From Pseudomonadota bacterium (GTDB taxonomy: Bacteria > Desulfobacterota > Desulfobacteria > Desulfobacterales > RPRI01): 36,595 nucleotides of DNA. Shown piece by piece: positions 1 to 36,595 of this stretch. The first letter of the stretch is position 1. Each line of letters opens with the position of its first letter. Below the pieces are notes generated by a model. The model was not told where the DNA came from. It did not search any database and saw only the letters and a program-made list of their open reading frames with translations. A program made the translations under genes and the position numbers. The stretch is taken from the NCBI GenBank assembly GCA_018901125.1, contig JAHIFE010000112.1, forward strand, positions 1 to 36,595, in the 5' to 3' direction.

Positions 1-170
1 AACACCCAAACCGTCATGCCGGACTTGATCCGGTATCCAGAACCCAATGGAATTACTGGTTTCCGGCCTTCGCCGGAATGACAAAAGTGGAGTTTTCCAG
101 CTTTTTACATGTCTATGAAATCTAAATGCGGTTACCCTGGTATCCCGGCAGAGCCGGGAGTTTACCCGTG
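1..170. repeat. cluster of three REP-like palindromic repeats
   Basis: Three short hairpins lie close together. Bases 1-42 contain a CCGGA/TCCGG inverted core (CCGGACTTGATCCGG). Bases 61-78 form TTCCGGC/GCCGGAA around a 4-base loop, followed by AATGAC. Bases 143-159 form TCCCGGC/GCCGGGA around a 3-base loop. The first hairpin recurs in inverted orientation at 26410-26451 with 40 of 42 bases identical. This is the usual look of dispersed REP/BIME repeats, which are thought to be spread by RAYT transposases, two of which are encoded in this window. The cluster starts at the window edge and may extend further left. Confidence 0.75.
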
Positions 171-222
171 ATAATTAAAAACACATAGTTTTGGATGAAT
201 TCAATAGAAAATATAAAAAGGT

Positions 223-250
223 TTGACAGAGATATTTATAAAACTGTAAA
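223..250 (+). promoter_or_regulatory. candidate sigma-70-like promoter for the Slam-FecR operon
   Basis: A perfect TTGACA at 223-228 is followed, after 16 bases, by TGTAAA at 245-250, which matches 4 of 6 bases of the -10 consensus. It lies about 135 bp upstream of the Slam-like gene, within AT-rich sequence. This is pattern matching only. Confidence 0.35.
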
Positions 251-386
251 CTGCGGAAAAGATAAAATTGATTTTCTTAATTTACACTTCACTCTGTAAA
301 TAGTGAGTTCTCATAAAGAGTTTATTATCATTATTTGAAATGACTTTTTATCCATTTTATATTGTTAGATAAAAGGAGATTATCCC

Positions 387-1832
387 ATGCCTTTCAAGAT
401 TAAACCAGCTTCTTATTTTGTATTGATTATTTTATTTATTTTTATGCAAAATAGTTTGGCTGTGGCTCAGCCTGTTAACGTAGAAGCTTCTGCAGAGAAT
501 GAGCATGCAGTTGGAAATGAAACCGGTTCTGAAGTTGTCGATAAAGAAGTTGTTAAAAAGCTTAATAAAATGACTCCTGAAGAAATTGCCGTTCTCGACA
601 AAAAACTCGCTGATGCTCTTGTCCTTTACTATGACAGAGATTTTGCCCGGGCGCTTCCGATTTTTAAGGAAATTGCAAGCAAGGCTGAGACAATGGATGT
701 TATGTTCTGGATTGGCACAAGCGCAATGAGAACCGGCGAAAGCGATCTTGCGGTTAAAAAATTCAAACAAATGCTTTCGATAGATCCGAAATTAAACAGG
801 GTAAGACTTGAGCTTGCCGCAACATATTTTAAAACTGGAAATTTAGATGAGGCCCGCAAAGAACTCGATATTGTGAGAGCTGCGTCTCCTCCTAAAGCAG
901 TTCTTGATAATATATCAAAAATGTTGGCCGCGATTGATGAAAAAAATAAAAAAATATTCTGGAATCTAAGGGTTGCAGAAGGCTTCATGTGGGATGACAA
1001 TATAAATTCAGGCCCCGATCTGGATACGTATCAGGTTTTTGGTGGATTTCTTACCCCGAATAAGCTGACAGCCAAGCTGAGTGATGAAGCTTTTATAACG
1101 AGCGTTGCAGGAAATCTTCTTGTTGATATGGGAGAAGCAAAAGGGCTTATGTGGAATACTTCACTCTCTTTTTATAACAAAGCGCATCTTGATTATAGCC
1201 AGTTTGATTTCCTTTCAATTGATGTAAATACCGGTCCATGGTGGGTAAAACAAAAAGATATTTTAAAACTTCCTGTAGGTTATACAGAAAGAGAATACGG
1301 GAGTGACCGCCTTTCATATGCTTTTCATATTGATCCGGAATTTGAGCATCATTTTAACCAGTATTTCAGTTTAAAAACACTTTTTTCTTACACTACAGAG
1401 AATTTTTATTTTACCAGCAGGTCGGGACTGGATAATGAGAGATACCGTTTTGAACTTGCTCCGTCTTTTTATCTTGATAACCGAAAGCATGTTTTTTCTC
1501 TAACAACCGGGTATGATTATATGGATGCTGATGATGATCGATATACATATGATGGACCATACTTGGGGTTGTCTTATTTTACGAGGTTTCCCACCAATAC
1601 CGAACTTTTTGTGCAGTATATGTGGACAAAGAAAGACTTTGATGACAAACCTCTTCTCTATATCAAGGGCAGGCAAGATGAGCGTGATGGCATAACCGCC
1701 ATAGTGAGCCAGGGATTTTTAAAATATTTTTATACCTCATTTGCTTTTACTTACACTGATAACAATTCCAATGCAGATATCTATGATTATGATCGCACAA
1801 CTTATACTTTAAGTTTAGGCTGCCGTTTTTAA
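387..1832 (+). CDS. Slam-type surface protein assembly modulator (TPR + DUF560 outer-membrane barrel)
   Basis: The 481-residue protein is predicted to be an outer-membrane translocon of the type XI (Slam/DUF560) family, which moves TbpB-like proteins to or past the cell surface. A signal peptide spans residues 1-28 (cleavage after VAQ or nearby). TPR-like helices span about 70-180 and include RVRLELA (138-144) and SPPKAVLDNI (167-176), then WDDNINSGP (202-210), a pattern typical of the TPR-barrel boundary in this family. The rest is alternating aromatic beta-strand sequence ending in a terminal Phe (LSLGCRF), as in outer-membrane barrels. The length fits the family. The start is supported by AAGGAGA upstream of the ATG. 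The next gene follows after 14 bp and has a TbpB-like C-terminus, as expected of a cargo. The family call rests on motif recognition; the cargo pairing is inference. Confidence 0.8.
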   Translation: MPFKIKPASYFVLIILFIFMQNSLAVAQPVNVEASAENEHAVGNETGSEVVDKEVVKKLNKMTPEEIAVLDKKLADALVLYYDRDFARALPIFKEIASKAETMDVMFWIGTSAMRTGESDLAVKKFKQMLSIDPKLNRVRLELAATYFKTGNLDEARKELDIVRAASPPKAVLDNISKMLAAIDEKNKKIFWNLRVAEGFMWDDNINSGPDLDTYQVFGGFLTPNKLTAKLSDEAFITSVAGNLLVDMGEAKGLMWNTSLSFYNKAHLDYSQFDFLSIDVNTGPWWVKQKDILKLPVGYTEREYGSDRLSYAFHIDPEFEHHFNQYFSLKTLFSYTTENFYFTSRSGLDNERYRFELAPSFYLDNRKHVFSLTTGYDYMDADDDRYTYDGPYLGLSYFTRFPTNTELFVQYMWTKKDFDDKPLLYIKGRQDERDGITAIVSQGFLKYFYTSFAFTYTDNNSNADIYDYDRTTYTLSLGCRF

Positions 1833-1846
1833 TCAGGGAGGAATTT

Positions 1847-3580
1847 ATGAAGAGACACTTAATATTTTTATTGTTTACGGTTTTAATTTTGCCGGGATGG
1901 GCTTGTTTATCGTTTGCCGATAACAAAACTGATACCAATATTGTCCGTGGTAAATCAGTATCAGAAAGCCTTCTTCCTGATGAGCTTAAATCTATAAAAG
2001 TTGAAGATTATTTTATTAAATCAAATGAATTGCCCGCAGGAACGATTCAAAAAGCCTCCGGTCATGTTGTAGTAGTACATAAGGATACAAACAAAGCTTA
2101 TTATGCAATAAACGGGGATACAGTTTATCAGCAGGATGTTTTTTATACCCTTAAAGATTCCAGATGCCGTATCAGGTTTAATACGGAAGATGTTATAATA
2201 ATGGGTGAAAACGGTAAGATTATAGTTGAAGAGGTAACAGAAGATAATGTCTCCAAAAGCAAAAAATCTGTCATGAGCATGCTTAGGGGCAAAGCCATGT
2301 TCTATGTGGTTCGTCTGTTTAAATATAAAAGCATTTTAGCTTCTGTGAAAACTCCCACTGCTGTAATGGGTGTAAGGGGAACCAAGTTTGGCGTTGAAGT
2401 AAGAAAAGCCGGTGAAAAAATAGCTGACCTTTCAGACGAAAGCTTGATATATCTTGCTGAAAATGGCTCGGGAAATTTTGAAACTATCATTTACGGTTTT
2501 GACGGTACTGTTGATGTAACTTCCGTTGCTGATGGCAGTACAAACAGTGTCGGAGCCGGCGAAAATCTATTTATTGATAATCTTGGGGCAGGTAATGTTG
2601 AACCTACAGATCCAAATATTGCAAATCAGTTTATTCAACAGACCGAAGGAGGCGGATTTATTCTTTCCGGAATTCCAGGTTCAATTGAAGAAGTTGCCGG
2701 AGATAACATTATTATCAACACTGATAGTTCCGATAGTTATATGGATAATGTTTCCCAGACTCTAACCGGTTTGACGATTGACGAATCCGCTCGACCTGTA
2801 AATAAATTTGGTTATTTTACTTCAATGTTAACAATGGTTGAGCAAAATAATAATTATACAGGCACCTATATAAGTACATCCATGCAAAATCTGGATCATC
2901 ATGGTGCAGTGGCCACTGATATCGTCTATGAAAACGGTGACATGAAACTGGATGCTTCAGGAGGATTGATTAACGCCAAATTAACCGATCTGCAAGTTAA
3001 TGAAGATACAATTTCCGGCAATTATCCTGTCAGCTTTTCAGAACTCGGACATAATGTATATTTGGAATGGGGATACTGGACTCAGACCGCACCTATGAAC
3101 GTCAATAGTTACAGTTACGTTGTTGACAATCGGGGATACTACATAGTTGGAGATCCAACCTTGGCTAATGATATGGCTATCTTGCATAATCTTGGAGGCT
3201 GGTGGTCATATACCGGGGGCGCAGAGGGAACCTTTTGGACAAATACCGGTGGCGATAGCATGACTGGTTCTTTTGATGCCAAGGTAAATTTTATGGAAAA
3301 TGATATTTCAGAATATAATCTTTCTGTTACGGGAGGCGGACACAGCGCAAGCGTAACAGATGCAAGCGGCGTTTTAACAAACGAATCACCTAACTTTAGT
3401 CTTAGCGGCGGTAACTCAGCAATAGATGGTCAACAGGCAACTTTTTCTGCTTACGGGTCTTTTTATGGACCTGCGGCACAGGGCATTGGAGGAGCATGGA
3501 GCATCAATCCTGTTTCAACAGGAGGGCATGCCACCGGCATATTCCACGGAAGCAACCAGGGTCCAACCGCTGCTCCATGA
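1847..3580 (+). CDS. secreted FecR-domain protein with TbpB-like C-terminal barrel, putative Slam cargo
   Basis: The 577-residue protein has an N-terminal export signal (about 1-24; cleavage probably at SFA/D). A Cys at residue 20 sits in a poor lipobox (GWAC), so a soluble or surface-released product is more likely than a lipoprotein. A FecR domain covers about 65-240; its signature VKTPTAVMGVRGTKFGVEV is at 167-185, followed by a second-strand motif GTVDVTS. Residues 300-577 are Gly/Ser/Thr-rich beta sequence ending with SFYGPAAQGIGGAW (538-551), which resembles the FYGP-x-A-x-E-x-GG motif of TbpB-type barrels. The start follows GGGAGGAA. Lying 14 bp behind the Slam-like gene, it is the obvious candidate cargo. 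The FecR domain is clear; the TbpB-like assignment is weaker because it relies on the final motif and strand pattern. Confidence 0.75.
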   Translation: MKRHLIFLLFTVLILPGWACLSFADNKTDTNIVRGKSVSESLLPDELKSIKVEDYFIKSNELPAGTIQKASGHVVVVHKDTNKAYYAINGDTVYQQDVFYTLKDSRCRIRFNTEDVIIMGENGKIIVEEVTEDNVSKSKKSVMSMLRGKAMFYVVRLFKYKSILASVKTPTAVMGVRGTKFGVEVRKAGEKIADLSDESLIYLAENGSGNFETIIYGFDGTVDVTSVADGSTNSVGAGENLFIDNLGAGNVEPTDPNIANQFIQQTEGGGFILSGIPGSIEEVAGDNIIINTDSSDSYMDNVSQTLTGLTIDESARPVNKFGYFTSMLTMVEQNNNYTGTYISTSMQNLDHHGAVATDIVYENGDMKLDASGGLINAKLTDLQVNEDTISGNYPVSFSELGHNVYLEWGYWTQTAPMNVNSYSYVVDNRGYYIVGDPTLANDMAILHNLGGWWSYTGGAEGTFWTNTGGDSMTGSFDAKVNFMENDISEYNLSVTGGGHSASVTDASGVLTNESPNFSLSGGNSAIDGQQATFSAYGSFYGPAAQGIGGAWSINPVSTGGHATGIFHGSNQGPTAAP

Positions 3581-3663
3581 TAGGTTTTAAGAGTTGGAAA
3601 CAGAATTTATTCTATTTCAGCAGCCGGGATATATAACCAAAGCTGATAATTTTGCAGGGGAAT

Positions 3664-5904
3664 TTATTTTGATTTAAGTGTATATGTTCCGTTCCAGCCG
3701 TTACCCGGAGGATTTGTTTTATATTCATTGCAGCGGGCCAGCATTGTTTTGCTTGGCCCGTCGCTTATTGTTATATCAAGAGCTGATATGAAGTGTGATA
3801 TCGCCTGATCCCAGTTTGTCTTCCTGTATGCTGCAAGCCCTTTCGCATAATAGTCAAAAGTCTTACGCATTCTGTCATCTACGTCTTTGGAATACCCGAC
3901 AAGCTCGTAAATGGTTACCGGCTCATTTTTTCCTACCACACTTACCGAATCTATTTCGCGTATTGCAATATCACTTCCAAGAGCCGTTGCCGTGGTATCG
4001 CTTATTAATGAATATATTCCATAAATTTTATTAACGCTTTCAAGCCTTGAGGCGATATTAACGGTATCTCCCATCATTGTATAGTTCTTTCTGGTTTTTG
4101 ATCCCATGTTGCCTACAACGGCAGGACCACTGCAAATACCTGCGCGCATTTTAAGAGTCGCTTTATTCTCCTGTTTCCATTTTGTTCTGAGATCAACCAA
4201 TTTTTTCTGCATTTTAATACAGGCCATGCAAGCTACTTCAGCGTGATTGGGTAAATTATTCGGAGCTCCAAAAAAAGCTACTATCGCATCGCCTACGTAT
4301 TTGTCCACAGTTCCTTCATATTCAACAATAATATCACTCATTTCACTAAGAAATTCATTTAATAATTCGACAAGTTCTTTAGGAGAAAGAGATTCGGATA
4401 TAGTTGTAAATCCCTGGATATCTGAAAAAAATGCAGTAATTTCCCGTTCCTGTCCGCCAAGATCAAGCTTTTCAGGAAATTCTATCAGCTGTTTTACTAC
4501 TGAAGGGGCAAGGTAGGTGGAAAAAGCGTCTCTGATAAATTTTTTCTGTTTCGATTCCGCAAAATATTTATATAATGTTATGCTGACATAGACAATAAGC
4601 ATGGCAGAAAGCGGGTATACAATGTTTAATATCCATCCTTTTTCTGAAAAAAGAAACTGGCATAAAACAATATATCCGGCAAACAATAACGATAATACGC
4701 CAACACTTGTTAAAGCGCTGGTTCTCGGCATCACTAATCCAAGCATAAGACCTGCAATAATTATAGCTAATATATCAAAGATGGTAGCCCATCCCGGTTG
4801 GCACATGAAATTTTTTGATAAAATGCTGTCAACAATATTTGCATGAATCTCAAGACCGGGAAAAACACTGGAAAATGGAGTTACTCTTTGATCGTAAATC
4901 CCTACTGCTGTCACACCTACAAGCACAATCTTGTCTTTTATAAGATTCAGATCTGCTTTCCCTTTTAATATGTCTGTAACCGAAATATGCTGAAAGGTTT
5001 TGGATGGCCCCCTGTAATTAATTAAAATACGTCCGATTTCATCGGTCGGTATTACGAGTTTTCCTATAACAATTTCTTCAACACCATTTTCATATATTTT
5101 AAGAGAAAGCGGTTTTTCATGAAAAGCTCCTACAGCTACAAGGGAAAGAGGAGCATACAGAGTTTCTTTGCATTTCAAAACAGCAGGAAGCCTTCTAACT
5201 ACCCCATCTTCATCCGGAAACATATTAAAATAACCTGAATAGTTAGTTGCATCTGAAATTTCCTTAATATTTGATTGTGGAAACGCCGTTTCTATCAGCG
5301 GTGCTTTCTGTGCAGATTTTGATAAATATCGTATAGAATTATATTCGGAATTCTGCACATTAGACTGATGCATTTCTATCTCTTTTCCATCAAGATGTCC
5401 GGCAGTAGAATTATCAGTCTCGAAAAAATATCCGAGCACAACTTTTGCTTTAGAATCATGAATTGCGGTGGCAAGCAGCCTGTCGCTGTCTGTTTGAAAT
5501 TTCAGATCTTCAAGGTATGCTGATAATGAAGGATTTAGCTGGTTGAATGTTTTAATTTTATTTTGAATACTTTCTATTGTTTTTACAGTAATTTTTTCAT
5601 CGGCTTCAAGAAACCCAATATCAAATGCGATTACTTTTGCACCTGCATTTGAAAGTTTATTAACAAGGTCTGCCATTTTTGACCTTGGCCAGATCCATAT
5701 TCCTTCATCTTTTATGCTTTTTTCATCAACAACCGCAAGAACAACATTTGAAGATGTAGCAACGGTTCCTCTTGATTCAAATCGCAAATCTATAGTCTTT
5801 AATTCCATGAGATCAAGAAAATGGATGCCATGAACATAAGAGATTGTTACGATAATAATAACAAGTAAAGAAATTATGACAGGATTTAGCTTTATTTTAT
5901 TCAT
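3664..5904 (-). CDS. CHASE2-domain adenylate cyclase
   Basis: The product is an inner-membrane class III nucleotide cyclase of about 746 residues. An N-terminal membrane helix is followed by a periplasmic CHASE2 sensor (LKTIDLRFESRG, then VVLAVVDEKSI and AFDIGFLEAD), three closely spaced membrane helices (about residues 370-460) and a cytosolic cyclase domain (about 480-680). The cyclase metal site (FFSDIQGFT and KYVGDAIVAFFG) is intact. The purine-specifying Lys of DKYVGD and Asp of MGDTVNIASRLES favour ATP over GTP. A short helical tail resembling a TPR ends the protein. I chose the ATG at 5904; a TTG at 5919 would place the first residues inside the neighbouring repeat. The gene converges on the FecR gene with an 83-bp gap. 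Sensing of the outer-membrane/FecR neighbours is plausible but inferred. Confidence 0.9.
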   Translation of the reverse strand: MNKIKLNPVIISLLVIIIVTISYVHGIHFLDLMELKTIDLRFESRGTVATSSNVVLAVVDEKSIKDEGIWIWPRSKMADLVNKLSNAGAKVIAFDIGFLEADEKITVKTIESIQNKIKTFNQLNPSLSAYLEDLKFQTDSDRLLATAIHDSKAKVVLGYFFETDNSTAGHLDGKEIEMHQSNVQNSEYNSIRYLSKSAQKAPLIETAFPQSNIKEISDATNYSGYFNMFPDEDGVVRRLPAVLKCKETLYAPLSLVAVGAFHEKPLSLKIYENGVEEIVIGKLVIPTDEIGRILINYRGPSKTFQHISVTDILKGKADLNLIKDKIVLVGVTAVGIYDQRVTPFSSVFPGLEIHANIVDSILSKNFMCQPGWATIFDILAIIIAGLMLGLVMPRTSALTSVGVLSLLFAGYIVLCQFLFSEKGWILNIVYPLSAMLIVYVSITLYKYFAESKQKKFIRDAFSTYLAPSVVKQLIEFPEKLDLGGQEREITAFFSDIQGFTTISESLSPKELVELLNEFLSEMSDIIVEYEGTVDKYVGDAIVAFFGAPNNLPNHAEVACMACIKMQKKLVDLRTKWKQENKATLKMRAGICSGPAVVGNMGSKTRKNYTMMGDTVNIASRLESVNKIYGIYSLISDTTATALGSDIAIREIDSVSVVGKNEPVTIYELVGYSKDVDDRMRKTFDYYAKGLAAYRKTNWDQAISHFISALDITISDGPSKTMLARCNEYKTNPPGNGWNGTYTLKSK

Positions 5905-5906
5905 AG

Positions 5907-5983
5907 GAGCCACTTTCAAAACGTTTCAGTTTAGTAAAGCCAACGCTGAGATCGGCCAAAATGGGACGTTTTGCAATTGGCTC
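5907..5983 (-). mobile_element. MITE-like element, internally deleted copy (77 bp)
   Basis: This is the short copy of the family also found at 13083-13224 and 16321-16462, in inverted orientation. It starts GAGCCACTTTCAAAACG and ends ACGTTTTGCAATTGGCTC. It retains both ends plus the GAGATCGGCCAAAATGGGACG block but lacks about 65 bp of the centre. It ends 2 bp upstream of the chosen cyclase start codon, so it provides the immediate leader of that gene. No clear target duplication is visible here. Confidence 0.8.
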
Positions 5984-6485
5984 TAATGTTTATATTATTT
6001 CCGGCAGCTTCGAATAGCTGAAAGATGATATTGTACCTTGTACTATATGTCAATATTGATGGAATATAAAAAGAAAAATCATACCGGATACTTTTTCCTG
6101 CACCTGATTTCATCTTACCTTCAAGTCCTCATCCACCAACCATTTACAAATATTAATCTCGGTTGTAACAGAAAAAGCCTACTTTAAGTTTTCAGACACA
6201 CCTTTTTTTTTCTTCAAGGTTTATATTACAGACTTATCACAGGTTTTAGTAGTAGATGCTATTCTTACCTTTATTAAACAAATATAATATGTTAATACGT
6301 CTTCCAATCTGTTACAATTTATGATTTCTCTTGTTTCTTGCACCTTTTCCTAAGTGAGCTATCTCCTACTTTCTATAGAACTTATTTGATTTCATATAAA
6401 AAACCCTGTAAAGAACAGTTTATTCAAAGAATACGCTTTTTCAATACGGGCATTAAATATATACCCCAGGAAGTAAAGGATAATT
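5984..6485. other. intergenic region without a recognised gene
   Basis: About 500 bp of AT-rich sequence between the divergent cyclase and methyltransferase genes. I see no convincing coding region, RNA gene or strong terminator. It must hold the promoter of the restriction-modification operon, but no single box stands out. A ribosome-binding AAGGA lies just before the ATG at 6486. Confidence 0.6.
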
Positions 6486-8429
6486 ATGCCACGACTGACT
6501 GAACAGGAACAACAGGAGATCATCCGCTTTATCGAAGCTGACAAACCGTTGCCGGAAAAGTATCGCTTTTTGCTGTTTGAGGATAAGCGGGAGGTGGAAC
6601 TGGTCTGGAACGGTAAAACAAGTGAAGTATGCAATATTGTACTTCCGTTTCAGGTCATAGAGCAGGTGGATGAGCCGCGGGCAGACAAACCGGAAGATAC
6701 CAGCCTGCAATATGAATTATTTGATACCCGTGGCCGTCAGATGAAAGGCTGGACAAATAAGCTGATATGGGGCGACAACAAGCTTATACTTTCATCGCTG
6801 AAGAACGGGCCGTTGCGCGAGGAAATTGAAAAGCAAGGTGGCCTAAAGCTTATCTACATTGACCCACCTTTTGATGTGGGCGCAGATTTTTCCATGGACA
6901 TCGAAATTCCTTCTTCTTTCCCCCCTGAGAAGGGGGGACAAAGGGGGGTTGAAACCTTCACCAAGAAACCCAATATCCTCGAAGAAATTGCCTACCGCGA
7001 TACATGGGGCAAAGGGGCGGATTCCTTCATTGCCATGATCTATGAGCGGCTGGTGCTGATGCGGGATTTGTTGGCCGAAGATGGTAGTATTTATGTGCAT
7101 TGTGATTGGCGGGTGAATGGCTATATTCGGCTGGTATTGGATGAAGTTTTCGGAAAAGGAAATTTCAATAATGCAATAGCCTGGAACTATAGCGGATGGA
7201 ATAAGAAGTTGTCGTCATCCTTTGAACGAAGACACGATACCATTTTTTTCTACGCAAAATTAGACAAACCAATATTCAACTCCTACTTTGAGCCCTGGGA
7301 ATCAAAGGAAGCTTATGTTAAAGCCAGAAAACAAAAAATCAGAATAAATGGCGATGGACGCGAGTATGTCTTATCTGATGCAGGTGGTGGACAAAGAATA
7401 GAACGATACCTTGATGAAGTTATGGAACAAGGTGTAGTTGTTGATGATGTCTGGAATTTAGACAAAATCAACAATTCAGCTAAAGAAGCGTTGGGATACC
7501 CAACCCAGAAACCTTTCATATTGCTTGAACGCATCATCAAAGCCTCATCCAACGAAGGAGACATCGTCGCCGACTTCTTTTGCGGCTCCGGAACCACAGC
7601 AGCAGTGGCGGAAAAGCTGGGGCGTAAGTGGATCGCAACCGATCTTGGCAAATTCGCTATTCACACAACTCGTAAGCGGCTGATCGGTGTCCAGCGGCAA
7701 CTCAAAGCTGAAGGCAAAAACTACCGCGCCTTTGAAATCCTCAACCTCGGGAAATATGAGCGTCAGCATTATATCGGCGTAACCCCCTCCAGCTCCCCCT
7801 TGTCAGGGGGAGAGCTGAGTTCGGTCAATTCCTCCTTATCACAGGGAGAGGCTGGCGTCCCCCCTGACAAGGGGGGATTAAGGGGGGTTGAAAGACAAAG
7901 ACAGCTTGCAGAAAAAGAAGCCGCCTTTATCGAACTTATTTTAAAGGCTTACCGGGCGGAAAAGACCTCAGGCTTTACTGCATTTCACGGCAAGAAAGCC
8001 GGTCGGCTGGTGGCCGTTGGGCCGGTTAACCTGCCGGTGACACGCCTGTTTGTGGAAGAGATAATACTGGAATGCAGAAAGAAGCATATCACAAGAGTGG
8101 ATATTCTTGGTTTTGAATTCGAGATGGGACTTTTTCCGAATATTCTGGATGAGGCAAGAAATAAGGGAATCGATATTGCTCCCAAGTATATTCCCGCCGA
8201 GGTTTTCGACAAACGGGCAGTAGAAAAGAACCAGGTGGTTTTCCACGATGTGGCAGCCATTGAGATAAAACCGCACATCCAATACCCCCCTGACAAGGGG
8301 GCAAGGGGGGTTATATTCCCTACAACCAAGCACTTACCGAAAAAGCACGTCAAAACAGAAAAAATCCGACCGAGGCTGAAAACAAGTTATGGTTTGATAT
8401 ATTGCAAAATAAGCAATTTTCAGACTTGA
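6486..8429 (+). CDS. mod: type III restriction-modification methyltransferase (Mod), N-terminal part, frame-disrupted
   Basis: This is a site-specific N6-adenine DNA methyltransferase of the type III Mod kind. The catalytic DPPF is at residues 126-129 (YIDPPFDVGADFS) and the AdoMet-binding FFCGSGT at about 364-370, giving the beta-class order. Mod sequence runs to about residue 599 (VVFHDVAAIEIKPHIQ). From 8285 the reading frame enters a palindromic repeat and then a DUF559 sequence in the wrong frame, so the last 48 residues are not Mod-like. The true Mod C-terminus (VELTDFSVFYSQD onward) is at 8735-9208, in the frame that also encodes DUF559. One extra G in the run at 8297-8301 would join everything into a single 908-residue protein. 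Two repeat-derived peptides (PPEKGGQRGV and the PSSSPLSGG...PPDKGGLRGV block) are inserted in frame. The start is preceded by AAGGATAATT. Confidence 0.9.
   Translation: MPRLTEQEQQEIIRFIEADKPLPEKYRFLLFEDKREVELVWNGKTSEVCNIVLPFQVIEQVDEPRADKPEDTSLQYELFDTRGRQMKGWTNKLIWGDNKLILSSLKNGPLREEIEKQGGLKLIYIDPPFDVGADFSMDIEIPSSFPPEKGGQRGVETFTKKPNILEEIAYRDTWGKGADSFIAMIYERLVLMRDLLAEDGSIYVHCDWRVNGYIRLVLDEVFGKGNFNNAIAWNYSGWNKKLSSSFERRHDTIFFYAKLDKPIFNSYFEPWESKEAYVKARKQKIRINGDGREYVLSDAGGGQRIERYLDEVMEQGVVVDDVWNLDKINNSAKEALGYPTQKPFILLERIIKASSNEGDIVADFFCGSGTTAAVAEKLGRKWIATDLGKFAIHTTRKRLIGVQRQLKAEGKNYRAFEILNLGKYERQHYIGVTPSSSPLSGGELSSVNSSLSQGEAGVPPDKGGLRGVERQRQLAEKEAAFIELILKAYRAEKTSGFTAFHGKKAGRLVAVGPVNLPVTRLFVEEIILECRKKHITRVDILGFEFEMGLFPNILDEARNKGIDIAPKYIPAEVFDKRAVEKNQVVFHDVAAIEIKPHIQYPPDKGARGVIFPTTKHLPKKHVKTEKIRPRLKTSYGLIYCKISNFQT
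6918..6951 (+). repeat. in-frame palindromic repeat within mod
   Basis: CCCCCC at 6920-6925 and GGGGGG at 6932-6937 form a hairpin around TGAGAA, followed by a second G6 run at 6943-6948. It encodes FPPEKGGQRGV between IEIP and ETFTKKPN, 10-20 residues after the DPPF motif. Recalled homologous Mod proteins pass from DIEIG directly into a TFTKKPN-like segment, so this is probably an insertion. Confidence 0.8.
7783..7812 (-). repeat. in-frame palindromic repeat within mod, inverted copy
   Basis: The core CCCCCTTGTCAGGGGG at 7795-7810 is the reverse complement of the CCCCCTGACAAGGGGG core found at 7860 and 8286. It is extended by an AGCTC/GAGCT arm. It is translated as SSSPLSGGELSS. A degenerate further copy (CTCCTTATCACAGGGAGAG) follows at about 7831-7849. 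Confidence 0.75.
7859..7890 (+). repeat. in-frame palindromic repeat within mod
   Basis: C6 at 7859-7864, TGACAA, G6 at 7871-7876, then ATTA and another G6 at 7882-7887. It is translated as VPPDKGGLRGVE in the Mod frame. With the inverted copy at 7795 it brackets about 50 bp that look foreign to Mod. The first G-run is six bases here, one more than in the copy at 8297. Confidence 0.8.
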
Positions 8430-8724
8430 AATTTACACGCCAGAAACCATTGGATGAATATATCGTCGATTTTTATTGCTCCGAACTTATGCTGGCAATC
8501 GAAATTGATGGTGATAGCCACGCCGAACAGGTTGAATATGATCAAAACCGCACTTTGAGTCTTAATCAGCTTGGCATAGAAGTGATCCGATATGCAAATA
8601 AAGACGTGATAACTAACATGGATGGTGTTTATTCGGATTTGCTGAAAAAAATCAAATATCGGCAAAAGAAACCCCCTGAATCCCCCTTGTCAGGGGGACT
8701 GTCGAGGAACTTATCAGGGGGACT
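8285..8724 (+). mobile_element. putative DUF559 nuclease cassette bounded by inverted palindromic repeats, inserted in mod
   Basis: The segment begins with CCCCCCTGACAAGGGGG (8285-8301) plus a G6 run and ends with CCCCCTTGTCAGGGGG (8682-8697) plus a degenerate TTATCAGGGGGA copy (8711-8722). The two ends are inverted relative to each other. Between them lies a DUF559 (Vsr/PD-(D/E)XK-like) domain. Removing it joins Mod residues ...IEIKPHIQ to AKIAVELTDFSVFYSQD, which matches how I recall uninterrupted Mod homologues. Its 440 bp plus the one G apparently lost would be 441, a multiple of three, consistent with an originally in-frame insertion. The boundaries are estimated to within a few bases. 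That it is mobile is inference. Confidence 0.6.
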
Positions 8725-9211
8725 TGCAAAAATCGCGGTGGAGCTGACTGACTTTTCTGTTTTCTATTCCCAGGATTCTATTGCAAATGCTGAAGCAGCA
8801 CTGTCGGCAAACAAGAAAGCCGGCAGTAAGATAGTTGTGGAAAAGGGCCAAATCGTTAAAATCAGCAAGGATGCAAAAGGTGAATTTAAGCGGGATGTGC
8901 TGACCAAAGACTGGACTGACTGGATTGATTACTGGGCGGTGGATTTTAACTTCGAAAGCAAACGCGAAATTATCCGGGTGAAGAATGAGGAAACCGAAGA
9001 ATGGGAAGAACGGTGGACCGGAGATTATATTTTCGAAAATGAGTGGCAGTCTTTCCGCACCAAAAAAGACCGCTCACTGGAACTAAAAAGCGTTTTTCAC
9101 GAATGCAAGCCTGGCCGACGAAAAATCGCGGTCAAGGTAGTAGATATCTTCGGTAATGATACTATGACGATCGCAGATATTAGCGTTGGAAATAGCGGAG
9201 GTAAGAAATAA
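8402..9211 (+). CDS. DUF559 endonuclease-like domain fused to the C-terminal part of Mod
   Basis: This reading frame is open from 8294, but before 8402 it has no ATG, GTG or TTG start; the TTG at 8402 is probably an internal Leu. From about 8309 it encodes a complete DUF559 domain: IPYNQALTEKARQ, NPTEAENKLW, then VDFYC and LAIEIDGDSH, which carry the putative catalytic acids, ending with VYSDLLKKIK. DUF559 belongs to the Vsr-like nuclease group. After a repeat-encoded linker (PPESPLSGGL, SRNLSGGL) the frame continues with Mod sequence (VELTDFSVFYSQD, TDWIDYWAVDF, WTGDYIFENEWQSFR, VVDIFGNDTM) to the stop. It probably represents the second half of one interrupted mod gene rather than an independent protein. 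Its stop overlaps the next ATG as TAATG. Whether it is translated depends on frameshifting, slippage or a sequence error at the G-run. Confidence 0.75.
   Translation: MQNKQFSDLKFTRQKPLDEYIVDFYCSELMLAIEIDGDSHAEQVEYDQNRTLSLNQLGIEVIRYANKDVITNMDGVYSDLLKKIKYRQKKPPESPLSGGLSRNLSGGLAKIAVELTDFSVFYSQDSIANAEAALSANKKAGSKIVVEKGQIVKISKDAKGEFKRDVLTKDWTDWIDYWAVDFNFESKREIIRVKNEETEEWEERWTGDYIFENEWQSFRTKKDRSLELKSVFHECKPGRRKIAVKVVDIFGNDTMTIADISVGNSGGKK
8672..8724 (-). repeat. right-end palindromic repeat of the DUF559 cassette
   Basis: CCCCCTGAAT, then CCCCCTTGTCAGGGGG (8682-8697), then a short spacer and a second TTATCAGGGGGA (8711-8722). It is translated as PPESPLSGGLSRNLSGGL, linking DUF559 to the Mod C-terminus. 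It is the inverted partner of the repeat at 8285-8310. Confidence 0.75.
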
Positions 9212-10068
9212 TGGCAAAGGTTGCGAAGACAGCCGGTTCACATAAGTCGCCTTTCGAGCGGATTAAACGCAAGAACGATGCAGGCATGGAATTTTGGTCA
9301 AGCCGTGACTTTTCTGAAATATTGGGCTACGGCGATTACCGCAATTTTGAGGGGGTTATTGAAAAGGCCAAAATGGCCTGTTTCAATAGTGGACACCGCA
9401 TTGAGGATCATTTCGTTGACGTCACCGAATTGATCGAGATAGGAAAGGGTGGGCAGAGACCGGTTAAAACAGTTCTTCTATCGCGTTATGCCTGTTACCT
9501 CGTTATTCAAAACGCAGATCCCAAAAAGGAGATCGTTGCGCATGGTCAAACCTACTTTGCTATCCAAACACGGCGGCAGGAATTGGCTGATGAACGCATT
9601 GAGGAAGAACGGCGGATTCTTTTACGTAAAGAGATTCGGCACCATAACGTTCAGTTGGCAGATGCGGCCAAAAATGCTGGTGTCACAGAACCGATAGATT
9701 ATGCTATTTTTCAAAATCACGGATATATGGGACTTTATGGTGGACTAAAACAGGAAGACATTCATCGGCGGAAAGGCTTGAAAAAGAGCCAGAAGATTTT
9801 GGATCACATGGGTAGTACGGAACTGGCTGCTAACCTGTTTCGTGCAACACAGGCGGAGGAGAAATTGCGCCGGGACAAGGTAAAGGGAAAAGAGGCAGCA
9901 AACATTACTCATCGAAAAGTCGGTGCAAAGGTGCGGCAAACCATCCGGGAATTAGGCGGTACAATGCCTGAAGAATTGCCGGTTGCGGAAAGCATAAAAA
10001 AGATAGAGACCAAACAGCGCAAACAGCTCGGCAAGGCTAAAGCATCCGCAAGAAAGAAAGGCGAATAA
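9211..10068 (+). CDS. dinD: DinD-like (DNA damage-inducible protein D family) protein
   Basis: The 285-residue protein resembles DinD. It opens with SPFERIKRKNDAGMEFWSSRDFSEILGY, then has VEKAK-like helices, GGQRPVKTVLLSRYACYLV and NADPKKEIVAHGQTYFA, all characteristic of DinD/BRO-N-like proteins. Its middle (YAIFQNHGYMGLYGG) and the HMGSTELAANLFRATQ segment also match that family. Length is close to the usual 270-280. DinD was found as an SOS-induced gene in Escherichia coli and is linked to RecA control. The start overlaps the preceding stop (TAATG) and the res gene begins 5 bp after its stop, so it is translated as part of the type III operon. No LexA box was recognised. A role in restraining or assisting restriction is possible but unproven. 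Confidence 0.8.
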   Translation: MAKVAKTAGSHKSPFERIKRKNDAGMEFWSSRDFSEILGYGDYRNFEGVIEKAKMACFNSGHRIEDHFVDVTELIEIGKGGQRPVKTVLLSRYACYLVIQNADPKKEIVAHGQTYFAIQTRRQELADERIEEERRILLRKEIRHHNVQLADAAKNAGVTEPIDYAIFQNHGYMGLYGGLKQEDIHRRKGLKKSQKILDHMGSTELAANLFRATQAEEKLRRDKVKGKEAANITHRKVGAKVRQTIRELGGTMPEELPVAESIKKIETKQRKQLGKAKASARKKGE

Positions 10069-10073
10069 CTGAT

Positions 10074-12758
10074 ATGGCACTGCATCCTGATTTTCCGGCT
10101 TCCCCACACGCAATTCTCGAACCTGGTATCCGATGGTTTCCCGCTGATGAGGTGTTGCGGGATAGTAGTATGGAAAAGTTGATGCCGCCTCTTGTGGCAG
10201 AACTGCGCCGTAAGGTGAAAAAATTCCGGGACGGAGGATACGCTGGAGCGGCAGACACCAGCCGGAGCCTGCTCAATTGGTGGTTCAACACGCCACACCT
10301 GTTACCGAAGTCCGATGGAACCATGGTGGAGTTTGGATACTACTTTGCCCAGCGTGAGGCTTTGGAGACTATAGTCTATCTTTACGATGTGGTTGGGGTT
10401 AAGGACAAACATGATCTGATGCGCTTTGATGCGAGCGGACTTGTTTCAGGAAGCATGTTTGATGAAACCTGGCGGCGGTTTGTAGTGAAGATGGCAACTG
10501 GCAGCGGCAAGACTAAGGTCCTGAGCCTTGCGCTGGCTTGGAGTTTTTATCATAAGCTATACGAGCCGGAATCCGAACTTGCACGAAATTTTCTGGTTAT
10601 TACCCCAAACATCATTGTGTTGGATCGTATTTACCGGGATTTTAAGGGGCTACATATTTTCTTCGATGATCCGGTAGTGCCGGATAACGGCTATGACGGG
10701 CACAACTGGCGCGATGATTTCCAGCTGACTCTGCATTTGCAGGATGAGGTTCGCATTACCAGGTCTACCGGCAATATCTTTCTAACCAATATCCACCGTG
10801 TATATTCCGGTGAGGATATTCCGCCATCACCGGATGATGAAGATATGCGGGACTATTTTTTAGGCAAGCGTCCAACAGGTGCAACTAATGATTCTAAAGT
10901 AGATCTTGGCATGATCGTTCGTGATATAGACGAACTGATGGTGTTGAATGACGAGGCCCACCATATTCACGATCCGCGCATGGCCTGGTTCAAATCCATT
11001 GAAGATATCCACAACCGCCTTAAGCAAAAAGGGGCGGCTCTTTCCATGCAGGTGGACACAACAGCTACTCCCAAACACAACAACGGGGCAATTTTCGTAC
11101 AGACCATTGCTGATTACCCACTCGTGGAGGCAATTTGGCAGAACGTGGTCAAGCATCCGGTTTTGCCCGACGCACCCAGCCGTGCTAAACTGAGCGAACG
11201 TCAAAGCGCGAAATTCACCGAGAAGTACGCCGACTATATCCATCTTGGTGTAATCGAATGGCGCAAGGCGTACGATGAACACGAGAAGATGGGTAAGAAG
11301 GCGATCCTGTTTATAATGACTGACGATACACGCAACTGTGACGATGTAGCCGAATATCTGCAGACTACTTATCCGGAATTTGCCGATAAAGAAGCTGTTC
11401 TTGTAATTCACACAAAGAACAATGGTGAGATTTCGGAAGCAACCACGGGCAAGGGCAAGGAGGAACTGGAGAAACTGCGCAAACAGGCTAATGAGATAGA
11501 TGAGATGGAGAGCCCACACAAGGCTATCATTTCGGTTATGATGCTTAAAGAAGGATGGGATGTCCGCAATGTTACGACCATCGTCGGGTTACGTGCCTAT
11601 AGCGCAAAGAGCAATATTCTCCCCGAGCAGACGCTTGGGCGCGGTTTACGCAAGATGTATCCCGGTGATGTGGAAGAGTATGTCAGTGTCGTCGGCACCA
11701 ATGCCTTTATGGAGTTTGTGGAATCCATCCAGGCTGAAGGCGTGGTACTGGAACGTAAGGCTATGGGGGAAGGAACGGGACCAAAGACTCCGCTTGTAAT
11801 CGAAGTTGACAAGGAAAATGAGAAGAAAGATATAGCTGCTCTGGATATAGAAATCCCCATACTATCGCCCCGCATTTACAGGGAATACAAAAGTCTGGGC
11901 GATCTGGACATTGCCGTAATGGGGCATCAACGGGTGCTGTATAAGCAGTTCAGCGAGGAAGAACAGCGGGAGATTGTATTTAAGGACATCACCAACGGAG
12001 AGATTACGCATACCACGATTTTAGATACTGCCGGCATTGCCGACTACCGCAGTGTGATCGGGTACTTTGCACAAAGCATAATGAAGGATCTGCACCTGGT
12101 AAGCGGCTATGACAAGCTATATGGCAAAATCAAAGCATTTGTGCAAGAGGAGTTGTTTGAAAGTCCGGTGAATCTGGAAGACCCCAACACATTACGCAAC
12201 CTGTCAGAACTGGCCGCCACCAAAACACTGCTTGAAACATTCAAAAAGGCCATCAACTCACTGACAGTGCGGGACAAAGGCGATGCCGAAATACGGGATA
12301 CCATCAAGTTGCGCCAGACCCGGCCTTTTGTGGCAAAAGATCAAGGTTATCTTGTCCCTAAAAAAAGTGCCTTCAACCGTATCATTGGTGACAGCCGGCT
12401 GGAGCTTAAATTCGCCGACTTTTTGGAAAATTGCGATGACGTGGTTTCTTTTGCAAAAAACTACATGGCTGTCCATTTCAAACTCGATTATGTAAAAGCA
12501 GACGGTGATATTTCCAACTATTACCCGGATTTTATTGTTAAACTATCGGATAGCCGAGTTATCATTGTCGAAACAAAGGGGCAGGAAGATATTGATGTGC
12601 CGCTTAAGATGGAACGACTGCGGCAATGGTGCGAAGATATCAATCGGGTGCAGACAGAAGTGAAATACGACTTTGTTTACGTGGACGAAGTGAGTTTTGA
12701 AAAATTCAAGCCCACTTTATTCCAGAACTTGATAGAAGGGTTCAGGGAATATAAATGA
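10074..12758 (+). CDS. res: type III restriction endonuclease subunit Res
   Basis: The 894-residue protein is an SF2 helicase-endonuclease that works with Mod to cleave DNA. The Walker A motif ATGSGKTK is at 141-148, the DEAH box in LNDEAHH at 293-296, TATP follows at about 327, and helicase motif VI is in QTLGRGLRKMYPG at about 525. The C-terminal nuclease shows YYPDFIVKL (816-824) and VETKG (832-836), giving the PD...ExK triad D819, E833 and K835. All key residues are present, so the subunit appears intact. It is somewhat shorter than the roughly 970 residues of EcoP-type Res. If Mod is truly inactivated by the upstream frame break, an intact Res would be without a partner for target recognition. 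That is usually harmless for type III enzymes, which need Mod to cut. Confidence 0.93.
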   Translation: MALHPDFPASPHAILEPGIRWFPADEVLRDSSMEKLMPPLVAELRRKVKKFRDGGYAGAADTSRSLLNWWFNTPHLLPKSDGTMVEFGYYFAQREALETIVYLYDVVGVKDKHDLMRFDASGLVSGSMFDETWRRFVVKMATGSGKTKVLSLALAWSFYHKLYEPESELARNFLVITPNIIVLDRIYRDFKGLHIFFDDPVVPDNGYDGHNWRDDFQLTLHLQDEVRITRSTGNIFLTNIHRVYSGEDIPPSPDDEDMRDYFLGKRPTGATNDSKVDLGMIVRDIDELMVLNDEAHHIHDPRMAWFKSIEDIHNRLKQKGAALSMQVDTTATPKHNNGAIFVQTIADYPLVEAIWQNVVKHPVLPDAPSRAKLSERQSAKFTEKYADYIHLGVIEWRKAYDEHEKMGKKAILFIMTDDTRNCDDVAEYLQTTYPEFADKEAVLVIHTKNNGEISEATTGKGKEELEKLRKQANEIDEMESPHKAIISVMMLKEGWDVRNVTTIVGLRAYSAKSNILPEQTLGRGLRKMYPGDVEEYVSVVGTNAFMEFVESIQAEGVVLERKAMGEGTGPKTPLVIEVDKENEKKDIAALDIEIPILSPRIYREYKSLGDLDIAVMGHQRVLYKQFSEEEQREIVFKDITNGEITHTTILDTAGIADYRSVIGYFAQSIMKDLHLVSGYDKLYGKIKAFVQEELFESPVNLEDPNTLRNLSELAATKTLLETFKKAINSLTVRDKGDAEIRDTIKLRQTRPFVAKDQGYLVPKKSAFNRIIGDSRLELKFADFLENCDDVVSFAKNYMAVHFKLDYVKADGDISNYYPDFIVKLSDSRVIIVETKGQEDIDVPLKMERLRQWCEDINRVQTEVKYDFVYVDEVSFEKFKPTLFQNLIEGFREYK

Positions 12759-12850
12759 ACTCATATTACGACAATGCTGAATAGTTTGACAGCATCCGCA
12801 GGCTGCACGAGTTTCTAAAATCACAATATGGATCAGATACAACTCTTTGA
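12755..12850 (+). pseudogene. decayed fourth gene of the type III operon (fragment)
   Basis: An ATG at 12755 overlaps the res stop (ATGA), as in translationally coupled operons. The frame reads MNSYYDNAE, an amber codon at 12782-12784, then FDSIRRLHEFLKSQYGSDTTL and a second stop at 12848. The text across the amber codon looks like one continuous helical protein start, so a point mutation plus downstream loss is likely. The protein family is not recognisable from about 30 residues. Confidence 0.5.
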
Positions 12851-13082
12851 TTTAGATAAAATTATCTTTAGGGGTGATGATGGCGATACACCCTTAAGTT
12901 TTTCGGTTTCTATAAATTAAATCCATGTCATGCTAATTCATTTAAGATATTCAATTGTGATATTTCCTGCATATCGCAACTTCACCCAAACCTTTATTAA
13001 CTTAAATATCCGGAGAAACCATACTTCTCGGCTTAAACAACACCTTTAGGATGACCAACGGAATTTATTCGTATATAATTGA
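12851..13082. other. intergenic region without a recognised gene
   Basis: AT-rich sequence after the decayed gene. A 30-codon frame (MDQIQLFDLDK...) starting near 12828 has no ribosome-binding site and no recognised relative. Nothing else stands out. The last four bases (TTGA, 13079-13082) are the left target duplication of the following element. Confidence 0.5.
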
Positions 13083-13224
13083 GAGCCAGTTTCAAAACGT
13101 CCCATTTTGGCCGATCTCTGCGTTGGGCAAAAATTATAATCCTCGAAATACTCTATGTATTCCTGCGGTTAAAATTTTTGCCCGCCTTGATCTTGACCAA
13201 ACTAAAACGTTTTGAAAGTGGCTC
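13083..13224 (+). mobile_element. MITE-like element, full copy (142 bp) with TTGA target duplication
   Basis: It runs from GAGCCAGTTTCAAAACG to CGTTTTGAAAGTGGCTC, giving imperfect 17-bp terminal inverted repeats. It is flanked by TTGA at 13079-13082 and again at 13225-13228. The interior contains GGCCGATCTCTGCGTTGGGC and GTATTCCTGCGGTTAAAA. It matches the copy at 16321-16462 over its whole length with few differences and has no coding capacity. Confidence 0.85.
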
Positions 13225-13352
13225 TTGAGATATGACATAATAGAAAAGTATTGTAAGAGGATGCAGGAAAAAGGGTATGAAATCATCGGGAGGGAATGAT
13301 GATCTGCACGGTTGTGCTTGGAAATCCCTAAATTTATTTACCCAACAGTCAG

Positions 13353-13376
13353 TCCCTTATAAAATAATATAAGGGA
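13353..13376 (-). terminator. possible terminator hairpin after mtaB
   Basis: TCCCTTATA at 13353-13361 and TATAAGGGA at 13368-13376 form a perfect 9-bp stem with a 6-base loop, 13 bp beyond the mtaB stop on the minus strand. It lacks a clear T-tract, so it may instead be an mRNA-end stabiliser. Confidence 0.4.
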
Positions 13377-13389
13377 TCATTAGAACTTA

Positions 13390-14691
13390 TTATATTTTAC
13401 CTTCAACATAATTACCGTATGCTCTTTGGATATTTACTTTTACTATCGAGTTTTTAATGCAGTCATCACCGTTTATAAGCACAGGTATATAATTTGAAGA
13501 TAATCCCTTCAGCAGGTTGCTTTGCGGGTCCCTTTTTTCTTCGATCAGAACATTGATATCAGTTCCAACCGCTTTTTTATAATAACTCGCCTTTTTCAAA
13601 TTGCCAAGCTTTCGCATAACTGCACATCGTGACTTTACAATATCTGCCGGAACTCTTCCGGTTAGATTTTCTGCGACAGTATTTTTTCGCGGTGAAAAAG
13701 GAAAAACATGAAGATAACTTACTGGCAGTTCATGAATCAGCGAATATGTATTCTCAAAAGCTTGATCCGTTTCTCCGGGAAATCCCACAAGAATATCTAC
13801 ACCTATTGCGGCATCCGGCATATGATTATTTATTCTATTTATAAGATCTTTGAAAAATTCACTGGTATAGGGCCTTCGCATTTTTTTCAGTATCTCATTG
13901 TCCCCGCTTTGGAGCGGAATATGAAAATGGGGGCATATAATGTCCGATTTTTCTGTAAGCTCGATGATTTCGGGAAGGAGTTCATTGGGCTCTATCGAGC
14001 TTATGCGTATACGATCGATTATATTTGAAGATTCTAATAATTTAAGTAATTCAAACAGGGACGTTTTCGAAGACAGATCCAGGCCGTACTTTCCGATGTG
14101 AATTCCCGACAAGACTACCTCCCGGTGTCCTGCCTTTTTGATATTTTTTATGCTTTCAATCACAGTTTCAAACGGCATACTGCGGCTTTTCCCGCGTGCA
14201 TAAGGAACTATGCAGTAGGTGCAGAAAGCGTCACAACCATCCTGGATTTTCAAAAAAACTCTTGTCCTGCTTTCTGAATGAAGAGCAGGAAGCCGCATGA
14301 ATCCATTGTTGTCAATGAAGTCTTCATTATGCAAAATGTCACTATCATCGGAAAAACAGCTATTTGCTATGGAAAGAATTTTATGTTTCTCTTTTTGTCC
14401 GATTATATGATGAACCCCGTTTATTTTCTTTAATTCATCTGGCTCAGTTTCGGCATAACAGCCGGTTACAATAATTTTTGCTTCCGGATTAGAACGTATT
14501 GCCCGTCTTATGGCCTGTCTTGACTGCATGGAGGCTTTTGCGGTTACGGTACATGTATTGATGATGCATATATCTGCTCCGGTTCCATCCTCTGCTGATA
14601 GCCATCCTGATAAAACAAGATATTTTGAAATGGATTCGGATTCGCACTGATTTACTTTACATCCAAGAGTTGTGGTAACAAATTTAGGCAT
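13390..14691 (-). CDS. mtaB: tRNA methylthiotransferase MtaB (t6A37 to ms2t6A37)
   Basis: This radical-SAM enzyme adds a methylthio group to t6A at position 37 of tRNA. The UPF0004 domain has its three cluster cysteines at C11 (LGCKVNQ), C47 (INTCTV) and C78 (VTGCYAE). The radical-SAM CxxxCxxC is C153, C157 and C160 (DGCDAFCTYCIVPYARG), and a TRAM-like segment ends the 433-residue chain. The LGCKVNQ and ARGKSRS signatures and the length fit MtaB better than MiaB or RimO, though the split between these relatives is by similarity. Its start lies 8 bp inside the end of mnmA, so it is last in a three-gene tRNA sulfur-modification operon transcribed leftward. Confidence 0.9.
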   Translation of the reverse strand: MPKFVTTTLGCKVNQCESESISKYLVLSGWLSAEDGTGADICIINTCTVTAKASMQSRQAIRRAIRSNPEAKIIVTGCYAETEPDELKKINGVHHIIGQKEKHKILSIANSCFSDDSDILHNEDFIDNNGFMRLPALHSESRTRVFLKIQDGCDAFCTYCIVPYARGKSRSMPFETVIESIKNIKKAGHREVVLSGIHIGKYGLDLSSKTSLFELLKLLESSNIIDRIRISSIEPNELLPEIIELTEKSDIICPHFHIPLQSGDNEILKKMRRPYTSEFFKDLINRINNHMPDAAIGVDILVGFPGETDQAFENTYSLIHELPVSYLHVFPFSPRKNTVAENLTGRVPADIVKSRCAVMRKLGNLKKASYYKKAVGTDINVLIEEKRDPQSNLLKGLSSNYIPVLINGDDCIKNSIVKVNIQRAYGNYVEGKI

Positions 14692-15748
14692 TTTCGATAA
14701 AACCTCCGCCTATAACTTCATCTCCGATGTAAATAACGGCGCCCTGCCCGGGTGTTACCGCAGACTGAGGACTTTCAAATTCTATTGTTGCGCAATTACC
14801 TGCTTCCGGAAAGAGTGTAGATGGAATTTCTTTGCTGCGGTATCTTATGCGGGTATGAACTTTAACCGGAGATGTGAATGATTTTGCTATCCAGTTTATG
14901 TTTGCTACTTTGCAATGATTCGTCAGAAGCTCATTTTTTGATCCGACTACAACACTGTTAGTATCAGCACCTATACGAATTACATAATAAGGTTTTGAAG
15001 CAGGGCAGTTAATTCCACGCCTTTGTCCTATTGTAAACAGATGAATCCCTTTGTGACTTCCTATTGTTTTCCCCTTTGTATCGACAATCAATCCATGATG
15101 GGGTTCAAATCCTGTTTCTTGTGTAAGAAATTCCGGGTAGTTGTTGTTCCGGATAAAGCATATGTCCTGGCTTTCTTTTTGAACAGCAGGGCGCAGACCT
15201 TTTTCTTCTGATAGTCTGCTTACTTCATTTTTGCTAAACCCGTATAGAGGAAACATTGCGCATGAAAGTTGTTCCTGATTAAGAAAGGAAAGAAAATAAG
15301 ACTGGTCTTTTTTTGTATCCCTGCCTTTTAGAAGATGAAACAGGCCGTCTTGGCCGATAATTTTACCGGCATAGTGTCCTGTGGCAAGAGTAGTACATCC
15401 CATCTTTTTTGCAAACTCAAGAACCGTTCCAAATTTTATTGACGGGTTGCATACCATGCAAGGGTTGGGGGTCTTTCCGGCTTTATATGTTTGCGTGAAA
15501 TAGTTTATTACAATTCTTTTAAATTCACTGCTGCAGTCAACAAACTCAATTCCAATTTCAATCTTTTTTGCAAGTTCTGCTATTTTTTGAAGCTCAGGAT
15601 TGTTTTTGCCCGAATCCAAATTTTCGTTATTTTCATAGCCGGTAATAAAATGTATTCCTGTAACATCGTAACCTTGCTGTTTCAAGAGATATGCTGCAAA
15701 AAGCGAATCTACTCCGCCGCTTATGGCAATAGCCGTTTTTTTTTTCAT
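14684..15748 (-). CDS. mnmA: tRNA-specific 2-thiouridylase MnmA
   Basis: MnmA activates U34 of Lys, Glu and Gln tRNAs with ATP and replaces O2 by sulfur. The PP-loop SGGVDS is at residues 10-15, LATGHYA at 121-127, SQDICFI around C197, and GQRRG later in the chain. Of note, the first catalytic cysteine region reads NPCMVCN (C97 and C100), where Escherichia coli has NPDILCN. The resulting CxxC plus C197 would suit a [4Fe-4S]-dependent variant; that is inference from family knowledge. At 354 residues it is full length. The gene starts directly after the stop of the NIL-ferredoxin gene and overlaps mtaB by 8 bp, so all three are probably co-translated. Confidence 0.93.
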   Translation of the reverse strand: MKKKTAIAISGGVDSLFAAYLLKQQGYDVTGIHFITGYENNENLDSGKNNPELQKIAELAKKIEIGIEFVDCSSEFKRIVINYFTQTYKAGKTPNPCMVCNPSIKFGTVLEFAKKMGCTTLATGHYAGKIIGQDGLFHLLKGRDTKKDQSYFLSFLNQEQLSCAMFPLYGFSKNEVSRLSEEKGLRPAVQKESQDICFIRNNNYPEFLTQETGFEPHHGLIVDTKGKTIGSHKGIHLFTIGQRRGINCPASKPYYVIRIGADTNSVVVGSKNELLTNHCKVANINWIAKSFTSPVKVHTRIRYRSKEIPSTLFPEAGNCATIEFESPQSAVTPGQGAVIYIGDEVIGGGFIENA

Positions 15749-16174
15749 TTAAAAATAATTATTATTCACAGGGCGCATTTTCATCACACGCGGTGGGCAT
15801 GCGGGAACGCAGAGTTCGCATACACTGCATTTAGTTTGATCAAAAACTACTATCATTTCCGGGCGCTGAATTGAAAGGGCACCGGTAGGGCATACAGCAG
15901 TACATGCGCCACAGTGGGTGCATTTATCATTATCCCGTTTTATTTCCTGGGAAGCGTTTTGAACATTTACTCCATGCTTTTTAAGATATTGGACTCCCTC
16001 GTTAAAGTTTTTTCTTGAACCGAAAAGCTCAAGAACCATGATCCCTTCTTTTTTAGGTAGAATAGTTGCATTTAATATATTAAACATAAGGTCATAGTTT
16101 TTTACAAGAGAGCAAACCAAGGGCTTTTGCACTTCAGTTTCAGGAAATCTGAGAATCAGTATTCTCGAATACAC
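15749..16174 (-). CDS. NIL-domain 2x[4Fe-4S] ferredoxin
   Basis: I place the start at a GTG (16172-16174) because GGCGGAGG lies 7 bases before it; an upstream TTG at 16234 would add 20 poorly family-like residues. The 141-residue protein has an N-terminal NIL domain (about 1-75; ILRFPETEVQKPLV) followed by two 4Fe-4S motifs, CTHCGACTAVCP and CSVCELCVPACPP. NIL domains also occur in methionine ABC transporter ATPases and in sulfur-handling ferredoxins of anaerobes. It ends exactly where mnmA begins. An electron- or sulfur-supply role for MnmA-type thiolation or for the MtaB iron-sulfur enzyme is suggested by the operon, not shown by the sequence. Confidence 0.85.
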   Translation of the reverse strand: MYSRILILRFPETEVQKPLVCSLVKNYDLMFNILNATILPKKEGIMVLELFGSRKNFNEGVQYLKKHGVNVQNASQEIKRDNDKCTHCGACTAVCPTGALSIQRPEMIVVFDQTKCSVCELCVPACPPRVMKMRPVNNNYF

Positions 16175-16320
16175 TTTTATACCTCCGCCTATTTTTTTAT
16201 TATATGATATTACCGTATCTGCGGGTAATGTCAAGACTATCGACCGATAAGAAACAAATCATTCTAAAGATTCACTGAATGGTTCTATAGCCTGAGAGAC
16301 TGCCCCTTACCAACTCATTT

Positions 16321-16462
16321 GAGCCAGTTTCAAAACGCCCCATTTTGGCCGATCTCTGCGTTGGGCGAAAATTTTAATCCTCGAAATACCCCATGTATTC
16401 CTGCGGTTAAAATTTTAACCCGCCTTGAGCTTGACCAAACTGAAACGTTTTGAAAGTGGCTC
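16321..16462 (+). mobile_element. MITE-like element, full copy (142 bp) with ATTT target duplication
   Basis: It has the same ends as the copy at 13083 (GAGCCAGTTTCAAAACG and CGTTTTGAAAGTGGCTC) and the same length. It is flanked by ATTT at 16317-16320 and 16463-16466. It lies in the promoter-side intergenic region of the ferredoxin/mnmA/mtaB operon, so that operon sits between two copies in the same orientation. Confidence 0.85.
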
Positions 16463-16771
16463 ATTTGATAGCCTTATTTGAAATATACTTTGATCCTCCG
16501 TTCATTAAAATAATACCAATAAAATTATTGCTTGAATGTAGATCGATTCCTGAGTATGGTTTCATAAGGCATTTTCGAAATCCAAAAAGTTAATAATATA
16601 TCGTTACGTTTATGCGTACCGGTTTCATGGTTTAACATCTTTGGATAAGGAGGTGTCTTAACTATTTTAGAATGTTACGTTTAATTTACAAGGCTTTTAT
16701 ATTATTAATTCAACGGTGCTTAGTTGCTGCTTGGCAACAAAAGCGCTTGTTATAAAGGAAGAGGTAACAAA
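16463..16771. other. intergenic region upstream of the CoA-transferase genes
   Basis: About 300 bp of AT-rich sequence without a recognised gene. An AAGGAGG occurs at about 16647 but is not followed by a usable reading frame. The translated leader immediately before the CoA-transferase carries GGAAGAGG at about 16758-16765. Confidence 0.5.
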
Positions 16772-17788
16772 TTGGAAAAAGATGCTAAAATGTTCTGGAC
16801 AGGTTTATCACCCGATGAAGCAAGGGAAGCTCTTGTCAATAAAGACAAGTCGATGAGAGACAAACGGATGACGCTGAAAGAGGCGGTGTCCGAATTCGTT
16901 AATGCTGGGGATAATGTCGGTATCGGCGGTTTCGTTAATGTCCGTCAGCCCATTGCTATAATTCACGAAATTATTCGTAAAGGATTCAAAGATCTTATAC
17001 TTTCTTTCCATTCGGCAGGCATGGCTCCTGAGCTTCTTGCCGGCGCTATGATGGTAAGGCCCGACCATTGTTCCATCAAACGGATCGAACTGGCGTACTG
17101 GGGCCACGAGGGCTTCGGTCTGTCTCAGGCCTGGCGTTATCTTGCAGAGCGCGGCATGATAGAGTTTGAAGACTGGAGCAATTACAATATGTCGGCCCGG
17201 TTCAAGGCCGGAGCCATGGGTTTGCCTTTTATACCCACACGCGGACCGCTTGGCGGCGACATCTGCAACACCAGCCGCACCAAGGTCATCGACTGTCCCT
17301 TCACCGGACGTCCCATCGGGCTTCTGCCGGCCAGCAATCCTAATGTAGGCCTCATCCACGTGCAGGCAGCCGACATGTATGGCAACTGCATTATCCGCGG
17401 GACAGACGCCACCTGTGCGGAAATCGCCATGGCTTCAGCTCATACCATTGTGACCTGCGAACAGCTCGTTTCCCATGAGCTGCTCGTCACCAACCCCAAG
17501 GATATCATGATTCCTTTTCCAGCCGTTGACGCTGTTGTCAAGGTGCCTTTTGGCGCTTACCCGGGCGCATGTCGACGTCATTATTATTTTAATAGCGACC
17601 ACATTCTTGAATTTCTCGGTCTCATAGCTCCTATATGCAAGGGCGGATCATCTGACGCATTGAAGGCCTGGTATGATGAGTTTATCTTTGGTGTTGAAAG
17701 TTTTGAGGATTACATTGATAAATTCCAGACCAAGAAGCTGTTTGCCGATCAGGCGGCAGAGTCCTACAACTGCGAGCGATTGGCCTGA
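16772..17788 (+). CDS. glutaconate-type CoA-transferase, subunit A
   Basis: This is the alpha subunit of a family I CoA-transferase, which moves CoA between carboxylic acids. I chose TTG at 16772 because GGAAGAGG precedes it by 6-8 bases, giving 338 residues; a TTG at 16724 lacks such a site. Family features include GDNVGIGGFVNVRQP near the N-terminus, SFHSAGMAPELLAGAMMV, and the IPTRGPLGGD and LIHVQAADMYGN segments. The catalytic Glu is carried by subunit B. Third codon positions are visibly more G+C-rich than in neighbouring genes, which may reflect high expression or transfer. The natural substrate cannot be read from the sequence; glutaconate, aromatic or dicarboxylic acids are all possible. 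Confidence 0.85.
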   Translation: MEKDAKMFWTGLSPDEAREALVNKDKSMRDKRMTLKEAVSEFVNAGDNVGIGGFVNVRQPIAIIHEIIRKGFKDLILSFHSAGMAPELLAGAMMVRPDHCSIKRIELAYWGHEGFGLSQAWRYLAERGMIEFEDWSNYNMSARFKAGAMGLPFIPTRGPLGGDICNTSRTKVIDCPFTGRPIGLLPASNPNVGLIHVQAADMYGNCIIRGTDATCAEIAMASAHTIVTCEQLVSHELLVTNPKDIMIPFPAVDAVVKVPFGAYPGACRRHYYFNSDHILEFLGLIAPICKGGSSDALKAWYDEFIFGVESFEDYIDKFQTKKLFADQAAESYNCERLA

Positions 17789-17851
17789 TTGCCGGATACG
17801 GTTATTTCTATTGCATCCAAACCTTACGGAATTAATAAATAAGGAGTTATC

Positions 17852-18652
17852 ATGACAGTTTCAACAGATTACACCGCCCAGGAAATTATTGTTGTGGCGG
17901 GAGCAAAAGTTCTGGAAAATAATAAAATAGTATTTGTCGGGACCGGCCTGCCAATGGTCGCCACTCTGCTGGCAATCCACACACATGCACCTGGCCTGAT
18001 CCCGGTATTCGAGGCCGGAGCCGTTGGTCCTCCCCTTAAGCACGGTCTGCCCACTTCTGTAGGAGACTCAAAAACCTTCACCGGAGCATCTTACTTGAAA
18101 GGCTTAAACAGCGCCTTTGAGTTGACCCAGCGAGGTTTCGCCGATTTCGGCTTTATCGGCGGTGCTGAAGTTGATATGTACGGCAACCTTAACTCTACCA
18201 TGATGGGTGATTACCCTGAAGGATACCTGAAACCGAAAGTGCGGCTTCCGGGCAGCGGCGGCGCCAGTGACATGGCCGCTTCCTGCGATAGAACCATCCT
18301 CATTGTTCCTCATGACAAAAAAAAGTTCAATGAGAAGCTGTCGTATATGACCAGCCCAGGTCATCTCGATGGCAGCCCTGATGCACGCTATAAGGCAGGT
18401 ATGCAGGGTAAGGGTCCGTACCGGCTCATCACTACCAAGGGTATCTTCGATTTCGAAGAGAAAACCAAAAGAATGCGTCTTATCAGCATATTCCCCGGAG
18501 AAACTGTGGAAAGCATTCAGGCAGCAACCGGTTTTGAGCTGCTGATAGCCGATAATGTCACCCAGTTTGCTGCACCAACAGCAGAAGAAGTACGAATGAT
18601 CCGAGAGGAAGTCGATCCACTCGGAATTTTTGTTAAACGCGCTGCTAAATAA
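17852..18652 (+). CDS. glutaconate-type CoA-transferase, subunit B (catalytic Glu54)
   Basis: The 266-residue beta subunit carries the nucleophilic glutamate in PVFEAGAVGP. It falls at residue 54, the position known for Acidaminococcus fermentans glutaconate CoA-transferase. Other family features are VGTGLPMVATLLA near the N-terminus, FGFIGGAEVDMYGNLNST and GSGGASDMA. The ATG is preceded by AAGGAG. It lies 63 bp downstream of subunit A and is followed by a strong hairpin, so the two genes form a closed two-gene operon. No acyl-CoA dehydrogenase or other degradation gene is adjacent to define the acid substrate. Confidence 0.88.
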   Translation: MTVSTDYTAQEIIVVAGAKVLENNKIVFVGTGLPMVATLLAIHTHAPGLIPVFEAGAVGPPLKHGLPTSVGDSKTFTGASYLKGLNSAFELTQRGFADFGFIGGAEVDMYGNLNSTMMGDYPEGYLKPKVRLPGSGGASDMAASCDRTILIVPHDKKKFNEKLSYMTSPGHLDGSPDARYKAGMQGKGPYRLITTKGIFDFEEKTKRMRLISIFPGETVESIQAATGFELLIADNVTQFAAPTAEEVRMIREEVDPLGIFVKRAAK

Positions 18653-18668
18653 CGCGGCAGACAACACT

Positions 18669-18701
18669 GGCAGTGCCACAGAATACTCTGGTGGCACTGC
18701 C
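18669..18701 (+). terminator. terminator hairpin after the CoA-transferase operon
   Basis: GGCAGTGCCAC at 18669-18679 pairs perfectly with GTGGCACTGCC at 18691-18701, and AGA/TCT can extend the stem past a bulged G. A T-rich but interrupted tail (TTCGTCTTTC) follows. It lies 17 bp after the stop codon. Confidence 0.75.
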
Positions 18702-19065
18702 TTCGTCTTTCAATAAATCAACAATAAGGTAAACAACCTTATTTATAGAAAAGTAAATATTTATTCGCATTAGCGAATCTCTCGCCGCAGAACAGGAAAT
18801 GATTAAGTTAGCAGGTATAATTATTTTTGTTTCATTTTATTTCTATCGCTTTAAAAAGTAAATGCCAAAACCAATAGCCTTGCAAAAAGCATCCTTGATT
18901 AATAAACCAATAATAGAAAATCCTTATCCGGTACTGTACCAAATCCTTAGTGGAGGAATCTAATTTTCATTGACAAGTTCCGTTTTATGTTATTAATTCC
19001 AAATCCTATTTATTAGGAATAATTTCCAGTTAATGCTTTATCAATATGATAATAAAGGAGATATT
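18702..19065. other. intergenic region upstream of trpB2
   Basis: About 360 bp without a recognised gene. It holds a small hairpin, ATTCGC/GCGAAT around ATTA, at about 18760-18775. A candidate promoter is listed separately. I saw no tRNA, T-box or Trp-leader peptide. Confidence 0.5.
18970..18996 (+). promoter_or_regulatory. candidate promoter for the trpB2 operon
   Basis: A perfect TTGACA at 18970-18975 is followed by TATTAA at 18991-18996 with a 15-bp spacer, shorter than ideal. It lies about 70 bp upstream of the trpB2 ATG. Pattern match only. Confidence 0.35.
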
Positions 19066-20442
19066 ATGAAAACTAAAAAAATTGTACTTTCTGAATCGGA
19101 ACTTCCGAGACAATGGTATAACATCCAGGCTGATCTGCCCACACCTTTGGAACCCCCGCTCAATCCGGCGACAAAACAGCCTATTTCCCCGGAAGATCTT
19201 GCTCCGATCTTTCCTATGCCTTTGATTGAGCAGGAAGTCAGCCAGAAAAGATGGATAGATATCCCGGAAGAAGTTCTTGAAAAATATCTTATATGGCGGC
19301 CCTCCCCTCTGTATCGGGCTTATAATCTTGAAAAATATCTTGATACTCCAGCGAGAATTTATTTTAAAAATGAGGGGGTAAGCCCGGCCGGAAGCCATAA
19401 GCCGAATACCGCTATTCCACAAGCTTATTACAATAAGATTTCCGGAACAAAAAAGATTTATACCGAAACAGGCGCCGGACAGTGGGGCAGCGCACTTTCT
19501 TTCTCTTGTGCACTGTTCGGCCTGGAATGTAAGGTTTTTATGGTAAAAATCAGTTTTAACCAAAAACCATACAGACGTATAATGATGGAAACCTGGGGCG
19601 CCACCTGTGTCGCGAGCCCCAGCAATGAAACAAATGCAGGGCGCGCCATTCTTGCAAATGATCCAAACTGCCCCGGAAGCCTTGGAATGGCCATAAGTGA
19701 AGCAATCGAATGCGCGGCTACCGAAGAGGATGCCAAATATTCTCTCGGAAGTGTGTTAAACCATGTCATGCTCCATCAGACTGTCAATGGGCTTGAATGT
19801 CAAAAACAGATGAAAATTGCAGGTGATTATCCCGATATTATCATCGGATGTTCGGGCGGCGGCAGCAATTTTGCGGGAATGATACTCCCATTTGTCAGAG
19901 ACAAAATTGACGGAAAAGATATTGATATTATCGGCTCTGAACCCACTTCATGCCCGACTATGACTAAAGGACCGTTTGCATACGATTTTGGCGATACGGC
20001 TCAAATGACTCCTTTGCTTGCTATGCATACTCTCGGACATAATTTTGTTCCCGAAGCCATACATGCGGGCGGGTTGAGATATCACGGCATGGCACCTATT
20101 ATCAGCCACCTGCTTGTAAATGATTTAATAAGAGCGGAAGCTATTCCGCAACTGGAAACCTTTAATGCCGGGATTATCTTTGCCAAAACCGAAGGATTCA
20201 TCAGTGCTCCTGAAACAAACCATGCCATAGCACTTACCATTCGTGAAGCTCTCAAGGCAAAGGAAGAAGGAAAAGAAAAAGTGATTCTTTTCAACTGGAG
20301 CGGTCACGGACTTGTTGATATGGGCGCATATGAAGCCTATCTTAACGGAAAGCTTTCGAATCATGCCTTAGAGGACGATAAAATTCAAAAAGCTCTTGTC
20401 GACATAGAACTTTTACCCAAACCGAAACAATTCAGAAAATGA
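19066..20442 (+). CDS. trpB2: tryptophan synthase beta chain, TrpB2 type
   Basis: This PLP enzyme condenses indole with serine to give tryptophan. I chose the ATG at 19066, preceded by AAAGGAGATATT, giving 458 residues; this extra length separates TrpB2 from the roughly 400-residue TrpB1. The PLP lysine is K112 in [11 protein letters not shown], the phosphate-binding loop is GCSGGGSNF, and [10 protein letters not shown] is the family hallmark. TrpB2 enzymes often work without TrpA as indole-salvage synthases, and no trpA is visible here. The following small gene overlaps its stop by 4 bp (ATGA). The linked genes are not tryptophan biosynthesis genes, so a salvage or stand-alone role is more likely; that is inference. 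Confidence 0.92.
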
Positions 20443-20732
20443 ACAAAAAAGAAGAAACAATAACACCGCCGGGAGATGATTTTTCCATTCGTTGTCTAAA
20501 ATTAGGTCATCAGATATTTTTTTCATATTGTTTACATGAAAACAATAAGCTGCCTTGTTTTAAAATATTGGATTGCTGGCATACCTATTTTCAGGTGGAA
20601 AAATATCTAAAAGAAACGTTAACACAAAACGATTGGGAAGAAGCATTTAAAAAACCCCGGAAGCCTAAAATCCTAACCTTGGTCGAGCTTATCGAACAAG
20701 CGAAAAAAAGCAAAAAACAAGAGGAGAGTTAA
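20439..20732 (+). CDS. small Cys/His-rich conserved-looking protein of unknown function
   Basis: The 97-residue soluble protein starts by ATGA overlap with trpB2. Its first half has four cysteines and three histidines (C19, H24, C31, H33, C40, C46, H48) in the pattern [24 protein letters not shown], which suggests metal binding. A motif of this kind (FSYC...LPC...CW) occurs, as I recall, in short hypothetical proteins of sulfate reducers. The second half is a charged helix ([17 protein letters not shown]) ending in a lysine-rich tail. It lies 2 bp before the outer-membrane protein gene. Function unknown; the translational coupling suggests it is made in step with TrpB2. Confidence 0.75.
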
Positions 20733-20734
20733 AC

Positions 20735-21700
20735 GTGAAACTGAAAATCACCATATTATTTCTTTGCAGTATATTCACCATTATGGTATGCGTTAACAGC
20801 TCACAGGCATACGATCTGCCGGCTGTGAATTTAGGGCTTACAAGCTTTCTTGATGGCGGGCCGCCCGCCGGTCCGGGCTTCTACCTTTCACAATACTTCC
20901 AGTACTGGACTTCCGACAATTTTAAAGACAAAAACGGAAAAGACCTTTTGCCGTCTTTTGCCGATGAAGATCTTGATGTATGGATCAGTGCTACACAGTT
21001 TATTTATCAATCTGATCAAAAAATTTTACTTGACGGAAAATGGGGTATGAATTTAATTATCCCGTTAGTCAATATTGATTTAACTTATGATGTGAATAAC
21101 AATTTTTTTCCTAAAGACAACGGCGGCGGCTTAGGTGATATTCTCGTAGGACCTTTTATCCAGTGGGATCCTATTATGGGCAAAAACGGACCTGTTTTCA
21201 TGCACAGAATTGAGTTACAGATGCTGTTTCCAACCGGAAAATATGATGATGACAGGGAGCTTAACCCCGGAAGTAATTTTTTCTCTTTTAACCCATACTG
21301 GGCAGGAACTCTTTTTATTACGCCCAAATGGACGACCTCGATTCGTTTTCATTATTTATGGAATGCAAAAAATCATGACCCAAACCGGCTAAAGGGAAAT
21401 GTGGATGATACCCAGGCCGGCCAAGCGATACATGCTAATTTTACGACGGCATATCAGGTACTACCGAATCTGCATTTGGGAATCAACGGCTACTATCTGA
21501 AGCAGATAACCGACAATAAGGTTGAAGGACATGATGTATCTGACGGCGGCGGCAAAGAAAGAGTTCTGGGAATCGGCCCCGGCGGCGTATATCATTTTTC
21601 GCAGGAAGACCATCTTTTCTTTAATCTTTACTTTGAATCAGCTGCCCAAAACAGGCCGGAAGGCACCAGATTCAACATGCGCTGGGTTCACCATTTTTAG
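20735..21700 (+). CDS. outer-membrane protein of the SphA / phenol-degradation MetA-like family
   Basis: The 321-residue protein has a signal peptide (1-25, cleaved after SSQA) and is otherwise a beta-barrel-like series of strands ending in RWVHHF with a terminal Phe. [41 protein letters not shown] and MLFPTGKYD are typical of the MetA/SphA family (PF13557), whose members are linked to uptake of hydrophobic compounds. The start is GTG with GAGGAGAG upstream. It is the last gene of the trpB2 operon and is followed by a strong terminator. Import of an aromatic such as indole for TrpB2 would make sense but is speculation. Confidence 0.8.
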
Positions 21701-21716
21701 AACTTGAGTTGTTACA

Positions 21717-21747
21717 AAGGCAGCGATTCTTTCGCTGCCTTTTTTTA
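21717..21747 (+). terminator. rho-independent terminator of the trpB2 operon
   Basis: AAGGCAGCG at 21717-21725 pairs with CGCTGCCTT at 21733-21741 and runs straight into a T-tract (TTTTTTT, then ATTT). It ends at the 3' end of the convergent RAYT gene and may serve both strands. Confidence 0.9.
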
Positions 21748-22362
21748 TTTAACGAACAGTTTTTTACAATATAGAGCCAGGAAATCATCGCTTCCAAGGG
21801 GAAGTCCGGTTTTCTCGTGCCGATAAAACAGATCTGCCTCATCCACCGGCCTGGGTTCGGCAATAAAATCCTGCCAACTCATTTCAACCCCTTCAAGAAG
21901 CGGTTTTACAAGTACTAAAGAGTCATTACTTCCGGTTATATGAGCACGGGCACTGCTCCAGGGCCAATCTTCCGGCTGGTCGACGTACTCTTTTTTTACC
22001 GGGTTTATCTCAATATAGCGGGCACAGGCAATCAGGTATTGTTCATCAAGCAGATGTGATGCGTACCGTCCCTGCCAGAACTGACCGCTTTTGCCGGTTC
22101 GACTGTTTATGTGCTTGGTATACCGGCCATGGGCAGCTCTAAGGCAGTTGGAAAGGGAACTTTTTTTACCGGGAACTGCAATGAGATGAACATGGTCCGG
22201 CATAAGGCAGTAGGCCCAGATCTCCACACCATGACGACGGCAGCACTCCACAATAATTTCGAAGTAGACGGCATAATCATTTTCATTCAAAAAAATCTTC
22301 CGCCCCTCTAACCCGCGCTGGATTACATGATGGGGCAAACCCGGCACTATAATTCTTTTCAT
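21745..22362 (-). CDS. REP-associated tyrosine transposase (RAYT), IS200/TnpA-like
   Basis: The 205-residue protein is a single-domain HUH endonuclease of the RAYT group. The HUH pair is H57-V-H59 in MPDHVHL and the nucleophile is Y116 in ARYIEINP. GLPHHVIQRG near the N-terminus, FWQGRYASHLL and the C-terminal TGLPLGSDDF are typical. I started at the ATG at 22362 because family members begin shortly before PHHV; an in-frame ATG at 22392 would add ten unusual residues. RAYTs are domesticated or semi-mobile transposases that process REP hairpins. Upstream sequence at 22381-22419 resembles a degenerate copy at 26144-26180, which may mark the element end. All catalytic residues are present, so it is probably functional. 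Confidence 0.9.
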   Translation of the reverse strand: MKRIIVPGLPHHVIQRGLEGRKIFLNENDYAVYFEIIVECCRRHGVEIWAYCLMPDHVHLIAVPGKKSSLSNCLRAAHGRYTKHINSRTGKSGQFWQGRYASHLLDEQYLIACARYIEINPVKKEYVDQPEDWPWSSARAHITGSNDSLVLVKPLLEGVEMSWQDFIAEPRPVDEADLFYRHEKTGLPLGSDDFLALYCKKLFVK

Positions 22363-22464
22363 ATGTAATATCCAACCCTCAATATAAAGCATAATAACAT
22401 AGACGTCACCATTACTTCACATACACATAGCCTGCCTAAATTGTTTTTGTATAATCTCATTTGA

Positions 22465-22593
22465 CTAGTACACGTATTTTTTTTCTCCAAATTCAACGAT
22501 ATCACCTGAAAAAATCTTTTTTCTTTTCCTGGTTTCAATTTTTCCATTTACTATAACTTGACCTTCAGAAATCACATATTTCGCTTCATCGCC
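22465..22593 (-). pseudogene. truncated S4 RNA-binding domain protein (YaaA/RlbA-like) remnant
   Basis: On the minus strand the frame reads GDEAKYVISEGQVIVNGKIE, then TRKRKKIFSGDIVEFGEK and a stop at 22465. This matches the C-terminal two-thirds of the small stand-alone S4-domain proteins (GGxAKxxIxxGxVxVNGxxETRKRxKI). The first roughly 25 residues are missing; immediately upstream the frame meets a stop and the sequence switches to a RAYT tail fragment. It lies downstream of rsgA, another ribosome-related gene. Confidence 0.75.
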
Positions 22594-22682
22594 GCTTTAC
22601 CGATAAACTTATGCCTGCTATAGAAAGACCGATCTTTCTTGAAAGCTCAGAAGTACTTAACCCAGCGAGTATCTCTTCTTGT
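22589..22682 (-). pseudogene. fragment of a RAYT C-terminal (DnaA-C-like) domain
   Basis: The minus strand encodes LSTSELSRKIGLSIAGISLS followed by VKRR and a stop. The intact RAYT at 23846-24853 has the near-identical MSELSRKMGFSVAGISLSVKRGERIA at its end. Only about 30 codons remain. The fragment joins directly, with a few overlapping bases, onto the truncated S4 gene, so it marks an insertion or recombination scar. Confidence 0.8.
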
Positions 22683-23744
22683 TCAGGATTTATCCTTATG
22701 TTTCATTACAGAGTGAACATCTTTTCCAAATGTTTTTCCTTTTTTCCGTTTATCAGTATATAACATCTCATTAAACACTGACTCCGTCTTGAGTTTTAAA
22801 TAATTCTGATAGTATTCCTGCTGTAATTTGCCGTCTTCTATTGCCTTCAATACTGCACATCCAGGTTCATTCGTGTGGCCGCAATTGGTGAAGCGGCAAC
22901 TCTCTGATAATTCGTTGAAATCATCGAAATTGTCATCCACTTCTTCGATAGCACCCAAAATACCTACCTCGCGCATTCCCGGCGTATCGATTAACATTGC
23001 GCCCTGTTCAAGAACAATAAGTTGACGGCGAGCAGTCGTATGTCGTCCTTCTCCGGAATTACTTACCGTTCTTGTTTTCAATGCGTCATGGCCAGTGAGT
23101 TGGTTTATTAGCGTAGACTTACCAACTCCTGAGGAACCAACTATACAGTGTGTTTTTCCAAAGCTCATAATTTCTTTGACCTGGTCTAAACCATCTCCGG
23201 TTACATTGCTGATAGCAATAATCCTGGCCTTAATCCCAATATCAGTAATTTCTGAGATTAATTGTTCCAGTTCATCTGCACTGACCAAATCTGTTTTGGT
23301 CAGAATTAATAATGGTTCAACACAACCTTCATTCGCCATCACCAGATATCGTTCAAGTCTGCTCACATTAAAATCATAATGACACGATTGAACAATGAAG
23401 GCTAAATCAACATTTGCTGCGATCATCTGAAACTCGATGTTCTTCCCGGCAGATTTCCGACGCAGAAACGATTTTCTTGGTAGCATCTTGTGGATGCTCG
23501 CGAAATTATCAGTATCGTGGTAATCCACACAGACCCAATCACCGACACAAGGCATATCAATTGTTGATTTTGTAGAATGCATGAATTTACCGGTTGCCTT
23601 GGCAGGTACTTCTCCCTGCTCATTCCTGACGGTATACCAGCCTCGATCAACCGCCGTTACACGGGCAATTCGCTGCTCAGGTTCACATAGTTCACTGGCC
23701 TGGTCTTTAAACCAACGGTCAAACCCAAGTTCGATCAATTCCAT
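22683..23744 (-). CDS. rsgA: ribosome small subunit-dependent GTPase RsgA (YjeQ)
   Basis: RsgA is a circularly permuted GTPase that checks late 30S maturation. Numbering from the ATG at 23744 (353 residues), an N-terminal OB fold (about 20-90) is followed by the permuted G motifs: G4 TKTDLV at about 149-154, G1 GSSGVGKST at about 203-211, and G3 DTPGMRE at about 253-259. A zinc site follows with C283, C288, H290 and C296 (CRFTNCGHTNEPGC). All are intact. A TTG at 23759 would add five residues and is less likely. The C-terminus is lysine-rich. The downstream sequence is occupied by the RAYT/S4 remnants. Confidence 0.93.
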   Translation of the reverse strand: MELIELGFDRWFKDQASELCEPEQRIARVTAVDRGWYTVRNEQGEVPAKATGKFMHSTKSTIDMPCVGDWVCVDYHDTDNFASIHKMLPRKSFLRRKSAGKNIEFQMIAANVDLAFIVQSCHYDFNVSRLERYLVMANEGCVEPLLILTKTDLVSADELEQLISEITDIGIKARIIAISNVTGDGLDQVKEIMSFGKTHCIVGSSGVGKSTLINQLTGHDALKTRTVSNSGEGRHTTARRQLIVLEQGAMLIDTPGMREVGILGAIEEVDDNFDDFNELSESCRFTNCGHTNEPGCAVLKAIEDGKLQQEYYQNYLKLKTESVFNEMLYTDKRKKGKTFGKDVHSVMKHKDKS

Positions 23745-23820
23745 GGAAGTAATTTCCAATTTTCTGTTTTAATTTGCATTTACTCTCTCAAGCATCTAAG
23801 ATTTTAGGCCTATGATTTTG

Positions 23821-24910
23821 GGGATGCCCTTTATATTTAAAGTTATTACGCATCAACGAGGCAATAACCTGCCTCAACCGCTATTCTTTCACCACGCTTA
23901 ACCGATAAACTTATGCCTGCAACAGAAAACCCCATCTTCCTTGAAAGCTCCGACATACTTACCCCAAGTTCGCGCACAGCAAAATAACAATATAAACTGC
24001 GTGCCTTGACCCGGTTCTGTTCCTTTCCAGGAAGAAATATCTGTGATTTATCAATACAGGTAAGCTCCGACACTCTATCAGCAACAGTATCAAGATCAAC
24101 TCCCTTAGATCTTAAATGATATTTGTGTTTCATCTGCTCATTTGATTCGGCAAGTACCGTTTCTACAAAATCTCCGTTTCCGAGTATGCGCTCATCTGAC
24201 TTCTCAAACAATTTCGCCTTACGCTTGGCTTTGACTGCCTCCCAGCCCCCGCTGCTTCTTATCAAGCCACCACCGATAAGATCGTGACGTTTACCTTTTA
24301 AAACACCTTTGTCAACAAATGCCTTGTAGCGTCTGCGGGCTGTTGCTGTTTTGTTTCCGAAAAGCTCAAGAACTCCGCTCACATCCTGCCATTGCCGGGA
24401 AACTTTAGCCATGATGCTGCTATGTCCAGAATAAGGATAATAATCAAGAGCTTGTATATTATCAACAAGCTTGGCACGGAGCGGATTAAGATGAATATAG
24501 CGAACCAGCTCAAGCAGGTAAGAATCCTCTTGGCATAAAATGGATTTATAGCGGTTCTGGAAAAGATGCCCTGATCGTTTATATCGACGGTTAAACGAAA
24601 CCGCATACCCGGTAAGCAACCGCCTCATCAAAGTTGCCACCGGAACGTTGCCGGTTTTTACCAGCAAATGAAAATGATTTGATAAAAGAGCCCATGCGAA
24701 ACAACGGCTCTTTGTTTCAGTTACAAGCTTTCCCAACCGTTTCAGAAAATCATTGCGGTCAAAATCGGTCCTGAAAATATTAGTACGCTCGATTCCCCGG
24801 ACAATTATATGATGAAGCGCTCCCGGCGCATCTATTCTTGCTTTTCTTGTCATGTTTCTCTATTAGCATAAAGCTTTCTGATTGTAAACTATAAATATAA
24901 AGGGCGTCCC
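23821..24910. mobile_element. RAYT element bounded by inverted repeats
   Basis: GGGATGCCCTTTATATTT at 23821-23838 is the inverse, with 17 of 18 matches, of AAATATAAAGGGCGTCCC at 24893-24910. The pair brackets the long RAYT gene at a distance of 25 bp (3' side) and about 40 bp (5' side). Each end contains a small GGGC/GCCC-type palindrome. The pair may be the hairpin ends the transposase recognises, or REP copies placed around the gene. Confidence 0.65.
23846..24853 (-). CDS. REP-associated tyrosine transposase with DnaA-C-like tail
   Basis: The 335-residue protein has an N-terminal Y1 transposase domain (1-180) with the HUH motif H60-F-H62 in SNHFHLL and the nucleophile Y119 in VRYIHLNPLRA. 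A long C-terminal extension ends in a helix-turn-helix region (about 285-330; MSELSRKMGFSVAGISLSVK) similar to the DNA-binding domain IV of DnaA, as seen in a subgroup of RAYT proteins. Start and length are typical. The gene lies just upstream of rsgA in the same direction but is enclosed by its own inverted repeats, so it is a separate unit. It differs strongly from the shorter RAYT at 21745 and belongs to a different subgroup. Confidence 0.9.
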   Translation of the reverse strand: MTRKARIDAPGALHHIIVRGIERTNIFRTDFDRNDFLKRLGKLVTETKSRCFAWALLSNHFHLLVKTGNVPVATLMRRLLTGYAVSFNRRYKRSGHLFQNRYKSILCQEDSYLLELVRYIHLNPLRAKLVDNIQALDYYPYSGHSSIMAKVSRQWQDVSGVLELFGNKTATARRRYKAFVDKGVLKGKRHDLIGGGLIRSSGGWEAVKAKRKAKLFEKSDERILGNGDFVETVLAESNEQMKHKYHLRSKGVDLDTVADRVSELTCIDKSQIFLPGKEQNRVKARSLYCYFAVRELGVSMSELSRKMGFSVAGISLSVKRGERIAVEAGYCLVDA

Positions 24911-25105
24911 TAATATTCTCCCAATATTCTCCGGATGGGTGACTGGTGCGGATCACTACAAAACCGCTAACCGATAGAAGAAGCAACGGGTGCAATCGGG
25001 TATTGTAATAGCGATCTCCGTAAGGGAAAAAGGTCAAGTGAAAAAGAAGTTATTTTTTACAAGGGGAGGTGTTTTTTCTCTTGACCTGTCCATTAATGGG
25101 TGACC

Positions 25106-25849
25106 CTATTTCTCTACTATTTCTCTATTTCTCATATAGGAGTCTTTGGGCAGCGCCTTCTTCTCTTTCCCAACCTTGGCGTATAGTTCAGCGGGAAACG
25201 CCTTGGGATCTTTGTAAATGTAGAAATTACAGAGCTTCTCCCCCGGTTTTTCGGATGCTTCTAAAAACATGCCTGGAACATCACCGGCTTCAATCTCTGA
25301 GATCGCCGCGCAGGCGCAATGGGTGCAGTACACCGGGAAATCCTCCTGACCAAAGGTCATGGGCTGCGCCTTCTTTATCTTAATAAAACCAAATTTCTCA
25401 TAGATTCCCTCCAGAATCATGCGCCCGCCAGTTCCACAGGGCTTCATTTGCAGAATAAATTTTTCATCATCTTCCTGGATTTCCAGCTGTGAGAAAGCAC
25501 CCCTGACAGATGACGCCATTGCTTGGACTAGCTGGCGAATTCCATCTTCCCCCGCCTGCGCATCAGATTGTTCTTTTTGCTGCATGATGCCTGCACTGAT
25601 AGTAAAAAATTCAACTTGCGCTTCCTGAATTGCCTCATCTCCATTACGACGACCGATGTAGCTTAGCAGAGATGTGGTCCAATAAACGTACATGTCGAGA
25701 AGCCGCTGTGAATCATTGTACAAGCGAAGGGTTAACTCCTTGGCCTTTTCCTTGTCACCAGCATCAATAGCCGCCAGGATTAACTCATGGGTCGGCATCC
25801 CCCCCAATTCTCTCAGTTCCTCATCTGTAAAGATTCTGCCTGAGCTCAT
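25106..25849 (-). CDS. unrecognised cytosolic protein with CxxCxC motif
   Basis: The 247-residue protein has no signal peptide or membrane segment. The ATG is preceded by an excellent AAGGAGGTACA, so expression is likely. The N-terminal half is helical (FTDEELRELGGMPTHELILA, then EKAKELTLRLYNDSQRLLDMY). The C-terminal half has KPCGTGGRM, then PVYCTHCACAA and EKLCNFYIYKDP, five cysteines that could bind a metal or iron-sulfur centre. It also has two conserved-looking Gly/Pro turns. I do not recognise the family; the layout is that of a sensor or enzyme with a cysteine-rich core. It is a single gene, with a decayed frame just upstream on the same strand (25912-26046). Confidence 0.75.
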   Translation of the reverse strand: MSSGRIFTDEELRELGGMPTHELILAAIDAGDKEKAKELTLRLYNDSQRLLDMYVYWTTSLLSYIGRRNGDEAIQEAQVEFFTISAGIMQQKEQSDAQAGEDGIRQLVQAMASSVRGAFSQLEIQEDDEKFILQMKPCGTGGRMILEGIYEKFGFIKIKKAQPMTFGQEDFPVYCTHCACAAISEIEAGDVPGMFLEASEKPGEKLCNFYIYKDPKAFPAELYAKVGKEKKALPKDSYMRNREIVEK

Positions 25850-25911
25850 TGTACCTCCTTTTCAATCTCAACTCTCATGTCTGTGGTCGCCCCCATAGGG
25901 GGATATTGGGA

Positions 25912-26046
25912 TCAAACCTTGAATAGTGAATTAAGCTTTTCAAATACTTTTTTTAACTGTTCGCTTATGGCAAAATCACTGGTACTGGCTGATGAGCAGC
26001 TATCACCTGCAACCCTCCGCATCTTCTCATTTTTATATAACCCCAT
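25912..26046 (-). pseudogene. small decayed frame, possibly a chemoreceptor C-terminus
   Basis: A 44-codon minus-strand frame ends DFAISEQLKKVFEKLNSLFKV. That ending resembles the C-terminal tail of methyl-accepting chemotaxis proteins (amphipathic helix then FKV). It has no ribosome-binding site and nothing coherent upstream, so it is more likely a remnant than a gene. The resemblance rests on a short tail and is weak. Confidence 0.3.
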
Positions 26047-26409
26047 TATTTTATTTAGTTATGCAACACTTGGTTAACTTTCAAAATATTTTGGTATCTA
26101 TTCTCGTTTTCCGTGTCATGATTGGCATTTATCATATATGATCCTCATTATAAAGCATAAAAACATAGATTTTCCTATTTCCACCGCATAAGCAATATCT
26201 GTTAATCATAGAGATTATGCCCCTTGCCCACGGGGTTCTTCATCCGTAGCATTCATCTGCTGGCTAAAAGAGTAAGGATCATCTGTGACATAGGCCAAAA
26301 GCCGCTTGCTTTCTGATTATTTTACATCGGAATTATTGAGATTCTTGCAACTACAGAAATATTAAAATATAACGGTAATGGATTTATTGTAAGGTCTCAA
26401 TTTCTTATG
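26047..26409. other. intergenic region with repeat and coding relics
   Basis: At 26144-26180 the sequence TATAAAGCATAA-AACATAGA resembles 22381-22405, just upstream of the short RAYT, and may be a relic end of that element. At 26215-26300 a minus-strand stretch of about 30 codons (LLAYVTDDPYSFSQQ) is open but has no recognised relative. No RNA gene was recognised. Confidence 0.4.
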
Positions 26410-26451
26410 TTCTGGATACCGGACCAAGTCCGGCATGACGGTTTGGGTATT
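26410..26451 (-). repeat. REP-like repeat, inverted copy of 1-42
   Basis: The reverse complement matches bases 1-42 at 40 of 42 positions, with the CCGGACTTGGTCCGG hairpin core. It lies 35 bp upstream of the tgt start codon, within the likely promoter or leader of tgt. The two copies are in opposite orientation. Confidence 0.85.
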
Positions 26452-26485
26452 ATTTACAGGTCCATTAATTTTTACAGGGATAAAA

Positions 26486-27619
26486 ATGAAATCAAAAGAT
26501 ATCGGATTTAATCTTGTTGCAGTTGATTCGACTGGAGCAAGAAAAGGTGAGTTTCAAACGGCTCACGGCATTGTGCATACACCGGCTTTTATGCCTGTTG
26601 GCACTGCCGGATTTGTTCGATCAATTACCCCCAGAGATGTAGCCGAAACAAATTCCGAAGTTGTTCTTGCTAACACTTATCATCTTTCTATCGGGGAAAG
26701 ACTCACTACGGTTAAACGTTTGGGCGGTCTTCATCGTTTTATGGGCTGGGATAAAACAATACTTACCGACTCAGGTGGTTTTCAGGTTTTTTCTCTTCCG
26801 GGAAAAGAAATAAGCGATGATGGTGTTTCCTTTTCATATGAGGAGAATGGAGAACGCCTCTTTTTTTCTCCTGAGCGCTCAATGGAAATTCAACGGGATC
26901 TCGGAGCAGACATTGTAATGGCTTTCGATGAATGCGTGGAGCACACGGCATCAAGAGAATATATAGATAAATCGGTTGATCGGACAACTGACTGGGCAAA
27001 ACGCTGTAGAAAAGTTGAATTAAAAGAATACCAGTTTATGTTTGGAATAGTCCAGGGGGGAATTTTTCCTGACCTTCGGCAAAAAAGCGCTGTCGGAATC
27101 ACCTCGATTCCGTTTGACGGTTTTGCAATCGGCGGAGTAAGTGTTGGCGAAGGATTTGATCTTATGAAAAAAGTAGTTGAGGTTACAGCGCCTTTTCTGC
27201 CGGAACAAAAACCCAGGTATTTAATGGGAGTAGGACTTCCTGAAGATTTACTTGCGGCGGTAAAAGGCGGGATGGATATGTTCGACTGCGTGATTCCTAC
27301 CAGATACGCCAGACAGGGAACCCTTTTTACCCGGATGGGTAAAATCAGAATCCTTGATAAAACCTACCGTAAAGACAAGTTTCCTCTTGATACAAAATGC
27401 AATTGCTACACTTGCAGAACATATCCCCGCATGGTTCTGCGCTATCTTCTCTTTTCCCGTGATCCTCTTGCCGAAACACTCCTTACCATTCACAACCTGA
27501 CCTTCTATCAGGATCTCATGAAAGACATAAGAAGTGCTATAGAACAAAACCGCTATGATGAATTCAGCAAAGAATGGCTCAATGTTTATACGGAAAAAAG
27601 AGGAAAGAGCAAACCATAA
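26486..27619 (+). CDS. tgt: queuine tRNA-ribosyltransferase (TGT)
   Basis: TGT swaps G34 of GUN-anticodon tRNAs for preQ1 in the queuosine pathway. I chose the ATG at 26486 (377 residues, preceded by AGGGA) because the upstream frame runs through the REP repeat. Substrate-binding and catalytic signatures are intact: TDSGGFQVFSL, GGVSVGEG, GVGLPEDLLAAV, and the nucleophile Asp in DCVIPTRYARQGT. The zinc site is formed by CNCYTC and a later His (LTIHNLTF). The neighbouring queuosine genes queA and yajC/secDF often found with tgt are not present. The gene converges on ettA. Confidence 0.95.
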   Translation: MKSKDIGFNLVAVDSTGARKGEFQTAHGIVHTPAFMPVGTAGFVRSITPRDVAETNSEVVLANTYHLSIGERLTTVKRLGGLHRFMGWDKTILTDSGGFQVFSLPGKEISDDGVSFSYEENGERLFFSPERSMEIQRDLGADIVMAFDECVEHTASREYIDKSVDRTTDWAKRCRKVELKEYQFMFGIVQGGIFPDLRQKSAVGITSIPFDGFAIGGVSVGEGFDLMKKVVEVTAPFLPEQKPRYLMGVGLPEDLLAAVKGGMDMFDCVIPTRYARQGTLFTRMGKIRILDKTYRKDKFPLDTKCNCYTCRTYPRMVLRYLLFSRDPLAETLLTIHNLTFYQDLMKDIRSAIEQNRYDEFSKEWLNVYTEKRGKSKP

Positions 27620-27627
27620 CGCCCTTT

Positions 27628-27766
27628 CCCTTACCAACTCAAGAACTTATGAGCTTTCATCTCCCTTACCAACTCACCAACTTATGAGCTTCCTCTCCCT
27701 TATCAACTTACGAACTTATGAACTTATGAGCTTCCCTCTTCCTTGAACCTTTATCCTTGAACCTTC
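27628..27766. repeat. degenerate tandem direct repeats between tgt and ettA
   Basis: Three imperfect units of 34-44 bp begin CCCTTACCAACTCA (27628), CCCTTACCAACTCA (27663) and CCCTTATCAACTTA (27697). Each contains AACTTATGAGCTT. The last unit has an internal duplication (GAACTTATGAACTTATGAG). Two CCTTGAACCTT copies follow at 27741-27766. The units are contiguous, without spacers, and are located where the convergent genes must terminate. Confidence 0.75.
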
Positions 27767-27769
27767 TTT

Positions 27770-29455
27770 TCATATCCTAGTTAACTGCCTGTACTTTATC
27801 CTGTGCGGTTGACTTGCCGCAGCTCCTAAGCGCGCTTTCATATCCGCTTCATATTCGGAGTAGTTTCCTTCAAACCAGACAACCTTGCTGTCTCCTTCAA
27901 AAGCAAGTATATGGGTTGCAATCCTGTCTAAAAACCACCTGTCGTGGCTTATAACAACCGCACAGCCTCCGAAGTTTTCAAGGGCTTCTTCCAAAGCCCT
28001 CATAGTGTTTACATCAAGATCATTTGTCGGCTCATCCAACAGTAAAACATTTGCACCTTCCTTTAGCATACGCGCAAGATGCACTCTGTTTCTTTCTCCG
28101 CCGGAGAGCAATCCGACTTTTTTCTGCTGATCCGTTCCGGAAAAATTAAACTTGGCAACATAGGCACGTGAGTTTACTTCTCTGCTTCCGAGCATAACGG
28201 TCTCCTGCCCTTCGGAAATAGCCTCCCATATGCTTTTTGCCGGATCAAGAGCATCCCTGCTCTGATCAACATAGGCAGGTTTTACTGTTTCTCCGATTCT
28301 GATATCTCCCGAATCAGGCTTGTCCTGCCCTACTATCATTCTAAACAGCGTTGTTTTTCCGGCACCGTTCGGACCGATAATTCCGATTATGCCGCCGGGA
28401 GGTAGAGAAAATGTCATATTTTCCACAAGCAGATTGTTATTAAATCCCTTGCAGACATCTTTAGCTTCTATAACAAGGTTTCCAAGACGGGGTCCGGGAG
28501 GAATGTATATTTCAAGATCCTTTGTCCTTTTTTCACCTTCCTGGCCAAGAAGGGCTTCATAAGAATTAATACGCGCCTTGGATTTGGCATGACGTCCCTT
28601 TGGAGACATCCTGATCCATTCGAGTTCTCTTTGCAATGTTTTCCGACGCTCGCTGACAGTCTTTTCTTCCTGTGCAAGCCTTCCCTGCTTTTGCTCCAGC
28701 CATGATGAATAGTTTCCCTTCCAGGGAATTCCATGTCCCTTATCAAGCTCTAGTATCCATCCGGCAACATTATCAAGAAAATACCTGTCATGCGTTACGG
28801 CAATAATTGTTCCTGCATAGTTTTTGAGATGATGTTCAAGCCATGCCACAGATTCTGCATCAAGATGATTTGTAGGCTCATCAAGAAGCAGAATATCCGG
28901 GTTTTGAAGAAGCAGCCTGCAAAGCGCAACACGCCTTTTCTCACCGCCGGATAAAATCTTTACAGATGTATCTCCCGAGGGGCATCTTAGTGCATCCATA
29001 GCCATTTCAAGACGTGAATCAAGATCCCAGGCATCGAGAGCATCAAGCTTTTCCTGCACCACTCCCTGGCGCTCAATAAGTGCGTTCATTTCGTCATCGG
29101 ACATAGGCTCTGCAAATTTTTCGTTTATCCTGTTATATTCATTAACAGCATCAACCGTTTCCTGTACCCCTTCCTCCACTATTCCACGTACTGTCTTGTT
29201 TTCATCAAGTTTCGGTTCCTGTTCCAGAAAGCCTATGGTGTGTCCCGGAGAAAGAATTGTCTTTCCCACAAACTCACTGTCAACCCCGGCAAGAATCTTC
29301 AGCAAGGAGCTTTTTCCCGAGCCGTTTAAACCAAGAACACCTATCTTAGCGCCATAGAAATACGAAAGACTGATATCTTTAAGAATAGGTTTCTTATCAT
29401 AAAATTTACTCACATCAATCATGGAATATATTATTTTATTGGGATCAGTACTCAT
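27770..29455 (-). CDS. ettA: ABC-F translation factor EttA
   Basis: EttA is a soluble ABC-F ATPase that binds the ribosomal E site and gates the first elongation step according to the ATP/ADP ratio. The 561-residue chain has two ABC domains: Walker A GLNGSGKSS and GPNGAGKTT, signatures ILSGGEKRRVALCRLL and LLSGGERNRVHLARML, and Walker B LLLDEPTNHLD and LLLDEPTNDLD. The acidic Glu follows each LLLD. EttA-specific features are the arm region (about 95-140) and the charged linker (LEWIRMSPKGRHAKSKAR). Length and the C-terminal FEGNYSEYEADMKARLG fit EttA well. It is the last gene of the leftward nifU-like operon, 21 bp after the phosphoesterase. Confidence 0.95.
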   Translation of the reverse strand: MSTDPNKIIYSMIDVSKFYDKKPILKDISLSYFYGAKIGVLGLNGSGKSSLLKILAGVDSEFVGKTILSPGHTIGFLEQEPKLDENKTVRGIVEEGVQETVDAVNEYNRINEKFAEPMSDDEMNALIERQGVVQEKLDALDAWDLDSRLEMAMDALRCPSGDTSVKILSGGEKRRVALCRLLLQNPDILLLDEPTNHLDAESVAWLEHHLKNYAGTIIAVTHDRYFLDNVAGWILELDKGHGIPWKGNYSSWLEQKQGRLAQEEKTVSERRKTLQRELEWIRMSPKGRHAKSKARINSYEALLGQEGEKRTKDLEIYIPPGPRLGNLVIEAKDVCKGFNNNLLVENMTFSLPPGGIIGIIGPNGAGKTTLFRMIVGQDKPDSGDIRIGETVKPAYVDQSRDALDPAKSIWEAISEGQETVMLGSREVNSRAYVAKFNFSGTDQQKKVGLLSGGERNRVHLARMLKEGANVLLLDEPTNDLDVNTMRALEEALENFGGCAVVISHDRWFLDRIATHILAFEGDSKVVWFEGNYSEYEADMKARLGAAASQPHRIKYRQLTRI

Positions 29456-29476
29456 TTTCTTTGAATTTCTCCTTAT

Positions 29477-30202
29477 TCACAAAAGCCGCCGGGCATTTAT
29501 CTCTGGGAACCCGGCTTTCATTATTTTATTTACAACCGAATCAATGTCGTAAGAAATATATTTTGCTTCAATGGAATCATTTGATGTATCCCATATAATA
29601 TATTTGGCATGATTGTCACCGTCTCTTGGCTGTCCGACACTTCCGGCGTTTATTATATAGCGATTATCGGCACAAAGCTCTGTTTTGCCTCTTTGCAGAA
29701 TTCCATGCTCAATAGAATTACCGTCAGATTCAATGATCCTGAGGCTGTGCGTATGGCCTATAAAACATATCCTCTCTTCGTATTTTGCGTAAGCATCTTG
29801 TATTCCTTTTGTGTCAAGCTCAATCATATAGATTGTCGGCGATTCGGGAGGAAAGCCATGTACAAAACGAGAGCTATACGATACCAGGCTTGTTTCAAGT
29901 TTATTCACAAAATGCATGGATTCATCATTCAGCATATCTATGGTTATCAGCATCGAGCGGTATGCAGCTGGATTAAACCTTGATAAATATTCACGATTTA
30001 TAATGCCTAATTCATGGTTTCCCATTACAGTAGGTATGTTATTGGCACAAACCATGCTGATAGTTTCATTCGGTTCAGGCCCGTAGCCTATGACATCACC
30101 AAGGCAGACCATTGCATCAACACCGGATATTTCGATATCAGCCAAAACCGCTCCAAATGCTTCAGTGTTGCCATGAATATCCGAAATAACTGCAAGTCTC
30201 AT
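29477..30202 (-). CDS. calcineurin-like metallophosphoesterase (YfcE/MJ0936-like)
   Basis: The 241-residue protein has all metal-binding motifs of the small bacterial phosphoesterases: SDIHGN (residues 7-12), GDVIGYGP, GNHE, GHTHS near the middle and GSVGQPRDG with the HAKY segment. GDVIGYGPEPNE is typical of the subgroup with two metals and a wide range of phosphodiester or nucleotide substrates. It is cytosolic (no signal). Its start overlaps the stop of the 105-residue gene by 4 bp, and ettA follows 21 bp later. The substrate cannot be assigned from sequence. Confidence 0.88.
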   Translation of the reverse strand: MRLAVISDIHGNTEAFGAVLADIEISGVDAMVCLGDVIGYGPEPNETISMVCANNIPTVMGNHELGIINREYLSRFNPAAYRSMLITIDMLNDESMHFVNKLETSLVSYSSRFVHGFPPESPTIYMIELDTKGIQDAYAKYEERICFIGHTHSLRIIESDGNSIEHGILQRGKTELCADNRYIINAGSVGQPRDGDNHAKYIIWDTSNDSIEAKYISYDIDSVVNKIMKAGFPEINARRLL

Positions 30203-30516
30203 AAAGCTCCAGATGGTTTTTGACGGTCTTTTTTCAGGGGTTTGTAAATGCTTCCGGCCACTTCAACTTCAAACAAATTTTCACCAAGTATATTAAGAAC
30301 TGCCTTTCCTTTTTCTATTCCTGCAAGAACCGGGTTGCTGCCCCTTAAATGACCAAAATCCGTATATTCTAAAAAATTTATAAGCCCATCGACTTTTTCT
30401 TCCAATTCATGATTACTCGGATCCGAACTTTCAAAAAACTGATTAAGGCTCTTTTTATATAACCGTTTTGCCTCGGTTTCGATACAATGATCAGTCAAAT
30501 TCATTTCAATCTTCAT
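30199..30516 (-). CDS. small protein of unknown function in the nifU-like operon
   Basis: The 105-residue soluble protein has a helical first half (HCIETEAKRLYKKSLNQFFE) and a compact second half with DFGHLRGSNPVLAG and VEVAGSIYKPLKK. No family is recognised and there is no cysteine cluster (one Cys at residue 11). It lies 40 bp downstream of the nifU-like gene and overlaps the phosphoesterase gene by 4 bp, so it is probably translated. Its start, an ATG at 30514-30516, has only a weak ribosome-binding site. Confidence 0.65.
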   Translation of the reverse strand: MKIEMNLTDHCIETEAKRLYKKSLNQFFESSDPSNHELEEKVDGLINFLEYTDFGHLRGSNPVLAGIEKGKAVLNILGENLFEVEVAGSIYKPLKKDRQKPSGAL

Positions 30517-30556
30517 AACAGTAGCACTTTATGGCTTGGTAACAGATCACAACAAT

Positions 30557-30985
30557 TTAATAATGCTGATTGTACGCTTTCTTCCAGGGATCCCTACGAA
30601 GTTCTTCAACATTGGCAAGCGCTATATACAGTGCTTTTACCGCCAGCTCTGCGCAATGGAAATGAAATTCGGACAGGGTCTCAAGATATTGCGATACATC
30701 TTCAGGTATAATGCCCCATGCCTTTTCAATCGTTTTACCCTCCGCCATGTGAACAACCGCATTTGCGCATGCAATAGTATTAATGCATCCGTTAATGTTA
30801 AAGGAAGCGGTTTCGATAAGATCATTACGGGTTTTTAGAAAAATTTCAATGGTATCTCCGCAATCACTTTCCTTGATACCATAACCGTCCGGGTTTTTTA
30901 TAATTTCATTTTTATCGGCTTTAAAAGCCATTTCAAGATATTTAACAGAATGATTTTGAAAAAAATCTGATCCTTCCTGGTGCAT
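30557..30985 (-). CDS. NifU/IscU-like iron-sulfur scaffold protein
   Basis: The 142-residue protein is an N-terminal-type NifU scaffold on which [Fe-S] clusters are assembled. The three ligand cysteines are present: C42 in ESDCGD, C67 (or C73) in INGCINTIACA, and C111 in HFHCAELAVKAL. A family YGIKESDCGD/GDTIEIF segment precedes them. The length fits the stand-alone short form without a C-terminal Nfu domain. No cysteine desulfurase is adjacent, unlike the usual nifS-nifU or iscSU pairing, so its sulfur donor must be encoded elsewhere. It is the first gene of the four-gene leftward operon ending with ettA. Confidence 0.88.
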   Translation of the reverse strand: MHQEGSDFFQNHSVKYLEMAFKADKNEIIKNPDGYGIKESDCGDTIEIFLKTRNDLIETASFNINGCINTIACANAVVHMAEGKTIEKAWGIIPEDVSQYLETLSEFHFHCAELAVKALYIALANVEELRRDPWKKAYNQHY

Positions 30986-31221
30986 ATTTTATCTCCATAG
31001 CAATTGTCCCATAAAAATTATAACAAGAAAAAACAGTAATACCAAGCGATTATTTTTTCTGGTATGTTTTCATATATTTGCTTAACACTTTTAATAAAGC
31101 TGTAATGGTATTGCAAGATTTATAAGGGCCGCAGGGTCTTAGGAAGAAATCGATAAAACTCTGCAATATTGAATCAAACCCTTATCCACACAACTTTGCC
31201 GGTAATAGCACTGTGGCAGTA

Positions 31222-32127
31222 TTACTTATCAATGTTCTTGCGTCGGATATTCCGACCTGAATCTTGCTTCAGATTTTTCAAAGGCTTTTCTTCCAGCTTG
31301 CGTATCAAGCTGATACTGTGTTCATCAACAGTAATCATCCGCTTCTTGTACAATGCGCCTATTGCATTTTTATATCGTTTTTTGCTGACACCAAACAATC
31401 TGTAGATCTCTTCCGGCAAACTTTTATCCGATATCTTCAGACTCCCGCCATGTTCTTTCATGGTGTTTAGAATTTTATTTGACAAATCATCTGTGCCTTT
31501 GGCGTTGTGCTTTTGAAGAGAAAGGTCTATCTTGCCGTCTTCTCTGATCTTTTTGATAAAGCCCTTTACTTCCTGCCCCTGTTCAAGGATTTGAAATACT
31601 TCATTCGTATACAAAACACCAACATGGATATTGTTGATAATTGCTTTATAGCCTAAAGGTGTCGTCTCGCCGATCACAAGATCCACGGGCTGACCCTCTG
31701 TAAAATTTACAGGAAGTTTTTCCAAAAACTTATCCAGTCTGGATGAAGCGGCTATATGGTTTTTTTTATCATTGTAAATAAATACAACATAGGACTCGCC
31801 CTGTTGCATATGTTTTTTCTGCTCCCGCACCGGAACCCGCAGGTTCTGCTTCAAACCCCAGTCTAAAAACGCCCCATAGGAATTGGATAATGCCACCTTC
31901 AGTAAAGCAAACTGACCGGCCACAGCATAGGGCTTTTTTGTGGTGGAAACCATTTGAGCCTTTGAATCAATGTATATGAAAACTTCTATGTTATCATCTG
32001 CCCTGCAATTGGCTGGGGCTTCTTTTTCGGGAATTAATATCTCCCCGAGTGTTCCACCATCCAGGATTATGCCGGATCTCATAACCTTTATAACCTTGAG
32101 ACTATTTATTTTTCCTAATTCAACCAT
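31222..32127 (-). CDS. cvfB: S1-domain RNA-binding protein, CvfB-like
   Basis: The 301-residue protein resembles CvfB/YitL, a cytosolic RNA-binding regulator with three S1-like folds and a C-terminal winged helix. Visible features are an N-terminal beta domain (LKVIKVMRSGIILDGG, LIPEKEAP), a middle S1 repeat (GAFLDWGLKQNLRVPVREQ, then YVVFIYNDKKNHIAASSRL), a second S1-type segment (GFIKKIREDGKIDLSLQK) and a helix-turn-helix end (EEIYRLFGVSKKRYKNAIGAL). Length and order match the family. It lies 12 bp behind the radical SAM gene and is probably co-transcribed with it. The gene symbol is assigned by similarity only. Confidence 0.85.
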   Translation of the reverse strand: MVELGKINSLKVIKVMRSGIILDGGTLGEILIPEKEAPANCRADDNIEVFIYIDSKAQMVSTTKKPYAVAGQFALLKVALSNSYGAFLDWGLKQNLRVPVREQKKHMQQGESYVVFIYNDKKNHIAASSRLDKFLEKLPVNFTEGQPVDLVIGETTPLGYKAIINNIHVGVLYTNEVFQILEQGQEVKGFIKKIREDGKIDLSLQKHNAKGTDDLSNKILNTMKEHGGSLKISDKSLPEEIYRLFGVSKKRYKNAIGALYKKRMITVDEHSISLIRKLEEKPLKNLKQDSGRNIRRKNIDK

Positions 32128-32139
32128 CTTTATTTATCC

Positions 32140-33057
32140 TTAATTTCTTAGTCTGATCGTCAGATCATCTATGCCCTGCTCCAGCTTTTTCAGATTCTTT
32201 TTTGAATTAAACAGTATTTCGCACAATTCGCATTTCCGGTACCTCACAATTTCACTGGCATTGTACCCCAGATAAGACGCCATACGTGTCAGCCCTAATG
32301 TCCGGATTAAATGATATATCTGATGCTGTTCTTTTTTTTTGAACAGTTCATCCACAGATTCCTTCTCCAGATTTCCAAGATATAAAAAACCGGTTTCTGA
32401 AAAACGGTTCCCCGCATCACAGCAGGCATACATGTCCAGATTGGGAGAAACATAAGCATTCATGGAACACATGTTGGGATAATAATCTGTAAAGATCTGT
32501 TTGCGGTCAAAACTTTGTGCCCTGCCGAAATAGATCACCGGCTCAGGATAATACAGAAGTTTATTATCCTTAAGGAACTGCTCAACCGCGTCATCTGTTT
32601 CTGAAAAATCCGTGACAAAGGAAACAAAATAATCCAGACCCTGTTTCACACAAGCGGCTGCCGCACGAACAATATTTACACTGTCGATATTTTCCTGGTG
32701 CCAGCGACTGGTACTGATCCGCAACTGGGACAAACCGCTTTTTCTCAATGCTGATACCATTTTGTCGGCCAGATCCGATGTATTAGCCCAAAACCCGTTG
32801 GTAACCACTCTTGTATAAATCCGGTTTTGCCTGCAGACCTGGATCAAACCGCAGACATCTTCTTTAAACATCAGCGGTTCTCCGGCTGTAAAACTGATCC
32901 CGGTCACGTGCGCATCGGCCATTTCTTCGATGATTTCCTTTGCCCTGACAAAATCCATTTTATCGGCTCCTGAAGACCCATCGGCTGCCACACAGTGTGC
33001 ACATTTTATATTACATCGCGTGGAATATCCAAAAGCGATTTGTCGGGGTTGATTCAT
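32140..33057 (-). CDS. radical SAM protein with SPASM-like cysteines
   Basis: I chose the ATG at 33057 (305 residues; AGG 8 bases upstream) over the GTG at 33105. The radical-SAM motif is C-N-I-K-C-A-H-C in STRCNIKCAHC near residue 20, followed by GEPLMF and a TIM-barrel pattern (RVVTNGFWAN, LRISTSRWHQE). The C-terminal half has several cysteines (PNMCSMNAY, MYACCDAGN, RKCELCEILF), as in SPASM or twitch domains carrying extra clusters. Such enzymes modify peptides or act on small molecules, but no precursor peptide gene was found next to it. The substrate is unknown. The gene precedes cvfB with a 12-bp gap. Confidence 0.85.
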   Translation of the reverse strand: MNQPRQIAFGYSTRCNIKCAHCVAADGSSGADKMDFVRAKEIIEEMADAHVTGISFTAGEPLMFKEDVCGLIQVCRQNRIYTRVVTNGFWANTSDLADKMVSALRKSGLSQLRISTSRWHQENIDSVNIVRAAAACVKQGLDYFVSFVTDFSETDDAVEQFLKDNKLLYYPEPVIYFGRAQSFDRKQIFTDYYPNMCSMNAYVSPNLDMYACCDAGNRFSETGFLYLGNLEKESVDELFKKKEQHQIYHLIRTLGLTRMASYLGYNASEIVRYRKCELCEILFNSKKNLKKLEQGIDDLTIRLRN

Positions 33058-33182
33058 TTTTTTGACCTGACGATTCCTTAAAATCCTGGCTACCAAAATT
33101 GGCACCTGTTATAGTTATTAAAATATGTATTCTACACTTTGTTTATCCAATTTACAATCTGCAAAGCACAGGAGGTTGATAT

Positions 33183-34001
33183 ATGTCAGATTTTTCCAAA
33201 ACCGATTATTCTTCCATAGATCATCCGGAGATATTGGCGCTTCTTTTTCATCCAAGACCCGATTGGAATACTCCGGCACATGCAAAGAATATAGAAGAGA
33301 TATCTATTCCTGTTGAAGACGACGTATCTATAGGAGGGAAACTGCATGGCACAGACAAATCTGCTCCCGTAATCCTCTTTTTTCATGGTAACGGGGAAAT
33401 CGTTTCAGACTATGATGACTTAGGCCCTATATATACAAAAATGGGGATCAACTTCCTCCCTGTGGATTACAGAGGATACGGTCGTTCCACAGGTTCGCCG
33501 ACAGTTACAAACATGATTCATGACTGTCATATAATATTTGACTACGTAAAGCAGTGGCTTAAGCAAAGAGGGTATTCCGGGCCAATAATTATTATGGGGA
33601 GATCTCTTGGGAGTGCTTCAGCTTTAGAACTGGCTGAACATTATAAAAATGAGATAGGCGGTCTTGTTATCGAAAGTGGCTTTGCCAGGATCCTTCCGCT
33701 ATTAAAGCTGATAGGTGTAAATATCAGCAGCTTAGGAATCGATGATAAATACGATCTTTATCACATTGATAAAATTATGAATTTCGATAAACCTGTGCTT
33801 ATCATACATGCTGAATATGACCATATTATACCCTTTGGTGACGGACAGGCCCTTTTTGATGCATGCTCTTCATCAAACAAGAGGTTTCTTAAAATACCGG
33901 GTGCCGATCACAATACTATCTTTGCAGTGGGAATGGAGATGTATCTGAAAGAGGTAAAAAGACTGGCAGACCAAGCTATAATGCAAAAGGACCGGGGCTG
34001 A
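33183..34001 (+). CDS. alpha/beta hydrolase (serine hydrolase, YqkD/ABHD17-like)
   Basis: The 272-residue soluble protein has the full catalytic triad: Ser141 in the nucleophile elbow GRSLGSA, Asp213 in AEYDHIIP, and His243 in GADHNTI. The oxyanion strand FFHGNGE (67-73) and VDYRGYGRS (94-102) are typical of this family. The start is preceded by AGGAGGTTGATAT. It is a single gene between the divergent radical SAM operon and the convergent gspC. The substrate is unknown; relatives include esterases and lipases. Confidence 0.88.
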   Translation: MSDFSKTDYSSIDHPEILALLFHPRPDWNTPAHAKNIEEISIPVEDDVSIGGKLHGTDKSAPVILFFHGNGEIVSDYDDLGPIYTKMGINFLPVDYRGYGRSTGSPTVTNMIHDCHIIFDYVKQWLKQRGYSGPIIIMGRSLGSASALELAEHYKNEIGGLVIESGFARILPLLKLIGVNISSLGIDDKYDLYHIDKIMNFDKPVLIIHAEYDHIIPFGDGQALFDACSSSNKRFLKIPGADHNTIFAVGMEMYLKEVKRLADQAIMQKDRG

Positions 34002-34082
34002 TTTGGCCACCGATAAAGAAATAATCGGAATATCATTCCGGCAAATACTATCACAATATTTTCCGGATTTTCATTACCCTGT

Positions 34083-34793
34083 TTATTGTTCAGAAGGGTT
34101 TTTCTTTTTCGTTATTGGCATTTTTATACTTCGAGCTGAGCGAATCACATCTATAGCACGGGATCTATCATTTATTGCACCTTCAACAGATTCGTTTGCC
34201 TGAAGAGCAGTTCTTCCGGAATGGGGATATATTTCAGAAGGTATTTTTGAGTCAGATGATTCGTTCGTTGGAGCAGCATATCTTTTTTTCATATCATTTA
34301 TAGATACAACTATCCTTTCTTCTCCTTTTAGAAGTACTATATAGTCAGCTTCAACTTCACTTATCACATAATCTCTTAACTTATCTCCCTTTTTCATTCG
34401 CATCTGACGTTTCCCTCTCCCGGGAGTCGAACGGATATCTTGTTTGTCTTCGAGATAGGCAATGCTAAAATCATCAGTTATTAATGTCCCATACAAAATA
34501 ATCTGCGGAAGAGACTGTACGGAAGCCGTCTCTTCCGCTAATACTATAGATCTGGAAGGATTAAAAAGGTTCTGCTCCGCTATCACAATAAAGTCAGAAA
34601 AAGACGGACTTTGCCAACCTGCCTGCTTTTTCTCTTCTTCAATCAATATCTCTTTATCCGGCAAAACACCTGTTTTCTCACTGATGTTTAAAACAGGCAA
34701 AACCTTATTATGAACCATGAATATAACGGAAATGACCAATATTATATTCAACAGATGGATACTTTTAAAAAGATATTTCATATATCTCATCAT
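34083..34793 (-). CDS. gspC: type II secretion GspC-like inner-membrane protein
   Basis: The 236-residue protein has one N-terminal membrane helix (about 10-32) and a periplasmic homology region: AEQNLFNPSRSIV, then LPQIILYGTLITDDFSIAYL and KKGDKLRDYVISEVEADYIVL, with the -GxL-D-x-IAYLE pattern of GspC/PulC. No PDZ domain follows; the tail is charged and disordered, so it is a short form. GspC links the inner-membrane platform to the GspD secretin. It begins 3 bp after the gspM stop and is the last visible gene of the operon. PilP of type IV pili is an alternative, given the resemblance of these proteins. Confidence 0.7.
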   Translation of the reverse strand: MMRYMKYLFKSIHLLNIILVISVIFMVHNKVLPVLNISEKTGVLPDKEILIEEEKKQAGWQSPSFSDFIVIAEQNLFNPSRSIVLAEETASVQSLPQIILYGTLITDDFSIAYLEDKQDIRSTPGRGKRQMRMKKGDKLRDYVISEVEADYIVLLKGEERIVVSINDMKKRYAAPTNESSDSKIPSEIYPHSGRTALQANESVEGAINDRSRAIDVIRSARSIKMPITKKKNPSEQ

Positions 34794-34796
34794 ATC

Positions 34797-35348
34797 TCAC
34801 CTTGCGCCTGTAATAGCAGATACCTTCAATTTTACAATGAGATCCTTTGGCTTATTGTAATTTTTTACCCTTGCTTCAAACTCTTTAATAACAAGAAACG
34901 GTGAATGTGTCTCAATAGCATATATAGTATCAGATAAAGCCCTTGCATCCGGCATAGACATATCCATAGTAATGCTGATGATCTTAAATGAATTGAAATC
35001 TTCAGGGTTCTCAACACGTTCACTGAATATAATTCCACCACTATTTATAATTATTCCTTTAACAGCATCCTGCATTGCAGCAGCAGCAAGCGGTATTGTC
35101 TGACCCTTAATAATTTTTTCGTTTTCAGTGTTTCTGATCTCTTTTAAAGAATCAAGTCTATTTTCAAGTTGAGGTTTACGAGCGATCATAGTCATATATT
35201 TTCTGAGAACCTTTGTTTTGAACAACAGCATTTCATCGGTCTCAATTCGCTTTGCCCTAATCGTTAAATACCCATATTCATAAATAAAAAGGCTAAGCAA
35301 AATAAAAGTAAACGGCACAACAATGATTAATAACTTACTTTTGCGCAT
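34797..35348 (-). CDS. gspM: type II secretion GspM-like (PilO-like) inner-membrane protein
   Basis: The 183-residue protein has a single N-terminal helix (about 6-24), a coiled-coil stretch with many charged residues (about 30-75; LRKYMTMIARKPQLENRLDSL) and a ferredoxin-like periplasmic domain (about 85-183) with AMQDAVKGIIINSGGI and MDMSMPDARALSDTIYAIE. This fits GspM or PilO. Its start lies 14 bp inside the end of the GspL-like gene, and gspC starts 3 bp after its stop. The pairing with the preceding PilM/PilN-type protein supports the secretion-platform call. Confidence 0.7.
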   Translation of the reverse strand: MRKSKLLIIVVPFTFILLSLFIYEYGYLTIRAKRIETDEMLLFKTKVLRKYMTMIARKPQLENRLDSLKEIRNTENEKIIKGQTIPLAAAAMQDAVKGIIINSGGIIFSERVENPEDFNSFKIISITMDMSMPDARALSDTIYAIETHSPFLVIKEFEARVKNYNKPKDLIVKLKVSAITGAR

Positions 35349-36595
35349 TACTGTTTAAAGCCTCCTTTTTGAAATTTTCAATGCCGTTTATCTCCATTTT
35401 AATCAAAAACCGGTCTGCATTCGTTTTCAGATTTCTTCTGGTAGCTGAAGCAAATTCAGCTTTGTTGAAATAGGCTGATGCTTCTAATTTAGGAAGGATC
35501 TCCGTAGCTGTGTCCGCATAACCTTCTATTTCTGCTGTTGATCCATTAATCTTCAATCTTGTTAGCCAGGCATTTTGAGGAATAATGCTTGTAAGTTCCT
35601 TAACTATTAATAAACGCATATGATTACTTTGTTTAAAATTATTTATCGCGGCAATTTCTGAAGCCAGCAAATCTACTTCTTTTTTCAGCTTTTCAACTTT
35701 TGCTACTTCATCTTTAATCTGCATTATTTGCCGGTCAATTTCAAAAACACGTTGTTTTTCGATCTTAAAGGGCATTACATAAGATAAAATACCCATAATA
35801 ATAATTAGCACGAAAAGAATAACAGTTGGAGCAAAAAACAGTTTCGATTCCTTATGTACTCCCTTGCAAAGCAGATCCGGTTTACTGTTTTTCAACCAAA
35901 GTGATTCCAGCATCCCGCCTATGGACATAAAGGGCAGATTCTTTATATCCGCTCGGCTTTTTATTGTATGCTTAAGGTTTATATCCATTTGGGACAGATT
36001 CAGAACTGGAATTGACAGCTTTTGATCGGGAATCATCACTATCTTATCCTTTAAATCTGCTATTAATCTTAAAGGTGTTTTCCGGCTGTTGTGATAATCA
36101 ATCAGCATATCAATTTCTTTTACAATATCATCCGCATATTCCTGATTATCCTTCTGCCCGATACTTCCTGTAAAACCGGATATGACAGAACCATCCGCTA
36201 TAAGCCCCCCTTCATACCCATTTTTATTTATTTCCACATAAATGGTATCCGGGCATTTTTTATCCATATAAGATAAAAGACTGCCGATGCCGGCGAGATT
36301 TATAGTTACTCTGTTTACCTGGATGTCTTTTGCTTTAAGCGCTTCTATATATCGATTAACGGGATCTTTTTTTGCTACAAACAATAGTATATAAATCTTG
36401 CCGTTTTCTTCTTTTAATATCTTAAAATCGTATAAGGCGTTTTCAGGACATATAGGTGTGAGTCTGTCCAGTTCATACAAAACAGCATTTGAAATATCAC
36501 TTTTAACAGCAAGCGGAAATTCGGCAGACTGGATGATAACCCATTCCTTGGGAATGCTTAAAGTTAAATCGGATTTTTTTGCTTTTAGCTCATGC
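35335..36595 (-). CDS. gspL: type II secretion GspL-like (PilM-PilN fusion-like) protein, 5' partial
   Basis: The gene enters from the right edge; in-frame sequence continues past the TTG at 36480 (KSDLTLSIPKEWVII) to the window end, so the start is outside. The cytosolic actin-like part includes LYELDRLTPICPENALYDF, IYVEINKNGYEGG and DMLIDYHNSR. One membrane helix (FFAPTVILFVLIIIMGIL) is followed by a coiled coil (IMQIKDEVAKVEKLKKEVDLL) and a PilN-like periplasmic fold (LTSIIPQNAWLTRLKING). GspL holds the GspE ATPase at the inner membrane. The order gspL, gspM, gspC differs from the usual gspC-first operons. Confidence 0.8.
   Translation of the reverse strand, partial: HELKAKKSDLTLSIPKEWVIIQSAEFPLAVKSDISNAVLYELDRLTPICPENALYDFKILKEENGKIYILLFVAKKDPVNRYIEALKAKDIQVNRVTINLAGIGSLLSYMDKKCPDTIYVEINKNGYEGGLIADGSVISGFTGSIGQKDNQEYADDIVKEIDMLIDYHNSRKTPLRLIADLKDKIVMIPDQKLSIPVLNLSQMDINLKHTIKSRADIKNLPFMSIGGMLESLWLKNSKPDLLCKGVHKESKLFFAPTVILFVLIIIMGILSYVMPFKIEKQRVFEIDRQIMQIKDEVAKVEKLKKEVDLLASEIAAINNFKQSNHMRLLIVKELTSIIPQNAWLTRLKINGSTAEIEGYADTATEILPKLEASAYFNKAEFASATRRNLKTNADRFLIKMEINGIENFKKEALNSNAQK

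Follow-up and report, generated by a model that had tools for sequence, protein, structure and literature searches.

Three adjacent genes at 387–5904 of the window, by which we mean the whole 36,595-nucleotide stretch of DNA analyzed here, encode a Slam-type outer-membrane translocon, its predicted cargo (a FecR domain joined to a C-terminal TbpB/NHBA-type barrel), and a CHASE2 class III adenylate cyclase. We moderately favor the reading that the first two genes constitute a type 11 secretion (T11SS) pair and that the locus links an event at the outer membrane or cell surface to cAMP through the CHASE2 cyclase. The Slam and cargo genes (genes 1 and 2) lie on the + strand at 387–1832 (481 residues) and 1847–3580 (577 residues), respectively, with the cargo start 14 bases past the Slam stop, an operon-like spacing. 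The cyclase gene (gene 3) lies on the − strand at 3664–5904; its open reading frame spans 3664–5919 and, because the alignments of its orthologues begin at codons 6–9, the ATG at 5904 is the likelier start. All three genes are present where the initial annotation had placed them. A terminator or other structure in the 83-bp gap between the convergent cargo and cyclase genes was rejected, as the gap scores no better than shuffled sequences. A search of the window's own genome found no PF04575 match besides gene 1. The host probably belongs to the sulfate-reducing Desulfobacterota, because its genome contains a dsrA match (622 bits, above the cut-off) and because the one named relative of the cargo recovered in a scan of genome contigs comes from a Desulfobacteraceae MAG (L032).

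The Slam translocon and its predicted FecR-bearing cargo

The translation of gene 1 matches the SlipAM profile (PF04575, DUF560) with 57.8 bits (cut-off 22; E = 1.7e-15) over residues 192–481, covering the profile from end to end (positions 1–288 of 288), and TPR_19 with 38.7 bits (cut-off 25); TPR_Slam, at 34.7 bits, falls slightly below its cut-off of 35.2. Following an N-terminal signal sequence encoded within 387–1832, the AF2 model (65 sequences, pLDDT 90.5) contains eight helices in the TPR region (528–947, + strand; helices at residues 48–187) and 14 long strands (954–1826, + strand; residues 190–480, pLDDT over 90) that form a predicted 14-stranded barrel. The barrel of the model superimposes on two porins, OmpG and CymA (Z 21–22), and the TPR part on the type III secretion chaperones SycD and IpgC (Z about 16). 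An exopolysaccharide-type TPR-barrel exporter was considered, with BcsC and PelB present among the Foldseek neighbors; the PF04575 match and the cargo decide for Slam. The full-length profile match and the modeled TPR helices and strands thus bear out the initial assignment of gene 1 to the DUF560/Slam family, and the encoded protein is, as judged from sequence and model, a Slam/T11SS outer-membrane protein predicted to translocate the cargo.

The cargo begins with a hydrophobic, putative signal sequence (1847–1921, + strand; hydrophobic at residues 5–23) that carries no lipobox in the alignment, and the single cysteine near its N-terminus (residue 20) is not conserved. Since none of 71 FecR proteins encoded downstream of Slam has a lipobox-like motif, the cargo is probably of the non-lipidated type, with a predicted SPI-like Sec signal. 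The FecR part follows directly after the signal sequence (2009–2644, + strand; Pfam core 2141–2419), and matches PF04773 at 38.7 bits (cut-off 24; E = 1.4e-9; residues 99–191), so that the suggested searches with PF04575 and PF04773 both gave scores above cut-off. Residues 116–271 of the cargo model superimpose on the cell-surface signaling domain of PupR (6ovk; Z 13.3, 2.4 Å, 118 residues aligned). Neither a cytoplasmic anti-sigma domain nor a transmembrane helix was found in the cargo, the signal sequence being its sole hydrophobic stretch. A linker (2648–2800, + strand; pLDDT <50 for residues 268–313) predicted to be disordered connects FecR to the pedestal and barrel; in alignments of the cargo relatives the linkers are longer, and acidic or rich in Gly/Ser/Pro.

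The C-terminal region (2804–3568, + strand) comprises a pedestal (handle) and an eight-stranded barrel of the TbpB/NHBA type, the putative Slam address. The TbpB-like tail had been proposed from a terminal motif; the motif alone is weak, and residues 320–577 match Pfam TbpB_B_D with only 10.5 bits, below the cut-off of 26. Those relatives that do match this model score just 16–22 bits, and it appears to be too narrow for the lineage. The tail is established instead by a profile of 15 sequences, for which the only PDB matches are TbpB, LbpB and NHBA (E = 1.4e-6 to 9e-4), and by the predicted structure. Prediction of this structure had been named beforehand as the test on which the barrel proposal could fail; the AlphaFold model (18 sequences) has an eight-stranded barrel, with pLDDT of about 82–96 across most of the barrel region. 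VIA-align comparisons of the barrel model gave Z 17.5 with NHBA (2.4 Å, 145 residues), Z 14.9 with the TbpB C-lobe (190 residues), Z of about 12.5 with fHbp and Z 12.2 with HpuA. T11SS cargos lead the structure matches to residues 308–573, and hemophilin (6om5) is among the Foldseek matches of the cargo model. Together with the above-threshold PF04773 score and the PupR match, these comparisons confirm the proposed joining of a FecR domain to a Slam-type barrel, and Slam-dependent export of the protein is predicted.

The CHASE2 adenylate cyclase and recurrence of the locus

Gene 3 encodes a CHASE2 domain (4747–5856, − strand; PF05226, 197.8 bits, E = 3.1e-58) and a class III cyclase domain (3913–4446, − strand; PF00211, Guanylate_cyc, 94.9 bits, E = 6e-27), for which the closest solved cyclase is CyaB (3r5g; E = 6.4e-38). 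D500, K540, D544, D618, N621 and R625 are all present; we take D500 and D544 to bind metal, K540 and D618 to contact adenine, and N621 and R625 to act on the transition state. With both domains and the catalytic residues in place, gene 3 specifies an intact class III adenylate cyclase with a CHASE2 sensor, in keeping with its original description as a convergent cyclase of this kind. It has four hydrophobic helices, and since such helices lie on either side of the CHASE2 domain, this domain would, by the usual topology, be periplasmic. The same genome encodes cNMP-binding proteins, which could serve as receivers of cAMP.

To place the locus in context, Slam sites were drawn from genomes of the order (389) and of the phylum (297) and their surroundings annotated, giving 131 Slam loci in 50 families, all within the phylum. 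A FecR gene adjoins Slam at 97 of the 131 loci (37 families), as counted with a FecR profile trained on part of those same loci, and a TbpB-like barrel lies beside it at 50 (20 families). A relative of the cyclase occurs near Slam at 45 loci, a few of these matches being partial (e.g., L117 and L207), and FecR and cyclase are both near Slam at 43 loci, in 20 families and four gene arrangements. Pfam models, applied independently to 16 near-complete genomes (22 Slams), placed FecR within 4 kb of 20 Slams (0.12 expected at random) and CHASE2 within 6 kb of 11 (0.2 expected). Recurrent linkage of the three genes, the second point on which the initial annotation could have failed, is therefore far above chance. 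The cyclase is upstream at 7 loci and downstream at others, either in the same orientation (25) or, like that of the window, convergent (13); the neighborhood thus outlives rearrangement, and a single genus-restricted origin of the cyclase linkage was rejected, as the linkage recurs in other families and arrangements. Where the contig allows, nearly all barrel loci have a Slam alongside. An apparent FecR-CHASE2 fusion of 1230 residues (L196) proved to be two genes separated by a stretch of N and was discarded.

In one large Slam clade the partners are FecR proteins of about 320–410 residues that have no barrel but a disordered tail; FecR, rather than the barrel, is thus the commoner Slam companion in the phylum. 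About half of these short proteins end in a motif like LPxFPxxP, the cyclase is rare beside them, and a hidden barrel was rejected, as profile comparison shows no similarity. The prevalence of FecR over the barrel (97 versus 50 of 131), and the existence of an entire clade of this kind, would suit a Slam that is an outer-membrane sensor or porin docking FecR proteins, with the cargo barrel as the docking part, rather than a translocon. We regard this as improbable, given the full TbpB-type address in the window's own pair, the match to PF04575 over its full length, and the way in which Slam type tracks cargo type: on the Slam tree, a quick one with several long branches, cargo type changes 14 times, compared with a mean of 39.4 after shuffling, so that the tree sorts by cargo type.

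Proposed coupling of export to cAMP

FecR-CHASE2 pairs also occur apart from Slam in the same genomes (13 in the 16 near-complete genomes), and in the FecR-barrel cargo two pairings thus meet, that of Slam with barrel and that of FecR with CHASE2; this is our strongest reason for supposing that the genes are linked in function. In the mechanism that we favor, the non-lipidated cargo would be exported by Sec, and Slam would take its C-terminal TbpB/NHBA-type barrel as the address and move the barrel end over the outer membrane. The N-terminal 'effector' slot would be filled by a FecR-type signaling domain, and the CHASE2 cyclase would be its likely signaling partner: we infer that FecR contacts CHASE2 and reports cargo docking, export or the binding of a ligand, with cAMP as the output. 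By analogy with FecA:FecR:FecI, Slam would stand for the receptor, the FecR-barrel protein for FecR and the cyclase for the sigma factor. As to the initial proposal of a single display-and-sensing module, the three genes do stay together across the phylum; for the module itself, the evidence is this neighborhood.

Several observations count against coupling. In the papers cited here, all T11SS cargo of described fate ends up extracellular, where FecR could not meet a periplasmic CHASE2. A genome of the same genus (G009) has a cyclase 82% identical at the locus, and its cargo carries TPR-CsgG and no FecR; a related CsgG-type cargo is found in G022. The nearest relative of the window cyclase lies away from the Slam-cargo pair in four genomes (G031, G022, G052 and G016), in another (G002) the cyclase is kept with the cargo reduced to a 109-residue remnant and Slam absent, and many Slam-FecR pairs among the 131 loci have no cyclase nearby. 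A rival reading is an ordinary T11SS pair, in which the whole FecR-barrel protein is exported as an adhesin or ligand binder, FecR is merely structural, and the cyclase is near through cAMP regulation of the operon or shared ancestry. Export of known T11SS cargos as whole proteins, the exchange of FecR for CsgG-TPR in G009 with retention of the cyclase, and the presence of FecR domains in leptospiral proteins that have been named surface adhesins, to the models of which the FecR part gives weak matches in 13 of 18 members, all agree with such a pair. It is nevertheless somewhat unlikely in our view: the FecR model resembles a signaling domain (PupR), and the FecR-CHASE2 pairs without Slam and the four arrangements with Slam exceed what co-regulation alone would suggest.

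One version of the coupling mechanism would keep FecR in the periplasm. The barrel would exit C-terminus first, leaving the linker in the Slam pore and FecR as a periplasmic plug and reporter to CHASE2, in a LapA-like manner. Such an arrested, membrane-spanning state is possible, because the FecR part has weak similarity to LapA retention modules and the linker is disordered; we know of no arrested T11SS cargo. Of 18 members, 8 have a FecR part with a weak match to NCBIfam retention_LapA (best E = 3.4e-5), the disordered linker of the model corresponds to low-complexity stretches in relatives, and LapA-type retention modules remain periplasmic (PMC13090378). The window protein itself scores only 19.8 bits against that family (NF033682; cut-off 50), and disordered N-terminal parts are common in ordinary T11SS cargo too (PMC12282271); we consider the anchored arrangement unlikely. 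Equally doubtful is its extension to the phylum as a whole, by which the FecR-barrel protein would be arrested with its barrel out and FecR in the periplasm, the CHASE2 cyclase would report the state of the outer membrane or surface as cAMP, and the T11SS would act as a receptor, and not just as an exporter, in an envelope signaling system.

Relation to known systems

With the described T11SS pairs, the cargos of which include TbpB, NHBA, fHbp and hemophilin, the locus shares a translocon of TPR and 14-stranded barrel and an adjacent pedestal-barrel cargo; it differs in the predicted SPI-like signal and the FecR effector domain of the cargo and in the linked cyclase, and neither a TonB receptor nor a haem/metal gene was seen next to it. 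T11SS cargo follows an effector-pedestal-barrel plan, with the barrel as the address that directs it to Slam (PMC12282271), and about ten cargo architectures have been described (PMC12282271, PMC8406197). This plan fits the swapping of N-terminal effectors on a constant pedestal-barrel seen here: FecR in most cargos, TPR-CsgG in L040 and L050, and an N-terminus without assigned domain in L047. The phylum of the window lies outside the coverage of the cited surveys. The T11SS cargos named in the cited papers either serve as adhesins or have haem, metal or host molecules as their ligands, and none is a signaling protein. The initial view that a FecR-bearing cargo would be new agrees with the published record as far as main texts go, since neither FecR nor cyclases are named in those of PMC12282271 and PMC8406197, FecR is absent from that of PMC5449769, and a literature search combining type XI secretion with FecR found no report.

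FecR/PupR signaling regulators share the FecR domain (PupR match, Z 13.3), whereas here it comes without the cytoplasmic anti-sigma part or transmembrane helix and is tied to Slam and a cyclase. The BiofilmReg operon of Burkholderia, which encodes a LysM-FecR protein and a CHASE2 histidine kinase (PMC5192318), likewise sets a FecR protein gene beside a CHASE2 sensor; its output is a histidine kinase rather than an adenylate cyclase, and it lacks Slam and the TbpB-type barrel. LapA-type retention modules share weak profile likeness to the FecR part and the idea of an N-terminal periplasmic plug behind a C-terminal part that is exported, but leave the cell by T1SS or T5bSS under control of c-di-GMP and LapG, and the window protein scores far under the family cut-off. 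The Slam/barrel and FecR/CHASE2 pairings are each known; the novel part is a T11SS with a signaling-type cargo and a conserved cyclase neighbor.

CHASE2 is a widespread sensor domain, the stimuli of which were reported as unknown in 2016 (PMC5192318), and the FecR-barrel cargo would offer it a candidate partner. A FecR cargo coupled to a cyclase across at least 20 bacterial families would connect outer-membrane protein export with a second messenger, and the locus may tie the export of proteins at the cell surface to signaling inside the cell.

Cyclases and their neighbours

The cyclase gene of the window has a restriction-modification cluster (6486-12758, +) immediately upstream, in divergent orientation; it comprises an N6_N4 methylase (6486-8429, +), a DUF559 endonuclease-like protein (8402-9211, +) and a ResIII subunit (10074-12758, +).

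In genome G002 (L048:6161-8781), the cyclase adjoins a 109-aa barrel remnant and no Slam match was found in this genome; the locus is a decayed Slam-cargo pair at which the cyclase has been kept. Within genome G031, the cyclase most similar to that of the window (62% identity; L168:8694-11749) precedes another kind of FecR protein, 244 aa long, with neither a barrel nor a Slam. An apparent FecR-CHASE2-cyclase fusion (L196:1906-5598, -) was rejected as an assembly artefact, owing to a run of N.

Cargo architectures

TPR-CsgG replaces FecR on the same pedestal-barrel, adjoining Slam, at two loci (L040:4818-6893, -; L050:7906-9897, +), an effector swap that at L040 retains the same cyclase neighbour. 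Single FecR domains also occur with many barrels in one cargo, namely a 2074-aa protein with approximately six barrels in genome G052 (L045:1686-7910, +) and a three-barrel protein in G001 (L035:8408-11959, +). G052 contains many FecR-barrel genes over several contigs, and one Slam was found in it.

FecR partners lacking the barrel

Downstream of Slam, barrel-less FecR proteins of ~320-410 aa are encoded at L088, L113-L118, L123, L124, L128, L131, L136-L141, L146 and L154. Their tails are disordered, often with LPxFPxxP at the end, and are possibly another Slam address.
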